From Sediminibacterium sp. (lineage in GTDB: Bacteria; Bacteroidota; Bacteroidia; Chitinophagales; Chitinophagaceae): DNA of 64,000 bases. Position numbers and translations under genes: made by a program. The notes under the pieces are model-generated. The model saw only the letters and a list, made by a program, of their open reading frames with translations. It had not been told where the DNA came from and ran no database searches. Below are positions 1 to 64,000 of the stretch, in pieces (positions within the stretch are counted from its first letter, which is position 1; each line of letters begins with the position of its first letter). Where the stretch lies: positions 1 through 64,000 of the forward strand of contig JAFWCB010000001.1 in the NCBI GenBank assembly GCA_017537025.1. The letters are read 5' to 3'.

Positions 1-1
1 A

Positions 2-271
2 ACAATAATATTTTGGAAGGACAAGGAAAGATTAAAATCTATTTTAGTCCTGACAACTCTTTTGTTAAGTATCGCAGGAACAGTCATAGCATTTAGAGGA
101 AACGTTCCAATTAATCAACAACTACAAAGCCTACAACCAGGGACAATACCAGTTAATTGGGAGCAAATTAGAAATGAATGGTTAGGTTACCATTTTTGGA
201 GAAACTTAACAGCTATAATTGGCTTTGTAAGTTTTATGTTGACATTTTTTATCACTTCTAAGAAAAAATAA
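2..271 (+). CDS. DUF1772 (anthrone oxygenase-like) membrane protein, 3' part
   Basis: This frame is open from the window edge, so the 5' end lies outside. About 89 residues remain. A hydrophobic stretch (residues 13-28) is followed by a GNVPIN motif, a polar part with the WEQIRNEW signature, a second membrane helix and a lysine-rich tail. The GNVP(I/L)N plus W-x-x-x-R pattern is typical of the DUF1772 family of four-helix membrane proteins, whose role in most bacteria is unknown. A TTG at 62 could be taken as a start, but coding is clearly continuous upstream of it (a charged FWKDKERLKS stretch leads into the helix). The family call is from recognition only; no catalytic residue is known to me. 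Confidence 0.65.
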   Translation, partial: TIIFWKDKERLKSILVLTTLLLSIAGTVIAFRGNVPINQQLQSLQPGTIPVNWEQIRNEWLGYHFWRNLTAIIGFVSFMLTFFITSKKK

Positions 272-465
272 TTGAACACATAGAATGTCTCGTCCTGAAA
301 TAGAATGACTAAAAATCCAAGCATTTGTTCCGGCTTGATGGAATTCTAATCACCAGCAGAATATATTCATAATTTTTAGTATATTTATTTAGTAACTGTA
401 AGCCAAGGGTAACGGAAGATCTTTCCCCAACTGCTTCAACGCTGTAACTTTAGCCGCAATTAAAT
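272..465. other. Intergenic gap with no gene
   Basis: There is no coding frame of note. The last 75 bases (about 382-460) have a tail that resembles the one before the esterase gene (near 1990-2015): both carry a gtaac-tttagc motif. It may be a decayed relative of the repeats found at 1049, 1922 and 5209. Confidence 0.3.
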
Positions 466-987
466 ATGAGTAAAATTACCTCGGTTTTTATAGCAATTAT
501 TCTTTTTCACTTTCAAGTATTGTTTGGTCAGACTGGAGAAGAAAAGAAGTATTGGGAAAACTGGAACAAAAACTATCCGGAAGTTGATATTGCTAGTGTT
601 TTAAAACTAGAAAGAAATTATGCTGATAGTGTTGAAAAGCACCCAGAAATTATTCAATACTATACAAGAGTTGACAAATATAGTTTTACAGCAGAGTTTT
701 TGGGTCAAACAAGAAAAATGAGTCCAGATATTCTAAATTCTATGAAACGTGGTTTAAAATTGTTTGGTGGGAATCCTTCTCAGCTTGAACAATTAACGGG
801 TTCACAAGTTCTTTTTAAAATTGCAGACGAAGAAATTTGGATGTGCATTCAACCCAACATCCTGAAAGCCCTAAAAGAAGAACTTTCTAAAGGAGATAAG
901 CCCAAGCTTTATTGTTTATACTTTAATGAACATACAAAAGAAAAAAGGCTGTATAACATTTTCTTAATTTCAGAGTTCGTAAAATAA
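466..987 (+). CDS. Secreted protein of unknown function
   Basis: The product is 173 residues with a clear signal peptide (hydrophobic residues 6-20, cleavage likely after FGQ at 20-22), so it should be exported to the periplasm or outer membrane. The mature part is mixed alpha/beta with no cysteine pair and no motif I recognise. It includes a KYWENWNKNYPEVD segment and a C-terminal part reading KPKLYCLYFNEH, which looks like beta strands. ATG 466 follows an A-rich stretch and sits right before the signal sequence, so the start is secure. It stands alone in an array of unrelated + strand genes. No function is proposed. Confidence 0.6.
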   Translation: MSKITSVFIAIILFHFQVLFGQTGEEKKYWENWNKNYPEVDIASVLKLERNYADSVEKHPEIIQYYTRVDKYSFTAEFLGQTRKMSPDILNSMKRGLKLFGGNPSQLEQLTGSQVLFKIADEEIWMCIQPNILKALKEELSKGDKPKLYCLYFNEHTKEKRLYNIFLISEFVK

Positions 988-1180
988 CTACGGCTAACAA
1001 GTGGCTTTGCAAAAGGCGGCTTTTGTACTTAGCCCTTCAACTGTTGTACCGCCTTGGCAGGATAATTAAACTTCAGTAACTTGTCTTTAATCTCATTGTG
1101 GCGGGATGACCAAGCAGACAGTTTTAATGCTATTGCCAACCAGCACTAATTCCGATATATTGCAAAACCAATATTTAAAA
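988..1180. repeat. Intergenic repeat copy A, with attC-like segment
   Basis: Bases 1049-1110 match the repeats at 1922-1988 and 5209-5274: a CCGCCTTGGC palindromic head, then an identical cttcagtaacttgtctt core at 1071-1087. In this copy a second gcgggatgacc follows at 1101. Upstream (988-1040) is a GC-richer stretch, ggctaac...aaaaggcggctttt, with internal inverted repeats that recalls the folded recombination sites of integron cassettes. That likeness is by eye only. Confidence 0.5.
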
Positions 1181-1861
1181 ATGCAAAAAAGCTTAATCTT
1201 ATTTTTACTTTCACCTTTCTTTGGTTATTCGCAAGTACCAAATTATCTCGAACAAGGGTATAATTTTCTTACTATGAATAGCAAAAATATTAAGTTATAC
1301 CAAAGCAATGATACTCTGTATAGTTATGAATTCTACTACGATTTTTTTAATAAAGCGAATCCAATTTCAGTAAGCAAAATATTATCAATCGAAAAATCGA
1401 ATGATTTTTTTCTGTTTAAACTAGAACTATTAGACTCCGCTTATTTGAATCGGATAGGAACAAATGAAAGAAAATATTCAGTATTAGCCATCGAAAAAGT
1501 AGATAATAAAACAATAAACTTTCTCCCAGTAAGTAAGAATTTAACAAAACAGCAACTTGATACCTTACAAATCAATAGTAAATTACTAAAAACAAAATAC
1601 TCCTTAACATTTTACAGTGATAAATATTTAGCTGAGCTTTCTTTATTAAAAAAAATTACAACAAATGAAGATATTCAAGCAATCATGAAATTCACTAAAG
1701 GAAAGGAGTTTAAAGATATTGCTGATAAGTATTCTAAATCTGAGTTGGGAGACATGTATAATGTTAGATTCTCAGAAGAAATCTTGACAAGGGCTTGCAT
1801 AAATGCTGGCTATAATCCAATAAATGCGGGATATACGATTAGTAATATACAAAAGAAATAG
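1181..1861 (+). CDS. Secreted protein of unknown function
   Basis: The reading frame is open from 1106, but the likely start is ATG 1181: it gives a 226-residue protein opening with a signal peptide (MQKSLILFLLSPFFGYSQ), and the 25 residues before it look like read-through of the intergenic repeat. The mature protein is rich in Lys, Asn, Ser and Tyr. Its middle (YSVLAIEKVDN..TINFLPVSKNL) reads as alternating beta strands, and its end (LTRACINAGYNPINAGYTI) is more helical. I do not recognise the family. It is isolated between long gaps and very AT-rich, consistent with acquired DNA. Confidence 0.55.
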   Translation: MQKSLILFLLSPFFGYSQVPNYLEQGYNFLTMNSKNIKLYQSNDTLYSYEFYYDFFNKANPISVSKILSIEKSNDFFLFKLELLDSAYLNRIGTNERKYSVLAIEKVDNKTINFLPVSKNLTKQQLDTLQINSKLLKTKYSLTFYSDKYLAELSLLKKITTNEDIQAIMKFTKGKEFKDIADKYSKSELGDMYNVRFSEEILTRACINAGYNPINAGYTISNIQKK

Positions 1862-1920
1862 TTGTAGTTTACGAATATCTTCAAGCTAGTTAGCTTTTGA
1901 ATAAAGCTGATAGTCATTTA

Positions 1921-1988
1921 TCCCGCCTTGGCGGGATGACCGAACTTCAGTAACTTGTCTTCAGTCCCACTGTGTAAATACTATTATC
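1921..1988. repeat. Intergenic palindromic repeat copy B
   Basis: It starts with a perfect hairpin, TCCCGCC-tt-GGCGGGA (1921-1936). This leads into the same ~50-base block seen at 5221-5274, with about nine of ten bases alike, including aacttcagtaacttgtctt and ctgtgtaaatactattatc. It has no coding sense and lies between two unrelated genes. Confidence 0.75.
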
Positions 1989-2040
1989 TAACCTCTGCCA
2001 AGCCGTAACCTTTAGCAATAAATATAATATTTAATAGAAT

Positions 2041-2106
2041 TATGAAAATGAATCGCATAGTACTATTGGCTTTCGTTATCAGTCCCTTACTAGTTTTTAA
2101 AAAATG
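2041..2106 (+). other. 21-codon signal-peptide-like remnant
   Basis: A tiny frame, MKMNRIVLLAFVISPLLVFKK and stop, sits just before the esterase. It looks like the signal peptide of a secreted protein whose body is gone, or a chance frame. The start of the next gene is 15 bases further on. Confidence 0.2.
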
Positions 2107-2121
2107 AAAATATATTAATAA

Positions 2122-3357
2122 ATGAAAAAAATAATTCTTTCTATTCTAATACTCTTCTTTTCAGCATCTGCAATCGCCCAAGTCAATAATAAAGTAATAA
2201 TAGGCACTATCGATAGTATTCAGTCGAAAGTACTGAATGAACAAAGAAAGATTTGGATATATGTACCCAATAATTTCCAGGTCGGTATTTATTCTAAGCA
2301 GCGATACCCTGTTCTCTATTTATTGGATGGAGATAGTCATTTCTATTCGGTAGTTGGTATGATTCAACAACTCAGTCAAGTTAACGGTAATACTATTTGC
2401 CCCGAAATGATAGTGGTTGGTATCCCCAATACAGACAGAACAAGGGATTTGACACCAACGCATGTAGATGCCGACCCTCCTATGGTGGATAGTGCATTTT
2501 CGAAAACATCTGGTGGAGGTGAAAATTTTGTTTCTTTTATCGAAAAAGAACTGATTCCATATATCGATTCAGCATATCCAACTCAACCTTATAAAATGCT
2601 AATTGGGCATTCATTCGGTGGACTAACCGTAATGAATATCGTAATGAACCATACAAAATTGTTCAATTCCTATATTAGCATCGACCCAAGTATGTGGTGG
2701 GACAAGATGAATTTATTAAAATCGTCGAAGAAAGTTTTGGCAGAAAAGAAATTTGCTGGTACTACTTTGTATGTAGGAATTGCCAATACTATGAATGAAG
2801 GTATGGACATAACAAAAGTTCAAAAAGATACTTCAACTACTACAAGACATATTCGTTCAATTCTTGAATTAGATAAAATAATAAAGAGCGAAACAAAAAA
2901 TGGATTGAGGTATGAAAGTAAATATTATAGTAGTGATGATCATGGATCTGTACCATTAATTGCAGAATATGATGCTTTTCGCTTCATTTTCGATAAGTAT
3001 CGTTTAAAGCTTTCATCCAAAGATTTTTTTGATTCTACAATTGATATAGCAAAAAAAATTGAATATCATTATGCAGAAGTTTCAAAACTGTTTGGCTATA
3101 AAGTTTTTCCAACCGAAGGCTTTATCAATGAGTATGGATATGCATTTTTACAGCAAAAAAAATATGATAAAGCAGGAAGGTTTTTTAAAATGAACGTTGA
3201 TAATTACCCTGAAAGTTTTAATGTCTATGATTCTTATGGCGACTATTTCTTGGCAATCGACAATAAACCTAAAGCGATAGAAAATTTCAAAAAAGCTTTG
3301 TCTATAAAAGAAAACCCAGAATCCAGACAAAAACTAAACAAATTATTGGGTTTATAG
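2122..3357 (+). CDS. Secreted alpha/beta-hydrolase esterase (Fes/IroE/YbbA type) with C-terminal TPR
   Basis: The product is 411 residues. A signal peptide (residues 1-19, cut after AIAQ) leads into a COG2819-type esterase domain (about 25-290). The nucleophile elbow GHSFGG places Ser164, and an SSDDHGS segment supplies the probable catalytic His274. LYLLDGDSHFYSV is the oxyanion-side strand typical of enterochelin esterase-like and feruloyl esterase-like enzymes. Residues about 325-405 form one to two TPR-like helical hairpins (FLQQKKYDKAGRFFKMN, KPKAIENFKKALSIKENPE). The substrate is unknown; hydrolysis of an ester in the periplasm or outside is inferred. ATG 2122 is set by the signal peptide. 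Confidence 0.85.
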   Translation: MKKIILSILILFFSASAIAQVNNKVIIGTIDSIQSKVLNEQRKIWIYVPNNFQVGIYSKQRYPVLYLLDGDSHFYSVVGMIQQLSQVNGNTICPEMIVVGIPNTDRTRDLTPTHVDADPPMVDSAFSKTSGGGENFVSFIEKELIPYIDSAYPTQPYKMLIGHSFGGLTVMNIVMNHTKLFNSYISIDPSMWWDKMNLLKSSKKVLAEKKFAGTTLYVGIANTMNEGMDITKVQKDTSTTTRHIRSILELDKIIKSETKNGLRYESKYYSSDDHGSVPLIAEYDAFRFIFDKYRLKLSSKDFFDSTIDIAKKIEYHYAEVSKLFGYKVFPTEGFINEYGYAFLQQKKYDKAGRFFKMNVDNYPESFNVYDSYGDYFLAIDNKPKAIENFKKALSIKENPESRQKLNKLLGL

Positions 3358-3396
3358 AGATAGGATGAAAATTATTGTTATCTAACAACAAACAAA

Positions 3397-3825
3397 ATGG
3401 CTAAAAAAGAAACAAATTTAACTTTGGGTGTTTCTGAGCCTGAAAAGGTAGATAAGTTTATACAAGAACTTAATCACCCATTAAAAGACATTGTTACATA
3501 TGTTCGAAAACTGATTATGAGCATTGACAATAAAATAGGCGAAGGAATTTATTGGAATGCACCTACTTTCTTTTTTACAGGGCAAATGAAACCATTTGAG
3601 CCAAAAGAATATAAACGATATATAGTAGGTTTTATATTCAACCGGCAGGACTGCATTAGAATGGTTTTTTTGCAAGGAGCAACTGTTAAGGACAATACGA
3701 ACATACTTGAGGGAGAATTTAAAGACAATAGAAAACTCATTGTATTTAAAACAATCGAAGATGCAAAAAACAAAGAGAAAGGTATAAAAGACATTATTAA
3801 ACAACTACTAAAACAAATGAACTAA
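3397..3825 (+). CDS. DUF1801 domain protein (YdhG/YjbR-like fold)
   Basis: The product is 142 residues, cytoplasmic, with no signal peptide. It matches the DUF1801 pattern: an N-terminal helix (VDKFIQELNHPLKDIVTYVRKLI), then GEGIYWNAPTFFF, then FNRQDCIRMVFLQGATV and a helical end. These small proteins share a fold with YdhG and the frataxin-like group; no enzymatic role is established. The gene stands alone with a 39-base gap after the esterase, and ATG 3397 follows an A-rich leader. The family call is good; a function cannot be given. Confidence 0.75.
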   Translation: MAKKETNLTLGVSEPEKVDKFIQELNHPLKDIVTYVRKLIMSIDNKIGEGIYWNAPTFFFTGQMKPFEPKEYKRYIVGFIFNRQDCIRMVFLQGATVKDNTNILEGEFKDNRKLIVFKTIEDAKNKEKGIKDIIKQLLKQMN

Positions 3826-3880
3826 GGAGCCGAAACAACGAACCACTACTATCGCTTTGGTAAAAGTAGAAAACATCATT

Positions 3881-4522
3881 ATGAAAACACTAATACTTGT
3901 AGTAAGCATTCTTTCTTCCTTTACTTGTTTTGGACAGCAGTCTATACCTGTCAATATTGAAGGAAAGTGCCTACGTGATTTTTATATCAAGGAAAATGTA
4001 GTTGAAAAATGGCTTGCAGGGCATCATATTAACTGGGAAACCGGTGAGCCGGATAACCCTAACGCTACCAAAGAAATAAAAACCCATTGTAGTGCTTTTG
4101 TTGCAGCAGCCTGCAAGCAGTTAAACATATACATATTGAGACCCCCTCAGCATGCACAAGAACTGTTAGCTAATGCCCAGTTTAATTGGTTAAATGCTGA
4201 AGAAGGAATAAAACAGGGTTGGAAAAAAATAAGCGATAACCCTTTATTGGAAGCGCAAAGGCTAGCTAATGAGGGTTATGTTGTAGTTGCTTCAACAAAA
4301 AATAGCAATGCACATAAACCTGGGCATATTGCACTCGTAATTCCCAAAGAAACAAGTAATATAGCGTTAACAGAAAAAGGTCCTTTTGTAATTCAGGCAG
4401 CTCAAACAAACGGTTATGATATTTATTTAAGGAATGGATTTAAATCACATATTAAAGACTGGAATCAAATTTCGGATGTGATAGATTTTTACTATTATAA
4501 AACGAAAGTTTTCTGTCGCTAA
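3881..4522 (+). CDS. Secreted NlpC/P60-like cysteine amidase/peptidase candidate
   Basis: The start is taken at ATG 3881, where a signal peptide begins (MKTLILVVSILSSFTCFGQ); an in-frame TTG at 3857 is less likely. The mature protein, about 195 residues, has the order expected for a papain-fold hydrolase: THCSAFVAAACKQL with Cys70 at the start of a helix, then an ANEGYVVVAST strand, then a KPGHIALVIP strand with His149. This arrangement suits NlpC/P60 or CHAP enzymes that cut peptidoglycan peptides or amides. The overall match is distant, so the activity is inferred from the Cys/His placement. Confidence 0.5.
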   Translation: MKTLILVVSILSSFTCFGQQSIPVNIEGKCLRDFYIKENVVEKWLAGHHINWETGEPDNPNATKEIKTHCSAFVAAACKQLNIYILRPPQHAQELLANAQFNWLNAEEGIKQGWKKISDNPLLEAQRLANEGYVVVASTKNSNAHKPGHIALVIPKETSNIALTEKGPFVIQAAQTNGYDIYLRNGFKSHIKDWNQISDVIDFYYYKTKVFCR

Positions 4523-4537
4523 AACCCTTTGCAGCAG

Positions 4538-4568
4538 TTGAGATACAAGAATGCATTTTCTTGTTCAA
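4538..4568. other. Intergenic inverted repeat
   Basis: An imperfect hairpin, ttga-gata-caagaa / ttcttg-t-tcaa around a tgcatt loop, lies 16 bases after the stop of the amidase-like gene. No T-run follows, so terminator action is uncertain; it could instead be a folded site. Confidence 0.35.
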
Positions 4569-4619
4569 TATCAAAATTAGTTCGGGTAGATAGTAGCAAA
4601 TTGAATAATAGAAATAAAA

Positions 4620-5120
4620 ATGAACTTTAAATTTCGATCAGGAACCAATAATGACATATCTAGCTTGAAAATGCTAACTATCAAATCGTGGGGGCAGTTT
4701 AAATCTGTTTTAACATCTGATAATTGGCTAAAACTACATTCGAATATTTCCAATGACAATACTTACATAGACTTAATTCAAAAGTCTTACAGTTTTTTGT
4801 GTACAAAAGAATCCGGGGAAATTATTGGAATGGCTTTTCTCATCCCCAAAGGAAATCCGACTAATATTTACAACGATGATTGGTGCTATATTAGATTTCT
4901 AACTGTTGACCCTGATTTCAGAGGGTTTGGTATTGGGAAACAACTCACACAAATGTGTATCGATAAAGCAAAAGAGGCTAAAGAAACTGTAATAGCCCTC
5001 CATACTTCAGAATTCATGAACGATGCCAGACATATTTATGAAAAAATGGGGTTTAAAATTTTGAAAGAAATTGACAAGCGACTTGGGAAAAGATACTGGC
5101 TTTATACACTTGAACTATAA
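4620..5120 (+). CDS. GNAT-family N-acetyltransferase
   Basis: The product is 166 residues with a full GNAT fold: an N-terminal strand and helix pair, then LTVDPDFRGFGIGKQL, in which residues 101-106 (RGFGIG) are the acetyl-CoA pyrophosphate loop of motif A, then a TVIALHTSEFMNDARHIYEKMGFK segment (motif B, with the late Tyr and MGF). It should transfer an acetyl group from acetyl-CoA to an amine, but the substrate cannot be read from the sequence. It is a lone + strand gene; ATG 4620 follows an A-rich leader without a strong Shine-Dalgarno site. Confidence 0.85.
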   Translation: MNFKFRSGTNNDISSLKMLTIKSWGQFKSVLTSDNWLKLHSNISNDNTYIDLIQKSYSFLCTKESGEIIGMAFLIPKGNPTNIYNDDWCYIRFLTVDPDFRGFGIGKQLTQMCIDKAKEAKETVIALHTSEFMNDARHIYEKMGFKILKEIDKRLGKRYWLYTLEL

Positions 5121-5174
5121 GACTTCAAAAAAATAGCGAGCTTCTCACATCCTGTTACCAAAAGTTAGGTTTTT

Positions 5175-5190
5175 ATCCGCCTAGGCGGAT
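5175..5190. repeat. Perfect 16-bp palindrome
   Basis: ATCCGCCTAGGCGGAT is its own reverse complement. It lies 18 bases before repeat copy C and shares the CCGCC/GGCGG head of that family, so the two together look like a compound element. Confidence 0.6.
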
Positions 5191-5208
5191 GTCCCAACGG
5201 CTATTGTT

Positions 5209-5274
5209 CCGCCTTGGCGGGATGACAGAACTTCAGTAACTTGTCTTTAGCCTTGCTGTGTAAATACTATTATC
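5209..5274. repeat. Intergenic palindromic repeat copy C
   Basis: It opens with CCGCC-tt-GGCGG and continues with the same core as copies A and B (cttcagtaacttgtctt at 5230-5246, ctgtgtaaatactattatc at 5256-5274). It ends 23 bases before the CocE-like gene. Confidence 0.75.
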
Positions 5275-5297
5275 AGAAGACTTAACACTTAAAAAAT

Positions 5298-7049
5298 ATG
5301 AAGAATTTTTTCTTTGCTATCAGCGTTCTCTTAGTTCTTCCAGTTTCAGCACAGAACATAGACATTCTATCCGGCGTCAAAATTAAATTGAGAGACGGAG
5401 TTCAATTGAACGCTACCATTTATAAACCTCACGAGCAAAAAGAAGCATTACCGCTTATCCTTCAACTGACACCATATATTGCTGATACATATCATGCAAG
5501 AGGGACTTATTTTGCTAAAAATGAATATATATATGCTATCGTAGATGCGAGAGGAAGAGGAAGTAGCGAAGGAGTTTTTGATCCATTGATGCAAGAAGCG
5601 AAAGATGGCCATGATATAGTTGAATGGCTTGCATCTCAAAATTATTGCAACGGAAAAGTAACAATGTGGGGTGGCTCATATAGTGGCTACGATCAATGGG
5701 CAACTGCCAAAGAGTTTCCGCCTCATTTGAAAACGATTGTACCAGTTGCATCTGTGAAACCGGGAGTCGATTTTCCAATGTTGAACAATATATACTACCC
5801 TTATGTTGCTCAATGGCTGACTTATACCAACGGTAAAACACCCAATGGGGCTCTTTTTGGAGATCAGGTATATTGGACAAGTAAATTTGAAGAACGCTTT
5901 CAAAAAGATTTATCTTTTAAGAGCTTGGATACATTAGTTGGTAACCCTAATGCCACATTTCAGAAATGGATGGCGCACCCCGCTTATGATGATTATTTCA
6001 AAGCTATGTCGCCTACACCTGAACAGTATGCGAAAATAGATATTCCGATATTAACTATTACTGCTGATTACGATGCAGATCAAATTGGTGCATTGACATT
6101 CTATAAAGAGTTTATGCAATATGCCTCACCATCTGCTAAAAGCAATCATTATCTTATCATAGGACCATGGGATCATGCGGGTACAAGGACCCCAAAAAAA
6201 GACGTAGGAGGTTTAACTTTTGGTGATGCTTGTTTGCTTGATATGAATGCACTTCATAAACAATGGTATGACTTTACTCTAAAAGGTAGTTCAAAGCCCG
6301 ATTTTTTGAAAAACAAAGTCGCCTATTTTGTTTCCAACAAAAATATTTGGAAATACGCCTCTTCACTTGATGAAATTGGAAAAGACAAACAAAGTTTATA
6401 TTTAAATTCAACCAATACCAATAAACATAATGTAGTACAATCAGCAGTTTTACAATCAAATATTCCTCAAAATAGTATTCCTTCTGAATATACCTATGAC
6501 CCTTTGAACAAAACCTTTAACTCAATCGAATTTTTATTACCAAATGTGACTGATAATTATTTGGTAGACCAAAGACTTGCTTATGGAATTGACACAGCAG
6601 GGGTAATTTATCATTCGGCTATATATGAAAAAGAAACCGAAGTTTCAGGTTTTTTTGAGCTAAAAGCCTTTATAGAAACAGAGGTAAAAGATATAGATAT
6701 ATTGGCAAATGTCTATGAAATAAAGGCAGACGGTTCAAGTGTACTTTTGACGAGTCAGGGATTAAGAGCCAGGTATAAGGATGATTTAGGGAAAGCAAAA
6801 TTGTTACAACCGGGAGAGATCAATTTATTTCATTTTAAAAATTTTACATTCATCTCACGGGTGATTGAAAAAGGTAGTAGGTTACGTTTAATCATTTCCA
6901 CTCCTAACGGAATTTATGATCAAAAAAATTATTGTAGTGGTGGAGTAGTCGCAAACGAAACAGCAAGAGATGCTCATACTGCACATATTAAAATTTACAA
7001 TGACAGTAAACATCAAAGTGTTTTGCTGATTCCTATTGTTACAAACTAA
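5298..7049 (+). CDS. CocE/NonD-family hydrolase (X-Pro dipeptidyl-peptidase-like)
   Basis: The product is 583 residues and exported (signal peptide 1-18, cut after VSAQ). The N-terminal alpha/beta-hydrolase domain carries VDARGRGSSEG, the nucleophile elbow GGSYSGY with Ser127, an Asp-rich ADYDAD stretch at 257-261 and WDHAG with His293, which complete the triad of the S15/CocE family. The C-terminal part, from about 370 on, is the jelly-roll domain common to these enzymes (FFELKAFIETEVKDIDILANVYE). Members cleave acyl esters, beta-lactam acyl chains or Xaa-Pro dipeptides; which of these applies cannot be told. The length fits the family. ATG 5298 is fixed by the signal peptide. Confidence 0.9.
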   Translation: MKNFFFAISVLLVLPVSAQNIDILSGVKIKLRDGVQLNATIYKPHEQKEALPLILQLTPYIADTYHARGTYFAKNEYIYAIVDARGRGSSEGVFDPLMQEAKDGHDIVEWLASQNYCNGKVTMWGGSYSGYDQWATAKEFPPHLKTIVPVASVKPGVDFPMLNNIYYPYVAQWLTYTNGKTPNGALFGDQVYWTSKFEERFQKDLSFKSLDTLVGNPNATFQKWMAHPAYDDYFKAMSPTPEQYAKIDIPILTITADYDADQIGALTFYKEFMQYASPSAKSNHYLIIGPWDHAGTRTPKKDVGGLTFGDACLLDMNALHKQWYDFTLKGSSKPDFLKNKVAYFVSNKNIWKYASSLDEIGKDKQSLYLNSTNTNKHNVVQSAVLQSNIPQNSIPSEYTYDPLNKTFNSIEFLLPNVTDNYLVDQRLAYGIDTAGVIYHSAIYEKETEVSGFFELKAFIETEVKDIDILANVYEIKADGSSVLLTSQGLRARYKDDLGKAKLLQPGEINLFHFKNFTFISRVIEKGSRLRLIISTPNGIYDQKNYCSGGVVANETARDAHTAHIKIYNDSKHQSVLLIPIVTN

Positions 7050-7140
7050 TTGAATGAGAGAAAAGCTGCTTATAACATTAGATTTTATGTAAGTTGACTT
7101 TGACCTCAATAAAATATTATGACAAAAAATATAATTTCTT

Positions 7141-8001
7141 ATGCAAGAGTTACAGTACAAACCCATAAAAGCCGTAATAACTTTTTTACTTATTACTTTT
7201 ACTTTAAGTTCAATTTTCTATTTTTTAATTATACATACGGGAAAGCTTGGAAGTGGATTTGGATTGTATGTAACGGGTTTAATGTGGTGCCCCGGACTTT
7301 CTGCAATCATTACTTCGCTACTATTAAAGAGAGATCTTTCTTTACTTGGATGGCAATTGGGTGAAAAAAGTTTTCAAATCCAAAGCTACTCAATTCCAAT
7401 ACTTTATGCCCTTATTGCCTATCTAATTATTTGGATAGTTGGCTGGGGAAAGTTCTACAATACAGAATTAGTTACGCAGATCGCTGCATCGTTTGGATTT
7501 GATAAATTATCTAACAGTTTAACCATTCTGCTATACTTTATAATAATGGGCATATTTGGTATGCCCGGTTCAATTGCTAACGCATTGGGAGAAGAGATTG
7601 GTTGGCGGGGTTTTTTAGTACCGGAATTATATAAAAAAATAGGGTATACTAAAACCTCATTGCTTACCGGGGCTATTTGGTCAGTTTGGCATTATCCTAT
7701 TCTTATTTTTGCAGATTATAATAAAGGAACACCTACATGGTACGGACTTACATGTTTTAGTGTGATGGTAATAAGTATTAGCTTTATTTTTACTTGGTAC
7801 CGTATCAAATCAAATAGTTTATGGACCTGCGTTTTACTACACGCAAGTCATAACTTGTTTATTCAGTCAATTTTCTCTCCGCTTACTAAAGACACGGGTA
7901 GCACAAAATACTTTATTGATGAATTTGGAGCAGTGTTGCCCATTGTATGTTTATTTTTTTCCATATTTTTTTGGTTAAAACGTAAGGAGCTACCAAAATA
8001 G
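7141..8001 (+). CDS. CPBP-family intramembrane glutamic endopeptidase
   Basis: The product is 286 residues with about seven to eight membrane helices. The three signature motifs of the CPBP (Abi) family are present: EEIGWRG (Glu151-Glu152), WSVWHYP (His184) and LLHASHNL (His234 and His237). Family members cleave prenylated or other membrane substrates; in bacteria many act in bacteriocin self-immunity or membrane-protein maturation, but nothing nearby suggests a bacteriocin. An upstream ATG at 7119 is in another frame, so ATG 7141 is chosen. It is an isolated gene in the accessory stretch. Confidence 0.9.
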   Translation: MQELQYKPIKAVITFLLITFTLSSIFYFLIIHTGKLGSGFGLYVTGLMWCPGLSAIITSLLLKRDLSLLGWQLGEKSFQIQSYSIPILYALIAYLIIWIVGWGKFYNTELVTQIAASFGFDKLSNSLTILLYFIIMGIFGMPGSIANALGEEIGWRGFLVPELYKKIGYTKTSLLTGAIWSVWHYPILIFADYNKGTPTWYGLTCFSVMVISISFIFTWYRIKSNSLWTCVLLHASHNLFIQSIFSPLTKDTGSTKYFIDEFGAVLPIVCLFFSIFFWLKRKELPK

Positions 8002-8058
8002 CGATAGAATATCTACACTACTCTTGATAAAACCAACATATCATAACTTTATCGAAGC

Positions 8059-8652
8059 ATGACAAGACCCAATATTCAAGATATCAAAACGGGTGAAGAA
8101 CTAAAGCGTTGGTATTGGCTCAAAGAAGAGTTAGTAAATTTTTGTAAACAAAAAAGACTAAGCTATTTTGGATCTAAATTTGATATTTTAGAGCGCCTTG
8201 CAACGGCATTAGACAATGGATTTGTTAAAACCGAGGAAATAGCCGGAAAGATTTCCCCAACTTCAACATTTAATTGGGCTAGATCGCTACTGACCTTAGA
8301 TACAATAATTACAGACAGCTACACCAATGGGCCTAATACAAGAAAATTTTTCAAGCAACATTGTGGCGATACTTTTCATTTCAGTATCCCATTCATGAGA
8401 TTTATGAAAAACAATTGCGGTAAGACCTTACAAGATGCCGTAAATGAGTGGCACAGACTCAATGAACAGCGAAAAGATAAAAATTTTAAAACGGAGATTC
8501 CACCAAGTAATCAATATAACAAATACATACGCGACTTTTTTGCAGATAACCCAACAATGACTATTGCCCAAGCCAGGCATTTTTGGAAACTTAAAAGAAG
8601 CTTACCATTAGGTAAACATATATACGAAAAGAGCGACTTGAAATTGGAGTAA
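8059..8652 (+). CDS. SAP domain / DUF6434 protein
   Basis: The product is 197 residues, cytoplasmic and basic. Residues about 8-50 (TGEELKRWYWLKEELVNFC then a helix-turn with ERLATALDNG) form a SAP motif, a small helix-extended-loop-helix that in other proteins binds DNA or RNA. Residues about 65-130 (FNWARSLLTLDTIITDSY, FFKQHCGDTFHFSIPFMRFMKNNCGKTL) match the DUF6434 domain that usually follows it. The C-terminus (about 145-195) is a further basic helical part. A nucleic-acid binding role is inferred; no partner gene is nearby. Confidence 0.8.
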   Translation: MTRPNIQDIKTGEELKRWYWLKEELVNFCKQKRLSYFGSKFDILERLATALDNGFVKTEEIAGKISPTSTFNWARSLLTLDTIITDSYTNGPNTRKFFKQHCGDTFHFSIPFMRFMKNNCGKTLQDAVNEWHRLNEQRKDKNFKTEIPPSNQYNKYIRDFFADNPTMTIAQARHFWKLKRSLPLGKHIYEKSDLKLE

Positions 8653-8737
8653 TGCTTATAATTCGATAACTTGTTATCCTCAAGTTTTATCTGTACCTCA
8701 TCTGATACCAAAACTATAATTATTAAATAATCATAAC

Positions 8738-10744
8738 ATGAGAATAGTATTTTCTTTAGTAGCTACTTTAATGCTTGCATCCGGAATCAACGAAGTTTTC
8801 GCGCAAAAAAAGTTTGAATTATCAGACTATGCCAAATTTGTAACTATTGCTGATCCACAAATATCGCCGGATGGAAAAAGTATAGTAATAGTTGTATCAC
8901 GCCCCGACTACATCAACAATCGTTTTAATGCTGAACTTGTTTTAGTGGATGTTGCTTCGGGAAAAAAGCGTGTACTCACACAAGACAGATACTCAGTTTC
9001 TAGTCCACGCTGGGCACCTAATGGCGAACAACTGGCTTTTATTTCCAGAGCAGGCTCAGGCAGGGAAGCTACTAATCAAATCTTTTTGCTCTCTTTACAA
9101 GGAGGAGAAGCGAAGCAAATAACAAAAGCAGCCAAAGGGGTACAGCATTTTGCATGGAGCCCTAACTCATCTCAAATTGCCTATGCTGTATTGAATGAAC
9201 CTAAAAACAAAGCCGAAATCGAAAAAGGGTTCACCGCTTTTGAAATTACCAATAACGATATGTTCATAGGTAGCCAACCATTACCCGCACATATTTGGTT
9301 GGTAAATACCAATACCGCCGAGAACAAAAGATTAACAGATGGCGATTGGAGTTTGCCATTGGTAATTCCACCAAGTGCACCTTCTTCACCCTTCTCTTGG
9401 TCTGCAGATGGTAAAACCATTTTATTTGTAAAAGTAGCAACTCCCTATTCGGGTGATGGGCAAAAAAGAACGATTCAATTACTGAATGTTGAAGACGGAA
9501 CTTATAAACCATTAACTACCAGAATAAAACTGGAAGCCTACCCTACTTTTTCACCGGATGGAAGCAAAATTGGATACTGGTATAAAAGCAATAATGTAAA
9601 TGAAGGCATCAACGAGCTTTGGATTACCAATACTACCGGTGGTGAAGGAAAGCCAATATCAACCCAACTCAACAGAGATCTCTATCTTTCTGCATGGATG
9701 CCCGATAGCAAAAGCCTATTGGTGGGCGGACATAACGACAATAAGACCTCCATGTGGAGCATGGGTTTAGATGGAAAAACGACTCCTATCAACTTAGGAA
9801 ATATTGCCCCTTCCTGGAGTTTTTGGTTAGATGCTACTATTAGTAAAACAGGTGCTATTGCTTTTACAGGCTCAGAACCCAACAAACCGGTTGAATTATA
9901 TTTCATGGCATCCTCAAGCCAAAAACCTATTCCATTAACCGATTATAATAGTGAAGCCAGTAAACTTACATTTGGCAAAACAGAAACAATAAGATGGGAA
10001 AACGACGGTCTGCAACATTGTGGTATCCTTACTTATCCTGTGAATTATGAAAAAGGTAAAAAATATCCTTTGGTGCTAGTAGTACATGGAGGGCCTAATG
10101 CTGCATCTATAGAAGCGTTCTCCAGGTTTTCGCAAATATTAGCCAACGAAGGTTACTTTGTTTTTGAACCCAATTATAGAGGTAGTGATAATTTAGGTAG
10201 TGAATATAAATTAGCGATTGTGCAAGATGCAGGAGCAGGTCCCGGACGTGATGTGATGGCAGGATTAGAAAAACTAAAAGCAACTGGTATGATCGACAAT
10301 GATAAAATTGGTGTAAGCGGCTGGTCGTATGGAGGGTATATGACGGTTTGGTTAGCAGGACATTATGGTGGTTGGAAAGCTACTGTTGCCGGAGCAGCGG
10401 TTACCGATTGGGTAGATCAATATACCATAAGCGACGGCAATGTTGCTAGAGCGGGAGCCATCGGTGGTTCGCCTTATATTGGTGATAATATGAAAAAATA
10501 CATTGCGCAATCTCCTATTACAGAGGCTAAAAACATAAAAGCCCCAACACTCATTTTGGCAAATACAGGCGACCCAAGAGTACCCATTACGCAATCTTAT
10601 AAACTATATCATACGTTAATAGATAATGGCACCGTTGCGAAATTTATAGGCTGGCAAATTCCTGCCCATAATGCCTCCGACCCGATAACACAAATGGAAA
10701 GAGACAGACTGTGGGTGAATTGGTTAAATACTTATTTGAAGTAA
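8738..10744 (+). CDS. S9-family serine peptidase (prolyl oligopeptidase / acylaminoacyl peptidase type)
   Basis: The product is 668 residues, secreted (signal peptide to about residue 22, ending VFAQ). An N-terminal beta-propeller made of WD40-like/PD40 blades (ISPDGKSIVIVVS, WAPNGEQLAFIS, FSPDGSKIGYW) covers about 30-400. The C-terminal alpha/beta-hydrolase domain shows VVHGGPN, the nucleophile elbow GWSYGGYM with Ser530, the GDPRVP motif with the catalytic Asp, and PAHNASDP with the catalytic His. It should remove or cleave short peptides in the periplasm. It stands alone with an 85-base AT-rich leader. Confidence 0.9.
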   Translation: MRIVFSLVATLMLASGINEVFAQKKFELSDYAKFVTIADPQISPDGKSIVIVVSRPDYINNRFNAELVLVDVASGKKRVLTQDRYSVSSPRWAPNGEQLAFISRAGSGREATNQIFLLSLQGGEAKQITKAAKGVQHFAWSPNSSQIAYAVLNEPKNKAEIEKGFTAFEITNNDMFIGSQPLPAHIWLVNTNTAENKRLTDGDWSLPLVIPPSAPSSPFSWSADGKTILFVKVATPYSGDGQKRTIQLLNVEDGTYKPLTTRIKLEAYPTFSPDGSKIGYWYKSNNVNEGINELWITNTTGGEGKPISTQLNRDLYLSAWMPDSKSLLVGGHNDNKTSMWSMGLDGKTTPINLGNIAPSWSFWLDATISKTGAIAFTGSEPNKPVELYFMASSSQKPIPLTDYNSEASKLTFGKTETIRWENDGLQHCGILTYPVNYEKGKKYPLVLVVHGGPNAASIEAFSRFSQILANEGYFVFEPNYRGSDNLGSEYKLAIVQDAGAGPGRDVMAGLEKLKATGMIDNDKIGVSGWSYGGYMTVWLAGHYGGWKATVAGAAVTDWVDQYTISDGNVARAGAIGGSPYIGDNMKKYIAQSPITEAKNIKAPTLILANTGDPRVPITQSYKLYHTLIDNGTVAKFIGWQIPAHNASDPITQMERDRLWVNWLNTYLK

Positions 10745-10798
10745 TAGAGGAAGCGAAATTTTTTTGATCTTGATGGTCAGAAGTTTAAAGTTTTATTT

Positions 10799-11239
10799 AT
10801 GGGAAACAAAGATTTTACAACAAAAATTGTGGTAGAACAATCAGCACAAAAAGTGTATGAAGCCATCAATAATGTAAGCGATTGGTGGCAAGGAAAAATT
10901 ACCGGAGAAAGTCATAAACTAAATGATGAGTTTATTTACAATATGATGGATTTTCATATTTCGAAACAAAAAGTAGTGGAATTGATCCCCAATAAAAAAG
11001 TGGTTTGGTTGATTACTGAAAGCAATCTAACTTCTTTCACGAATAATACGGAGTGGACAGGAACAAGAGTAATTTTTGAAATTTCAGAAGTAAATGGAAA
11101 AATACAAATGCAGTTTACCCATCAAGGCTTAGTTCCCAAATTTCAGTGCTATGGAGATTGCTCGGGTGCATGGAGTGAGCTGATAGAAAAAAGTTTATTC
11201 AGTTTAATAACTACCGGAAAAAGTAAAAAAGTTTTTTAA
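10799..11239 (+). CDS. SRPBCC/AHSA1-domain protein
   Basis: The product is 146 residues, cytoplasmic. FTTKIVVEQSAQKVYEAINNVSDWW is the first strand and helices of the START-like helix-grip fold, with KVVWLITE, WTGTRVIFEISE and MQFTHQGLVP strands and a long C-terminal helix; these fit the AHSA1 (Hsp90 ATPase activator-like) group. The family binds hydrophobic ligands in a deep cavity; ligand and role are unknown. A second, dissimilar SRPBCC gene follows after 121 bases, so the two may be a functional pair, though the gap argues against one tight operon. Confidence 0.8.
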   Translation: MGNKDFTTKIVVEQSAQKVYEAINNVSDWWQGKITGESHKLNDEFIYNMMDFHISKQKVVELIPNKKVVWLITESNLTSFTNNTEWTGTRVIFEISEVNGKIQMQFTHQGLVPKFQCYGDCSGAWSELIEKSLFSLITTGKSKKVF

Positions 11240-11360
11240 GAAATAAATGTGACCAAACTAAAGAAAAGCTAATTAAAAATGCTATAATGGAACGATTGTA
11301 AAAAATTTATCTAAAAGCTTAAATATTATTATTTAATAAATAGTGAACTTTTAACCAAAT

Positions 11361-11771
11361 ATGAGCCATAAAATAACAGTAAGTGCATTAATACATGCAG
11401 ATGTAGAAAAAGTTTGGGACTATTATACAAACCCAAAACATATTGTTAATTGGAATTTTGCAGACCCTAGTTGGCATTGCCCAAGCGCCAATAATAATAT
11501 GAAAATAGGCGGTACTTACAAAGCAAGAATGGAAGCCAAAGATGGCAGTTTTGGTTTCGACTTTGAGGCTATCTATACTGAAATTGAAGAAGGGAAAAGC
11601 TTTACCTATGAATTTGGCGGGCGAAAAGCATCCGTAACATTTAATCCACAGGATCAACAAACTGAGGTTACCATCATCTTCGACCCAGAAACACAGAATC
11701 CGATAGAGATGCAACAACAAGGATGGCAATCTATATTGAATAACTTCAAGAATTATACAGAAGCAAACTGA
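11361..11771 (+). CDS. SRPBCC/AHSA1-domain protein
   Basis: The product is 136 residues of the helix-grip fold: KITVSALIHADVEKVWDYY at the N-terminus, WNFADPSWHCPSA, then FDFEAIYTEIEEGKSFTYEF and VTIIFDP strands, and a last helix ending QQGWQSILNNFKNY, a hallmark of the AHSA1 group. It is closer to the common small-molecule-binding type than the gene before it, and the two share little sequence beyond the fold. Its ligand is unknown. It is followed at 40 bases by an MFS transporter on the same strand. Confidence 0.85.
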   Translation: MSHKITVSALIHADVEKVWDYYTNPKHIVNWNFADPSWHCPSANNNMKIGGTYKARMEAKDGSFGFDFEAIYTEIEEGKSFTYEFGGRKASVTFNPQDQQTEVTIIFDPETQNPIEMQQQGWQSILNNFKNYTEAN

Positions 11772-11811
11772 TCAATATTCATAGAGCTTATTTTTCTCTG
11801 ATAGGTTTGAT

Positions 11812-12999
11812 ATGAAAAAAATACTGCTAGTCATTGTAGTTTCTCAATTCTTTTGCACCACACTTTGGTTTGCAGGGAATACGGTAATCACTGAAATAGT
11901 AAGCGCAGGTTCATTAGAAGCTCATTTAATACCCCATATTACCAGTGCCATACAGTTCGGATTTATTACAGGAACATTTCTGTTTGCATTATTTACCATT
12001 GCCGACCGAATTGCACCATCTCTTGTTTTTTTTCTAAGTGCTTTGCTGGCAGGTATTTTTAATCTGGGCATTACCTGGGATCATATAAGCGTTCCTCAAA
12101 TAATATTATGTAGATTTTTAACAGGCTTTTTTCTTGCCGGCATCTACCCTGTTGGTATGAAAATAGCATCAGATCATTATCAAGCTACATTGGGTAAATC
12201 ACTTGGTTTTTTAGTAGGAGCACTCGTATTGGGAACGGCATTTCCTCATTTACTCAAGAACTATATAGCCGGCTTTCCTTGGAAATATGTTTTATACGGC
12301 ACTACGTTCTTATCCTTTCTGGGAGGGCTTTGTATGCTGGTTTTAGTGCCAATAGGCCCCTTCCGAAAACCGGCGCAAAAAATACAATTAACGGCTTTTC
12401 TGCATGGATTTCAACAACCTAATTTTAGGGCGGTTGCCTTTGGTTATTTCGGACATATGTGGGAACTTTATGCTTTCTGGACATTCATTCCATTTATGCT
12501 CAGGGCGTATAATAACCGATACCCGGGTATGTCTTTGAATATACCGTTGCTATCGTTCTCGATTATTGCTATTGGTAGCATTGCTTGTATGGTTAGCGGT
12601 GTATTATCACAATACACCAGTGTAAGAAAAATGGCCGGCTATGCACTTTTACTATCGGGATCTTGTTGTTTATTATCTCCTCTTTTCTTCTTCCTATCAT
12701 CCCCTTTTTTCTTTTTACTATTCCTTTTCATTTGGGGATTTTCCGTAATTGCAGACTCCCCTCTTTTTTCAGCTTTAGTGGCTCAACATACACCGGCCGA
12801 ATCACGCGGTACCTCATTAACTATTGTTAACTGTATTGGGTTTGCTATTACGATTGTAAGTATCCAATTGATAGGTTTATTACAAGAAATTTTTCAAACA
12901 CCCTATGTTTATATGTTATTGGCATTAGGGCCCGTTCTTGGCCTTTTTTCACTATATAACTATCAATCAATTAAAACAACTAAACACCTACAACTATGA
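11812..12999 (+). CDS. MFS transporter
   Basis: The product is 395 residues with about 12 membrane helices. The A-like loop between helices 2 and 3 reads ADRIAPSLVF, and helix 4 has LTGFFLAGIYPVGMKIASDHY. A middle cytoplasmic loop (FRKPAQKIQ) separates two six-helix halves, and ESRGTSLTIVN late in the second half is the mirror of a family motif. The substrate is not predictable. The stop codon overlaps the ATG of the next gene by four bases, so the two are likely translated in a coupled way. Confidence 0.85.
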   Translation: MKKILLVIVVSQFFCTTLWFAGNTVITEIVSAGSLEAHLIPHITSAIQFGFITGTFLFALFTIADRIAPSLVFFLSALLAGIFNLGITWDHISVPQIILCRFLTGFFLAGIYPVGMKIASDHYQATLGKSLGFLVGALVLGTAFPHLLKNYIAGFPWKYVLYGTTFLSFLGGLCMLVLVPIGPFRKPAQKIQLTAFLHGFQQPNFRAVAFGYFGHMWELYAFWTFIPFMLRAYNNRYPGMSLNIPLLSFSIIAIGSIACMVSGVLSQYTSVRKMAGYALLLSGSCCLLSPLFFFLSSPFFFLLFLFIWGFSVIADSPLFSALVAQHTPAESRGTSLTIVNCIGFAITIVSIQLIGLLQEIFQTPYVYMLLALGPVLGLFSLYNYQSIKTTKHLQL

Positions 13000-13472
13000 A
13001 AATTATTATTACGATGCTAATGATGCTATTTTCTTTTGCTGTAGTTGCACAGCATTTCTCTTTTATCAGAATCTATAATAAAGCGGGTAGGAAAATAAAT
13101 AAGGGAACCATTGTTTCGGTTACAGATAGTTCTATTGCTCTCAAACGGGGTTCTGTTATACTAAATATCCCCGCTACCGATATTGGTTATATTAAAACAA
13201 AACATAGTACAGGAAATAATATACTGGTAGCATCCTCTATTAGCGCAGGCGTATTGGCTATTTTTTTTGCAGCAACAGCTGAGCCAAATAAAACCCCCAG
13301 TTTTAATGCGGGTGAAGGTTTTGCACTTGGTGTTCTTGCCGGAGCCCCAATAGGTGCCGTTATTGGTGGCATAACCATTCTATTCAAAAATTCAAAAACA
13401 TTTATTATAAATGGAGATACCACCAAATGGAAGGAATTTCAATTGGCTGCTAATAACGATAAAATTTCTTAA
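12996..13472 (+). CDS. Small exported/membrane protein of unknown function
   Basis: The product is 158 residues. A signal peptide (to about residue 18, FAVVAQ) is followed by a short beta-rich part (FIRIYNKAGRKINKGTIVSVTDSSIAL), then two Gly/Ala-rich hydrophobic segments (about 70-88 and 105-127) that look like a glycine-zipper hairpin, and a polar C-terminus. The pattern resembles small Bacteroidota envelope proteins, but I do not recognise a named family. The ATGA overlap with the MFS gene suggests the two are made together. Confidence 0.6.
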   Translation: MKIIITMLMMLFSFAVVAQHFSFIRIYNKAGRKINKGTIVSVTDSSIALKRGSVILNIPATDIGYIKTKHSTGNNILVASSISAGVLAIFFAATAEPNKTPSFNAGEGFALGVLAGAPIGAVIGGITILFKNSKTFIINGDTTKWKEFQLAANNDKIS

Positions 13473-13486
13473 TACAAGTTAATACT

Positions 13487-14704
13487 ATGAAGAGTAGTTT
13501 CCACTTAAAAGTATTGTGTGTAACACTTAGTTGTTATGTATTACCAATATCTGTTTTTGCAGTCTCGGATACGCTATTCATCATAAAAGATACAACTCTG
13601 GAAGATTCACATTATGTATTCTGGGAAACGAATAAGAATTCAAAGTTTTATAAATATGTAGCAGATTTTAAGATAAATGGTTTTGAAAAAGATACCTATA
13701 AAAGATCTCTACACCAACTTCGATCTAACAAAACAGTATTTAGAAAATTTAATTTGAACGGATTACCTAAAGAATGGATCATTTTACAAGTTTACCAAGG
13801 AAAAATCTGCTTATACTCACCGAATGATTATTACAGCCACTTTAAGATAAAATTTACAGATTCTACCATGATATTTTGGAGCGGTGAAGGCCCGGAAGCC
13901 ATGCAAATAAGCCAATTACAGCAGTTAAACAGTAACCAATATGAGTTTACTATAAAAGATAGAATTACTAAAGTAGAAGTTAATTTAATTGATAAAGATA
14001 AAGGGATCGCCATATTTACTTTTCATCAAACAATAGTAAATAAAGGGCACAAAGAAACTAGCATATGGCATTATTTAATGATTGATAAATCTAAGATGCG
14101 CAAAGTACCGTTTATTGTTAACTACAGTTTGAATTCCAAAAAGTACGAATTGGATTTCGATGAAGTAGATTTTTTAAAAACAGCTAAAGAGAAGCGGGTA
14201 TCAATTTTAAAAGATCATTCCAGTAATGAGAAAAAAGAAGCCATGCACGCCACCAGTATTTTTGGGAAACTACAAAAAACAAATAGCAGCTTACCATACA
14301 GCGATCTTAGTGCATGTTTAATACAGCAAAATAGCATCGTACAGCAAACCGGTATAAATGCTTCGGGTGATTTTCAATTTACTAATATAGATGAAGGTGT
14401 TTATTCGATTTCTATTTCCAGCTACAAAATAAAAGATGTTAAATCTCCAAGTTTTACTCTCAAACTTGGGGATACAATAAAAATTGACATGGTATATGAA
14501 TTACCGTGTCCATTTACTTTTTCAAGTAAGCTTACGCCAAGTTGTTTTATAAACCATAGAAAAAATATCATCCCCATTGTGTATGGCTATGTAACGTCGG
14601 AATTATATGAGAAAAGCAAAAAAGGTCTTTTACATATTGGTGGAGATATGTTAACAGGCTGCGATCCAAAATACTATTGCACAATTGATAAAATAGCTTT
14701 CTAG
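13487..14704 (+). CDS. Secreted protein with C-terminal carboxypeptidase-regulatory-like domain
   Basis: The product is 405 residues with a signal peptide (to about residue 25, ISVFA). The N-terminal 240 residues show no family I know; they are rich in Lys, Asp and aromatic residues and read as beta-rich. From about residue 255 (SIFGKLQKTNSSLPYSDLSACLI) through the GDFQFTNIDEGVYSISIS strand lies a pattern typical of CarboxypepD_reg-like or Cna-B-like beta sandwiches. The gene follows the small membrane protein after 14 bases, so it may be the third gene of that operon. Confidence 0.6.
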   Translation: MKSSFHLKVLCVTLSCYVLPISVFAVSDTLFIIKDTTLEDSHYVFWETNKNSKFYKYVADFKINGFEKDTYKRSLHQLRSNKTVFRKFNLNGLPKEWIILQVYQGKICLYSPNDYYSHFKIKFTDSTMIFWSGEGPEAMQISQLQQLNSNQYEFTIKDRITKVEVNLIDKDKGIAIFTFHQTIVNKGHKETSIWHYLMIDKSKMRKVPFIVNYSLNSKKYELDFDEVDFLKTAKEKRVSILKDHSSNEKKEAMHATSIFGKLQKTNSSLPYSDLSACLIQQNSIVQQTGINASGDFQFTNIDEGVYSISISSYKIKDVKSPSFTLKLGDTIKIDMVYELPCPFTFSSKLTPSCFINHRKNIIPIVYGYVTSELYEKSKKGLLHIGGDMLTGCDPKYYCTIDKIAF

Positions 14705-14811
14705 TTTCCTTGTGAAAGGAATCCTACTTTAAACTACTGTTTATAATATCCCGTTTAGCATCTGTAATTGCCAGATCTTTCTGGGTATACCCTCCACCTT
14801 CAACCTTGCTC

Positions 14812-16377
14812 CTACTCTGCTTTCCGCTTAGCTTTCACCTGTGTAGGCCACTGTAATTTTTCTCCGGTACGAGGGTTTACGCCTAACTCTGCCTTCTCTG
14901 TAGAACTACGCTCGGGATCTTCACAAGCCATATATACTAGTATGGCAGTTACGATGGCATTATTACGTAAATCATCGAATACAATTTTATCGTATGTGTC
15001 TCTTTGTGTATGCCAAGTATAATTAAAGTACGACCAATTCAAGGCACCCAAAGAAAAAGCCGGTGCACCAACGGCAACAAAAGAAGCATGATCAGAACCA
15101 CCGCCACCAGGTGAACCCGGGAATACTGTTTTGATAGAATCACGATAGGTATTTGGAATAGCGGCTATCCATCTTCCTAAATAATCCTTGGCTTTTGTAT
15201 AACCCGAACCACCAATATTTACAATTCTGCCGGTTCCATTATCTTGATTAAATAAAGCTTGCAGATTCGAAACAATTTCAGGATGATCTTCAACAAAAGC
15301 ACGGGAACCATTTAAACCCTGCTCCTCACTACCCCAATGTCCTACTAAAATTGTACGCTTCGGATTAGGATATACCGCTTTTAAAATACGCATCGCTTCC
15401 ATCATCACCATAGTTCCGGTTCCATTATCCGTAGCACCAGTACCACCATCCCAAGAATCGAAATGCGCTGATAACATCACATACTCATTGGCTTTAGAAC
15501 TTCCTTTTATAGTTGCCAAAGTATTGAAAGTAGGCACTGTTCCTAATTCTTTAGATGCGGTAAACACACTCAACTCCGGCGCTTTACCCGATTCTGTTAA
15601 TCGAAAAATCAATCCATAATCTTCTAATCCAATATCTACCGTTGGAATTTTTTTTGTGTAGGCATCGAATATTTTATTTACCCCAAATCCATTCGACCAA
15701 TTACTGGCAATAATACCGGCAGCACCTGCCTTCTCTAATGCGGCTGCTAATTGTCTGTTATTATATCCGGTTTTAGTGATACGTTTACGCCAAGAATCTG
15801 TTTGTGCTGTGCGTTCCTTCTTCATTTTTTCAAAAGATTCTTTGGTACCGAATTCCTGCCAGTTATAATCAGGCCTACCCGTTGGTTGTGGCATCGATAT
15901 CAATACAAATTTCCCTTTAACATTAGGCAACCATGCTTGAAAAGCCAATGAATCGGCTACATCTGCAAGTATAATGGTAGTAGCTACCACAGGTTTTTTA
16001 GTAGCCGGACAAAATGCCAACTGGGTGGCTTCAAGGGATCTTGTCCATGGGCTTAGCATATCAACATGACTCACACCTCTATCCCACCCTCTCCATTCGC
16101 CATAATTCTCACGCTTGGCCTCAATGCCATATTGCTGATATTGAGCAATGGCCCAATCGCTTGCCTGTAGCATCTTAGAAGAACCCACCAATCGCGGCCC
16201 AACCCCATCCAACAATTCATGGCTCATTCTTTTTAATTGCGAGTTATCATTGGCTTCTTTGATGATCGCCTGAATAATAGGATCGCTACTTGTTTGCGCT
16301 ATACTTACAAAAAAAGAGGATACCAAGAATAGGAGTAATAGGATCTGCTTATGCATGTTGTTAGCAATTAGTTTCAT
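14812..16377 (-). CDS. M28-family zinc aminopeptidase/carboxypeptidase
   Basis: The product is 521 residues, secreted (signal peptide to about 27, VSIAQ). M28 metal ligands are in place: SAHFDSWD with His305, the bridging Asp317 in GATDNGTG, and GSEEQG with the general base Glu351 and ligand Glu352; a later SDHASF gives the last His. A PA-type insert lies about 130-260 (LEKAGAAGIIASNW). It should trim peptides in the periplasm. A TATCTTCA box about 20 bases upstream supports the ATG at 16377; an inner ATG at 16356 is the alternative. Confidence 0.9.
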   Translation of the reverse strand: MKLIANNMHKQILLLLFLVSSFFVSIAQTSSDPIIQAIIKEANDNSQLKRMSHELLDGVGPRLVGSSKMLQASDWAIAQYQQYGIEAKRENYGEWRGWDRGVSHVDMLSPWTRSLEATQLAFCPATKKPVVATTIILADVADSLAFQAWLPNVKGKFVLISMPQPTGRPDYNWQEFGTKESFEKMKKERTAQTDSWRKRITKTGYNNRQLAAALEKAGAAGIIASNWSNGFGVNKIFDAYTKKIPTVDIGLEDYGLIFRLTESGKAPELSVFTASKELGTVPTFNTLATIKGSSKANEYVMLSAHFDSWDGGTGATDNGTGTMVMMEAMRILKAVYPNPKRTILVGHWGSEEQGLNGSRAFVEDHPEIVSNLQALFNQDNGTGRIVNIGGSGYTKAKDYLGRWIAAIPNTYRDSIKTVFPGSPGGGGSDHASFVAVGAPAFSLGALNWSYFNYTWHTQRDTYDKIVFDDLRNNAIVTAILVYMACEDPERSSTEKAELGVNPRTGEKLQWPTQVKAKRKAE

Positions 16378-16461
16378 GTTGAATTAATTAAGTAAATTGA
16401 AGATAACTGTTTTCATTTGCTTACCTTAGAACTATTAATCAATTAACCGATCCTATTGCTT

Positions 16462-16980
16462 ATGTACCGATTATTTTATCTATTAGGGATATGTTTAGTA
16501 TCCATCACATCTATAGCACAAAAACCTGAAGAAAATTTAGCGAAGTTAGGTATCCAATTACCTGCTGTTTCCGCTCCTATTGCCAACTACGTAAATGTAG
16601 TGCGTACAGGTAATCTTTTATTCCTCGCAGGTAAAGGGCCTTTACAAAAAGACGGGACTTATATCACCGGAAAAATACCTGCCGATGTATCTATAGAGAA
16701 AGGGTATGAAGCAGCTAAATTAGTTGCAATCGCACATTTAGCAGTATTGAAAAAAGAATTAGGAGATTTAAGTAAAGTAAAACGCGTTGTAAAAGTATTA
16801 GGGATGGTAAATTCAGCAAGTGATTTTATAGATCAACCTAAAGTCATAAATGGCTATAGCGATTTAATGGTAGCTGTTTTTGGAGAGAAGGGTAAGCATG
16901 CGCGTAGTGCAGTTGGTATGTATGCATTGCCCATGAATATTGCCGTAGAGGTAGAAGTAATTGTAGAAGTAGAAAATTAA
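16462..16980 (+). CDS. Exported RidA-family protein
   Basis: The start is taken at ATG 16462; a TTG two codons earlier is in frame. The product is 172 residues: a signal peptide (MYRLFYLLGICLVSITSIAQ) ahead of a full RidA/YjgF domain. The family signatures GNLLFLAGKGP, a helix with AAKLVAIAHLAVLKKELGDL, and HARSAVGMYALPMNIAVEVE are all present; the Arg in HARSAVG matches the residue that binds the carboxylate of imine/enamine substrates in RidA. Typical RidA is cytosolic, about 130 residues and lacks a signal, so this is a periplasmic branch whose substrate is unknown. Confidence 0.85.
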   Translation: MYRLFYLLGICLVSITSIAQKPEENLAKLGIQLPAVSAPIANYVNVVRTGNLLFLAGKGPLQKDGTYITGKIPADVSIEKGYEAAKLVAIAHLAVLKKELGDLSKVKRVVKVLGMVNSASDFIDQPKVINGYSDLMVAVFGEKGKHARSAVGMYALPMNIAVEVEVIVEVEN

Positions 16981-16990
16981 AAATAAGGGT

Positions 16991-17674
16991 ATGCATGAAG
17001 AAAAAGAAATGACCAGAACTGAAATAAAAAAAGAGTTTCAGCTAGAGAGAATGATTCTTTTTAGCGATGCTGTTTTCGCAATTGTAATAACATTAATGGC
17101 CATTGAAATACGCTTACCCGAAACCGAACATCGGTTTAAAGGAGCAGAATTATTACATCATCTGAAATTATTAATCCCTGTTATATTCGCTTACTTGATA
17201 AGTTTTGGTTTTATAGGAACTGTATGGTATCAACATCTAAAAATATTCGGTCTACTAAAAGATTATGATAAAGGCTTAATTCTGAGAAATCTATTATTAT
17301 TATTTTTTGTGGCGTTATTCCCCTTTTGCGTTTCTGTAGTGATAAAATCAAAGCCGGATATTTTAGCTTATTCCATCTATTTTGGAGCCATATTTATTTG
17401 CGTAACCATTCAATTTGCTTTGCACCATTATGTGTTGATAGGGAATCCATCTTTACGCGTAAATACCAATTTATCAGAACATATGAGTGAGTTAGAAAAA
17501 AAGAAAAGAGGTCTTATATCATTATTATTTGTAATCGGCCTTATTGCCATAACATATATTATAATACCCGACGAATCAAACAAACCGCTGGCAACACTCT
17601 GGCTCCTCCCTCTTGCTATTATTTCTAGGATTTATGAAAGGAGATTAAAAATTAAGAAAAATGACGCCCTATAA
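16991..17674 (+). CDS. TMEM175-family potassium channel-like protein (DUF1211)
   Basis: The product is 227 residues with six predicted membrane helices. The first helix carries the family signature: ERMILFSDAVFAIVITLMAI, with the FSD motif at residues 24-26. Bacterial TMEM175 proteins have a single six-helix unit like this one and form tetrameric K+ leak channels. An inner ATG (residue 7) could also start the protein. It follows the RidA gene by 10 bases and overlaps the next gene by 14 bases, so the three probably form one transcript. Confidence 0.85.
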   Translation: MHEEKEMTRTEIKKEFQLERMILFSDAVFAIVITLMAIEIRLPETEHRFKGAELLHHLKLLIPVIFAYLISFGFIGTVWYQHLKIFGLLKDYDKGLILRNLLLLFFVALFPFCVSVVIKSKPDILAYSIYFGAIFICVTIQFALHHYVLIGNPSLRVNTNLSEHMSELEKKKRGLISLLFVIGLIAITYIIIPDESNKPLATLWLLPLAIISRIYERRLKIKKNDAL

Positions 17675-18152
17675 AATTCCTTCCACCACCCATATCGGTC
17701 ATGTTCACTTAAAAGTATCTGACCTTGAGAAGGCGCTTGATTTTTATTGTGGCTTATTGGGTTTTGATATCACTATGCGATATGGTAGAGATGCCGCATT
17801 TATTTCCGCAGGTGGTTATCATCATCATATTGGTTTAAATACTTGGTATAGTAAAAATGCCCCAAAGGCGAGTATGCATGGCGTAGGTTTGTTTCATACC
17901 GCCATTCTTTACCCTACCCGAAAAGATTTAGCGGCGATCTATCAACGGCTCATTGATCATCAATACCCAATTACGGGGGCCAGTGATCATGGGGTATCGG
18001 AGGCTATTTATTTGAATGACCCCGACGATAATGGAGTGGAACTTTATTGGGATAAGCCAAAAACAGTATGGCCGATATTGCCCGATGGTTCGTTAGACAT
18101 GTATACAAAACCCTTGCACTTATTCGATTTGTTAAATGAGCTTACCCGCTAG
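17661..18152 (+). CDS. VOC-family protein (glyoxalase / extradiol dioxygenase-like)
   Basis: The product is 163 residues with a vicinal-oxygen-chelate fold: two beta-alpha-beta-beta-beta units, HIGHVHLKVSDLEKALDFYCGLLGF and LFHTAILYPTRKDLAAIYQRL. Candidate metal ligands are His16 or His14 at the start of strand 1, His in GLFHTAI and Glu in DNGVELYWD. The closest type is the short CatE-like catechol-2,3-dioxygenase or glyoxalase group; its substrate is not known. It overlaps the end of the TMEM175-like gene, which suggests translational coupling. Confidence 0.85.
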   Translation: MTPYKIPSTTHIGHVHLKVSDLEKALDFYCGLLGFDITMRYGRDAAFISAGGYHHHIGLNTWYSKNAPKASMHGVGLFHTAILYPTRKDLAAIYQRLIDHQYPITGASDHGVSEAIYLNDPDDNGVELYWDKPKTVWPILPDGSLDMYTKPLHLFDLLNELTR

Positions 18153-18201
18153 TTTCTATCCCATTCCTTAACAATAATAAAGCCTGTTTTACGTTGTAGA
18201 A

Positions 18202-18222
18202 GAGTACATTGATCAAGTACTC
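18202..18222. promoter_or_regulatory. Inverted repeat upstream of the PKD lipoprotein pair
   Basis: GAGTAC-a-TTGATCAA-GTACTC is a near-perfect 21-base dyad ending four bases before the ATG at 18227. It would form a hairpin over the ribosome-binding region, or be an operator. Its role is inferred from position alone. Confidence 0.45.
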
Positions 18223-18226
18223 GTAC

Positions 18227-19462
18227 ATGAAAAACAACAAAACCCTTATATGGCTTTGTTTTGTGGCATTTGGAGCAACCACCGGTTGTAAAAAAGATAA
18301 TGCTACTCCAACTGATGAAGCAAGCACTACCAATACAGTAATTGGTGGAGTAATCTCTGCCTTTAAAGATACCACAACCGTTACAGATGGGTCTGTTACC
18401 ATTAAGTTCAGCAGAACAGATGCCTGTTTCCCTTCCAATGAGATATTTGAATTCAGAGCCGTTTCTACAGGCTTTCCGGCAACAGCCAAATATGTTTGGG
18501 ATTTCGGCGATGGTAAATCTTTAACCGGTACTACTGTAAGAAATATTTACAAAGACCCTGGCACTTACACCGTTATTCTACAAGTGAAAGCAACCGATAA
18601 CTCCATATTGCAAAAAGTATCCATATCGGTAAAAGCATTAGGACAACAAGTATCGCCAACAGCTATTTTTTCCAGTTCTTTACCCGACATCAACTATCTG
18701 AATAACATGACCTTCACGAGTAGGTCTACCGTACCAACAGGCACTATTACTAATCATTTTTGGGATTGGGGAGATAGTACCACCAGCAGCACATCAAATA
18801 CATATATCCCTAAGAATTTTCCTCCGGTACCACAAGATAAAACCTACAATGTGAAATTAGTAGTAACGGCTAATTCAGGTTGTAAAGACACTGCTGCACT
18901 GAATGTTTTTGTACCGGCTGTTTACAATATCAGCGGCGATTTTAATGCAGACCAATACGATGGCTGTACGAATGAATATTTCATTTTCACTCCTACAACT
19001 ACAGGCGTTCCGGCAGGAGCCGTTTATACTTGGGATTTTGCTGATGCTACCGGATTGGTTTCGGGTAATCCGGTTCGAAAAGCGTTCACTTATCAAAATA
19101 CCTATGATGTAAAACTTACTATCACTTTAAAAGGTAAAATTATTTATCAAACACATAAAGCGGTTACTGCATTCGGACAAAACATAAAACCTAAGGCGCT
19201 GATGTTAAGAAATATTGTTAGCAGTACTGCAACCACCGAAAAATGGGCATTCTATAGCCAATCGAATATACCCCATGGTTATCTTATCGGATATAGATGG
19301 GAAATGCCTTTTGGCGTTGTGAATGATAACTTTAATACGATCGTTGAGCAAGAGTATACCAAAGCAGTTACTCCCACAAATTATTCGATACGATTAATAG
19401 TTACCGGTAATACCGGATGTAAAGACACCACGGTAGCAAACATTACCGTTGCTGCAAAATAA
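18227..19462 (+). CDS. PKD-domain surface lipoprotein, first of a tandem pair
   Basis: ATG 18227 gives 411 residues with a lipoprotein signal: the lipobox GATTGC makes Cys21 the lipidated residue, followed by KKD, a charged tail that in Bacteroidota often marks outer-surface export. Four PKD-like beta-sandwich repeats follow, each with a YVWDFGDG, FWDWGDS, YTWDFADA or YRWEMPFG core and ended by a GCKDT strand (two of the four). There is no T9SS C-terminal domain. It is likely an adhesin-like or structural surface protein. The next gene is a paralogue starting 4 bases after the stop. Confidence 0.85.
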   Translation: MKNNKTLIWLCFVAFGATTGCKKDNATPTDEASTTNTVIGGVISAFKDTTTVTDGSVTIKFSRTDACFPSNEIFEFRAVSTGFPATAKYVWDFGDGKSLTGTTVRNIYKDPGTYTVILQVKATDNSILQKVSISVKALGQQVSPTAIFSSSLPDINYLNNMTFTSRSTVPTGTITNHFWDWGDSTTSSTSNTYIPKNFPPVPQDKTYNVKLVVTANSGCKDTAALNVFVPAVYNISGDFNADQYDGCTNEYFIFTPTTTGVPAGAVYTWDFADATGLVSGNPVRKAFTYQNTYDVKLTITLKGKIIYQTHKAVTAFGQNIKPKALMLRNIVSSTATTEKWAFYSQSNIPHGYLIGYRWEMPFGVVNDNFNTIVEQEYTKAVTPTNYSIRLIVTGNTGCKDTTVANITVAAK

Positions 19463-19466
19463 AAAT

Positions 19467-20693
19467 ATGAGATTGAGCCTGCTACGATATGTATTGTGCA
19501 TTCCTTTCTTTCTTTTATGGGGATGTAAAAAAGACACGGTTTCTAATTTTGCAGCGTCTCTAAAATTAACCGGAGAAGGTACTGTTACCGTTTCAAAAGA
19601 TACTACCACAGTAAGTTTTGGAGATATTGTGGTACGCATTACTAATACCAGTACTTGTTTTCCGAGTTCAGAAATTTTTAGTTTTACTGCTGTTGGTCCG
19701 GCTTTACCTGCAGGCGCTTTTTATCAGTGGCAGTTTGGAGATGGCAACACAGCAAAAGGGAGTGGCGTTAGTTATTCTTATCAGGCAGCAGGATCTTTTT
19801 TAGTGAATTTATTTTTAATGCAAGATGAAAATACCATCATCTCAAAACTCAATTTCCCCATAAAAGTACTTGGCAAACAAACCAAGCCCGTAGTCAGATT
19901 CACAACTAAATTCGATTTTCCCGCTAACTTAAACTTCGTTACGTTCAATAGCACCTCCTCCGTTAATCAGGGCGATTTTGTGTCTTACTTATGGGAATGG
20001 GGCGATAGTACTAGTTCTTTATTATCAGTGCCGCTAACTCGACATGAATTTCCAAAATTCTTTACCGATAAAACCTACCCTGTTAAACTTACAGTAACTA
20101 CCAATAGTGGCTGCAAAGGCGATACTACTATTAACATAATAATACCGGGTACCTTTAATAATATCAAAGGAAACTTTACAGTTGCTGCGTTTGATGTATG
20201 TACCAACGAACGATTGGTATTCACAGCTGCAGCAGAAAATGTTCCCGGAGGATCTGTATATGAATGGGATTTCTCAGATGGTAAAGGTGTACAAACAGGG
20301 AACCCCATTCAGTATAAATATAAATACCCGAATGATTATGATGTAATCATGAGCGTGAAATTAAATGGCAGAGAAATTTATCGTACTAATAAATTAGTAA
20401 ATGCTAAAGGAGAAAATCCCAAACCAACTGCTTTATTCGAACCAACTTTAGTGTGGCAGAAAGCAACTGAGGTGAGATGGAGTTTTAATAGCAAAAGCAC
20501 TATTCCCACAAGTACCATAGATAGTTATCAATGGAATTTTGGTAACGGCTCATCTAATAACATTTTTCTTAGCTATATAGAAAACACTTACCAACGGCAA
20601 TCTACCGATCAAACTTATCGCGTGCAATTAATTGTAACAGGTAATGGATGTTCAGATACTACATTCAAGAATATTACAGTACCGAGATTATGA
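19467..20693 (+). CDS. PKD-domain surface lipoprotein, second of a tandem pair
   Basis: The product is 408 residues (ATG 19467; a TTG at 19449 is in frame but would overlap the previous gene). Its lipobox FLLWGC makes Cys20 the lipidated residue, again followed by KKD. The repeat order matches its neighbour: FYQWQFGDG, YLWEWGDS, YEWDFSDG, YQWNFGNG, with NSGCKGDTT and GNGCSDTT strands. The shared plan and close spacing point to a tandem duplication that has since diverged a great deal. The last base of its stop codon is the first base of a heptad array. Confidence 0.85.
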   Translation: MRLSLLRYVLCIPFFLLWGCKKDTVSNFAASLKLTGEGTVTVSKDTTTVSFGDIVVRITNTSTCFPSSEIFSFTAVGPALPAGAFYQWQFGDGNTAKGSGVSYSYQAAGSFLVNLFLMQDENTIISKLNFPIKVLGKQTKPVVRFTTKFDFPANLNFVTFNSTSSVNQGDFVSYLWEWGDSTSSLLSVPLTRHEFPKFFTDKTYPVKLTVTTNSGCKGDTTINIIIPGTFNNIKGNFTVAAFDVCTNERLVFTAAAENVPGGSVYEWDFSDGKGVQTGNPIQYKYKYPNDYDVIMSVKLNGREIYRTNKLVNAKGENPKPTALFEPTLVWQKATEVRWSFNSKSTIPTSTIDSYQWNFGNGSSNNIFLSYIENTYQRQSTDQTYRVQLIVTGNGCSDTTFKNITVPRL

Positions 20694-20748
20694 ATTATGA
20701 GTTATGAATTCTTAATTTTTAATTCATAATTCTAAATTCTTAATTCCC
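20693..20748. repeat. Heptad array 1 (8 x 7 nt, AATTNNN)
   Basis: Eight units of exactly seven bases follow without a break. Seven begin AATT (AATTATG, AATTCTT, AATTCAT and so on) and one AGTT. TTATGAATT (20703-20711) pairs with AATTCATAA (20721-20729), so the array can fold into a hairpin. It starts on the last base of the PKD stop codon and lies between convergent genes. Confidence 0.85.
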
Positions 20749-20751
20749 CTA

Positions 20752-22074
20752 TTACTCCCAAATCTCATCTTTCCCTTCTAACCAAAGCTTAACGGATTCT
20801 GTGGTAACTGATTTTGGGCGCTCAAGTGGGAAGCCTAAAGCACGATCCCAGCAGAGGCTGGCTAAAACACCCAACGCTCTACTTACAGCAAATAGTACAG
20901 TGTAGAATTCATATTCTACAAATCCGTAGTGTACCAATAGCGCACCGCTATGGGCATCTACATTCGGCCAAGGGTTTTTAATTTTCCCTAATGATTGTAA
21001 AATAGGAGGCACAGTATCGTAAATTTTCCAAACCGTATTAACTAATTTATCATCGGGCATATGCTTTCTTCCGAATTCCATTTGCGCCGTAAAACGCGGA
21101 TCCGTTTTACGCAATACGGCATGTCCGTAACCGGGTACTACTTTACCGGAAGAAATAGTTTTTTGAACATAATCAGCGATCTGCTCTTTAGAAGGATCGT
21201 CGGTACCGAGTTGCTCCTGCATTTCAAAAATCCACTTGATCACTTCTTGATTTGCTAATCCATGAAGTGGACCAGCAAGGCCATTCATACCTGCTGCATA
21301 ACTTAGGAAAGGGTCACTTAAGGCCGAACCCACCAAGTGTGTTGTATGCGCCGAAACATTCCCACCTTCATGATCGGCATGAATAGTCATATATAAACGC
21401 ATGAGTTCTTTGAAGCTTTCATCTTCATAACCCATCATATGGGCAAAATTTCCGGCCCAGTCTAATAAACCATTGGGCTGTATATGCTCATTGTTCTTGT
21501 ATTTTCTTCTGTAGATATAGGCAGCAATACGAGGTAGTCGGGCTATGAGATCCATAGCATCGTCGTATACCGGATTCCAGTAATCTTTTTTATTGATTCC
21601 TTTCGCGTATTCTTTTGCAAAGTTACTTTCCGTTTGTAATGCCATCACACCCACTACAAACATCGTCATAGGGTGCGTATTTAAAGGCAAGGCATCTATC
21701 GTTGCGAAAACATGATTGGGCACATGACTTCTGCGCTGCCAAACATTGGTAATATGATTAACTTCTTCTTCATTCGGAAGCTCACCTACAAGCATTAAAT
21801 GAAATAATCCTTCAGGCAGGGGCTCATCGCCACCGGGAGCTTTTGGCAATTTTTTTTGCAACTCGGGAATAGAAAATCCACGAAAACGAATCCCTTCTTG
21901 GGCATCTAATAAACTGGTTTCCGTAACTAAACCGGTAATTCCGCGCATACCCTGGTAAATCTGAGCAAGGGTTACCTCTCCTATTTTTTTGGTTCCATGC
22001 TCTTTGAGCAAATCTTTGATCTCTGCATTCGCAGCATCGGCTTTAGCTTTAAACCGGTCTTTAATAATTCCCAT
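20752..22074 (-). CDS. gltA: Citrate synthase, mitochondrial-like type
   Basis: The product is 440 residues. It condenses oxaloacetate and acetyl-CoA to citrate in the TCA cycle. The catalytic triad is complete: His271 in GPLHGLANQEV, His318 in PGYGHAVLRKTDPR and Asp373 in NVDAHSGALL. The sequence has the longer N-terminus and the GITGLVTETSLLDAQEGIRFRG block of the animal/fungal mitochondrial group rather than the NADH-sensitive E. coli type. It is a lone gene convergent with the PKD lipoproteins. The TACCTTTA box at 22101-22108 is its likely promoter. Confidence 0.95.
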   Translation of the reverse strand: MGIIKDRFKAKADAANAEIKDLLKEHGTKKIGEVTLAQIYQGMRGITGLVTETSLLDAQEGIRFRGFSIPELQKKLPKAPGGDEPLPEGLFHLMLVGELPNEEEVNHITNVWQRRSHVPNHVFATIDALPLNTHPMTMFVVGVMALQTESNFAKEYAKGINKKDYWNPVYDDAMDLIARLPRIAAYIYRRKYKNNEHIQPNGLLDWAGNFAHMMGYEDESFKELMRLYMTIHADHEGGNVSAHTTHLVGSALSDPFLSYAAGMNGLAGPLHGLANQEVIKWIFEMQEQLGTDDPSKEQIADYVQKTISSGKVVPGYGHAVLRKTDPRFTAQMEFGRKHMPDDKLVNTVWKIYDTVPPILQSLGKIKNPWPNVDAHSGALLVHYGFVEYEFYTVLFAVSRALGVLASLCWDRALGFPLERPKSVTTESVKLWLEGKDEIWE

Positions 22075-22100
22075 GGCAATTCTTGTTTAACGTGGCGCCG

Positions 22101-22108
22101 TAAAGGTA
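22101..22108 (-). promoter_or_regulatory. -7 box of gltA
   Basis: On the minus strand this reads TACCTTTA, one base off the Bacteroidota TAnnTTTG consensus. It ends 26 bases before the ATG. Confidence 0.4.
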
Positions 22109-22166
22109 ACAGAAGTTGTATCTATAACAAAATCAATGCCGAATGGATTACTTATTTAACGAGAAT

Positions 22167-23258
22167 TTATTTTGGTGCCTTACGGTAGAGGTAGATGATT
22201 ACAAAAACGAAGATGAAATTGGGTATCCAGGCTGCAATAAATGGGGGCAAATTACCTTTCGTAGAGAAAATGGTAGAAAATCGATCGGTAATAATAAAAA
22301 GTGCCGCAGTAGCAAAACCAACAGCTAAATGCACCCCACTGCCACCTCTTACTTTCCTGCCGCCTACTATAGCACCAATAAGGGTAAGTAATAACACGGT
22401 TACGCAAGTAGCATCTCTTCTGTATCGCTCCACTTTTAGTCCATTTAGGCCCTCCGATCCCCTCAGCTCTTCAAGGGCAATGAATCTATCCAACTCCGGT
22501 GTTGTGAGTTTATCCTTGGTGTATTTATCTCTGCTTAAGTCTGCCGGTTTGAAGTTAAAATTCATTTGCTTCATAGCCGATTGTGCTAATAATTCCTGCA
22601 TCGGCTCCAGCTTTCTATCGATCAGCATGTCTAACCTCCATTTTTTGGTAGCAGTATCCCAACTGATAGATTCAGCACGGGTATTCTCTACCATCACATT
22701 GTTTATTACTTTAAAAAAATAAACTGGGCCTCCTCTTTTAGTTAGTGTGTCGTAATAAATAATGCCCGCATACGTAAAGGAATCTACTTTTAAATAAACA
22801 TTATTGGGCTTCGTTAATATACTTGTATAACTGGAATTAGCATCGATGTATTTGGCTTCAAAACTCCCTCTGATTTGATTGGCTTTAGGAACTACATATT
22901 GATTGGCAAACCAAAGTAAAACAGATAAGAAAATACCGCCGATCCAATAAGGTCTTAACCAGCGACCGTAGGTAGTGCCACTGGCCAAAATAGCGATGAT
23001 TTCACTCTTACCAGCCATCTTAGAAGTAAAAAAGATAACAGCAATAAAAACGAATAAAGGGAAAAGCAAGGCGATAATGTGTGGAATGAATCCAAAATAG
23101 TAATCGGTAATAATTCTTTTGAAGCCGAGTTGGGATTTTACGAAATCATCCGTCTTCTCACTAACATCTACCACAATGGATATTACAGCGAATAGAAATA
23201 TGGCAAAGAAGAAGGTAGTTAGAAATTTACGAAGTATATACCAGTCAAGCTTTTTCAT
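22167..23258 (-). CDS. LptF/LptG-family lipopolysaccharide export permease
   Basis: The start is taken at ATG 23258 (363 residues), just downstream of a TATCTTTG box; an 11-residue longer frame is less likely. The layout is that of LptF/LptG: three N-terminal helices (KLDWYILRKFLTTFFFAIFLF first), a large periplasmic beta-jellyroll part (about 110-245) and three C-terminal helices. With LptB and its partner permease it would lift LPS out of the inner membrane. Only one permease is seen here. LptG is slightly more likely than LptF, but I cannot settle it by eye. Confidence 0.88.
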   Translation of the reverse strand: MKKLDWYILRKFLTTFFFAIFLFAVISIVVDVSEKTDDFVKSQLGFKRIITDYYFGFIPHIIALLFPLFVFIAVIFFTSKMAGKSEIIAILASGTTYGRWLRPYWIGGIFLSVLLWFANQYVVPKANQIRGSFEAKYIDANSSYTSILTKPNNVYLKVDSFTYAGIIYYDTLTKRGGPVYFFKVINNVMVENTRAESISWDTATKKWRLDMLIDRKLEPMQELLAQSAMKQMNFNFKPADLSRDKYTKDKLTTPELDRFIALEELRGSEGLNGLKVERYRRDATCVTVLLLTLIGAIVGGRKVRGGSGVHLAVGFATAALFIITDRFSTIFSTKGNLPPFIAAWIPNFIFVFVIIYLYRKAPK

Positions 23259-23266
23259 GTACGTTA

Positions 23267-23274
23267 CAAAGATA
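23267..23274 (-). promoter_or_regulatory. -7 box of the LptF/G permease gene
   Basis: The minus strand reads TATCTTTG, a perfect TAnnTTTG. It ends eight bases before the ATG at 23258, so transcription would begin at or very near the start codon. It directly follows the terminator at 23286-23309. Confidence 0.6.
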
Positions 23275-23280
23275 ACCGGA

Positions 23281-23309
23281 AAAAAATACATCCATGAAAA
23301 TGGATGTAT
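23281..23309 (-). terminator. Intrinsic terminator after tgt
   Basis: A perfect 10-base stem (ATACATCCAT / ATGGATGTAT, four-base loop, 23286-23309) is followed on the minus strand by six T. It ends the tgt transcript about 155 bases after the stop, just before the permease promoter. Confidence 0.75.
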
Positions 23310-23464
23310 GAGTTACGGGTTTCAATAGATAACGGATCAGTAAGCGCTGTGAAAATAAGCTCAACGGCGTTAACAATCCGTGAAATAGTATGAAAGTGAA
23401 TAAATATAAAAAGCACAGAGAGTTATCCCCATGCAAATAGAGTTAAGAAAATTAGGGTAGATTA

Positions 23465-24604
23465 TTACAAGCGACGCTTTAATTTCTCCATCATCGTTGC
23501 TTTCCAATTAACGTAGGTGTTGGCTTTAATATTGTTTCGGGCTTCTCTAACCAGCCATAAATAAAAACTAAGATTATGGATGCTGGCAATTTGCAAACCC
23601 AATATTTCTTCCGCTACAAATAAATGACGGAGATACGCTTTAGAGTAATAATTACTTACTTCATTCGGTAGTCCAATATCGATAGGCGAAAAATCAGAAG
23701 CCCATTTTTTATTGCGAATATTGATAACACCCTCTGTAGTAAATAGCATACCGTTTCTGCCATTACGTGTTGGCATTACACAATCAAACATATCAATCCC
23801 TAAATCTATACACTCCAACAAATTCCAGGGGGTACCAACACCCATTAAATACCGTGGCTTATCTACTGGCAGATGCTCCGTGCATAAAGCCGTAAATTCA
23901 TACATCATCTCTTCCGGCTCACCCACACTAAGTCCGCCAATAGCATTCCCAACTGCATTTTTAGAAGCAATATATTGCGCCGATGCCACCCGCAAATCCT
24001 TATAAGTACTACCCTGCACAATCGGAAATAAGTTTTGTGTGTACCCATATTTATCAGGTGTTTCCGCCAGTCTATTCACACACCTATCTAACCACCGATG
24101 CGTCAATTCCATACTTTTCTTTGCATATGCATATTCACTGGGGTAAGGCGGACATTCATCAAAAGCCATGATGATATCGGCACCAATTGATCGTTGTATA
24201 TCCATCACCGATTCAGGAGAAAACAAATGTTTACTACCATCGATATGCGATTGAAATACCACCCCTTCTTCTTTGATTTTTCTGTTAGCAGCCAGAGAAA
24301 AAACCTGATAACCTCCACTATCAGTTAATATCGGCCGATCCCATCCGTTGAATCGATGCAACCCTCCTGCTGCTTCTAATACATCGATACCGGGACGTAA
24401 ATACAAGTGATAGGTATTTCCCAGAATGATTTGGGCTTGAACATCTTGCTTTAGTTGTTGCTGTGTTACGGCTTTTACAGAGCCTACTGTACCTACAGGC
24501 ATAAAAATAGGGGTTTCGATTTCCCCATGATCTGTTGTAATGACGCCCGCCCTGGCACCTGTTTTGTGAGCCTCTGTTTCTAATCGAAAGGATAATGCAG
24601 CCAT
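23465..24604 (-). CDS. tgt: tRNA-guanine (queuine/preQ1) transglycosylase
   Basis: The product is 379 residues. It swaps guanine 34 of Asp, Asn, His and Tyr tRNAs for preQ1 in the queuosine pathway. ILTDSGGYQ with Asp95 and the MFDCVMPTRNGRNG block with the nucleophile Asp274 are intact, as is the substrate loop GGLSVGE. The usual zinc ligands CxCxxC near residue 310 are missing: the stretch DFSPIDIGLPNEVSNYYSK has no cysteine. ATG 24604 sits four bases after a TAATTTTG box. No other queuosine gene is nearby. Confidence 0.95.
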   Translation of the reverse strand: MAALSFRLETEAHKTGARAGVITTDHGEIETPIFMPVGTVGSVKAVTQQQLKQDVQAQIILGNTYHLYLRPGIDVLEAAGGLHRFNGWDRPILTDSGGYQVFSLAANRKIKEEGVVFQSHIDGSKHLFSPESVMDIQRSIGADIIMAFDECPPYPSEYAYAKKSMELTHRWLDRCVNRLAETPDKYGYTQNLFPIVQGSTYKDLRVASAQYIASKNAVGNAIGGLSVGEPEEMMYEFTALCTEHLPVDKPRYLMGVGTPWNLLECIDLGIDMFDCVMPTRNGRNGMLFTTEGVINIRNKKWASDFSPIDIGLPNEVSNYYSKAYLRHLFVAEEILGLQIASIHNLSFYLWLVREARNNIKANTYVNWKATMMEKLKRRL

Positions 24605-24608
24605 CCGG

Positions 24609-24616
24609 CAAAATTA
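24609..24616 (-). promoter_or_regulatory. -7 box of tgt
   Basis: The minus strand reads TAATTTTG, a perfect match to TAnnTTTG, four bases before the ATG at 24604. This implies a leaderless or near-leaderless tgt mRNA. Confidence 0.6.
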
Positions 24617-24625
24617 CAAAAACCT

Positions 24626-24633
24626 TACCTTCG
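24626..24633 (+). promoter_or_regulatory. -7 box of the glycosyltransferase gene
   Basis: TACCTTCG, one base off TAnnTTTG, ends six bases before the ATG at 24640. It is back to back with the tgt box, so a 36-base gap holds two divergent promoters, and it argues for 24640 rather than 24595 as the start. Confidence 0.5.
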
Positions 24634-24639
24634 CGCGGT

Positions 24640-25764
24640 ATGATCGTCCCAGCATTTCTTCCCTATATTGTATTTGGCCTTTTTTGCCTTATCATAATTA
24701 TTCAACTAAGTTATTATTTGTTCCTCTTTAGAAAACTGGCAACTTATCAACCGGAAGAAAAAAATACAACAGTACAACATCCGGTTTCAATCATTGTGTG
24801 CGCCCGCGATGAAGCACATAATATTGTGAAGAACTTACCGGGTATTCTAGTTCAAGATTATAAAACAACACATGAGATTGTATTGGTAAACGATAATTCT
24901 ACCGATGAAACAAAATATGTAATCGATGAATTTAAACGCTCTTTTAAAAACCTGAACATGATTGAACTCACGCAGGAAGCCAAAATGATTAGTGGGAAAA
25001 AATTCCCTCTGTCAATGGGCATTAAAAGTGCGAAATATGAGATCGTTCTATTAACCGACGCCGATTGCGTTCCCGCATCAGAGTTTTGGATACAAAAAAT
25101 GCAAGCTACGTACGACGAACAAACAGATATTGTATTAGGCTATGGGGCCTATCATAAAAAACCCGGCATATTAAATAAACTTATTCGTTTCGAAACCTTC
25201 CATACAGCCTTACAATATTTATCCTATGCCTTGGCCGGTAATCCTTACATGGGGGTAGGAAGGAATTTAAGTTATAAGAAAAATATCTTTTTTAAAAACA
25301 AAGGCTTTTCTTCTATTAACCAAATACCCAGCGGAGACGATGATTTATTTATCAATCAGGTGGCTACAGCCAGCAATACAAAAATCAATATCGACCCCGA
25401 TACGCATACCCTTAGCGAATCGAAAAATACATGGAGCGATTGGATGACGCAGAAGTATAGGCATTATACAACCAGCAAGTATTATAAAACAAAACATAAA
25501 TTTTTATTAGGGCTCTATTCCCTAAGTCTGTTTTTAGTATACCCATTACTAACGCTTAGTATTTTATTTTTTACCTGGTGGATCGCATTGGCCGTTTATG
25601 GCATACGATTCATAGTGCAAGCTATCATTTACTTTAAAGCCATGAAGAAACTCAATGAGAAAGATCTTTTCCCATGGTTTCTATTGCTTGATATTTGGAT
25701 GTTTTTTTATTACATTTTCACCGTACCGGCTATATGGAAAGCACCCCGCAAAAATTGGAATTAA
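24640..25764 (+). CDS. Membrane-bound family 2 glycosyltransferase
   Basis: The start is taken at ATG 24640 (374 residues); an upstream ATG at 24595 would overlap tgt and the promoter box. An N-terminal membrane helix is followed by a GT-A fold: VSIIVCARDEAHNI, VLVNDNSTDET, the LLTDADCVP metal motif and a GDDDLFINQ acceptor segment. Two to three helices at the C-terminus anchor it, with the catalytic part in the cytoplasm. It would add a sugar to a lipid or surface glycan; the donor is unknown. Its end overlaps rsmG by 31 bases. Confidence 0.88.
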   Translation: MIVPAFLPYIVFGLFCLIIIIQLSYYLFLFRKLATYQPEEKNTTVQHPVSIIVCARDEAHNIVKNLPGILVQDYKTTHEIVLVNDNSTDETKYVIDEFKRSFKNLNMIELTQEAKMISGKKFPLSMGIKSAKYEIVLLTDADCVPASEFWIQKMQATYDEQTDIVLGYGAYHKKPGILNKLIRFETFHTALQYLSYALAGNPYMGVGRNLSYKKNIFFKNKGFSSINQIPSGDDDLFINQVATASNTKINIDPDTHTLSESKNTWSDWMTQKYRHYTTSKYYKTKHKFLLGLYSLSLFLVYPLLTLSILFFTWWIALAVYGIRFIVQAIIYFKAMKKLNEKDLFPWFLLLDIWMFFYYIFTVPAIWKAPRKNWN

Positions 25765-26390
25765 TTACACAGTATTTTAGTGATTTTACGGGTGCCCAAT
25801 GGCACCAGTTTTCCATGCTGGAAGAACTATACACAGAATGGAATAGTAAGATCAATGTAATATCCCGAAAAGATATCGATCAAATTTATTTGCATCATGT
25901 GCTTCACTCCCTGAGTATCGCAGCCATTGCCTCTTTTGAGCCCGGTACTAAAATTATTGATATTGGTTGTGGGGGTGGATTTCCGGGTGTACCATTAGCC
26001 ATTTTTTTTCCGGATGTAAAATTTCATCTGGTTGATAGTATCGGCAAAAAATTGAAAGTAGTAGAAGCCGTTTGTGAAGGTGCGGGTATCCGTAATATCA
26101 CCACCCAACATACCCGTGCAGAAGATATTAAAAACCGACAGTTCGATTTTGCTATTTCCCGTGCGGTAGCACCGCTCAAAGATTTACTAAAATGGAGTAT
26201 GCCTTTACTTAAAAAAGGTGTAACCGGTAAAGACGAAAATGCCATGCGAAACGGACTTATCTGCTTAAAAGGGGGCGACCTGGCACAAGAAATTTTTGAG
26301 AGTGGTGCACGCCCCAAAATGATGCAGATCAGCAATATCTTCCAACATCCTTATTTTGAAGAGAAATTTATACTTCATGTGGTGAAGTAA
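25734..26390 (+). CDS. rsmG: 16S rRNA (guanine-527-N7)-methyltransferase RsmG
   Basis: ATG 25734 gives 218 residues, the usual length; the frame opens 13 codons earlier inside the glycosyltransferase. The SAM-binding loop IIDIGCGGGFPGVPLA (about 74-89) and the ISRAVAPLKDLLKW block are diagnostic. It methylates G527 of 16S rRNA, and its loss gives low-level streptomycin resistance in other bacteria. The 31-base overlap with the gene before it suggests coupling. The last base of the stop codon starts heptad array 2. Confidence 0.95.
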   Translation: MESTPQKLELITQYFSDFTGAQWHQFSMLEELYTEWNSKINVISRKDIDQIYLHHVLHSLSIAAIASFEPGTKIIDIGCGGGFPGVPLAIFFPDVKFHLVDSIGKKLKVVEAVCEGAGIRNITTQHTRAEDIKNRQFDFAISRAVAPLKDLLKWSMPLLKKGVTGKDENAMRNGLICLKGGDLAQEIFESGARPKMMQISNIFQHPYFEEKFILHVVK

Positions 26391-26466
26391 ATCTGGAATC
26401 TGTAATCTTCAATCTGGAACCCGTATTAAAAATTTCAGATTGAAGATTGAAGATTTCAGATTGAAA
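26390..26466. repeat. Heptad array 2 (11 x 7 nt, inverted halves)
   Basis: Eleven seven-base units in strict register. The left half repeats AATCTGG, AATCTGT, AATCTTC; the right half repeats ATTGAAG, ATTTCAG, close to the reverse complement. The whole can fold into one long hairpin between the convergent rsmG and M1 peptidase genes, so it may also end transcription from both sides. Confidence 0.85.
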
Positions 26467-26469
26467 ATT

Positions 26470-28332
26470 CTACTCTGGAATAACGAGTTTATTATTCACC
26501 CTATTCACATCAGCTAATCGCATGCTGGGGTCTATTTCAATAGACTTGATGTCTTTCACTGCACGCTTTGTTGTAAAGCTATAGTCGGGGTGCGTCCATC
26601 TCCAAGGTTGGTGTACGGTATAAGGAATAGCAGATTCTGCAGGCTTCGCGCCATACATTAAATCGAGCGGTATATTATGCATTTCCTGTGTACCATCTTT
26701 GAAAGTAACTAATACATCAACAGGCATTGGCATTTTTCCAATTCGTCGTATCGTAATAGCTGTATTACCATCCACTACAGCAATATCTCCCACAGCATAA
26801 TCAATCGTTTTGGTACTATTGATCCAATATTCTTTATACCAATCGAGCTCCATCCCACTTTGTTTTTCCGCAACACGGATAAAATCATTTGGATTGGGAT
26901 GTTTGAAACGCCAGTTGTTATAATAGGCTAATAAAATTTTATCTCTTACCGAATCACTAACAATATAACCTAACTGAGCCATGAATACGGCTCCTTTACT
27001 ATACGCCGCATTACTAGAAGCATAGTTTGTATTAAAATGATCAGCATGTGTGCTGGCGGGCTCTTCAAAGCCACTTTTTACCAATGCAAAATAACTGGCA
27101 TAAGAACCGGCGTACCAAAAACCGGATCGATTTCTCAAAGTACCATGTACACGAGCCGTAGCATAGTCTGTAAATCCTTCATCCATCCAGGCATACAATG
27201 ATTCGTTAGTACCCATCATCATTTGATACCAACTATGCATCCATTCATGAATAGCAGTTTGCACACTGGCATTTTTTAATAACGTAGCCATGGGATATTC
27301 CATTCCGCCATCACCACCTTGCACAAATGTGTATGTTTTATAAGGATAGGGGCCAAAAGTTTTTGCCATAATAGGATAAGCCAAAGCAGCCGTATCGGCC
27401 ATAGCTTGCCAACGAGCTTCTAAAGAATCAACCGCCTTATACACCACCCGAATAAGCGGACCACCAACCGTTGTTCGAGTGATCATTTTATAGGTAGGAT
27501 CAGCTGCCCACATAAAATCATGTACATTATATGCCTGCCATTTCCAGGTTAAGGTATTTGTGGTAGGGGCTTTAACAGTAACTCCTTTTGCTTCATAGCC
27601 AAAACCAATTTCGTTGGCGTTGAGTAAATCACCTCCTGCCGTAACCATATAATTTTTATCAATGGTTATTTGTACATCAAAATCGCCCCATACCCCATAA
27701 AATTCGCGTGCTATATAAGGATTTGCATTCCATCCCTGATAATCATATTCCACCACTTTCGGGTACCATTGACTCATACTATATCTTACACCCTCCGCAT
27801 TATCTCTACCACTTCTACGAACTTGCAAAGGTACCTGTGCTTCGAAGCTAACATCAATAGCTGTTTTTGATTTCGGAAGAATCGGCTTACTCAACACTAC
27901 TTCTAGAATAGTTTCGTGCTCTTTTAATTGTTGATTTACTCCATTAATGATTACCGATTTCACTTGTTGAAATCCAATTTCAGCGGGAGATAATTTACTA
28001 ATACGATCTTTCACCCTTGCATCCCAATCTAACCCATCGGTTTGACGTCTCGGATTTGGATCACTGATTCTTATTTTACCCAGCTCACGGCTACGCACAT
28101 CCATACTGCTATTGGGTTGAAAGGCATTCCAGTATAAGTGGAAGAAAATACGATTCAACGTATCAGGTGAATTATTAATGTATTCAATTTTCTCGGTACC
28201 ACTGAATCTATTGGTAGTAACATCCATATTTACATTGATGTTATACTTTATTCTTTGTTGCCAACGATCGGGTTGGGAGAAACTTATCAAATAAATAAAT
28301 AAAAAACTAAACGTAGCTCCAAGTTTATGCAT
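26470..28332 (-). CDS. M1-family zinc metallopeptidase
   Basis: The product is 620 residues, exported (signal peptide to about residue 19). The N-terminal beta-sandwich typical of M1 enzymes precedes the catalytic domain with HEWMH (His362, Glu363, His366), third ligand Glu385 18 residues on (MDEGFTDYA), and the GGDGGMEYPMAT substrate loop, a form of the GxMEN exopeptidase motif that here reads GGMEYP. It should cut N-terminal residues from peptides in the periplasm. A TAATTTTG box ends four bases before its ATG. Confidence 0.9.
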   Translation of the reverse strand: MHKLGATFSFLFIYLISFSQPDRWQQRIKYNINVNMDVTTNRFSGTEKIEYINNSPDTLNRIFFHLYWNAFQPNSSMDVRSRELGKIRISDPNPRRQTDGLDWDARVKDRISKLSPAEIGFQQVKSVIINGVNQQLKEHETILEVVLSKPILPKSKTAIDVSFEAQVPLQVRRSGRDNAEGVRYSMSQWYPKVVEYDYQGWNANPYIAREFYGVWGDFDVQITIDKNYMVTAGGDLLNANEIGFGYEAKGVTVKAPTTNTLTWKWQAYNVHDFMWAADPTYKMITRTTVGGPLIRVVYKAVDSLEARWQAMADTAALAYPIMAKTFGPYPYKTYTFVQGGDGGMEYPMATLLKNASVQTAIHEWMHSWYQMMMGTNESLYAWMDEGFTDYATARVHGTLRNRSGFWYAGSYASYFALVKSGFEEPASTHADHFNTNYASSNAAYSKGAVFMAQLGYIVSDSVRDKILLAYYNNWRFKHPNPNDFIRVAEKQSGMELDWYKEYWINSTKTIDYAVGDIAVVDGNTAITIRRIGKMPMPVDVLVTFKDGTQEMHNIPLDLMYGAKPAESAIPYTVHQPWRWTHPDYSFTTKRAVKDIKSIEIDPSMRLADVNRVNNKLVIPE

Positions 28333-28336
28333 ATCA

Positions 28337-28344
28337 CAAAATTA
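28337..28344 (-). promoter_or_regulatory. -7 box of the M1 peptidase gene
   Basis: The minus strand reads TAATTTTG, four bases before the ATG at 28332: the same box and spacing as tgt. It gives the peptidase its own start site despite sitting only 41 bases after rsmI. Confidence 0.55.
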
Positions 28345-28372
28345 AAAGTGTACAAATGTCTGAAAATAATGA

Positions 28373-29038
28373 CTATTCTTTCCCACTCATCACCACTACA
28401 ATTTCCCCTTTCACCGATTTTTGTTTGAAATGAGCAACCAATTCGGCTAAACTACCTCTGGCATGCTCTTCATAGAGTTTTGTAATTTCTCGGCTTACAC
28501 AAGCGTATCTGTCGGCACCTACATAGTTCATTAGTTCCTCCAATGTTTTTACCAACCTTACCGGACTTTCATAAAAAATAATCGTTCTTTCTTCTTCCGC
28601 TAATTTTTTTAAGAGTGTTTGTCGACCTTTTTTTAAAGGCAAAAACCCTTCGAACACAAAGCGGTTTGAAGGTATACCACTATTCACTAAAGCGGGAACA
28701 AAAGCGGTGGGCCCGGGTAATGTTTCAATCGTCACATTCGCTTGTATACAAGCCCTTACCAATAAAAAAGCAGGATCGGAAATACCCGGTGTGCCGGCAT
28801 CGGTTATCAATGCCATTTTTTTCCCGGCTTGTAATTGCTCTACTAAATGCGCAAACACTTTATGCTCATTATGTTGATGATAGGCACTAAGGGGTTTACT
28901 GATTTGATAATGCTGTAAGAGTTTCGACGAAGTGCGCGTGTCTTCACATAAAATAACATCCACATCCTTTAGTACCTCTAAAGCACGGAGCGTAATATCT
29001 TTTAAATTACCAAGTGGTGTTGGAACTAAGTATAGCAA
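28373..29038 (-). CDS. rsmI: 16S rRNA (cytidine-1402-2'-O)-methyltransferase RsmI
   Basis: The product is 221 residues of the tetrapyrrole-methylase fold: LVPTPLGNLKDITLRALEVL, the ILCEDTRTS loop, ALITDAGTPGISDPA and the FEGFLPLKKGR block, all classic for RsmI. It adds the 2'-O-methyl of Cm1402 in the P-site region of 16S rRNA. At 221 residues it is the short form that lacks the extra C-terminal domain of E. coli RsmI. It starts two bases after purS, so pssA, purS and rsmI look like one operon. Confidence 0.95.
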   Translation of the reverse strand: MLYLVPTPLGNLKDITLRALEVLKDVDVILCEDTRTSSKLLQHYQISKPLSAYHQHNEHKVFAHLVEQLQAGKKMALITDAGTPGISDPAFLLVRACIQANVTIETLPGPTAFVPALVNSGIPSNRFVFEGFLPLKKGRQTLLKKLAEEERTIIFYESPVRLVKTLEELMNYVGADRYACVSREITKLYEEHARGSLAELVAHFKQKSVKGEIVVVMSGKE

Positions 29039-29040
29039 TA

Positions 29041-29286
29041 CTAAACTACTTCTATCTCAAAAAATTCCATCACCGGATTCGCCAATAATTGTTTACTGGC
29101 ATTTTCGGCTATGGCTTTAGCGGCATTTTCATTCTCCGCATCTATTTGTAAAGTTATATGCTTCCCTACCCGTACATCTTGTACCGATTGGATACCCAAA
29201 TTTTGTAATCCCCCCAATACAGCTTTTCCTTGCGGATCCAATAAATCTTTTAAGGGCATTACGTTGATGCGAATATTATATATCAT
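29041..29286 (-). CDS. purS: Phosphoribosylformylglycinamidine synthase subunit PurS
   Basis: ATG 29286 gives 81 residues, the family length; the frame extends 23 codons upstream into pssA. IRINVMPLKDLLDPQGKAVLGGL and GIQSVQDVRVGKHITL are the PurS signatures. PurS forms the complex with PurL and PurQ that converts FGAR to FGAM in purine synthesis. Its ATG overlaps the stop codon of pssA (ATGA), so it is coupled to a phospholipid gene rather than to purL or purQ. Confidence 0.9.
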   Translation of the reverse strand: MIYNIRINVMPLKDLLDPQGKAVLGGLQNLGIQSVQDVRVGKHITLQIDAENENAAKAIAENASKQLLANPVMEFFEIEVV

Positions 29287-30050
29287 GAATGCGTTTGTTT
29301 GAATGCCAAAGATAGCCCTACATAAGCAAAAAAACCTACGGGAACGGCCAACCAACCAAAAAATAACGCTGTTACAATACCGATACCTGCGATGATAAGA
29401 AAAGGTAATAATACTTTCAAGCTTACCGATTTGAATTTTAATGCCAGCATGGGTAAGGTACTAACCATCAAATAGCTGATCAATAGAATGATCCCAAACC
29501 AAAAGAATTTATTTTCCAATAAATCAATAATCCAAGCATCGGTAGCATACCAAAATACAAATGGAAAGGAAGCTATACATAACCCTGCGGCAGGTATGGG
29601 CACCCCTTTAAATCCATGTTGTTGCGTAGTGTCTATATTGAACCGGCCAAGTCTGTAAGCCCCGGCACAAGGAATGAGAAAGGATGGCAGCAGCAATAGA
29701 ATTGAAGTATCTAAACCTCCTGCATCCTGTGCATAACTCAATCTTAAAAATTGTAATACAATCATACCCGGTGCCACACCAAAACTTACCACATCGGCTA
29801 AAGAATCTAATTGCTTCCCCAATTCCGAAGAAGCCCCTAATGCCCTCGCCACAAATCCATCAAAAAAATCAACCACGGCTGCAGCTATAATAAACCAACC
29901 TGCAAACATAATTCGCTCCGGTAATACCACTAAGTTCTCGCCTTCAGCTGAAACCGTTAGTGTTAAGCCGGGTTGCAGAATATAAAGAATAGCCATACAA
30001 CCCAAAAAAAGATTGGCTAGGGTAAAAAGGTTAGGGATTTGTTTTATCAT
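29283..30050 (-). CDS. pssA: CDP-diacylglycerol--serine O-phosphatidyltransferase
   Basis: The product is 255 residues with about eight membrane helices. The CDP-alcohol phosphotransferase motif is present from about residue 63 as DFFDGFVARALGASSELGKQLDSLADVVSFG, matching D-G-x2-A-R-x8-G-x3-D-x3-D. It makes phosphatidylserine, the precursor of phosphatidylethanolamine. PNLFTLANLFLGCMAI at the N-terminus is typical of the PssA subclass. The last base of heptad array 3 lies right against its ATG, so the array forms its leader region. Confidence 0.95.
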   Translation of the reverse strand: MIKQIPNLFTLANLFLGCMAILYILQPGLTLTVSAEGENLVVLPERIMFAGWFIIAAAVVDFFDGFVARALGASSELGKQLDSLADVVSFGVAPGMIVLQFLRLSYAQDAGGLDTSILLLLPSFLIPCAGAYRLGRFNIDTTQQHGFKGVPIPAAGLCIASFPFVFWYATDAWIIDLLENKFFWFGIILLISYLMVSTLPMLALKFKSVSLKVLLPFLIIAGIGIVTALFFGWLAVPVGFFAYVGLSLAFKQTHS

Positions 30051-30162
30051 ATAAGGTAGAAGGTTTAAGGTGGAAGCAGTAAGGAAGAGGCTTTAAGGTG
30101 GAAGGAGTAAGATGTAAGGTCAGTTTGACCATACACCTCATACCTTATAGCTTATACCTTCA
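30051..30162. repeat. Heptad array 3 (16 x 7 nt, NNAAGGT / inverted ACCTNAT)
   Basis: Sixteen seven-base units in strict register fill the gap between pssA and the Pro-aminopeptidase gene. The left ten centre on AAGGT (ATAAGGT, TTAAGGT, GTAAGGT); the right units are the inverse (ACCTCAT, ACCTTAT). The last units cover the stop codon and final codons of the peptidase gene. Confidence 0.85.
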
Positions 30163-31441
30163 TAAGCGTTTCAATCTCTTCAACTGTAATAGGAATATTC
30201 TTCATCAGGTCCACACTTCCATTTCTAGTAAGCCATACATTGTTTTCAATGCGTACGCCCATCTGTTCTTCTTCAATATAAATACCGGGCTCAATAGTAA
30301 AAAGCATACCGGCTTTTACAGGTTCCGTACGGGTACCCAAATCGTGTACATCAATACCTAAATGATGAGAAATACCATGATATAAATATTTTCGATAAGC
30401 TCTGTTTTCCCGATCCTCATTTTTTACATCACTCTTCCGCAACAATCCTATTTTCAAAAATTGCTGCGTAGCTTCCTCACCAACTTTCTCCGTATAATCC
30501 ACAATTGAGATACCGGGCTTTAAAATAGATTTTGCATAATTGTGTAAATGCAAACAAGCATTGTAAACTGTTTTTTGTCGGCGACTAAATTTACCATTGA
30601 CAGGAATCGTTCTTGTTAAATCGGCATTATAGCCACCATATTCCGCACCAAAATCCATCAATAATAAATCCCCATCTTTACACGCCGCATTATTGGATAT
30701 ATAGTGTAAGGTTCGGGCATTATCACCACTAGCAATGATACTATGATAAGCCGGACCTGTTGCGCGCTGACTTAAAAAGCTATGATAGATTTCTGCTTCA
30801 ATTTCATATTCCATAACACCGGGCTTAATAAAACCCAGTAATCTTCTAAATGTTTTATCAGTGATATTGATCGCCTCTTGTACAACAGCTATTTCTTCTT
30901 TTGTTTTAATTGCCCGCAGCGCTTTCATGATTTTTGCAGCACGCTGGTAAGAATGAAGCGGGTAACGTTGCTTCATTTCTTCTATAAATCGATACTCTCT
31001 TACCGGAACGAGATTTGCTTTACGATCATTTTCGTTACTATCTAAATAAATATGATCCGCTAAATGAATCCAACCTTGTAATAAAGCATCCATGCTATCT
31101 ACCCAAACAATGGTTTTGATACCCGAAATCTCAGTAGCCTCATGGGCTCTCAATCGCTTCCCATCCCATTTTTCTTTTAATTCGTTAGGGCGTACCAACA
31201 CCAATACTTCTTTGTATTTTGGATCGGGGCAATCCGGAAATAAAATCAACATGGTATCTTCTTGCTCGATACCCGTTAACCAAAATAGATCACTGTTTTG
31301 TTTAAAACCATGTAATGCATCACCATTAGAGGGGAACTCATCATTGCTTACAAAAATGGCAATACTATTTGGCAACAGGTGTGAAATAAAACGCGAACGA
31401 TTTTGGCTAAAAATCTCAGGATTTAATGGCAAATATTTCAT
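30152..31441 (-). CDS. pepP: Xaa-Pro aminopeptidase (M24B)
   Basis: ATG 31441 gives 429 residues; a TTG three codons upstream is the other choice. An N-terminal AMP_N domain (about 1-135) precedes the pita-bread catalytic domain with all metal ligands: LLMDFGAEYGGYNADLTR (two Asp), HGISHHLGIDVHD (His), FTIEPGIYI (Glu) and GVRIENNVW (Glu). It removes an N-terminal residue before proline in the cytoplasm. The last three codons and the stop lie within heptad array 3, so its very C-terminus seems to have been rewritten. Confidence 0.93.
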   Translation of the reverse strand: MKYLPLNPEIFSQNRSRFISHLLPNSIAIFVSNDEFPSNGDALHGFKQNSDLFWLTGIEQEDTMLILFPDCPDPKYKEVLVLVRPNELKEKWDGKRLRAHEATEISGIKTIVWVDSMDALLQGWIHLADHIYLDSNENDRKANLVPVREYRFIEEMKQRYPLHSYQRAAKIMKALRAIKTKEEIAVVQEAINITDKTFRRLLGFIKPGVMEYEIEAEIYHSFLSQRATGPAYHSIIASGDNARTLHYISNNAACKDGDLLLMDFGAEYGGYNADLTRTIPVNGKFSRRQKTVYNACLHLHNYAKSILKPGISIVDYTEKVGEEATQQFLKIGLLRKSDVKNEDRENRAYRKYLYHGISHHLGIDVHDLGTRTEPVKAGMLFTIEPGIYIEEEQMGVRIENNVWLTRNGSVDLMKNIPITVEEIETLMKV

Positions 31442-31479
31442 GCAATACAATTATCCTGCAATATATTGAAATTGATGGG

Positions 31480-32520
31480 CTAAAAACGTACAGTCGGACA
31501 TTTTACCGACTTACCCAGAGAAGATGGAAAAATACCATGTTTTATAATCGATAATTCATAGGCTCCTCTGGTACCATTTAAGGCTTTTAAAGGAGAAATA
31601 GTAGCATCGTAATTAACGGTAATTTTCAGATCATTTATTTGATATCCTACTAGCGGTATTACAGCGTCATTATTTCGATAATAAACACCTAAAATTAATT
31701 GTTGTGCCCCATCTCCACTTAAATTCCTATTGGCATTAAACCCTAATACGATTTCATCTGAACGTGTTTTAGTACTAATATAAATATTGGGATTTATGAT
31801 CCATAAATCTTGCAACTTAATACTGGCATTGGCAAAAAAAGTATACCGCATATCTATTTTACCATCCGAAACTGTATTGCTGAAAAAACTTTCACTAGGT
31901 CTGTTCACATGCATGACACTGATGCCGGCATTAAAATAAGCATTCTCAGAAGCAAAGAGAGCGTAGTTCAAACCTACTGATAAATCGAAATACCCAACCT
32001 GACTAAAAGCAAATGGTTCATTGGGAGGAATGGTGCTTTCAAAGAATTGTCCATTCCACTGATTATCAAAAGTAAGTTTAGATACATCTACGCGCTTAGC
32101 TGCGTAAGACCCGCTAAAGCCGGCGCTTAATAAGCTTTTATATCCAAGCATTTGATGATAGGCAAGAGATAGCCCGGCACTCGTTCCTACTAAATTTCCG
32201 CTACCCGCCTCATCTCGTTGCAATGAAAATCCTATCCCCATCCAACCATTTTCAAATCGATCTCTAAATAGTTTTGTATCTCCCCAAGCACTAACTGTTT
32301 TATAAGGATTCCCTCCTACCGATGCCCATTGATTTCTGATATTACCACCCAATCTATAATCATAATCAGGATTGAATCCTGTATTGGCCGGGTTAACCAA
32401 AAGAGGTGCATTATAATATTGAGAGAAATTTAATCCTTGTGCCTGCAATGATTTACCGGCTATCACAAGTAAAGCAACGCTAAGAATGAGGGATTTAATA
32501 TGAGCATTCATTCGCATCAT
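31480..32520 (-). CDS. PorP/SprF-family type IX secretion outer-membrane protein
   Basis: The product is 346 residues with a signal peptide (to about 27, SLQAQ). It opens with GLNFSQYYNAPLLVNPANTG, the hallmark of the PorP/SprF family, and continues as a beta-barrel of about 14 strands. Members help deliver or anchor proteins with a type B (CHU_C) sorting end. Its ATG overlaps the stop of the giant gene upstream by four bases, so cargo and barrel are made together, the pairing seen for SprB/SprF. Confidence 0.93.
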   Translation of the reverse strand: MMRMNAHIKSLILSVALLVIAGKSLQAQGLNFSQYYNAPLLVNPANTGFNPDYDYRLGGNIRNQWASVGGNPYKTVSAWGDTKLFRDRFENGWMGIGFSLQRDEAGSGNLVGTSAGLSLAYHQMLGYKSLLSAGFSGSYAAKRVDVSKLTFDNQWNGQFFESTIPPNEPFAFSQVGYFDLSVGLNYALFASENAYFNAGISVMHVNRPSESFFSNTVSDGKIDMRYTFFANASIKLQDLWIINPNIYISTKTRSDEIVLGFNANRNLSGDGAQQLILGVYYRNNDAVIPLVGYQINDLKITVNYDATISPLKALNGTRGAYELSIIKHGIFPSSLGKSVKCPTVRF

Positions 32521-35500
32521 CTCAATAATGTTATGTCTCCTTTTTTACTGGCTTTCTCTTTGTTCGAGAATTCAATTTGAACTGTATAATGATATACTTC
32601 CTGTGGCTGTAATTTTCCATTAAAGGTTCCATCCCACCCTTCGCTGGGGTTAGTTCCTACATATACTGTTTGTCCCCAACGGTTATAAATCCGCCAAGTC
32701 ATTTTAGCAATACCAAAACCTCTCACATAAATCTTGTCGTTTACACCATCACCATTAGGGGTAAAAGCATTAGGCACATCAAATCCGGGAACAATGGTAA
32801 TATCTAAAGATTGGCAACTGGTATCGGAACAACCGGCATCATTGTACGCAACCAAGCAAGCATTAAAAGTTCCTGTAGCATTATATAAATGTTTTACCGT
32901 TGTATCTCTCAGTATGGTATTCAAAGAATCACCATCGCCAAAGCGCCATTGATAACGCGAACCGCCAAAACTTTGATTTACAAAATTAATTGGCGTATTG
33001 GGCTGTGTAGGATTAGGATTATACACAAAGCCCGATGTGGGGTTAGCTCTTACACTGAGCGTGAAAGTAGTGCTATCCGATATATTACAAGTGGCAGAAT
33101 CAATAGCAACAAGTTTTACCGTATAGCTACCTGTATTACTATATCTATGCGTAACATTACCGTTACTAGTTGTAGTAAAACTCGATCCATCTCCAAAATC
33201 CCAACGGAATGTTTGTCCGGCTAGTGAGGTATTCGTAAACACCGCATTATAGGGCACACAACCCACAGCCGGTGTTTGAAAACGCGCCGTTACATTGGGA
33301 GCAATGCGTAATTGTTGGGTAATACTATCCGGTTCATTACAATAGTTAGTATCAACCAATATTAGTTTCACATCATAGGTTCCTGCTGCAGCATAAGTAT
33401 GGGTAACGGGAGTCGTACCGGCTAATTGTCGCGTACCATCTCCAAAATCCCATCTAAAACTGGTATTCGTAAAGGGTTTGATCGCCGTAGTTAAATTATC
33501 AAATCGATAAGCGAGTGATGCACAAGGGGGTAATTTAGTAGAGGTAAAATTGAGATTTGCCTGATCATTCCTCACCCGAATACTTAGATAAGAAGTATCA
33601 GAAATATTACAACTGGTTGAATCAATCGCAATTAATTGAACCCGATATAAACCAATTAGATTGTATTTATGAGAAATACTTGGACTTGTAGTAGCCACAC
33701 TTGGCGAGCCATCTCCAAAATTCCAGATATAACTTTTTGCTAATAAAAGGGTATCGGTAAAATCAACCGTAAGTGGTACACAACCGGTCGTATCCCTTAC
33801 TACTCCCTTTATCGCAGAGCGAGGGCCTGCACCTACACCTGCGAGATTAAACGCTAATTTTACAGCTAGTAAATTACATTGCCCATTACTAGCATTAGTG
33901 GTTGACCAAGCACCCGGGGTTCCTATTAAAACATTGTTGACAGATTGACTTCTATTGCAAGAACAAATAGACTGATAAATTGTACCATTCGCATCAAACC
34001 TACTGGTACCGCCGTCTACATGATCCGGAAATCCACCGTTCTGACCAAAGAAACTGGCATATAATAGCGATGAGGCGTCTCTCTTCAAAACAAAAAAATA
34101 AAAGTCAGCTCCATCTGTTGTTTTCTGATAGGCATCAGGAGTTAAGGGTAAACTCGTTATAGGCGAAAGCGGAAACCCTTCAAGCGTGGCACCACCCCAA
34201 CCGGAAACATACATGTTACCACAACGATCTACGAGAAAAGCAGTAAGGGATAAACTGGGAGTATTCGCACTAGAGGGACCAAAATTGGCAGAGAAAATAT
34301 AACTACTTAAATCGGGTTGCAATTTTGAAATAAAATGTTTACCTGCATTCTGGTTTGGATCTGCCGTATTGTAGGGAGAATTGATTACGGGAAAACCTAC
34401 TGTTGTGGTTCCGGTAATATAAGGTATACCGGATCTATCGAATTGAATACCATAGATCACATCATTCCCGGTTGTACCAATATAACTGGTACTTATAAGT
34501 TGTGTTCCGGTAGGACTAATGATGGAAATAAATCCATCTACCTGCCCTTTATTTGTTTGAAATGCAGCTGCCGCATTCGCATTACCCGGCATATTGGTAC
34601 TGGCTGTAGCACCTGCTACATAAATATTTCCGTTAGAAGGATTGATAGACAATACAAAAGCCGCGTCATCGTTATCCCCTCCCAGAAAAGAACTAAAAAT
34701 TACCGCTGATAAATTAGCATTAAGTTTAAGTAATACACCATCTTGAAATCTTCCATTTGAAGCAGCTCCACGCGTTGTTTGAAAAGCACCGGCTGTAGTT
34801 AAAAAATCAGTAGATTGTGTAGTGGAGGCCAATAATATATTTCCTTGATTGTCTACAATTACTTCACTCCTAGCATCATCGCCATAATTTCTTCTTGTTG
34901 TTTCTGCTACAGCCGGAGTTGAATAATTAGGTCTGATATTTACCCCATCATCTCCTGTTCCTCCAATTCTTACAGAGCCGATCAACCCTGTACCATTTGC
35001 ATTTAATTTTGTAATAACAATATCATTTCCTCCACCCGCACCAAACGTACGTAAGGGAGCAACGGAAGGATAGGTGGCACCGGATGAAGTTCTACCGGCA
35101 ACGATTAAATTACCGGAACCATCTACGACTAAACTATGGGGTTGTTCATTTGCTGATCCTCCAATATAAGTTGCATATAATAACGATGTTCCATCGGGTG
35201 CGAATTTCAGAATTCCCATATCATAGCCAGAACTGCCTGCACCGCTCGCAGCTCCGCCTGCCCAATTAGTTTGATAAGCCCCATTGGTGACAGGAAAACC
35301 GGTTCCAAAAACAATGCCTCCAGCATAGAAATTTCCCAGTCCATCATATGTAGCTGTAAAACCCCAATTATCGGCCCGGCTGCCGGAATAAGAGATAAAT
35401 ACAATCGTAGGATCAATTACTAGAATACTATTCTTGTTGTATGGCTCATTGGCTCTAAAACGAACAAAATTTCCTTTTACGTCATAGCTACAGCTCACTT

Positions 35501-36191
35501 CTTTTTTTCCATCCCCTCCTAATTGATAAGAGTAGGGCGCTGTTTCCTCTACCGTACCTACCGATGTTTTTATTTGTAGGCGTTCTTCTTTTTTATTCAA
35601 CCCATCTACCCCGTCAAAATATAAAATCACTTTCGATAAATCACCACCGGGGTTTACCACAATATCATATTTCAAAGTTCCATTAACAGTATAATACCGT
35701 ACATCTATATTGGGGTATACATCTTTGTAAGTAACGGTTTGGAAAATTTTGCAATTACTCGCCCACTTTGCAGGGTCGTTGCCAATAAAATAATTATTGT
35801 AAGACGCCAAAGGTTTTTCTGAAATTATCTGTGCATTCGGATTGGCATTTAAGAATTTTACACTGTATGCATGAGATCTCAAAATAATATCTTCAGGTGA
35901 GGTATTCCCATCCGGAACAGGCTTATGGCCAGTTTCTAGTTTACCGGGCTTTGTAATATCCGGATGCATATGTGTAAGTTCTGAAATCCGATTCAAGTCA
36001 TCCGTATTATGCTGAATAACACGGTAACCTGTATTTTCAAGCAAAAAAGTTCCTTGTGGTAAATTGCTTCTGAATTTCACATTTTTATCCCACTGTCCTT
36101 TATTCTCGATAAAATCTAAATATCCTTGCGCTACCAAAATATTGGAAGAAATAAAAAAACAGATGAGTATTCCGAATTTTTTCAATAGCAT
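32517..36191 (-). CDS. Giant SBBP/PKD protein with type B T9SS sorting domain
   Basis: The product is 1224 residues. A signal peptide (to 21) and an N-terminal domain (about 24-260) precede SBBP-type beta-propeller repeats (about 265-760: GNFYAGGIVFGTGFP, GNLIVAGRTSSG, GNIYVAGATASTN, GNMYVSGWGG). Four PKD domains follow (YIWNFGDGSPS, FRWDFGDGTR, FRWDFGDGSS, YQWRFGDGDS). The end, from about 1139 (DVPNAFTPNGDGVND ... RIYNRWGQTVY ... GWDG), is the gliding motility-associated C-terminal domain. It should pass the type IX channel and sit on the cell surface, likely as an adhesin. Confidence 0.93.
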   Translation of the reverse strand: MLLKKFGILICFFISSNILVAQGYLDFIENKGQWDKNVKFRSNLPQGTFLLENTGYRVIQHNTDDLNRISELTHMHPDITKPGKLETGHKPVPDGNTSPEDIILRSHAYSVKFLNANPNAQIISEKPLASYNNYFIGNDPAKWASNCKIFQTVTYKDVYPNIDVRYYTVNGTLKYDIVVNPGGDLSKVILYFDGVDGLNKKEERLQIKTSVGTVEETAPYSYQLGGDGKKEVSCSYDVKGNFVRFRANEPYNKNSILVIDPTIVFISYSGSRADNWGFTATYDGLGNFYAGGIVFGTGFPVTNGAYQTNWAGGAASGAGSSGYDMGILKFAPDGTSLLYATYIGGSANEQPHSLVVDGSGNLIVAGRTSSGATYPSVAPLRTFGAGGGNDIVITKLNANGTGLIGSVRIGGTGDDGVNIRPNYSTPAVAETTRRNYGDDARSEVIVDNQGNILLASTTQSTDFLTTAGAFQTTRGAASNGRFQDGVLLKLNANLSAVIFSSFLGGDNDDAAFVLSINPSNGNIYVAGATASTNMPGNANAAAAFQTNKGQVDGFISIISPTGTQLISTSYIGTTGNDVIYGIQFDRSGIPYITGTTTVGFPVINSPYNTADPNQNAGKHFISKLQPDLSSYIFSANFGPSSANTPSLSLTAFLVDRCGNMYVSGWGGATLEGFPLSPITSLPLTPDAYQKTTDGADFYFFVLKRDASSLLYASFFGQNGGFPDHVDGGTSRFDANGTIYQSICSCNRSQSVNNVLIGTPGAWSTTNASNGQCNLLAVKLAFNLAGVGAGPRSAIKGVVRDTTGCVPLTVDFTDTLLLAKSYIWNFGDGSPSVATTSPSISHKYNLIGLYRVQLIAIDSTSCNISDTSYLSIRVRNDQANLNFTSTKLPPCASLAYRFDNLTTAIKPFTNTSFRWDFGDGTRQLAGTTPVTHTYAAAGTYDVKLILVDTNYCNEPDSITQQLRIAPNVTARFQTPAVGCVPYNAVFTNTSLAGQTFRWDFGDGSSFTTTSNGNVTHRYSNTGSYTVKLVAIDSATCNISDSTTFTLSVRANPTSGFVYNPNPTQPNTPINFVNQSFGGSRYQWRFGDGDSLNTILRDTTVKHLYNATGTFNACLVAYNDAGCSDTSCQSLDITIVPGFDVPNAFTPNGDGVNDKIYVRGFGIAKMTWRIYNRWGQTVYVGTNPSEGWDGTFNGKLQPQEVYHYTVQIEFSNKEKASKKGDITLLR

Positions 36192-36206
36192 GTTTCTTTC
36201 CTTAAA

Positions 36207-38246
36207 TTACGATATTTTTCCCCATCCAAATCTCGTTTTCTGCGATTGCAGAAATATTTTTAATCCTTCATGAGCAGGCTTCTCCAAATTTTCATCCTCA
36301 TGTACCAATTTCTCGGCAACCGCCCTCGCTTTCTCTAACATTCCCTTATCTGTAACAATGCTGGCTAGTTTGAAGTTCAATTCGCCACTTTGCCTCGTTC
36401 CTTCAATATCGCCCGGGCCCCGCATATCAAGATCTTTTTCCGCAATTTTAAATCCATCGTTCGTAGCACACATAATGGAGATACGTTCCCGGGCCTCTTT
36501 GCTGGCTTTACTACCCGTTAATAAAATGCAAAAACTTTTTTCCGAACCTCTTCCCACCCGTCCGCGAAGCTGATGCAACTGAGAAAGACCAAATTTTTCT
36601 GCACTTTCAATAACCATTACGGTAGCATTCGGCACATTTACCCCTACCTCAATTACCGTAGTGCTCACCATGATCTGCGTATCACCCTTCACAAAGCGTG
36701 CCATATTTGTATCTTTTTGATCTGCGGGCATTCTCCCATGAACCATACTTATTTTATACTTCGGTTCCGGGAAATAAGTCTTTACCTGCTCATAACCTTG
36801 CATCAGATCTTCATAACTTAACTTTTCACTCTCTTCGATCAAAGGATAAATAATATATGCTTGCCTACCCTTGGTAATCTCTTCTTTCACAAAATCCATG
36901 ACCTGCATCCGCTTCATTTCATTTCTTTGAACCGTTGTTATGGGTATTCGTCCGGGAGGTAATTCATCCATTACACTATACTCCAAATCGCCGTAAGCCG
37001 TCATAGCCAATGTACGCGGAATAGGTGTAGCCGTCATTACCAATACATGGGGCGGTATGGCTGCCTTCGTCCATAATTTGGCTCGCTGCGCTACGCCAAA
37101 ACGATGTTGCTCATCCACTATAACCAGTCCTAAATTTTTAAATTGAACCACTTCCTCTATTACCGCATGTGTGCCAATCACTAAATGAATGGTATCATCT
37201 AATAATCCTTGTAAAATCCTTTTTCGCTCGGCTGTTTTAGTACTACCGGTTAATAAAGCCACTTCTATGGGCATCTCTTTCAATAGGGCACTAATACCCT
37301 GAAAATGTTGCTGTGCCAATATCTCCGTAGGAGCCATCAAACAACTTTGGTACCCATTATCAGCCGCTAACAGCATACTTAATAAAGCAACAATGGTTTT
37401 ACCACTACCTACATCGCCTTGAAGCAAACGATTCATTTGATGCCCGCTTCCCGTATCCTGTCTTATTTCTTTCAGTACTCTTTTTTGTGCTCCGGTTAAA
37501 GCAAACGGTAAATGATGATTATAAAAATCGGTAAAGTAGTTTCCCACTTTTTCGAAAACCACCCCTTTACTAAAATGATTTCGTTGTACACGTACCAGTT
37601 GTAATCTTATTTGCGCAATAAAAAACTCTTCAAATTTTAATCGCTCTAACGCTTTTTTATAAATAGCTTCTGAGGTAGGAAAATGAATCGCACAATAGGC
37701 TTCATATCTTCCGATTAGTTTCAACTGTTGCCTTACCTGTTCGGGAATATTTTCCGGGATATCTGTTGGCTTTAAAGAACCTATCAATACCTGGGTGAGT
37801 TTCCCGATTTGCCTGCCATTTAATCCTCTTGCTTTTAATTTTTCGGTAGAAGGATATACCGGTTCTAAAAACGAAGCACCACCCGATTTTGCCGGTGTAT
37901 ACACTTCAATTTCGGGATGTACCATTTGAGGTTTCCCATTAAAAAATCCGGTTTTTCCAAATACCAAATATTCAGAACCGATATATAGATTTTTCTGTAT
38001 CCAATGGATACCTTGAAACCAAGTTAATTCCAAACTTCCTGTTTGATCTTTTATCTGTACAACCAATCTCTTTCCTCTCTTCTCTCCGATAATATCCATT
38101 TGCATAAGCTTGCCTTTAACTTGGATAAAATCAGTACCGGCATGGATATCGCTAATGGGTTGAACCTGTGTTTTATCGATATGACGGATTGGAAAATGAT
38201 GGAGCAAATCGTTGAAGGAAAAAATTTCCAACTCTTTCTTCAACAT
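36207..38246 (-). CDS. recG: ATP-dependent DNA helicase RecG
   Basis: The ATG-started frame is 679 residues. Order: wedge/OB domain (about 1-170), Walker A GDVGSGKT (277-284), VDEQHRFG box, and the HQLRGRVGRGSE and MRGPGDIEGTRQSGE motifs. RecG reverses stalled forks and processes Holliday junctions. The coding signal starts earlier: codons 38247-38300 in frame read LTSPIEYLKGVGPLRGD, and KGVGP is the usual RecG N-terminus. No ATG, GTG or TTG precedes it before the heptad DNA at 38348, so the true start is probably a rare codon (ATA at 38300 or ATC nearby), or there is a sequence error. Confidence 0.95.
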   Translation of the reverse strand: MLKKELEIFSFNDLLHHFPIRHIDKTQVQPISDIHAGTDFIQVKGKLMQMDIIGEKRGKRLVVQIKDQTGSLELTWFQGIHWIQKNLYIGSEYLVFGKTGFFNGKPQMVHPEIEVYTPAKSGGASFLEPVYPSTEKLKARGLNGRQIGKLTQVLIGSLKPTDIPENIPEQVRQQLKLIGRYEAYCAIHFPTSEAIYKKALERLKFEEFFIAQIRLQLVRVQRNHFSKGVVFEKVGNYFTDFYNHHLPFALTGAQKRVLKEIRQDTGSGHQMNRLLQGDVGSGKTIVALLSMLLAADNGYQSCLMAPTEILAQQHFQGISALLKEMPIEVALLTGSTKTAERKRILQGLLDDTIHLVIGTHAVIEEVVQFKNLGLVIVDEQHRFGVAQRAKLWTKAAIPPHVLVMTATPIPRTLAMTAYGDLEYSVMDELPPGRIPITTVQRNEMKRMQVMDFVKEEITKGRQAYIIYPLIEESEKLSYEDLMQGYEQVKTYFPEPKYKISMVHGRMPADQKDTNMARFVKGDTQIMVSTTVIEVGVNVPNATVMVIESAEKFGLSQLHQLRGRVGRGSEKSFCILLTGSKASKEARERISIMCATNDGFKIAEKDLDMRGPGDIEGTRQSGELNFKLASIVTDKGMLEKARAVAEKLVHEDENLEKPAHEGLKIFLQSQKTRFGWGKIS

Positions 38247-38347
38247 ATCCCCTCGTAAAGGCCCTACGCCTTTGAGATATTCGATCGGACTAGTTAATAT
38301 CGATACTTGTGAGATGATAGAATCGCTAAAATTTGATATAAAGATAA

Positions 38348-38375
38348 ATTGAAGATTCCAGATTGAAGATTTACT
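38348..38375. repeat. Heptad array 4 (4 x 7 nt, ATTNNNN)
   Basis: Four units (ATTGAAG, ATTCCAG, ATTGAAG, ATTTACT) in register, identical in wording to the right half of array 2. It sits between the divergent recG and trpS genes and runs into the trpS promoter box. Confidence 0.6.
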
Positions 38376-38382
38376 ATCTTCG
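38375..38382 (+). promoter_or_regulatory. -7 box of trpS
   Basis: TATCTTCG, one base off TAnnTTTG, ends five bases before the ATG at 38388 and overlaps heptad array 4 by one base. A leaderless or near-leaderless mRNA is implied. Confidence 0.45.
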
Positions 38383-38387
38383 CCCGC

Positions 38388-39398
38388 ATGGAAAAAGAGG
38401 TTGTAGTAAGCGGTATTCGTCCTACCGGATTTTTACATTTGGGAAATTATTTTGGTGCTATGCGTAATTATGTGCGTATGCAAAATGATTACCATTGCTA
38501 TTTCTTCGTAGCTAATTGGCATAGCCTTACCACGCACCCCGATACCAAAGAATTACGATCCAGTGTGTACCGCGTGATCGCTGAAAATATTGCCTGCGGT
38601 TTAGACCCCGAAAAAGTGGCTTTGTATGTACAAAGTGATATTCCTGAAATTGCTGAGTTATACCTCTATCTAAACATGCTTTCCTATAAAGGAGAGTTGG
38701 AAAAAACAACTACGTTTAAAGATAAAGTAAGATCACAGCCCGATAATGTAAATGCCGGACTCCTTACCTATCCCGTATTACAGGCGGCTGATATTATTAT
38801 TCAAAGAGCCGTAAAAGTACCTGTAGGAAAAGATCAGGAACAAAACTTGGAGATGGCTCGCAACTTTGCAGAGCGATTTAATTATAGATACGGCGATGTT
38901 TTCCCGATGCCTTATGCCTTTAATTACGGTAATGAGTTGATCAAAATAATGGGTTTAGATGGTAATGGTAAAATGAGTAAAAGCGAAAATCAGCTGTCCA
39001 CGCTGTATTTGGCAGATGACGATGAAACCATTCGCAAAAAAATCATGAAAGCCAAAACAGATCAAGGTCCCGAAACGCCTAACTCCACAAAGCCGGATTA
39101 TATCCAAAATCTTTTTACCCTGTTATCCTTGGTTAGTAAGGACGATGTTGTAGCTAAATTTGAGCAGGATTTTAATGCCAGCAGTGCCGGGAATACGATC
39201 ATCAGATACGGCGACCTCAAGAAGCAGTTAGCTGAAGATATGATTGGTTTTATACGCCCTATCCGCGAGAGAGCTGCTGAGATTCAAGCAGATACGCAAA
39301 CCATGCAGAAACTTATCAAAATGGGGGCGGAGAAAGCAAGAAGCAGGGCCAGCGAAACCTTACATATCGTTCGCCAATCTATGAACTTGAATTATTAA
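38388..39398 (+). CDS. trpS: Tryptophanyl-tRNA synthetase
   Basis: The product is 336 residues, a class I aminoacyl-tRNA synthetase. The HIGH-type motif reads HLGN at 17-20, in GIRPTGFLHLGNYFG, and KMSKS is at 195-199. AGLLTYPVLQAADI and GKDQEQNLEMARNFAERFN are the TrpRS substrate blocks. The length is normal. It is divergent from recG, with a -7 box five bases from the ATG and hence no room for a Shine-Dalgarno site. A deoxynucleoside kinase follows after 45 bases. Confidence 0.96.
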   Translation: MEKEVVVSGIRPTGFLHLGNYFGAMRNYVRMQNDYHCYFFVANWHSLTTHPDTKELRSSVYRVIAENIACGLDPEKVALYVQSDIPEIAELYLYLNMLSYKGELEKTTTFKDKVRSQPDNVNAGLLTYPVLQAADIIIQRAVKVPVGKDQEQNLEMARNFAERFNYRYGDVFPMPYAFNYGNELIKIMGLDGNGKMSKSENQLSTLYLADDDETIRKKIMKAKTDQGPETPNSTKPDYIQNLFTLLSLVSKDDVVAKFEQDFNASSAGNTIIRYGDLKKQLAEDMIGFIRPIRERAAEIQADTQTMQKLIKMGAEKARSRASETLHIVRQSMNLNY

Positions 39399-39443
39399 AT
39401 TCCCTTTTTTAAAAATCAGATAAGTTTCTTAAGTTGCACTGCT

Positions 39444-40079
39444 ATGGCCAAACCCAAAAAACCCAAACATGTTGCGATAGCCGGTAATATCGGCGCAGGT
39501 AAAACTACACTTACCGAAATGTTGAGTAAACATTATCGTTGGATCCCACAATTCGAAAATGTAGATACCAATCCTTATCTCATGGATTTCTATGAAGATA
39601 TGCCCCGGTGGAGTTTTAATCTGCAGATCTATTTTTTAAATAGCAGATTAAATCAATTACTCGATATCCAGCATGGTACCGAAACTGTTATTCAGGATCG
39701 TACGATTTATGAAGATGCTAATATTTTCGCTCCCAACTTACACGAAATGGGACTTATGAGTAAACGCGATTTTGATAATTATTATCAATTTTTTCAAACA
39801 CTCAAAACCATGGTACAGCCACCAGATTTGCTTATTTATTTAAAGGCATCGGTACCAACTTTGGTGGCTCAAATACAAAAAAGAGGAAGAGAGTATGAAG
39901 AAAATATTCGCCTCGATTATTTGAAGAAACTGAATGAATATTATAATAAATGGATCGATAACTACCGGGAAGGTCAACTTCTTATCATCGACTGCGATAA
40001 GAATAAGTTTGGAGAAAGTGATGAACATTTTGGTGAGATCATCAGTAAAATAGACAGTACCTTATACGGTTTATTTTAA
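39444..40079 (+). CDS. Deoxynucleoside kinase (dGK/dAK/dCK type)
   Basis: The product is 211 residues. The P-loop GNIGAGKT is at 14-21, followed by FENVDTNPYLMDFYEDMPRWSFNLQIYFL (the dNK substrate region with the catalytic Glu), QDRTIYED (the DRS/ERS motif, here DRT) and a lid KRGREYEENIRLDYL. It phosphorylates a salvaged deoxynucleoside; which one cannot be told by eye. A strong hairpin terminator follows 17 bases after the stop. Confidence 0.9.
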   Translation: MAKPKKPKHVAIAGNIGAGKTTLTEMLSKHYRWIPQFENVDTNPYLMDFYEDMPRWSFNLQIYFLNSRLNQLLDIQHGTETVIQDRTIYEDANIFAPNLHEMGLMSKRDFDNYYQFFQTLKTMVQPPDLLIYLKASVPTLVAQIQKRGREYEENIRLDYLKKLNEYYNKWIDNYREGQLLIIDCDKNKFGESDEHFGEIISKIDSTLYGLF

Positions 40080-40095
40080 AGAAAGTGGATATAGA

Positions 40096-40130
40096 AAAAC
40101 CCCGACGATACCGTCGGGGTTTTCTTTTTT
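40096..40130 (+). terminator. Bidirectional intrinsic terminator after the kinase and pckA
   Basis: A perfect 12-base stem (AAAACCCCGACG / CGTCGGGGTTTT, loop ATAC, 40096-40123) is followed by c then six T on the + strand. The A-run upstream makes it work for the convergent pckA as well. Confidence 0.9.
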
Positions 40131-40170
40131 GAGTCAGGCAATCGAAAGTGTTCTCTTGTTAATTTTTAAG

Positions 40171-41775
40171 TTAAACGATTGGGGCTGCTGCAAGAATTTC
40201 ATCTTCTACACCTGCAGCATATTTCTCAAAATTTTTCACAAATTGGGTGGCTAAACTCTTCGCAGTTGCATCATAGGCAATAGGATCGCTCCAGGTGCTG
40301 CGTGGGTTTAAAATATTTTCAGGTACTCCTTCGCAAGTTTGTGGTACCTGCATACCGAATACAGGATGAGCTTCATAAGCCACATGGTCTAATTTTCCTT
40401 CCAAAGCAGCCGTAATCATTGCACGGGTATAAGATAGTTTCATTCTACTTCCTGTACCGTAACAACCACCACTCCAACCGGTATTGATCATCCATACATT
40501 TACTTTATGCTCCTTCATTTTCTTACCCAACATAGCGGCATATTTACCGGGATGCAATGGTAAAAAGGGAGCCCCAAAACAGGCACTGAATGTACTCTTA
40601 GGCTCTGTAACACCTGCTTCTGTTCCTGCTACACGCGCCGTATATCCGCTGATAAACTGGTACATGGCTTGTCCCGGACTCAATTTACTGATGGGAGGTA
40701 ATACCCCATACGCATCACAGGTGAGGAAGAAAATATTTTTAGGTAACCCACCAATGCTTGGCTCCAATGCATTAGAAATAAAGTGTAAAGGATAGCTAAC
40801 CCTTGTATTCTCGGTAATCGTTCTATCGCTAAAATTAATTACTCGGGTACCTTCTTCAAAACCAATATTTTCTACCAAAGCACCGGGACGAATAGCCTGG
40901 AATATTTCAGGTTCTTTCTCCTCACTCAAATCAATGGTTTTAGCGTAACAACCGCCTTCGAAATTGAAAACGCTGTTAGCAGTCCAACCATGCTCATCAT
41001 CTCCGATCAATTTTCTGTTAGGATCTGCGCTTAGGGTTGTTTTTCCTGTGCCACTCAAGCCAAAGAAAACAGCTACATCACCGGCCTCTCCCATATTGGC
41101 GCTACAATGCATGCTTAATACATTTTTTTCCTGAGGCAGGATATAGTTGAGAATCGTAAAGATCCCTTTCTTCATTTCACCGGTATATCCTGTACCACCA
41201 ATCAAGATCGTTTTATGGGTAAAAGAAACGATAGCAAAATTGTGTTGGCGGGTTCCATCAACAGCAGGATCAGCCTTAAAGCCGGGCGCTTGAATAATAT
41301 GCCATTCGGGTTCAAAGGTTTCTAGCTCCTGCATATCCGGACGAAGAAACATATTATACGCAAATAAATTATTTTGAGGCGCTTCATTAACTACGCGGAT
41401 ATTAAGGCGATAGGCAGGGTCGGCACAAGCAAATGCATCACGCACCCATATTTCCTCTTTACTTCCTAAATAATCCAACAGTTTTGTGCGAAGCTGCAAA
41501 AAGTATTTTTCTTCAATAGGGATATTGAAATTATTCCAATGAACCGTATTCTCTGTAATCGCATCTTTCACGATAAACTTATCTTGTGGACTTCTTCCGG
41601 TAAATTCGCCTGTTTTGATACAAAGAGCGCCGGTATCATTTAATTCCCCTTGATGACGCAAAAGTGCTTGTTCTGTTAATTCCTCTGGACTTAGCTGGTA
41701 ATGAATGGCCGGATGTTCAGATAATCCTAGCGACAATAGTTTCTTTAAGTTGACTTTAATGGTTGGCGTTCGCAT
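40171..41775 (-). CDS. pckA: Phosphoenolpyruvate carboxykinase (ATP)
   Basis: The product is 534 residues, the ATP-dependent type. It turns oxaloacetate and ATP into PEP, CO2 and ADP, the first step of gluconeogenesis, or runs in reverse. The P-loop GLSGTGKTT is at 239-247, the second kinase motif LIGDDEHGW at 257-265, and GEFTGRSPQDKF and LRPDMQELETFEPEW are further PckA signatures. It is monocistronic between a strong terminator and a TACTTTTG box 26 bases before the ATG. Its use of ATP rather than GTP fits a Bacteroidota origin. Confidence 0.97.
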   Translation of the reverse strand: MRTPTIKVNLKKLLSLGLSEHPAIHYQLSPEELTEQALLRHQGELNDTGALCIKTGEFTGRSPQDKFIVKDAITENTVHWNNFNIPIEEKYFLQLRTKLLDYLGSKEEIWVRDAFACADPAYRLNIRVVNEAPQNNLFAYNMFLRPDMQELETFEPEWHIIQAPGFKADPAVDGTRQHNFAIVSFTHKTILIGGTGYTGEMKKGIFTILNYILPQEKNVLSMHCSANMGEAGDVAVFFGLSGTGKTTLSADPNRKLIGDDEHGWTANSVFNFEGGCYAKTIDLSEEKEPEIFQAIRPGALVENIGFEEGTRVINFSDRTITENTRVSYPLHFISNALEPSIGGLPKNIFFLTCDAYGVLPPISKLSPGQAMYQFISGYTARVAGTEAGVTEPKSTFSACFGAPFLPLHPGKYAAMLGKKMKEHKVNVWMINTGWSGGCYGTGSRMKLSYTRAMITAALEGKLDHVAYEAHPVFGMQVPQTCEGVPENILNPRSTWSDPIAYDATAKSLATQFVKNFEKYAAGVEDEILAAAPIV

Positions 41776-41801
41776 AAAACAAACAATCGTTAGTTAGGCG
41801 G

Positions 41802-41809
41802 CAAAAGTA
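41802..41809 (-). promoter_or_regulatory. -7 box of pckA
   Basis: The minus strand reads TACTTTTG, a perfect TAnnTTTG, 26 bases before the ATG, which leaves a leader of about 20 bases. No clear TTG is seen at -33. Confidence 0.55.
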
Positions 41810-42035
41810 ATATGTTTAAAAATTATCGCCATGTAAAAGTGTATCTCTTACACGTTATAAGTCATAAACGAATTGGTTGAAAAACTTGAAAAAAAGCAAA
41901 CGTTTGCACCCGTTACTTAACAGATTCGAATTTTTGATCTCAAAAATTGAAGATTTTATATTTTTTTGAACCGAAAAAAATGCGGATTTATGCGGGTTTC
42001 CGCTCAAAAAAATTATTTTTACTAAAATTCTATTT

Positions 42036-43451
42036 ATGGCCAATACAGGCTTGATCACCCCTTCTTTAGCAGCGCAATTAAAATCAATTGTGGGAGACCC
42101 ATTTTTTTTAGCCGATGAAGAAAATCTAAATCATTATGGGCACGATGAAACAGAGCGATTATTATTCTTACCGGAGGTAGTGCTCAAACCTGCTAGTACC
42201 GAAGAGATCGCATCCATTCTTCGTATTTGCCATGAGAATAAAATTCCGGTTACCCCCCGAGGAGCCGGCACAGGATTAAGTGGTGGAGCCTTACCCCATT
42301 TAGGCGGTGTGCTCTTGTCAACAGAAAGACTCAATAAGATCATTCAGATAGACGAAAGAAATTTACAAGTAACCACTGAACCCGGCGTAATTACGGAAGT
42401 GTTGCAAAACGCCGTAAAAGAAAAAGGGCTTTTTTATCCCCCCGATCCGAGTAGCCGGGGTAGTTGTTTTATTGGTGGAAATATTGCCGAGAACAGTGGT
42501 GGACCTAAAGCAGTTAAATATGGCGTAGTAAAAGATTATGTATTGAATCTGGAAGTGGTATTACCAACAGGTGATGTTATTTGGACGGGCGCCAATGTAC
42601 TCAAAAATTCAACCGGATATAATCTTACACAATTACTTGTTGGTAGTGAAGGTACCCTGGGTATCGTTACTAAAATTGTGCTAAAGCTCATCCCCTTTCC
42701 AAAATTTGATTTACTCATGCTGGTACCATTTGCTTCATTAGAAAAAGCAAGTGAAGCCGTGAGTGCCATATTCCGTGCAGGGTTTGTGCCAAGCGCATTA
42801 GAATTAGTAGAAATAGATGCCCTTAAAATCGTTAGCAAAATGGTAGATAGTACGGCCGTACCCGTAGATGATTCTATTGCCGCGCATCTCATCATTGAAG
42901 TAGATGGAAACAATATGGATGTGCTCATGAGTGAAATGGAACAAATCGCTGAACTACTTACTCAATTTGAAGCCGGAGAAATATTTTTTGCCGATGATGC
43001 CCAACAAAAAGCAGAACTATGGAAACTTCGCCGGCGTGTGGCAGAAGCTGTAAAAACAAGTGGTTATACTATTGAAGAAGATACGGTTGTTCCTCGTGCC
43101 GAACTGCCGGCACTTATAAAAGGCGTAAAAGAATTAGGCAAGCAATATGGTTTTCATGCGGTGTGTTATGGCCACGCGGGCGATGGTAACTTACACATTC
43201 GTATCAATCATCCAACCATAAAAAATAGTCACGGTAATGAAGAAATGACGAATGCACTCACCGCCCTATTTGAATTGGTGAAATCACTGGGCGGCACCAT
43301 TAGTGGCGAGCATGGTATTGGCCTTATCCAAAAACCCTATATGAAAACAGTTTTTAAAGACGCCAACTTATACTTGATGCGCGAAATAAAAAAGGCATTT
43401 GATCCTAACAATATTTTAAATGCCGGGAAAATTTTTGATCTAACAGATTAA
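42036..43451 (+). CDS. FAD-linked oxidase, GlcD / D-lactate dehydrogenase type
   Basis: The product is 471 residues. The PCMH-type FAD domain has PRGAGTGLSGGALP and the NIAENSGGPKAVKYG segment; the C-terminal FAD-oxidase domain has CYGHAGDGNLHIR and GTISGEHGIG, which carries the substrate-binding His. It oxidises a 2-hydroxy acid, glycolate or D-lactate, passing electrons to a membrane acceptor. No glcE or glcF partner is nearby, so a single-subunit D-lactate or 2-hydroxyglutarate dehydrogenase is equally possible. It is divergent from pckA. Confidence 0.9.
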   Translation: MANTGLITPSLAAQLKSIVGDPFFLADEENLNHYGHDETERLLFLPEVVLKPASTEEIASILRICHENKIPVTPRGAGTGLSGGALPHLGGVLLSTERLNKIIQIDERNLQVTTEPGVITEVLQNAVKEKGLFYPPDPSSRGSCFIGGNIAENSGGPKAVKYGVVKDYVLNLEVVLPTGDVIWTGANVLKNSTGYNLTQLLVGSEGTLGIVTKIVLKLIPFPKFDLLMLVPFASLEKASEAVSAIFRAGFVPSALELVEIDALKIVSKMVDSTAVPVDDSIAAHLIIEVDGNNMDVLMSEMEQIAELLTQFEAGEIFFADDAQQKAELWKLRRRVAEAVKTSGYTIEEDTVVPRAELPALIKGVKELGKQYGFHAVCYGHAGDGNLHIRINHPTIKNSHGNEEMTNALTALFELVKSLGGTISGEHGIGLIQKPYMKTVFKDANLYLMREIKKAFDPNNILNAGKIFDLTD

Positions 43452-43474
43452 CTAGGTTTGCAGAAAGAATATAT

Positions 43475-44059
43475 ATGAAGAAAATATTATTGGCGCTATG
43501 TTTGGTATCGGTGCTAACGGTTACTGCACAAGAAGGTGAAACCCTTACCCCAAAAGGTTTTGACAGAAATAGGGTATTTATTGGAACAGGGCTCAATCTA
43601 GGCTTATCAAATCGCTCCTTTAATATAGGCTTAAACCCGGAGATCGGTTATAGTTTGAACAATTGGTTAGATGTAGGTATCGCAACCAATTTCAGCTACT
43701 TTACCCAAAGTGCCGATTTAAATGGTATTCGTTATAGAGATCTTAATTATGGGTTAGGCGCCTTTTTAAGAGCTTGGCCTTTGAATTTTTTATTTCTGCA
43801 AATTCAACCTGAAAACAATTGGATAAACTCTTCGCAGTATATCCCTAGTACCAATCAAAGTTTTACTTATAAACTAAATGCCTCAAGCTTATTAGCCGGT
43901 ATCGGATATGGATCCAGACAAGTAGGTGCACGCATTTCATACTTTAGTATTTTGATCGATGTGGCAGCCCAGCGTAACTCGCCTTATGTAGATAGCTACG
44001 GATCTCAACAACCTGTATTTAGAGCAGGCTTTGGCTTTTATCTTAAATCAAAGCGTTAA
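43475..44059 (+). CDS. Small outer-membrane beta-barrel protein
   Basis: The product is 194 residues with a signal peptide (to about 18, VTAQ). The mature part is a series of amphipathic strands (GTGLNLGLSNRSFNIGLNPEIGYSLNN, ATNFSYF, YGLGAFLRAWP, FLQIQPENNW, GIGYGSRQVGARISYF) ending in a phenylalanine-rich strand (FRAGFGFYLKSKR), as in eight-stranded outer-membrane barrels. The function is unknown. It follows the FAD oxidase by 23 bases and its 3' end overlaps the convergent LOG gene by 17 bases. Confidence 0.75.
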   Translation: MKKILLALCLVSVLTVTAQEGETLTPKGFDRNRVFIGTGLNLGLSNRSFNIGLNPEIGYSLNNWLDVGIATNFSYFTQSADLNGIRYRDLNYGLGAFLRAWPLNFLFLQIQPENNWINSSQYIPSTNQSFTYKLNASSLLAGIGYGSRQVGARISYFSILIDVAAQRNSPYVDSYGSQQPVFRAGFGFYLKSKR

Positions 44060-44582
44060 TAGCTTCTTGAGCAGTACTACAAACAAGTAATCTGTCTTTC
44101 CAATCTTCATGCAAAAATCCATTGGCTTGCATGGATTCAATATGTGCTATTAAATGGTTATAGTACCCATCACAATTCAGGAGCACAATTTTTTTATCGT
44201 GAATTTTTAAGGTATTCCAGGTAAGCATTTCAAATAATTCATCCATGGTACCATTCCCACCGGGTAATATGATAGCTGCATCACATAACTCGTACATCAT
44301 TCTTTTCCGAATGTGCATATCGGGTACTACGCGCAAATCACTGATTCCTTTATGTTGTGCCTCCCAGCCAACCAATACTTCCGGAATAACCCCAATAACT
44401 TCACCGCCGCCAGCCATCACCGAATCGGCTATCGCACCCATCAACCCTACGCTCCCACCGCCATATACTAACGTAATACCTAGTGATGCCATCAAGCCTC
44501 CCAATACTTTTGTTTCATTTTCAAAAAGTGGATTTATTCCTTTTTTGGAGCCACAAAAAACGGCTATACTTTTTGTATTCAT
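44043..44582 (-). CDS. LOG-family cytokinin riboside 5'-monophosphate phosphoribohydrolase
   Basis: The product is 179 residues of Rossmann type. It has both LOG signatures: MHIRKRMMYE (about 90-98, with the catalytic Arg) and PGGNGTMDE at 107-115 with the catalytic Glu. Members of this group (TIGR00730) cleave nucleoside 5'-monophosphates to a base and ribose-5-phosphate; in bacteria the true substrate is often AMP or unclear. YGGGSVGLMGAIAD is the nucleotide loop. The tail-to-tail overlap with the barrel gene leaves no room for a terminator. Confidence 0.92.
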   Translation of the reverse strand: MNTKSIAVFCGSKKGINPLFENETKVLGGLMASLGITLVYGGGSVGLMGAIADSVMAGGGEVIGVIPEVLVGWEAQHKGISDLRVVPDMHIRKRMMYELCDAAIILPGGNGTMDELFEMLTWNTLKIHDKKIVLLNCDGYYNHLIAHIESMQANGFLHEDWKDRLLVCSTAQEAINALI

Positions 44583-44662
44583 ATTTCTGATTCAATCCGC
44601 AAAATACCTGAAATATTTTTACTACTTTACAATTTCCATTAATTAACGATTTAATCAAGCTT

Positions 44663-46108
44663 ATGTCGCCTGTCATGCTGTTTTCCTTTGTGGTTGCTTA
44701 TTTTATCATTTTACTTACCGTAGCCTGGTATACCGGTAAGGGAAGCGATAACCACTCGTTTTTTATAGGAAACAAGAATAGTAACTGGATGCTGGTTGCT
44801 TTTGGCATGGTTGGTACATCACTCAGTGGCGTAACTTTCGTCAGTGTACCGGGAGCTGTGGCCAAAGAATCTTTCGCCTATTTTCAAATCACACTAGGCT
44901 ACCTGATAGGATATGCCATGATTGCTTTTGTACTGCTACCCCTTTACTATAAACTCAATCTCACTTCTATTTATAATTATTTGAGTTCCCGACTTGGGTT
45001 CAACGCATATAAAACAGGATCCTCCTTTTTCATCCTTTCTCGTGTATTAGGCGCCACCGCTCGGTTGTACCTAGTAGTAAATATTTTGCAAGAAGCTATT
45101 TTAAATAGTTTCGGGATTCCCTTTTGGGCAACTACGCTCATTATTCTTGCCATGATATTACTCTATACGTATGAAGGCGGTGTAAAAACAATCGTATATA
45201 CCGATACCTTACAAACTACTTGTATGCTCCTCGGATTAGTCATTTGTGTTGTATACATTTTGAATCAGATGGATCTTAGTTTTATGGGTAGTATTCAAGC
45301 GATGAATAACAAAGGATACGCAACCATTTTTGTTACCGATCCAAACAGCAAATTATTTTTTGTAAAACAAATTTTAGCCGGTGCCTTTATAACCGTTACC
45401 ATGACCGGCATGGATCAGGAAATGATGCAAAAAAATATCTCCGTTAAAAACTTGAAAGACTCGCAAAAAAATGTACTCTCCATGGCCATGGTTTTAATGA
45501 TGGTCATATTACTATTTTTATTTTTAGGCGGCTTATTGTATTTATATGCCGATAAATTAGGTGTTACCGCAACGGGCGATAAAATATTCCCCACTATTGC
45601 ATTGGAACATATGCCTCCTTTTGTGGCTGTTATATTTATCATCGCGCTTATTTCAGCTTTATTCCCTAGTGCCGATGGTGCTATCACAGCGCTTACGGCC
45701 ACTTTCTGTATCGATATTTTGGGTATTCAACGCCGGCCGGAATTATCCGATGCGCAACAAAAGAAAATTCGTCAACGTGTTCACCTCAGCTTTGCCTTTA
45801 TTTTTTTATTGTTCGTGATGATCTTTAAATGGGTAAACGATCCTAGTATGATCGGACTATTATTAAAAATTGCCGCTTATACCTACGGGCCACTTTTAGG
45901 CCTATTCACATTTGGTATTTTAACGAAACGCGTAGTCAATGATAAGTTGGTTCCTTATGTATGCGTAGCTGCACCGATTATCTGTTTTATACTCGATAAA
46001 TTTCAAAAACAGTTATTAGGTTCATTTGAAGTAGGATTAGAATTATTGATCATCAATGGCGCTATTACCTTTATTGGATTGCTGTTTATTTCGAAACCTG
46101 CCAAATAA
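44663..46108 (+). CDS. Sodium:solute symporter family transporter
   Basis: The product is 481 residues with about 13 membrane helices. The SSS family pattern is visible: MVGTSLSGVTFVSVPGA in helix 2, GATARLYLVVNILQEAI, YEGGVKTIVYTDTLQTT and an ALFPSADGAITALTATFCIDI block in helix 8-9 where the sodium-binding Ser/Thr lie. The substrate cannot be named. The next four genes on the + strand follow within a few bases of each other, so it leads a probable operon. Confidence 0.9.
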   Translation: MSPVMLFSFVVAYFIILLTVAWYTGKGSDNHSFFIGNKNSNWMLVAFGMVGTSLSGVTFVSVPGAVAKESFAYFQITLGYLIGYAMIAFVLLPLYYKLNLTSIYNYLSSRLGFNAYKTGSSFFILSRVLGATARLYLVVNILQEAILNSFGIPFWATTLIILAMILLYTYEGGVKTIVYTDTLQTTCMLLGLVICVVYILNQMDLSFMGSIQAMNNKGYATIFVTDPNSKLFFVKQILAGAFITVTMTGMDQEMMQKNISVKNLKDSQKNVLSMAMVLMMVILLFLFLGGLLYLYADKLGVTATGDKIFPTIALEHMPPFVAVIFIIALISALFPSADGAITALTATFCIDILGIQRRPELSDAQQKKIRQRVHLSFAFIFLLFVMIFKWVNDPSMIGLLLKIAAYTYGPLLGLFTFGILTKRVVNDKLVPYVCVAAPIICFILDKFQKQLLGSFEVGLELLIINGAITFIGLLFISKPAK

Positions 46109-46114
46109 ATATTT

Positions 46115-46759
46115 ATGGAGATCATTGATGCCCGCGCCGAAAACTATGCAGCCCATTTTACCACCGACGAATCGCCGCTGTTAGCAGTCATTCACAAAGA
46201 AACCCTGGCATCACATCCACAATCCCATATGCTTAGCGGTAAAATACAAGGGCAATTTCTACGATTGATAAGCCAACTCATGCAACCCAAATATATTCTC
46301 GAAATCGGCAGTTTTACCGGATACAGTGGTATTTGTTTGGCTGAGGGTTTAGCGCCTGATGGTGAACTACATACTATCGAAATAAGAGAAGAAGATGCAG
46401 ATACCGCCGCTAAAAATTTTCACCAATCAAATCAAAATAAGCAAATAACTTTGCATCGCGGAAACGCCCTCGAGATCATTGACACCCTTGAATATAGTTG
46501 GGATCTTGTGTTTATTGATGCTGATAAAACAGGCTATATTGATTACTACGAAAAAATTGTTCCCAAACTATCCGATAATGGTATCATACTAGCCGATAAT
46601 GTGTTGTTTCATGGCCAGGTACTAACCGATCCTATTCAAGGGAAAAATGCTAAAGCAATACATGCTTTCAATGAGCATGTAAAAAATGATTCTAGAACCG
46701 AGCAAGTTGTGATTACGCTACGCGATGGTATTTCGATGATAAAAAAGAAAAAAGCATGA
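46115..46759 (+). CDS. SAM-dependent O-methyltransferase (CCoAOMT/catechol type)
   Basis: The product is 214 residues. ILEIGSFTGYSGICLAEGL (about 60-80) is the SAM loop, LHTIEIREEDADTAAKNF the second motif, and WDLVFIDADKTGYIDYYEKI plus LADNVLFHGQV carry the metal-binding Asp residues of the caffeoyl-CoA/catechol class. It methylates a hydroxyl group on an unknown acceptor. It starts six bases after the symporter and its stop overlaps the GH73 gene by four bases, so it belongs to the same transcript. Confidence 0.9.
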   Translation: MEIIDARAENYAAHFTTDESPLLAVIHKETLASHPQSHMLSGKIQGQFLRLISQLMQPKYILEIGSFTGYSGICLAEGLAPDGELHTIEIREEDADTAAKNFHQSNQNKQITLHRGNALEIIDTLEYSWDLVFIDADKTGYIDYYEKIVPKLSDNGIILADNVLFHGQVLTDPIQGKNAKAIHAFNEHVKNDSRTEQVVITLRDGISMIKKKKA

Positions 46760-47745
46760 TGAGATTTGGTTTTATTATTTTATTGGTTTTTTCACTTACT
46801 GCCCATGCACAAAAAGAAAAAACAGAAGCTTATATAGCACGCTATAAAGAAGTGGCTATTCAAGAAATGATACGCTCGGGCGTACCGGCTTCTATTACAT
46901 TGGCTCAGGGGATCCTAGAATCACAATCAGGAGAAAGTGATCTGGTAAAAAGATCGAATAATCATTTTGGTATTAAATGTAAACCCGAGTGGACCGGACC
47001 CAGAACCTACCATGATGACGACGAAAAAGGAGAATGCTTTAGAGTATATGATTCGCCCGAAAATTCTTTTAAAGATCACTCTGATTTCTTGAGAACCCGC
47101 GCACATTATGCTTTTCTTTTCAAACTAAACCCTACCGATTACGAAGGATGGGCTAACGGTTTGAAAAAAGCAGGTTATGCAACATCTCCTACCTATCCTG
47201 CCAAATTGATTAAGCTAATCAATGATTATCAGTTGCAACAATATACTACAGATGCATTAACCCGAATCAGCCATCCAAAAATACAAGCTCCGGAAACAAA
47301 AATAACACCCATAGTAACTACAACAGCTTCTTCCACACCTATAGAAAAAAAAGAAGAAGAATCATCTACAACCATTACAGCCCCGAATAAAAAAACAAAT
47401 ACACCTGTTATTTCTACTCCATTTGAAATTAATGCTACTAAAGTGGTATTAGTACCTGCAGGTACTTCCTTACTGGCCTTAGCCAATAAATATGAAATTG
47501 CCTATAGTCGATTATTGAATTTTAATGATATGGACGAAGTAGACATACTCGAAAAAGATCAACTCGTTTATCTGGAGAAAAAACAAAAAAAAGGCATCAC
47601 TGATTTTCATGAAGTAAAAGCCGGAGAAACGCTCTTTAGTATTGCACAAGCCAATGCTATTCGTATAGAGAGCTTATTACTATATAACAATCTCACAAAA
47701 GATACACAACCTTCTGTTGGTACTAAATTAAAACTGAAACCCTAA
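46756..47745 (+). CDS. Secreted N-acetylglucosaminidase (GH73) with two LysM domains
   Basis: The product is 329 residues. A signal peptide (to about 18, TAHAQ) leads into a GH73/FlgJ-like domain (about 25-160): ASITLAQGILESQSGESDL with the catalytic Glu, NNHFGIKCK, and YDSPENSFKDHSDFL. A Ser/Thr/Pro-rich linker (about 170-220) joins two LysM repeats (about 227-272, VPAGTSLLALANKYEI, and 283-328, VKAGETLFSIAQ). It should cut the peptidoglycan glycan chain. Its ATG overlaps the methyltransferase stop. Confidence 0.92.
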   Translation: MMRFGFIILLVFSLTAHAQKEKTEAYIARYKEVAIQEMIRSGVPASITLAQGILESQSGESDLVKRSNNHFGIKCKPEWTGPRTYHDDDEKGECFRVYDSPENSFKDHSDFLRTRAHYAFLFKLNPTDYEGWANGLKKAGYATSPTYPAKLIKLINDYQLQQYTTDALTRISHPKIQAPETKITPIVTTTASSTPIEKKEEESSTTITAPNKKTNTPVISTPFEINATKVVLVPAGTSLLALANKYEIAYSRLLNFNDMDEVDILEKDQLVYLEKKQKKGITDFHEVKAGETLFSIAQANAIRIESLLLYNNLTKDTQPSVGTKLKLKP

Positions 47746-47746
47746 C

Positions 47747-48295
47747 ATGCAGCCAAAAGAAATTACCCTTTTCGATAAAACCTTTGAACCCTATTTAACC
47801 GAATCGGAAATTCAGGAAAAAATTAAACAACTGGCTGCTGAATTAGACTCATACTATGCGGATAAGAAGCCCTTATTCATTGCCATTCTAAATGGCTCTT
47901 TTATGTTTGCTGCTGATCTTTTTAAACAACTTACTATAGAAGCTGAAATATGTTTTATTAAACTAGCTTCTTATAAAGGTACCAAGAGCACCGGGCATGT
48001 AATAACCGCCATAGGTTTAGATACGGATATCACTAACAGGCATATTGTAATTTTAGAAGATATTATTGATACCGGAAAAACATTACACGAATTTCTACCA
48101 CAGGTGCATAATCAACAACCCGCTTCTTTGAAAGTAGCCGTATTATTACATAAACCGGAAGCTAAAAAATTTGATGTGCCTATTGATTATAGTTGCTTCA
48201 CAATCCCCAATCGTTTTGTACTGGGTTATGGATTAGACTATGATGGTTATGGTAGAAACTTAAAGGAAATTTATCAACTCAAACTAACTGAATAA
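47747..48295 (+). CDS. hpt: Hypoxanthine phosphoribosyltransferase
   Basis: The product is 182 residues. The PRPP-binding loop VILEDIIDTGKTL is at about 101-113, the flexible-loop region has KLASYKGTKSTG, and RFVLGYGLDYDGYGRNL near the end is the HPRT signature. It salvages hypoxanthine and/or guanine to IMP and GMP with PRPP. It begins two bases after the LysM gene and is followed three bases later by the VWA gene, so it is central in a tight operon of unrelated functions. Confidence 0.95.
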   Translation: MQPKEITLFDKTFEPYLTESEIQEKIKQLAAELDSYYADKKPLFIAILNGSFMFAADLFKQLTIEAEICFIKLASYKGTKSTGHVITAIGLDTDITNRHIVILEDIIDTGKTLHEFLPQVHNQQPASLKVAVLLHKPEAKKFDVPIDYSCFTIPNRFVLGYGLDYDGYGRNLKEIYQLKLTE

Positions 48296-48298
48296 TTA

Positions 48299-50056
48299 TT
48301 GCGTATCATATTTTGTATATGCCTATCATTATTTGGCTTTTCTAAAAGCTACAGTCAGTTTATACTCAAGGGAGATATTAGTAATAAGCAGGGAAAATAT
48401 TTACAAGGTGTAAAAATTCTTGTTCGTTCTTTACCGAACACCGTATTTTTTTCCGGTAATGGAGGAAGTTTTAGCATCCCTATCCAACAGCCAACCGATA
48501 GTATTACCGTATCCTATGATGGCTATATCACTATCACCACATTTATCCATGCGAATAACTATCAAACCATTTATATTGATATGTTACCGGCAACCGCACA
48601 ATTATATGGTACCAAGCTTTCAACAATAATTCATAATAATAAAGTTGATGCAAACAATACAGTACCTTTATTAGGAGAGAGCTATACCAATACAGTTGAA
48701 AATAGTTTTATAGAAACCAAAACATCTGCCACAACAAATTTTTCTTTAACGGCCGGTAAAGCTGCTTATAGTAATATTCGCAGATTCATCAATAATGAAA
48801 CGCTGGTACCAAAAGATGCTGTACGTATTGAAGAAATGTTAAACTATTTCAATCTTAAACTCCCGCAGGATACGGGTTTTATAGAGAGTTTTACCTTACG
48901 TACTAAAATGAGTAGCTGTCCGTGGAATAATAATAACAAGCTCTTCTATATTAATTTAATTGCACCAAAACTAAATGTAGATAGTTTACCGGCTTCTAAT
49001 TTAGTATTCCTGATAGATGTTTCCGGATCGATGGATCAGCCAAACCGATTACCCCTTTTACAAACTGCTTTTAAATTACTGGTAGATAATCTGAGGGAAA
49101 AAGACACACTTAGTATTGTAACATATGGAGGTAATGTAGCTATTGCGCTCCCACCTACCGGGGGGAATGAAAAAAAGAAAATAAAAGATATCATTGATTC
49201 CTTAGGAGCCGGAGGAGAAACCCCTGGAGAAAACGCTATCCGCGTTGCTTATAATTTAGCTAAAAGGTATAAAGTACCAAATGGTAATAACCGCGTTATA
49301 TTAGCCACCGATGGCGATTTTAATGTTGGCCAATCTAACGATAAAGAATTAGAACAACTCATTGGCACCTATCGCGAATTAGGTATTTATCTTACCTGCT
49401 TGGGTGTTGGTATGGGAAATTATAAGGATAGTAAATTAGAAGCATTAGCCAAAAAAGGAAATGGTAATTTCTCTTATATCGATCAAATACAAGAGGCTGA
49501 GAAAGTACTGGTTAAAGAATTCACACAAACCTTATTTGCTGTTGCTAATGAAGCTACCCTTTCTGTTCGTTTTAATCCGCAAATGATCAAAGCCTATCGG
49601 CTTATCGGTTATGAAAATCAAAAAACAGTAATGGCCGATACCAGTAATACAATAGAAGGTGGTGAGTTGGGAAGTGCGCATGCCTCCATGGCTATTTTTG
49701 AAATTGTGCCTGTGAAAGCCGATACGAGTATCACCAGTTTCCCCGCCGCTTTTATGCAATTACAGTATAAAAAAAATAATACCGATTCCATACCTTGGCA
49801 ACAAAGTTTTTCTGCTTTTTACCAGCCCGAAACTATTGAAACAATCGATTCTATCTATCGCTTCTCAGCAGCTATTGCTGCCTTTGGTGGTTTTTTGAAG
49901 GAATCAAAATTCTATAAAAACTATAGCTTGGAAGAAATCACACAATTGGCGATAAGTGCCGCAGATACGCGAGATATACCACAAAAGGATTTTATATCCG
50001 TATTACAAAAAGCGCCCCGTATTTACCGATCTTCTAAGAAAAAGAGAACTAACTAA
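48299..50056 (+). CDS. Exported VWA-domain protein (YfbK-like) with N-terminal carboxypeptidase-like domain
   Basis: The product is 585 residues. The start is TTG 48299: it lies three bases after hpt and the next codons form a signal peptide (to about 22, SKSYSQ); there is no ATG nearby. Domains: a CarboxypepD_reg-like beta sandwich (about 23-90), the YfbK-type N-terminal domain ([15 protein letters not shown]), a VWA domain with MIDAS DVSGS (Asp240, Ser242, Ser244), and a C-terminal DUF3520-like region (about 420-585). It would bind a metal-bridged partner in the envelope; its role is unknown. Confidence 0.85.
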
Positions 50057-51221
50057 ATGCTTCTTTTACCCTATCAAAAAAACTCTTCTCCCCTTTTACA
50101 GGATTAGGTTTAAAATTATTACTGGTACTTAATTTCTCTAACACAGCTTTTTCTTCTGAACTTATATTTTGTGGGGTCCAAATATTTACATTGATCAATT
50201 GATCGCCTCTTCCGTATCCTTGAACTTCTGGAAACCCTTTACCCTTCAATCTAAAAATTTTACCCCCCTGTGTTCCGGCAGGGATTTTAATTTTCGCTCT
50301 GCCATCTATGGTAGGCACTTCTACCTGTGTACCAAATACCGCATCTGGGAAAGAGATATGTAAATCATAAGCAACATTCAATCCATCTCTATGTAAAGAT
50401 TCATGCGCCTCTTCTTCAATTTGAATTATTAAATCACCCGGAGCACCACCTCTTTCACCGGCATTACCTTTGCCTCCCATACTCAATTGCATACCTTCTT
50501 GTACACCTGCCGGAATATCTATACTTATCGTTTCTTCCCCATATACTCTTCCCTCCCCTTTACAAGTACCACATTTTGCAGTTACTGTAGTGCCCTCACC
50601 GCTACAAGCCGGACAAGTAGTAACTGTTTGCATTTGTCCTAAAAAGGTACTGGTTACTTTGCGTACTTGTCCACTTCCGTTACAAGTACTACAGGTTTGC
50701 ACACTGTTTTTATCTTTTGCTCCGCTACCTGCACACGTATTACAAGCAACATGCTTTTTTACTTTCACATTTTTGGTAACGCCTTTCGCAATCTCCTCAA
50801 AATTTAATTTGAGTTTAATACGCAAATTACTTCCTCTTTGTCCGCGTGCACGAGAAGTACCACCGCCTCCTCTTCTTCCACCGCCGCCAAAGAAACTACC
50901 AAACATATCATCACCGAAAATATCTCCAAACTGACTGAAGATATCATTCATATCCATACCGCCTCCATAGCTTCCGCCACCGCCCATACCCGGACCAAAA
51001 GCAGCATGACCATAGCGATCATATTTTGCTTTTTTATCGGCATCACTTAATACCTCATAAGCCTCAGCAGCTTCTTTAAATTTTTCTTCTGCCGCTTTAT
51101 CGCCAGGGTTTCTATCGGGGTGATATTGCATAGCCGTTTTGCGGTATGCTTTTTTAATTTCATCTGCGGAAGCCGATTTACTTACACCTAGTATTTCGTA
51201 AAAATCTCTTTTAGTAGCCAT
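50049..51221 (-). CDS. dnaJ: Molecular chaperone DnaJ
   Basis: The product is 390 residues: J-domain with HPD at 34-36, a Gly-rich linker (about 78-122, [12 protein letters not shown] and [10 protein letters not shown]), four CxxCxGxG zinc repeats ([32 protein letters not shown]), and two beta-rich substrate domains. It hands unfolded proteins to DnaK and stimulates its ATPase. dnaK is not in the window; grpE lies six bases upstream on the same strand. The 3' end overlaps the convergent VWA gene by eight bases. Confidence 0.97.
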
Positions 51222-51227
51222 AATATT

Positions 51228-51797
51228 TTATTTACCCACTACCACTTTAGCAAAGCGGATAATTTTATCGTTGAGGTAATACCCTTTCATCACTTCATCC
51301 AATACTTTTCCTTTTTGTTCTTCTGTTGGAGCAGGAATTTCAGTAATGGCTTCATGCTTTTCTACATCAAAATCCTGATTGATACTCTCCATTACTTTAA
51401 CGCCCTTTTGTTGTAAAGAGCTTCTTAGTTTATTAAATACCAGCTGAATACCTTCTTTCTGCACGGCTATATCATCGGTACCATTCAATTGCTTTTCGGC
51501 ACGATCACAATCGTCTAATACATCCAATAAAGAAACGATCACATCTTTTCCGGCGGTTTGAATCAGTTCTAACCGTTCTTTAGCTGTTCTTCTGCGGAAA
51601 TTATCAAATTCGGCCATCAAACGGAGATATTTATCTTTCTGCTCTTGTAGCTCAGCTTGCAATTTTTCCATAGCCGACTCCTCTGCTACCGGCTCGTTTA
51701 AATGAGAGGTACCGGCTGCATTTTCGTCAGCATTCACATCAAATGCTGCATTTTTTTCTACTGTTTCTTGTTCCTGGGCTATTTCACGCTCTTCCAT
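51228..51797 (-). CDS. grpE: Nucleotide exchange factor GrpE
   Basis: The product is 189 residues. A long acidic N-terminus (about 1-45), a coiled-coil helix (EKLQAELQEQKDKYLRLMAEFDNFRRRTAKER) and a C-terminal beta domain (DFDVEKHEAITEIPAP, KGKVLDEVMKGYYLNDKIIRFAKVVV) are the full GrpE plan. It releases ADP from DnaK. It is the first gene of a grpE-dnaJ operon. Its 5' end is close to the divergent RlmI-like gene (93 bases), so both promoters share that gap. Confidence 0.96.
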   Translation of the reverse strand: MEEREIAQEQETVEKNAAFDVNADENAAGTSHLNEPVAEESAMEKLQAELQEQKDKYLRLMAEFDNFRRRTAKERLELIQTAGKDVIVSLLDVLDDCDRAEKQLNGTDDIAVQKEGIQLVFNKLRSSLQQKGVKVMESINQDFDVEKHEAITEIPAPTEEQKGKVLDEVMKGYYLNDKIIRFAKVVVGK

Positions 51798-51878
51798 ATT
51801 GTTATTTTATTGATTTTCAATAGGGGCAAATATTTTGCCACGCAAAGAAAAGGGAAAAATTGGCAGATTCACCCAACC

Positions 51879-51886
51879 TATATTTG
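51879..51886 (+). promoter_or_regulatory. -7 box of the RlmI-like gene
   Basis: TATATTTG, a perfect TAnnTTTG, ends four bases before the ATG at 51891. A TTG at 51860-51862 lies close enough to serve as the -33 element, though the spacing is shorter than usual. Confidence 0.5.
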
Positions 51887-51890
51887 TAAT

Positions 51891-53066
51891 ATGATAACTG
51901 TGTATTTAAAGAAAAGAATAGCTCCCCGTATTGCCAATGGACATCCCTGGATATTTGCCAATGAGGTAGATCGGGTAGCGGGCGCACCTGCTGCCGGAGA
52001 CCTCGTAGAAGTGCATTATGCCGACGGTAAATTGGCTGGAATCGGTTATATTAACCCCAAATCTCAGATTTTAGTTCGGTTACTCACCCGCAAGCGGGAA
52101 AATATTGATGATGCCTTTTTTAGAAAAAGAATTGCCGGTGCCTGGGCATATCGACAAAAAACAGGGTATACCGAAAACTGCAGGTTGATTTTTGGTGAAG
52201 CCGATCAAATGCCAGCACTTATCATAGATAAGTTCAATGATTATTTCGTATTGCAAACTTTGGCGTTGGGCATGGATAAATGGAAGCCTGCTATTGTACA
52301 TGCACTGCAAGATATTTTTAAACCAAAAGGTATTTATGAACGGAATGATGTACCTGTACGAAATTTAGAAGGATTAGAACAACAGAAAGGATTTTTATCT
52401 GAACCTTTCGATACCAATATTATCATTCGTGAAAATGGCTTACAGTTTCATGTAGATATTGCGAACGGACAAAAAACGGGATATTTTTTAGATCAGAAAG
52501 ATAATAGAAGAGCCATTCAGCATATTGTAAAAGGGGCAGAAGTGTTAGGTGCTTTTACGTATACCGGTACTTTTGAAATTCATGCAGCTCATTATGGCGC
52601 AAAAACTGTTTTAGGGATAGATATTTCGGAACAGGCAGTAGCACAAGCAAATAGAAATGCTACATTGAATAAGCTAGATCATATTTGTAGGTTCGAAGCT
52701 ATGAATGCTTTTGATGTATTGAAAGAATGGGGTAAAGAAGAAAAAAAATATGATGTGGTAATGCTCGATCCACCTGCGTTTACCAAGAGTAGAGAAAATA
52801 TTCAGAAAGCCATTACGGGCTATAAAGAAATTAATTTGAGAGGTATGAAGCTGATACGTAATGGTGGATTCTTAGTAACATCCAGCTGTACCAATTTAGT
52901 ACAACCGGATTTGTTTTTACAAACCATTGATATGGCAGCAAAAGATGCACGTAAAAGATTCAGGCAGGTTACTTTTCAGGCACAAGCCTCCGATCATCCG
53001 ATTATTTGGGGTATGGAGAATACCAATTATTTAAAGTTCCTGATCGTAGAAGTTTCGGATCATTGA
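51891..53066 (+). CDS. Class I rRNA (cytosine-C5)-methyltransferase, RlmI type
   Basis: ATG 51891 gives 391 residues; the frame runs on upstream through grpE DNA, but the first conserved residues (VYLKKRIAPRIANGHPWIF, the PUA domain) begin here. Then a linker domain and a Rossmann methyltransferase: GAFTYTGTFEIHAAHYGAKTVLGIDIS, DVVMLDPPAFTKSRENI, TSSCTNLV. E. coli RlmI methylates C1962 of 23S rRNA; this is the likely role, with RlmK-like enzymes as the alternative. It sits downstream of a leaderless-type promoter. Confidence 0.9.
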   Translation: MITVYLKKRIAPRIANGHPWIFANEVDRVAGAPAAGDLVEVHYADGKLAGIGYINPKSQILVRLLTRKRENIDDAFFRKRIAGAWAYRQKTGYTENCRLIFGEADQMPALIIDKFNDYFVLQTLALGMDKWKPAIVHALQDIFKPKGIYERNDVPVRNLEGLEQQKGFLSEPFDTNIIIRENGLQFHVDIANGQKTGYFLDQKDNRRAIQHIVKGAEVLGAFTYTGTFEIHAAHYGAKTVLGIDISEQAVAQANRNATLNKLDHICRFEAMNAFDVLKEWGKEEKKYDVVMLDPPAFTKSRENIQKAITGYKEINLRGMKLIRNGGFLVTSSCTNLVQPDLFLQTIDMAAKDARKRFRQVTFQAQASDHPIIWGMENTNYLKFLIVEVSDH

Positions 53067-53088
53067 GTCGTTTGCTGTATACGGTCTG

Positions 53089-53113
53089 TCGCCCTGAGCC
53101 TGTCGAAGGGTCG
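53089..53113. repeat. CCCTGAGCCTGTCGAAGGG-type dispersed repeat
   Basis: The core CTGAGC-nTGTCGAAG in a CCC...GGG frame is a very widely dispersed intergenic motif. It lies between the convergent RlmI-like and type IX genes and recurs at 54770-54794 in inverse orientation. Confidence 0.7.
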
Positions 53114-53114
53114 T

Positions 53115-53468
53115 CTATCTTACCACCTGAAACTTTCCTGACTCTACAATTCTGCCGCTGGCATCATGAAGTTGATAAATATATAACCCACGATAATAAT
53201 TATCATCAAAGTATATCGTAATGAGAGAAGTGTTCACTTTTTGAGAACTCATTTTTCTGCCGATGAAGCTATAAATTTCGATCGTGTAGGATTTATCTAC
53301 TTGTTTATCGAATTCGAAGTTGATGAATTGGGTTGCCGGGTTCGGATAAAATTTTTGAACCAAAGATTTACTATCAGTTATATACACATAACCACCTTCG
53401 GCAGAAGAACTTGATGTTCCCCAGCCTAGCATGATTACCATAAGTATTACTGTGTATAATCCTTTCAT
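53115..53468 (-). CDS. Minimal type IX secreted protein (type A sorting domain only)
   Basis: The product is 117 residues: a signal peptide (to about 24), a short linker of about 15 residues, then from about residue 38 a complete type A T9SS C-terminal domain: [37 protein letters not shown] and ESGKFQVV are its four sequence blocks. There is no room for a cargo domain. It is either a remnant of a longer cargo, a decoy or carrier for the channel, or a small surface protein. It is a lone gene. Confidence 0.8.
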
Positions 53469-53524
53469 CGGATAGATTCTTCTATAAAGATATCAAAAAA
53501 TGATAAAATGTGGCCAAATGGCAT

Positions 53525-53551
53525 AAAAAAGCCCCAACAGTACTGTTGGGG
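53525..53551 (-). terminator. Intrinsic terminator after the peroxiredoxin gene
   Basis: A perfect 9-base stem CCCCAACAG / CTGTTGGGG with a two-base loop (53532-53551) is followed on the minus strand by c then six T. It lies 20 bases after the stop. Confidence 0.9.
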
Positions 53552-53571
53552 TAATGATTTATCGAAATATA

Positions 53572-54045
53572 TTATTTCAAAGAAGCCAATGTAGCTTGTA
53601 TAGCTTCGAAATTGGGCAGGTCGCCCGGGGTAGCACATATTTCTGCATATTGCACGATACCTTCCGCATCAATTACGAAGGCAGCGCGCTTACTAACACC
53701 GTGCATACCAAAAGCAGGGAAGGTTTCATACAACACATCAAAAGCTGTTGAGGCTTCCTTATTAAAATCACTCAATAATGGGAAATTCAAATTTTGTTCT
53801 TTCTTAAATTTATCGAGTGTAAATAATGAATCTACAGATATACCATACACCTGTGCATTGGTTGCATTATACGTTGCAATATTATCTCTCACATTGCAAA
53901 GCTCAGCAGTGCATACACCGGTAAAAGCAAGAGGGAAAAATAATAAAACTACAGGCTTACCTTTTTGAGCATGTAAGCTTACTTGTGTTTTTTCGGTGTC
54001 GAATAAATTAAAATCGGGAGCAACAGATCCTACTTGAATAGACAT
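53572..54045 (-). CDS. Peroxiredoxin, PrxQ/BCP-like or AhpE-like
   Basis: The product is 157 residues of the thioredoxin fold. The peroxidatic Cys45 is in FPLAFTGVCTAEL, with Cys50 five residues on, the spacing of the resolving Cys of PrxQ/BCP enzymes. The overall sequence (NFPLLSDFNKEASTAFDVL) also resembles AhpE-type one-Cys enzymes. It reduces H2O2 or organic hydroperoxides with thioredoxin as the likely donor. It is monocistronic, with its own terminator and an AT-rich leader. Confidence 0.93.
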   Translation of the reverse strand: MSIQVGSVAPDFNLFDTEKTQVSLHAQKGKPVVLLFFPLAFTGVCTAELCNVRDNIATYNATNAQVYGISVDSLFTLDKFKKEQNLNFPLLSDFNKEASTAFDVLYETFPAFGMHGVSKRAAFVIDAEGIVQYAEICATPGDLPNFEAIQATLASLK

Positions 54046-54093
54046 AATAAAGTTTTTAAGTTAAACAGTATAAAAAATAAAAGGTTTAGCAAT

Positions 54094-54747
54094 TTATAAT
54101 TTCATTTCGGGAACATTGGCGGGTATTATTAATTTACCTGCTGTTTTCATTTTAATTTCTTCCACAGAAACCCCGGGAGCGCGTTCAAGTAAAATAAAGT
54201 TACCATCTGCAATATCTAATACTGCCAATTCTGTAACAACTTTTTTTACACAGCCCAATCCGGTTAGTGGTAAAGTACAGGCAGGCAATAATTTACTTTC
54301 GCCCTTTGGGTTTGTATGCATCATGGCTACAATAATATTTTTGGCACTGGCCACTAAATCCATAGCGCCCCCCATACCTTTTACCATTTTACCCGGTATC
54401 TTCCAATTTGCAATATCACCTTTTTCACTTACTTCCATAGCACCCAAAACGGTAAGATCAATTTTTCCTGCGCGTATCATACCAAAACTTTCAGCGCTAT
54501 CAAAAAAAGAACCACCGGGTATCACCGTTACAGTTTCTTTACCGGCATTAATTAAATCGGCATCTATAGCAGCTTCAACAGGGTATGGCCCCATACCTAA
54601 TATGCCATTTTCACTTTGTAATACCACCGTAATATCATGGGGTATATAGTTCGCTACTAAAGTCGGTATACCGATACCCAAGTTCACGTACATGCCATCT
54701 TTTAGCTCTTGCGCAATTCGTTTTGCAATTCCAAATTTATCTAGCAT
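54094..54747 (-). CDS. scoB: 3-oxoacid CoA-transferase subunit B
   Basis: The start is taken at ATG 54747 (217 residues), since the 12 codons upstream fall in a dispersed repeat. [29 protein letters not shown] is the typical N-terminus of the beta subunit, and [12 protein letters not shown] holds the catalytic Glu that forms the CoA thioester intermediate. With subunit A it moves CoA between succinate or acetate and a 3-oxoacid in ketone-body or butyrate metabolism. The two genes are split by 133 bases of repeats. Confidence 0.93.
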
Positions 54748-54769
54748 TGATTTAAATTTGTGTAATTTA

Positions 54770-54794
54770 TCAGTCTTCGACAAGCTCAGACTGA
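54770..54794. repeat. CTGAGC-TGTCGAAG repeat, inverse copy
   Basis: TCAGTCT...AGACTGA stems flank a core whose minus strand reads GAGCTTGTCGAAG, the same motif as at 53089. It lies in the scoA-scoB gap. Confidence 0.65.
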
Positions 54795-54841
54795 CATTTA
54801 TTTTTCAGTTTGTATTGTAACCTTTAGCCCGTGTCACCCTG

Positions 54842-54855
54842 TCCGCCGCGGCGGA
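54842..54855. repeat. GC-rich perfect palindrome inside a CCCTG..TCGAGGG element
   Basis: TCCGCCG-CGGCGGA is a perfect palindrome within ccctg...gagtcgaggg (54837-54863), a third, more altered member of the same repeat class in the scoA-scoB gap. Confidence 0.6.
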
Positions 54856-54868
54856 GTCGAGGGGTCAG

Positions 54869-54896
54869 ATCGTCCATCGTCTATGGTCTAGCGTCT
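54869..54896. repeat. Heptad array 5 (4 x 7 nt) covering the scoA stop
   Basis: Four units (ATCGTCC, ATCGTCT, ATGGTCT, AGCGTCT) in register. On the minus strand the units read AGACGCT, AGACCAT and so on, and they encode the last residues of ScoA (DARP) and its stop codon. Confidence 0.7.
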
Positions 54897-55585
54897 AATG
54901 ACACTGTCTTTCTTTCAATCCGCTTCTCATAATTTTCCCCTTTAAAAATACGATGCACATACACACCCGATACATGTACATCATCAGGATCTATTTCACC
55001 GGGTTGCAATAACTCCTCCACTTCTGCAATGGTAATGTTGCCGGCTTTAGCCATGGAGGTAGAAAAATTTCTGGTTGTTTTTCTAAATACTAAATTACCC
55101 ATGGTATCTCCTTTCCAGGCTTTTACAATAGCAAAATCGGCGTGCAGTGCATGTTCCATCAAATACGTTTTATCATTGAATACACGTGTTTCTTTTCCTA
55201 CTGCTATTTCTGTTCCAACACCTGCAGGCGTGAAGAAAGCCGGAATACCCATACCCGCCATTTGAATACGCGTAGCTAATGTACCCTGAGGAACAAGGTC
55301 AACTACTAACTCGCCGCTTAGTAATTGGCGTTCAAATTCTGCATTCTCGCCCACATAACTGCTGATCATTTTTTTGATTTGCTTGGTTTTGAGCAAGAGA
55401 CCTAACCCAAAATCATCTACCCCAGCATTGTTTGAAATACAGGTAAGATTGGTAATGCCAGCTTGTACTAACGCTGCAATACTATTTTCGGGTATACCAT
55501 TCAAACCAAACCCACCTAGCATCAATGTAGCGCCACTGGGTATGTCGGCAATAGCTGCAGCTGCATTGGTAAATACTTTATTCAT
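54881..55585 (-). CDS. scoA: 3-oxoacid CoA-transferase subunit A
   Basis: The product is 234 residues. The GGFGLNGIPENSIAAL block and ISNNAGVDDFGLGLLL are the alpha-subunit signatures (CoA-binding loop GGFG). With ScoB it forms the heterodimeric CoA-transferase. The gene starts three bases after the DUF4296 stop, so it is probably transcribed from upstream. Its last four codons and stop lie in heptad array 5, while scoB lies 133 bases on; a normal scoAB pair is nearly contiguous, so repeats have been inserted between them. Confidence 0.93.
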   Translation of the reverse strand: MNKVFTNAAAAIADIPSGATLMLGGFGLNGIPENSIAALVQAGITNLTCISNNAGVDDFGLGLLLKTKQIKKMISSYVGENAEFERQLLSGELVVDLVPQGTLATRIQMAGMGIPAFFTPAGVGTEIAVGKETRVFNDKTYLMEHALHADFAIVKAWKGDTMGNLVFRKTTRNFSTSMAKAGNITIAEVEELLQPGEIDPDDVHVSGVYVHRIFKGENYEKRIERKTVSLDARP

Positions 55586-55588
55586 CGT

Positions 55589-55942
55589 TTATTGACTGGG
55601 TAATTTATTTGATTTCTTTCTTTCTTTTGCAATTGTAACATCTATAGAATCGATAAGCTCTCTAAATTCAATAGGATGAGCTTCATAATATTTATAAGAA
55701 GTATAAAACTGTTCTTTAGTTACACCATAAGATCGGAACAATTGATCGTATAATCTAAAATTTTCATCTTGCATTTTTTGCAATGTATCTTTCAAACTTA
55801 TTTTTATATAATGTTCATCTGCCTTCATGATATCCAGCATCAAATGCCGCATTTTATCAAAAGGTACCGGATTGGCTTTGTTCTCTTGCTTACAAGCAAA
55901 CAGCACAAAAAAAATACATGATATACCTATTAGTTTTTTCAC
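55589..55942 (-). CDS. DUF4296 lipoprotein
   Basis: The product is 117 residues. A lipoprotein signal ends in the lipobox VLFAC (Cys16), with KQENK after it. The mature part is three helices (KMRHLMLDIMKADEHYI, ENFRLYDQLFRSYGVTKEQF, SYKYYEAHPIEFRELIDS), the plan of DUF4296, found only in Bacteroidota as far as I know. The role is unknown. Its ATG overlaps the stop of the DUF4835 gene by four bases, so the two are coupled. Confidence 0.85.
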   Translation of the reverse strand: MKKLIGISCIFFVLFACKQENKANPVPFDKMRHLMLDIMKADEHYIKISLKDTLQKMQDENFRLYDQLFRSYGVTKEQFYTSYKYYEAHPIEFRELIDSIDVTIAKERKKSNKLPSQ

Positions 55943-56862
55943 TGTAACTCGTCTTTATATTTGGCACTATTTACAACGTCCAATACAGCCATCAGTTCTA
56001 TAGCTTTCGCTTTTTCCTGAGCCGTTCCTTTTTTAAAGATGCCTATTATTTCATTTGTTTTCCCTTGGGTTAAAAACTGAACAATCATGGTGTTAGGATT
56101 CTCCCTATTATAAGCATACAGTTGATTTAATGCTTGCAATACATTTGTTCTAGCTTCATTGTCATTCTCAATCATTTTATCTAATCCACTTCGATAATAG
56201 GTGTACACTACATCGTGAATAATATTATATCTTGTATTGATCAGGTTCTCGTTCAGCCAATACCTATTTCTGAGCCCATCAAATACACGCCAGCCGCTGA
56301 TACTTTTACCTTCCGGTGCATTGTTTACAATATTTTGAGCTTTTCGAAAAAATTGTTCCCCGCTTTTGGGAGAGAAGGAATCATAATCCAATCCTATGAT
56401 GGTATAGGCCCAAAAAGCCAATACTGCAGTAAGATTTGCGGCACCCGGTTCTGTACCCTGTACCCTATTTTCATTAAATTCTATCGGCTGAAATTCAACA
56501 TAGCGGAATACCATTTCAGGATCTACAAAATTTACCATCGCAGCCTGATATGAAGCATTATAAACTGGTCTTGCCGCCTGAATCGTGAGTGTGGCTTTGT
56601 ATAGATTAGTTTCAATAATGTTTTCGATATTGATAATAAAACTACATTCAATTTTTTCATTGGGTTTAAACACGTCGCCCGTCCACTTCCGGTTATTCAT
56701 AAAACTATTCAGCTGCTGCTGAAGGGTAGTGAATATTTTTCTGTCTACTGTTGTATTCACGCGAGAGGCCAATACCGTAACTTTTGCTTGTAATTCCTGT
56801 GCTTGTAAGGTATTACAAATCATAGTGCCGAATAATAAAATATAGATCAGTTTAGCTTTCAT
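55939..56862 (-). CDS. DUF4835-family protein (PorD-like, type IX secretion-linked)
   Basis: The start is taken at ATG 56862 (307 residues), ahead of the signal peptide (MKAKLIYILLFGTMICNTLQAQ); the frame opens nine codons earlier. ELQAKVTVLASRVNTTVDRKIFTTLQQQLN with NNRKWTGDVFKPNEKIECSF is the family N-terminus, FWAYTIIGLDYDSFSPKSGEQFF the middle signature. This family is often found next to coaBC in Bacteroidota and has been linked to type IX secretion as PorD. Its start lies within the 3' end of coaBC (11-base overlap). Confidence 0.85.
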   Translation of the reverse strand: MKAKLIYILLFGTMICNTLQAQELQAKVTVLASRVNTTVDRKIFTTLQQQLNSFMNNRKWTGDVFKPNEKIECSFIINIENIIETNLYKATLTIQAARPVYNASYQAAMVNFVDPEMVFRYVEFQPIEFNENRVQGTEPGAANLTAVLAFWAYTIIGLDYDSFSPKSGEQFFRKAQNIVNNAPEGKSISGWRVFDGLRNRYWLNENLINTRYNIIHDVVYTYYRSGLDKMIENDNEARTNVLQALNQLYAYNRENPNTMIVQFLTQGKTNEIIGIFKKGTAQEKAKAIELMAVLDVVNSAKYKDELQ

Positions 56863-58051
56863 ATAGGTGAGCAATAACGTATGAAACAATTTGATTAGCT
56901 ATATCTTTTTTGGATACCAGTTCACTCTCTACTTTTTCTCCCTTTTTATTGATTATAGTGATCTGATTGGTATTATTTCTAAATCCGGCTCCGGCTACCC
57001 GTAACGAGTTAAGCACAATAGCATCCGCATTTTTACGATAGAGTTTATCGGCTGCATTGGCCAATTCATTTTCTGTTTCCAAAGCAAACCCAACTATGAA
57101 TTGATTAGGCTTTTTTTGTTTCCCGGCTTCGGCAAGAATATCTGTTGTTTTTTGTAATGCCACTGAAAAATGATCTTCTTTCTTTTTTATTTTCTCAGAG
57201 GCTACTTCAACGGGTGTATAATCGGCTACCGCGGCACTGAAAATACCTATATGCATGGTAGAGAAATGTTCTACACAAGCACTATACATGTCGGCGGCTG
57301 TATTTACGGGTATGTATTCGATACCTGCATATTTTGTTCTTTCATTGGTAGGACCGCTCACTAAATAAACTTCAGCACCTTGCTCATAAAAAGCTTCTGC
57401 AATAGCAAAGCCCATTTTACCGGAGGAATGATTACCGATGAAACGTACGGGATCGATGGGTTCATAGGTTGGTCCTGCCGTTATCAAAACTTTTTTGCCA
57501 GTGAGGGTATTTGTTCTAAAAATATTTTCTGTAACAAAGCGAATAATCTCTTCCGGCTCGGCCATTCGGCCTTCGCCTACTAATCCACTAGCCAGTTCTC
57601 CATTACCAACGGGGATTATCAGATTACCATAGCTTTTAATGATATCTAGGTTTCTTTGTGTAGCACCATGATGCCACATATCTTCATCCATAGCCGGGGC
57701 TACTACTACTTTACAAGTGGCCGATAGATATACAGCCATCAATAAGTTATCACATAAACCATAAGCCATTTTTGCGAGCGTATTACAACTCAGCGGGGCA
57801 ATGATAAATACATCGGCCCATCTTCCTAATTGTACATGGTTTGCCCATTCATCTTCGGATGCCAAATCGATCAACACTTTATTTTTGGAGAGTGTGGCGA
57901 GCACTAAGGGAGATACAAATTCTTTGGAAGCGGTTGTCATTACAACTTTTACTTCGGCTCCTGCTTTTACGAGCAATCGCACCAATAAAATTGTTTTATA
58001 AGCAGCGATACTTCCACTTATTCCTATCAATATTTTTTTCCCCTGTAGCAT
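56852..58051 (-). CDS. coaBC: Bifunctional phosphopantothenoylcysteine decarboxylase / synthase
   Basis: The product is 399 residues. The N-terminal FMN-dependent CoaC half (about 1-185) has GISGSIAAYK, the APLSCNTLAKMA segment and PAMDEDMW (usually PAMNxxM). The C-terminal CoaB half (from about 187) has KVLITAGPTYEPIDPVRFIGNHSSGKMG and AAVADYTP. It joins cysteine to 4'-phosphopantothenate and decarboxylates the product in CoA synthesis. It heads the chain coaBC, DUF4835, DUF4296, and perhaps scoA. TATTTTTG at 58071-58078 (minus strand) is a candidate -7 box. Confidence 0.96.
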   Translation of the reverse strand: MLQGKKILIGISGSIAAYKTILLVRLLVKAGAEVKVVMTTASKEFVSPLVLATLSKNKVLIDLASEDEWANHVQLGRWADVFIIAPLSCNTLAKMAYGLCDNLLMAVYLSATCKVVVAPAMDEDMWHHGATQRNLDIIKSYGNLIIPVGNGELASGLVGEGRMAEPEEIIRFVTENIFRTNTLTGKKVLITAGPTYEPIDPVRFIGNHSSGKMGFAIAEAFYEQGAEVYLVSGPTNERTKYAGIEYIPVNTAADMYSACVEHFSTMHIGIFSAAVADYTPVEVASEKIKKKEDHFSVALQKTTDILAEAGKQKKPNQFIVGFALETENELANAADKLYRKNADAIVLNSLRVAGAGFRNNTNQITIINKKGEKVESELVSKKDIANQIVSYVIAHLYES

Positions 58052-58378
58052 GGATTCGGTTTCAAAGTAACAAAAATAAGTATAGTGTTCTTAAAGTAGG
58101 ATTTATTTAACCTTGTTCCATTCTATGAACTTGGCTTAATTCCATTATACGCTCATAAGCTAAAGATTCATTGATCATACCCTTATTTTAACGCAAATTT
58201 GTAAGTTTTGCCCCAAAATGCTTAAATAGCTTCTGATACCAATAAACCAACAGCTCTTGCATCAATTTCATTTTTCGGCACATTGAAATACACAAGCAAC
58301 ACTAGAACAGATATTTATGATATATCTGCTGCTCGATCATTTACTTTTGCCCAAGCATTTATCCCATAAATAGTATTA
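58052..58378. other. 327-base intergenic region between divergent genes
   Basis: It holds the coaBC promoter region at its left end and a TACTTTTG box for the orphan lipoprotein at its right. A minus-strand stretch of about 30 codons ending at 58222 (VYFNVPKNEIDARAVG and on) reads protein-like but has no good start and matches nothing I know; it could be a gene remnant. Nothing else was seen. Confidence 0.4.
58342..58349 (+). promoter_or_regulatory. -7 box of the orphan lipoprotein gene
   Basis: TACTTTTG, a perfect TAnnTTTG, lies 29 bases before the ATG at 58379. No clear TTG lies at -33. Confidence 0.5.
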
Positions 58379-59098
58379 ATGAAAAAACTATTGCTTTTAT
58401 TCACTTATTTTTTAACAATATTTCTCTCTTTGAAATGTAAAGTTTCTAAACCTCCTATAAATGAGGGAGAAGCAATTGAATTAGTGCGCACTCTATGGCA
58501 TATGGGTAACAATAAGGATACCCCTAATATTACTATAAAAGAAAGAGCTTGGTATCAAGACAGTATAGGTATTACCGAACTGTGTAGGATTAATTTTGTT
58601 GAGACAGATACTAGTAAATACGTTTACATCAGTACTACCGGATACCGCTTTGTAAATCTAAAACAGAAGAGGGTTTACGAATACACTAGCTTCAGTGATA
58701 CGGCTGCTTTAAAACGTAAATATCGCTATACCGATACAACAGAATTCATAGCAGGATGGAATTTTACGACTAAACCACGAATAGGTGCTGATAGCCTTAC
58801 ACAATTAACTGATACCTTAATTGATAAAACTGTTTATACTAGGTGTAAATTTGAAGAAGACCTTTTTAACAATATCTGTTGGTTCAGATGTGATAAAAAA
58901 AATATGTATTTCACACTTAGTAGGGAAATAAGTGATAGAATTGGGTGCCCGGTATTTTTTTTTAGTAGTTATCCGATAAAAAATCCGGATCGAAAACATG
59001 AACAGAAAATAAACCTCATATCTCAGCGTTTTCCCGATTCGGTTCAAAAGGTATTTAACGCATGGAAGAAAAATGAGCTAAAATATCCAATAGAATAA
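58379..59098 (+). CDS. Orphan lipoprotein of unknown function
   Basis: The product is 239 residues. A lipoprotein-like signal ends at LSLKC (Cys20). The mature part has four cysteines (TELCRINF, TRCKFEEDLF, NICWFRCDK, GCPVFFF) and a basic, tyrosine-rich middle (KYRYTDTTEF) that reads as beta strands. I do not recognise the family. It is the only + strand gene among many minus ones, has its own promoter box and terminator, and sits inside a cluster (bamD, rpoZ, coaBC) that is usually unbroken, so it looks inserted. Confidence 0.6.
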   Translation: MKKLLLLFTYFLTIFLSLKCKVSKPPINEGEAIELVRTLWHMGNNKDTPNITIKERAWYQDSIGITELCRINFVETDTSKYVYISTTGYRFVNLKQKRVYEYTSFSDTAALKRKYRYTDTTEFIAGWNFTTKPRIGADSLTQLTDTLIDKTVYTRCKFEEDLFNNICWFRCDKKNMYFTLSREISDRIGCPVFFFSSYPIKNPDRKHEQKINLISQRFPDSVQKVFNAWKKNELKYPIE

Positions 59099-59101
59099 AA
59101 A

Positions 59102-59130
59102 AGCCTTTCAATAAAAGTTGAAAGGCTTTA
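59102..59130. terminator. Bidirectional intrinsic terminator
   Basis: A perfect 10-base stem AGCCTTTCAA / TTGAAAGGCT with a six-base loop (59102-59127), flanked by A-run and short T-run. It serves the orphan lipoprotein (+) and rpoZ (-). Confidence 0.8.
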
Positions 59131-59149
59131 CAAATTTGATATTTGAATA

Positions 59150-59494
59150 CTAACGGAAAAGATCGTTCTCATTATTCATGCGGTAGTAAATTTTACCTTC
59201 CATGAATTCTTGGGTTGCTAAAATAGCCGGATTAGGCATTTTTTCGTAAGCCCGAGAAATTTCAATCTGTTCTTTATTCTCATGAATTTCTTCTAAGCTA
59301 TCGGTATGGCTGGCAAACTCTTCGAGCTTATTATGCAACTCTTCTCTTAGGGAGATATTGATTTGATTCGCTCTACGTGCAATGATAGCGATAGACTCAT
59401 AGAGATTACCGGTTTTACCTTTTATCTCTATAAGGCTTTTGGTTTCTACCACTGCTGCGGTATTAGCGCTCATCTGCCTTCTTAGTTTACTCAT
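59150..59494 (-). CDS. rpoZ: RNA polymerase omega-like subunit (Bacteroidota RpoZ)
   Basis: The product is 114 residues. NLYESIAIIARRANQINISLREELHNKLEEFA is the omega core (helix with the ARRANQI motif that grips the beta' C-terminus), and PAILATQEFMEGKIYYR is the Bacteroidota-type end. It helps assemble and stabilise RNA polymerase. Bacteroidota omega is distant from E. coli RpoZ, and this form is longer at the N-terminus. ATG 59494 overlaps the bamD stop by four bases; an inner ATG at residue 8 is possible. Confidence 0.85.
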   Translation of the reverse strand: MSKLRRQMSANTAAVVETKSLIEIKGKTGNLYESIAIIARRANQINISLREELHNKLEEFASHTDSLEEIHENKEQIEISRAYEKMPNPAILATQEFMEGKIYYRMNNENDLFR

Positions 59495-60297
59495 TTTCTT
59501 AGGTTTTTTATGATGTTGTTCGTTTGTATTTTGTATTTATTTACACTTTCCAAATGCTTGCTGTCAGTAAATCGCTCCACAAACTCATTACATTCGGTAA
59601 TTACTTTTTCGTATCGCTCTCTCTGTTTTTCTTCATAGCTCATTTCAGCATATTTGAAATAAGACTTGATCATCAAAAATTTATAATCATCCGATTTTTT
59701 TGAATCGGGGAAATTATCAGATACATTACTGAAAGCAATAGCTGCGGCTTTATAAAAACCAAGGTTATAATATAACTCGGCGCTTCTAAATTCTTTCAGC
59801 TCTAATTTCTCTCTGCATAAATCAATAATTTCTACCGCGTCTTTTACTCTTTTAGAAGTGGGGTGTGTGCTAATAAAAGCCTGCATCAATCCCATGGTTT
59901 TAGTGGTATTGGTTTGATCCAAATCTATCTTGGGAGATTGTTTGTAGTAGCAATAAGCACGCATATATTCACACTCCTCCCCCTTGGTACTGCTAGGGAA
60001 ATTTTCTACAAAACTCTTAAACATATTTTCTGCATTGAGGTAATCCCTCGTGTAGAAATAAGTATAAGCATATTTATAGTACACATCTTCGTACCTGGTT
60101 GTACCTTTTAAATAGTTAAAAACGTCGGCCTCAAAGATCTTTTGCGCTTCCGCATATTTTTTATTGGCATAATACTGTTCCGCCATCTTATACTTGTACT
60201 CAACATCTTTGCTCTTTAAAACCTTCGACAGTTTTGTAGCACAAGAACTTGTAAATAGTAAGGAAACCAGTAAAATCAATATACTATTACGACCCAT
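59491..60297 (-). CDS. bamD: Outer membrane assembly lipoprotein BamD
   Basis: The start is taken at ATG 60297 (268 residues), eight bases after a TAATTTTG box; ATGs at 60318 and 60360 are in frame. The lipobox FTSSC makes Cys19 the lipidated residue. Five TPR-like hairpins follow: KMAEQYYANKKYAEAQKIFE, YAYTYFYTRDYLNAENMF, KGEECEYMRAYCYYKQSP, YNLGFYKAAAIAFSNVSD and a last helix pair. BamD is the essential partner of BamA in outer-membrane protein insertion. It is coupled to rpoZ by an ATGA overlap. Confidence 0.92.
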   Translation of the reverse strand: MGRNSILILLVSLLFTSSCATKLSKVLKSKDVEYKYKMAEQYYANKKYAEAQKIFEADVFNYLKGTTRYEDVYYKYAYTYFYTRDYLNAENMFKSFVENFPSSTKGEECEYMRAYCYYKQSPKIDLDQTNTTKTMGLMQAFISTHPTSKRVKDAVEIIDLCREKLELKEFRSAELYYNLGFYKAAAIAFSNVSDNFPDSKKSDDYKFLMIKSYFKYAEMSYEEKQRERYEKVITECNEFVERFTDSKHLESVNKYKIQTNNIIKNLRK

Positions 60298-60305
60298 AAA
60301 GTTGG

Positions 60306-60313
60306 CAAAATTA
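60306..60313 (-). promoter_or_regulatory. -7 box of bamD
   Basis: The minus strand reads TAATTTTG, identical to the tgt and M1 peptidase boxes, ending eight bases before the ATG at 60297. If used, it rules out the two upstream ATGs as starts. Confidence 0.5.
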
Positions 60314-60375
60314 CGCATAAAATGGCAATTTAGGAAGGGAAATACCAATTTCATCCTCAAATGCGTTAATGATTA

Positions 60376-60416
60376 GCTAAAAAGGCCGCCTCGCTTGTTA
60401 CAGCGAAACAGCCTTT
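60376..60416 (-). terminator. Intrinsic terminator after rpsA
   Basis: AAAGGC / GCCTTT outer stem with an inner CGCT / AGCG stem (60381-60416), followed on the minus strand by a run of five T. Confidence 0.65.
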
Positions 60417-60439
60417 ATATTACAACCGTCGGGCTCCGC

Positions 60440-62338
60440 TTATTTAGCGTCGCCTTCTCCTTCCTGCAATTTAGCCTTGATCTCAGCCAAAGCACCCAAA
60501 TCGCCCAAAGTAGCTTTTTCTACTTTAGCCTGGATGTTTTTAACTGCTTTCTTGGTGTTATCCTGCTCAGCTTTAGCTTCTTTCTTCGCCGCTTCTTTCT
60601 CTTCCGCTATATGCTGTTCCCAAATTCGGGCATGACTCAATACGATACGCTTTTCGTTACGATCGAATTCAATAACCATAAACTGGGTAGTTTCATCGGC
60701 TTTTACCTGAGAACCATCTTCTTTATTGAGGTGACGGTTAGGCGCAAAACCTTCTAAACCATATTGTAATTGAACCAAGGCACCTTTATCGTCTTTACGC
60801 GTAACGGTACCTTCATGTAAAGAACCGATAGCAAAAGTTTCCTCTAAGGCATTCCAAGGATCTTCTTCCAATTGTTTATGACCCAACTGTAATTTACGAT
60901 TTTCTTTATCAATGCTTAGGATAATAGTATCAATATGCTCACCCACTTTTACATAATCTGTTGGGTGATTGAAACGCTTCAACCAGCTTAAATCGCTGAT
61001 ATGAATCATACCACCAATACCCGGCTCTAGTTCTACAAACACACCATACGGAGTGATATTTTTCACCAATCCTTTGTGTTTGCTATTTTCAGGGAATTTG
61101 TTTTCGATGGTATTCCATGGATCCTGAGTCATTTGCTTAATACTCAAGCTCATTTTACGCGCATCTTTATCAAGGGTAACCACTTTTGCTTCGTGCTCAT
61201 CACCTAGTTTAAAGAATTCTTTTGCATTGATCGGTGTATTAGCCCAAGTAATTTCAGATACGTGCACCAATCCTTCAACACCGGGTTGAATTTCGAGGAA
61301 TGCACCGTAATCTTCGATATTTACTACCTTACCTTTTACGATAGTGCCTTCTGCTAAACCTTCAGGCAATACATCCCAAGGATGTGGGGTAAGTTGTTTT
61401 AAACCAAGACTAATACGTTTTTTATCGTCATCGAAATCTAATACCACCACTTGTAATTTCTGATCCATCTTCACTACTTCACCGGGGTGAGAAATACGAC
61501 CCCATGAAATATCTGTGATATATAATAAACCATCCAAGCCACCCAAATCCATAAAGGCACCGAAGTCGGTAATATTTTTCACAATACCTTCTAATACCTG
61601 TCCTTTTTCGAGTTTGCTCATGATCTCTGCACGTTGTGCTTCGATATCGCTCTCAATTAATGCTTTGTGAGATACAACGGCATTTTTAATGGTTTCATTG
61701 ATCTTCACCACTTTAAATTCCATTGTTTTACCAACGAACTGATCGTAATCAGTTACCGGTTTCACATCAATTTGAGAACCCGGTAAGAAAGTTTCCATAC
61801 CGAATACATCAACGATCAATCCGCCTTTAGTTTTGCTGGTAACAGTACCGGTAACTACTTCACCGGTTTTATGTACTTCCATAATTCTTTCCCAAGCTCT
61901 GAAAATACGGGCCGATTTACGGCTAAGGTGTAAGTTACCGGAGCGGTCTTCTTTTTCAACCACCATCACTTCTACCTCATCTCCTACTTTCAAACCCGGA
62001 ACATCACGGAATTCGTTTAAAGAAACAAGACCATCGCTTTTAAAGCCAATATTTACTACAACATCGGTTTTTGTCATGGCTACTACACCACCGCGAATAA
62101 TTTCACCGTCGCTGATTTGAACGAAAGTGTTGTCGTACACTTTATCGTATTTAACGCGTTCGGTTTCTGCATAATGGCTAACATTACGCTTATCGATGCT
62201 CCAATCGAAGTCATCATGTGCTGTTTCGATTACAGCGGGTTCAGGTGCTTTTGTTATCGCAGTAGGAACACTAACTTCTTCTGTAGAAGCGGCATTCTCC
62301 TGAGCATCTGCGTTTAGTTGTTTATTAATAAATTGCAT
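60440..62338 (-). CDS. rpsA: 30S ribosomal protein S1
   Basis: The product is 632 residues. After an acidic N-terminus (about 1-60), six S1/OB domains follow: GEIIRGGVVAMTKTDVVVNIG, GEVVTGTVTSKTKGGLIVDV, GQVLEGIVKNITDFGAFMDLGG, GTIVKGKVVNIEDYGAFLEIQPG, KHKGLVKNITPYGVFVELEPG and GSLHEGTVTRKDDKGALVQL. A Lys/Glu/Ala-rich tail (about 565-632) ends the protein. It brings mRNA to the 30S subunit. Bacteroidota mRNAs mostly lack Shine-Dalgarno sites, so S1 may matter more here. Its promoter is within the 3' end of the purine phosphorylase gene. Confidence 0.97.
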   Translation of the reverse strand: MQFINKQLNADAQENAASTEEVSVPTAITKAPEPAVIETAHDDFDWSIDKRNVSHYAETERVKYDKVYDNTFVQISDGEIIRGGVVAMTKTDVVVNIGFKSDGLVSLNEFRDVPGLKVGDEVEVMVVEKEDRSGNLHLSRKSARIFRAWERIMEVHKTGEVVTGTVTSKTKGGLIVDVFGMETFLPGSQIDVKPVTDYDQFVGKTMEFKVVKINETIKNAVVSHKALIESDIEAQRAEIMSKLEKGQVLEGIVKNITDFGAFMDLGGLDGLLYITDISWGRISHPGEVVKMDQKLQVVVLDFDDDKKRISLGLKQLTPHPWDVLPEGLAEGTIVKGKVVNIEDYGAFLEIQPGVEGLVHVSEITWANTPINAKEFFKLGDEHEAKVVTLDKDARKMSLSIKQMTQDPWNTIENKFPENSKHKGLVKNITPYGVFVELEPGIGGMIHISDLSWLKRFNHPTDYVKVGEHIDTIILSIDKENRKLQLGHKQLEEDPWNALEETFAIGSLHEGTVTRKDDKGALVQLQYGLEGFAPNRHLNKEDGSQVKADETTQFMVIEFDRNEKRIVLSHARIWEQHIAEEKEAAKKEAKAEQDNTKKAVKNIQAKVEKATLGDLGALAEIKAKLQEGEGDAK

Positions 62339-62356
62339 ACAATAATCCGGTTCTTT

Positions 62357-63190
62357 TTAGCCGGGGTGCAAAGGTACAGTAATTAACAGTTTTTCAAGCA
62401 ATTTGGCTAAAATTTGATCCGATTTACCTGCTATTGCTATAATTTCCTCAATATCAACGGGTTGTAAGTTATCGGGGTCGCATTCATCGGTTATTATACT
62501 AATGGCAGCACAGGGTAAACCAATATGGTTGGCAACAATTACTTCCGGTACCGTACTCATCCCTACCATATCTGCCCCTAAACTTCTTAAATACCGGTAC
62601 TCTGCTCGGGTTTCTAAATTAGGCCCCTGAACAGCTACATATACTCCTTCATGTATTGATATCCTTTCTTCTGCCGCTACCGCTAAAATTTTTGCAGATA
62701 AATCTTTATTATAAGGGCAACACATATCTACAAACCGATTCCCCATTTCATTGGGCAGACCTCTTAATGGATTATCCGGAAGGGTGTTGATATGATCATT
62801 GATTAATACCAGATCCCCTTTTTTGTAAGCAGGATTCATACCCCCGGCAGCATTACTCAACAATAAAAACTCAATACCCAATGCCCGTAAAACGCGGATG
62901 GGAAAGGTAACCTGCTGCATGGAGTATCCTTCATAATAATGGAACCTACCTTCCATCACTACTACTTGCACATCCCCTATTTTTCCGAAAAGAAGATTTC
63001 CTTTATGAAAGGAAACAGTAGATACAGGAAAAAAAGGTATTTCAGCATAGGGTAACCGAAGGGATACCGCTATCTTATCAACCAATGCCCCCAAGCCTGT
63101 GCCCAATACAATACATACCGTGGGCTTTGCCGATATTTTTGATTGAATAAATGCAGCGGCAGTATCAATACTTTGTATAATTTGCTCCAT
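62357..63190 (-). CDS. Purine nucleoside phosphorylase (trimeric, class II)
   Basis: The product is 277 residues. VCIVLGTGLGALVDKI is the phosphate loop, VVMEGRFHYYEGYSMQQVTFPIRV and LSNAAGGMNP are the family signatures, and MVGMSTVPEVIVANHIGL holds the sugar- and base-binding residues (SIITDECDPDNL near the end, with the usual Asn replaced by Asp). It splits inosine or guanosine to base and ribose-1-phosphate in salvage. It ends 18 bases before rpsA and shares DNA with the rpsA promoter. Confidence 0.93.
   Translation of the reverse strand: MEQIIQSIDTAAAFIQSKISAKPTVCIVLGTGLGALVDKIAVSLRLPYAEIPFFPVSTVSFHKGNLLFGKIGDVQVVVMEGRFHYYEGYSMQQVTFPIRVLRALGIEFLLLSNAAGGMNPAYKKGDLVLINDHINTLPDNPLRGLPNEMGNRFVDMCCPYNKDLSAKILAVAAEERISIHEGVYVAVQGPNLETRAEYRYLRSLGADMVGMSTVPEVIVANHIGLPCAAISIITDECDPDNLQPVDIEEIIAIAGKSDQILAKLLEKLLITVPLHPG
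62369..62397 (-). promoter_or_regulatory. rpsA promoter (-33 TTG, -7 TACCTTTG)
   Basis: The minus strand reads TTG (62397-62395), 18 bases, then TACCTTTG (62376-62369): the best full match to the Bacteroidota -33/-7 consensus in the window. It lies inside the last codons of the purine phosphorylase gene and leaves a leader of about 25 bases. Confidence 0.7.
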
Positions 63191-63253
63191 AGTACTATTT
63201 GAATCTTGTTGTCCGGATTATTCGTACATTATCCATCCATAAGATACGATAAA

Positions 63254-64000
63254 ATGAAGGTAAGGATTTGGTATTTAGTTTTATGCTGTGGTTTACAGTA
63301 TTCTTTTTCAACTGCCCAAGAAGCACCGAGAAAAGGAACCGTAGTACCTCATAATATACTTGCTAATTTTCCTCAACCTAACAATACCCAATTAACGGTA
63401 ATTGATTTTTTTGGTACTTGGTGTGCCCCTTGTATCAAAGCCTTACCCCATCTACAAGAGCTAAAACAAAAATTTAATGACAGTATTACCATAGTGCTTG
63501 TTTCTATTGAAGAAGAAAACGTTATCAATAATTTCAAAAAGAAGAACCCTCAAATTAGTTTACCTATTCTGATTGATAAAGGTGAACAAATTTCGAATTT
63601 CTTTTTACCTCCTTCTTACCCCTACTCTATTGTAGTGGATAAATATGGCAGTATCCTTTCCCTAACAAATGCGGCCGACCTAAAAACTGATAGTATCAGC
63701 CAATGGCTTTACCAACTAAACAAAAAGAGCGAACCGGCGCCTGAAATAAAACAAGTGATAGAACCCCTCACAACAAATACCCAAAAAAAAATAACGGTGC
63801 AAACAAATAACACGCTGGTTGAATTATCACAACAATTTCTGTATGCCGCTAAAACGAATGAAAATACTGATTCCTTCAGTAAGAAAATAGCTGCGATTCC
63901 TTTTGATTCTTTACAGTTGCTTATTAACGATGATCAAAAAAAAGCTTTTTGGATAAATCTGTATAATGGATTTATTCAACTTGAATTAAAAAAAGACGCA
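63254..64000 (+). CDS. Exported thioredoxin-fold protein fused to DUF547, 5' part
   Basis: The coding frame starts at ATG 63254 and is open to the window end (249 codons seen). A signal peptide (to about 21, FSTAQ) leads into a TlpA-like thioredoxin domain (about 30-165) with the redox motif WCAPC at 56-60 and a cis-Pro region PPSYPYSIVVDKYG. After a linker (about 170-190) a second domain begins: LVELSQQFLYAAKTNEN ... KKAFWINLYNGFIQ, which is the start of DUF547. A thiol-disulfide role in the periplasm is likely; the DUF547 part is of unknown role. Confidence 0.85.
   Translation, partial: MKVRIWYLVLCCGLQYSFSTAQEAPRKGTVVPHNILANFPQPNNTQLTVIDFFGTWCAPCIKALPHLQELKQKFNDSITIVLVSIEEENVINNFKKKNPQISLPILIDKGEQISNFFLPPSYPYSIVVDKYGSILSLTNAADLKTDSISQWLYQLNKKSEPAPEIKQVIEPLTTNTQKKITVQTNNTLVELSQQFLYAAKTNENTDSFSKKIAAIPFDSLQLLINDDQKKAFWINLYNGFIQLELKKDA

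Follow-up and report, generated by a model that had tools for sequence, protein, structure and literature searches.

Heptameric repeat arrays with opposed, polar arms in a Sediminibacterium genome and the replacement of their units in a sister genome

Results

The array between the PKD-domain and citrate synthase genes

The window, meaning the whole stretch of 64,000 nucleotides analyzed here, belongs to a Sediminibacterium genome of 3.19 Mb (29 contigs, 94.7% complete). Among named records, the closest to the citrate synthase of the window, including that of Sediminibacterium magnilacihabitans (Chitinophagaceae, Bacteroidota), show 91-92% identity to it. The citrate synthase gene (20752-22074, reverse strand; ORF and Pfam Citrate_synt) converges on a PKD-domain gene (19449-20693, forward strand; ORF, Pfam PKD_4 and comparison of the C-terminus), and a repeat array lies between them. 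As the original prediction had described, eight 7-base units follow one another between the convergent genes at 20693-20748, seven starting with AATT and the eighth with AGTT; sequence and TRF agree on this, the latter giving period 7 at 20687-20710 and 20707-20746. The single register conceals an inversion. The left arm (20687-20710, forward strand; sequence, TRF and congener comparison) reads ATTATGA, ATTATGA, GTTATGA, ATT, and the right arm (20711-20746, reverse strand; sequence, TRF and fold) is made of reverse-complement units, CTTAATT, TTTAATT, CATAATT, CTAAATT and CTTAATT, with a last C. One register runs across both opposed arms because AATT is palindromic, and the entire stretch of 20687-20746 is predicted to fold into a hairpin.

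The array had been thought to start on the last base of the PKD-gene stop codon. This TGA (20691-20693) does lie inside the array, within its first unit, yet the periodicity begins earlier, at 20687. The protein ends in VPRL-stop here and in IPAQ-stop in the congeners G021 and L081, where the spacer measures 2 and 5 nt as compared to 58 nt; the array is thus an insertion that also provides the stop codon of the PKD gene, whose last codons lie within it. No Rfam family reached the gathering threshold anywhere in the window.

Related arrays in the window

Four further arrays, at 26390, 30051, 38348 and 54869, had been grouped with this one as a family of fixed period and array-specific units, and TRF and the sequence bear the grouping out. 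Those at 26390 and 30051 each also have an opposed arm. The former, between rsmG-type and M1-peptidase genes, combines an AATCTNN left arm (26390-26419, forward strand; TRF, fold, Pfam, and comparison with congeners and the sister genome G046) with a right arm of AGATTGA units (26437-26469, reverse strand; TRF, fold, G046 comparison). The latter has an AAGGTNN-type left arm (30050-30119, forward strand; TRF, fold, G046 comparison) and a right arm of ACCTTAT units (30135-30160, reverse strand; TRF, G046 comparison). A short single-arm AGATT-type array (38348-38371, reverse strand; TRF and sequence) lies upstream of an ORF at 38388, and four AGACGAT-type units (54869-54896, reverse strand) form the C-terminus (LDARP) and stop of ORF 54881-55585; this last array is absent from the TRF list of the window and was recognized by reading the sequence.

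The window also contains other features. A second repeat of this genome, CTTCGACAAGCTCAG-like and not heptameric, is found both in spacers and within ORFs, where it is translated as LRQAQGD (ORFs L054:4588-5631 and L064:11175-12407; window 54780-54800). A 24-nt pyrimidine-rich tandem repeat of about two copies (12671-12721) lies inside ORF 11812-12999, and a recG-type helicase gene occupies 36207-38246; RecG works at stalled forks.

Excess of period 7 and its spread among genomes

The sample of the same genome comprised 864 kb in 41 stretches, the window included, with 416 spacers (59 kb) and 801 kb of ORFs. Genes were taken as the longest ORFs of at least 80 aa; their starts are rough and some ORFs are possibly wrong. 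Lag-7 runs at score 12 numbered 37 in the spacers, as compared to 0 in dinucleotide shuffles and 14 in the ORFs, so that the excess over shuffled spacers, the check named in the original prediction, is confirmed. Lags 4-6 and 8-13 yielded 0 to 4 spacer runs, lags 14 and 21 were high, and a run at lag 7, 14 or 21 was present in 37 of the 416 spacers. In the window alone, lag-7 matching reached 0.307 in spacers, the top value after lag 1, versus 0.260 in ORFs.

Per 100 kb, lag-7 runs came to 5.3 in this genome, 0.6 in both G017 and G011, 1.0 in G021 and 2.2 in G010; 18 kb of G003 held no such run, and the rate in G023, some stretches of which had been picked for their arrays, was 16.5. The exact pattern AATTNNN x4 was present in 31 of the 101 genomes of the genus, with forward copies ranging from 0 to 328, and a backwards AATT control gave 0 to 30 copies across the same 101. 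Pattern and control stood at 36 and 1 in the present genome, 56 and 22 in G058, and 25 and 30 in G097, where the control is the higher. By eye, the array load in this genus survey may track genome size, in that genomes of about 2 Mb mostly lack AATTNNN x4 and many of at least 3.5 Mb hold several to hundreds.

The 778 spacers at 80 citrate synthase loci of relatives held 41 lag-7 and 15 lag-8 runs, compared to 0 and 0 in pooled shuffles (a maximum of 2 for lag 8 in one subset), and there are octamer forms as well. Arrays were found in the named isolates Terrimonas ferruginea DSM 30193 (L143), Niastella populi (L158), Cnuella takakiae (L129) and Pinibacter soli (L138), which makes an assembly artefact of binned genomes unlikely. 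Such arrays are numerous, with several vocabularies of units, and cultured Chitinophagaceae have them too. Octamer hairpins of the ATCGTCAG-, AAGTCCGN- and CTTTGCGN-types adjoin heptamer ones (L046:10830, L047:16710, L050:4890, L048:17053). Long nested hairpins of the CCCCCT...AGGGGG type also fill spacers of relatives (rsmG-M1 in L129; L069:6375 in G023); these look MITE-like and seem to be a separate element.

Placement of the arrays

Arrays were present in 53 of the 513 spacers of 30-600 nt in 1.247 Mb. The bias to gene ends that had been anticipated is seen in their distribution by neighbour orientation, with arrays in 13 of 56 convergent, 36 of 345 codirectional and 4 of 112 divergent spacers of this length. 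Opposed stems of score at least 12 marked a fraction of 0.42 of the 26 array-bearing spacers of 60-120 nt as compared to 0.08 of the others, and 0.57 of the 14 of 120-250 nt as compared to 0.11; none was found in the 11 array spacers of 30-60 nt. Matching within hairpin arms was 0.46 at lag 7, 0.37 at lag 8 and 0.53 at lag 14, versus about 0.25-0.29 at the remaining lags from 3 to 13.

In-frame arrays also occur inside ORFs. In the three genes aligned with congeners, LigA, MutL and one of PDH type, they are situated at loops or linkers whose length varies among congeners. The array segment of GltX has the same length as that of its relatives, and may represent a replacement rather than an insertion.

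Composition and drift of the units

The arrays are not plain microsatellites, in agreement with the earlier description. The fixed core of 3-5 bases ascribed to each array is real, but weaker than it appears: in 44 arrays of at least 42 nt the sorted conservation per unit position was 0.99, 0.99, 0.96, 0.93, 0.86, 0.72 and 0.56, compared to 0.98, 0.96, 0.92, 0.87, 0.83, 0.77 and 0.68 if the departures were evenly spread. Unit likeness in these 44 arrays, identical arrays having been removed, was 0.826 at one step, 0.833 at two and 0.754 at five, against about 0.787 in shuffled arrays; the selection of runs by lag 7 inflates their lag-7 value. The array beside citrate synthase in G046 drifts by one change per step, from AGACGAT through AGACTAT, AGACAAT and AGTCAAT to GGTCAAT. 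The likeness of neighbouring units and this stepwise drift look like the outcome of reiterative, error-prone copying. The vocabularies cluster, in that 303 of the 2775 pairs of arrays differ by at most one change as compared to 117 expected, and arms of differing vocabularies can share one spacer (L042, L064:706).

Polarity and order of the arms

The figures for pair polarity, stems, arm order, pointing away, G.U and A.C mismatches and array-free composition pool the genomes, including duplicates under two ids, with a spacer length ceiling of 600 to 2500 nt depending on the analysis. Among complementary array pairs (those below 0.7 complementarity left out), the G-rich unit occupies the left (5') arm in 42 of 45 and the right arm in three, of which two are of AATCT type and one is a poly-T stretch; in the listed stems of the AATCT type, AATCT is on the left. 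The polarity is kept for convergent, codirectional and divergent neighbours, and since all 10 divergent pairs obey the rule it is not bound to the direction of transcription. In stems of score at least 12, the ratio of G-left to C-left was 62:12 for periodic, 22:15 for middling and 40:51 for non-periodic stems. The CTTTGCGN-type octamer hairpin has a C-rich left arm, contrary to the rule.

Arrays that lie nearer to one gene end follow a corresponding rule. With arrays left out when the two gene-end distances differ by less than 10 nt, the G-rich strand, read 5' to 3', points away from the nearer end in 118 of the 135 scored, including 62 of 63 within 10 nt of a stop and 18 of 19 within 10 nt of a start; for single arrays the count is 61 of 71. 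In array-free spacers the share of this orientation is 46% at stops, which rejects a composition bias near gene ends as the cause there, and 63-72% at starts, where such a bias is possibly part of it. Ascertainment through stop codons is also unlikely, as AATT units include stops whichever strand is read, the orientation of AATCT units is maintained with no stop required, and the sense strand is the G-rich one in all three internal arrays less than 100 nt from the ORF stop among the ORFs examined.

The two arms have a common vocabulary and an unmatched order of units. The best-register match averaged 17.7 versus 17.1 for shuffled units over 35 pairs (those below 0.68 identity left out; Wilcoxon p = 0.24), no pair reached p <= 0.05, and two of the 35 looked matched (L117:7195, L115:7810). 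This argues against fold-back copying as the rule, and an origin of the arms as template-switch copies is likewise unsupported as a general rule, their order being no better than that of shuffled units. On the sense strand of codirectional spacers, periodic stems contained 29 G.U and 31 A.C mismatches, a total of about 60 that would still accommodate a weak preference, compared to 37 and 26 in other stems. Together with the unmatched order, the lack of a G.U excess argues against selection on RNA pairing. Period 7 was also present in a Trichormus plasmid, of which 350 of 366 kb were covered, but the polarity stood at 5 versus 4 there, one pair agreeing. A constructed AATT array had no BLAST match among plasmids, an outcome that carries little weight since low-complexity sequence is filtered in that search.

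Shared sites and changed vocabularies in a sister genome

The citrate synthase protein of G046 is 99% identical to that of the present genome, and the DNA is 85-89% identical over the compared stretches. The comparison covered 11 array sites, of which six (L042:10916, L045:3595, L050:2889, L053:7387, L075:3644 and L166:2916) had been preselected for an AATT or AATCT array match in G046, though not for presence in the genome studied, and five had not (20693, 26390 and 30051 in the window, L164:16739 and L178:541); a weak G046 match (L289/L056, 68% over 418 nt) was excluded as an ortholog. With this preselection of six, an array was found in G046 at 10 of the 11 sites; at L178 it has a short stretch that resembles a fusion of the ends of both arms. 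The two genomes have unrelated vocabularies at four sites (20693, L042, L045 and L053), related yet different ones at 30051, and the same one at five. At 26390 the genomes differ by gains of 7-nt units. At L164 the array is identical and the stretch 16739-16811, compared with L301, is 98% identical, most compared flanks being at 83-89%; this stretch may reflect recent exchange or be a conserved one.

In G046 stretches unselected for arrays, 47 spacers divided into 3 with arrays in both genomes, 1 in the present genome only, 0 in G046 only and 43 in neither. Plain spacers had a median identity of 0.91 (33 spacers) between the genomes, as compared to 0.34, 0.34, 0.49, 0.60, 0.75 and 1.00 in the six array spacers scored (Mann-Whitney p = 0.03); L166 and L075 fall below the array threshold in one of the two genomes in this scoring, although the sequence is legible as an array in each.

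Conservation among relatives of the association with given gene ends had also been proposed. It does not extend beyond G046: arrays are missing at nearly all compared congener sites, the exceptions being 26390 (L090, L091) and L069:17549 (G023, with other units). The 26390 site holds ordinary hairpins in G011, G017, G021, L079 and L081 and a plain 18-nt spacer in L080; in L090 and L091 the arms occupy the outer ends of a spacer, with ordinary hairpins in between.

Discussion

Relation to known repeats

A 2007 survey, cited in PMC4679880, ranked heptamers as the most abundant class among long simple repeats for most of its genomes, and their over-representation among long bacterial repeats is reported with no accepted cause (PMC4679880, PMC4692102). 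The supposition that they lack a formal description in Bacteroidota is contradicted by print, as TAACTGA direct repeats are described from Beggiatoaceae, cyanobacteria and five Bacteroidetes (PMC4679880). These resemble the present arrays as intergenic heptamers, yet they have one exact unit and, in the genome chiefly examined there, are mostly direct and lie just 5' of start codons (PMC4679880). The GGGAATC/GGGANTN heptamers of Xanthomonas and Nostoc are likewise degenerate, intergenic and partly inverted, but they consist of one G-rich, G-quadruplex-type unit, and the consulted portions of that paper describe no vocabulary switching (PMC4692102). The nearest parallel is the P6b stem of the Nostoc trnL intron, in which degenerate 7-nt units of Class I (TDNGATT) or Class II (NNTGAGT) form both hairpin arms and one class repeatedly replaces the other at one site (PMC4476775). 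Class I resembles the AATCTNN type, and replacement at a fixed site in the manner of P6b was seen at 4 of the 10 sites shared with G046. P6b is, however, a single group I intron site, whereas the present arrays occupy many spacers and some genes, with more vocabularies and a polarity rule. Heptamer repeats are thus already known, and it is the polarity and the switching that set the present ones apart; no description of either polarity or genome-wide switching of heptamers in Bacteroidota was found in the open-access literature searched.

A likeness to the STRR sequences of heterocystous cyanobacteria had also been suggested. STRR are tandem 7-nt units of fixed consensus, which are not known to have opposed polar arms. 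The likeness stands for the tandem 7-nt spacer units, but not for the consensus or the host, the present arrays having several degenerate vocabularies and residing in Chitinophagaceae. In its polarity an array may be likened to chromosome ends, or to two fused ends: at telomeres and head-to-head telomere fusions the G-rich strand runs 5' to 3' towards the junction from either side, having been made by telomerase at linear ends. The G-rich polarity is alike, yet the present genome has no reverse transcriptase match.

A possible origin in DNA synthesis

Among the functions first considered for the arrays, a product of some DNA synthesis process is the one favoured here, over termination. At a little short of an even chance, we suggest that an array is the product of recurrent, error-prone DNA synthesis and not a dedicated regulatory element. 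The spacer at a persistent intergenic site would be lost up to the gene tips following a break or stall, and new strands would then extend 5' to 3' towards the interior, from one flank or from both, by copying reiteratively in steps of 7 nt, or sometimes 8. The G-rich strand would be the new one, and the ends would be joined afterwards, leaving U units on one side of a loop and their reverse complements on the other. The hairpin-forming product may itself be fragile, in which case the site would be kept and its vocabulary replaced.

Growth from the flanks, with the G-rich strand as the new one and the last one or two units as template, would account for the polarity, the unmatched arm order and the drift, and loss of the spacer with re-synthesis for the switching, the array-made stops and the arrays abutting genes. 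The insertions relative to congeners (at the citrate synthase spacer and similarly elsewhere), the specificity of the period, the likeness of neighbouring units, the replacement of spacers between sisters and the in-frame arrays of the LigA, MutL and PDH type likewise count for synthesis of this kind. A vocabulary common to both arms and many sites makes self-templating alone insufficient, and copying from other arrays is possible. A single break is also insufficient as an explanation, given the single arrays that point away from the nearer end and the layout in L090 and L091; the latter suggests that a stalled end, and not a break, may be where growth starts, and a fork stalled at a hairpin would explain both observations. 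Counting against the synthesis are the two matched-looking arm pairs and the Trichormus plasmid, as does the sharing of sites between sisters, which is also compatible with selection for structure there.

Selection for structure is the substance of the strongest rival, according to which the arrays are selected RNA hairpins, either bidirectional terminators or protectors of mRNA 3' ends, with slippage as raw material only. We consider this unlikely, although the convergent bias and divergent deficit, the sites kept between the sisters and the enrichment of opposed stems in array spacers of 60-250 nt all agree with it, and at 26390 the array occupies the position of ordinary hairpins in five relatives. 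Termination or mRNA stability, as entertained originally, is unsupported by the G.U test and the arm order: periodic stems lack the preservation of G.U over A.C expected of intrinsic terminators at the RNA level, within the limits of about 60 mismatches. The polarity is moreover unchanged in divergent spacers, single and ORF-internal arrays exist, and the shortest array spacers (30-60 nt) lack such a stem.

Somewhat less probable is a mobile palindromic element, REP-, MITE- or RPE-like, whose arm pair would move as a unit and later drift by slippage. One vocabulary does recur at many sites per genome, and the insertions are missing in congeners. Rickettsia palindromic elements are tolerated as in-frame insertions within genes, as are the arrays in the three aligned genes (the GltX segment being of equal length), yet the present arrays are built of 7-nt units and have no common element consensus, nor the common palindrome consensus of REP elements. 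Such mobility also sits poorly with several vocabularies per genome, two of them in one spacer, and with replacement at the same site in the sister. Mobilization by TnpA_REP is possible but unsupported. The Y1 transposase was found in 2 of 7 congeners, with one strong match in the present genome and none in the array-bearing G023 (70% complete).

Ordinary slippage during replication, acting on 7-nt seeds that arose by chance, has been proposed for heptameric simple repeats; as an account of the present arrays it is improbable and already strained. The abundance of heptamers among long repeats (PMC4679880), the unit gains at 26390 and the decay of likeness along arrays are all in its favour, but it fails to yield opposed arms of fixed polarity, clustered vocabularies or the switching of whole spacers. 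Least probable by far is the addition of repeats by a telomerase-like reverse transcriptase or Ku-dependent end joining, for in spite of the telomere-like polarity and of AATT-pattern matches in all four Ku-positive genomes among the 101, RVT_1 was found in 10 of these 101 and neither in the present genome nor in the five richest in AATT matches (G098, G089, G065, G013 and G078; the sixth, G058, has one), and no Ku match was found in the present genome, G089, G065 or G013, several of these genomes being incomplete.

Conclusions

The favoured origin in DNA synthesis lends itself to a bolder and rather doubtful version, a bacterial counterpart of telomere healing free of reverse transcriptase. 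Broken or stalled chromosome ends would each be extended at the 3' end with G-rich 7-nt repeats, through a putative polymerase activity with a heritable, drifting vocabulary, and would then be rejoined, the sites staying fragile. The polarity, the unmatched arm order and the switching at the same site are sharp constraints that count against several simple accounts and can be tested in cultured Chitinophagaceae. If growth at 3' ends holds, a DNA repair or replication activity would be writing new sequence at gene ends and within genes; if the counterpart of telomere healing is true, these genomes would hold a lineage-specific, self-rewriting record of past breaks.
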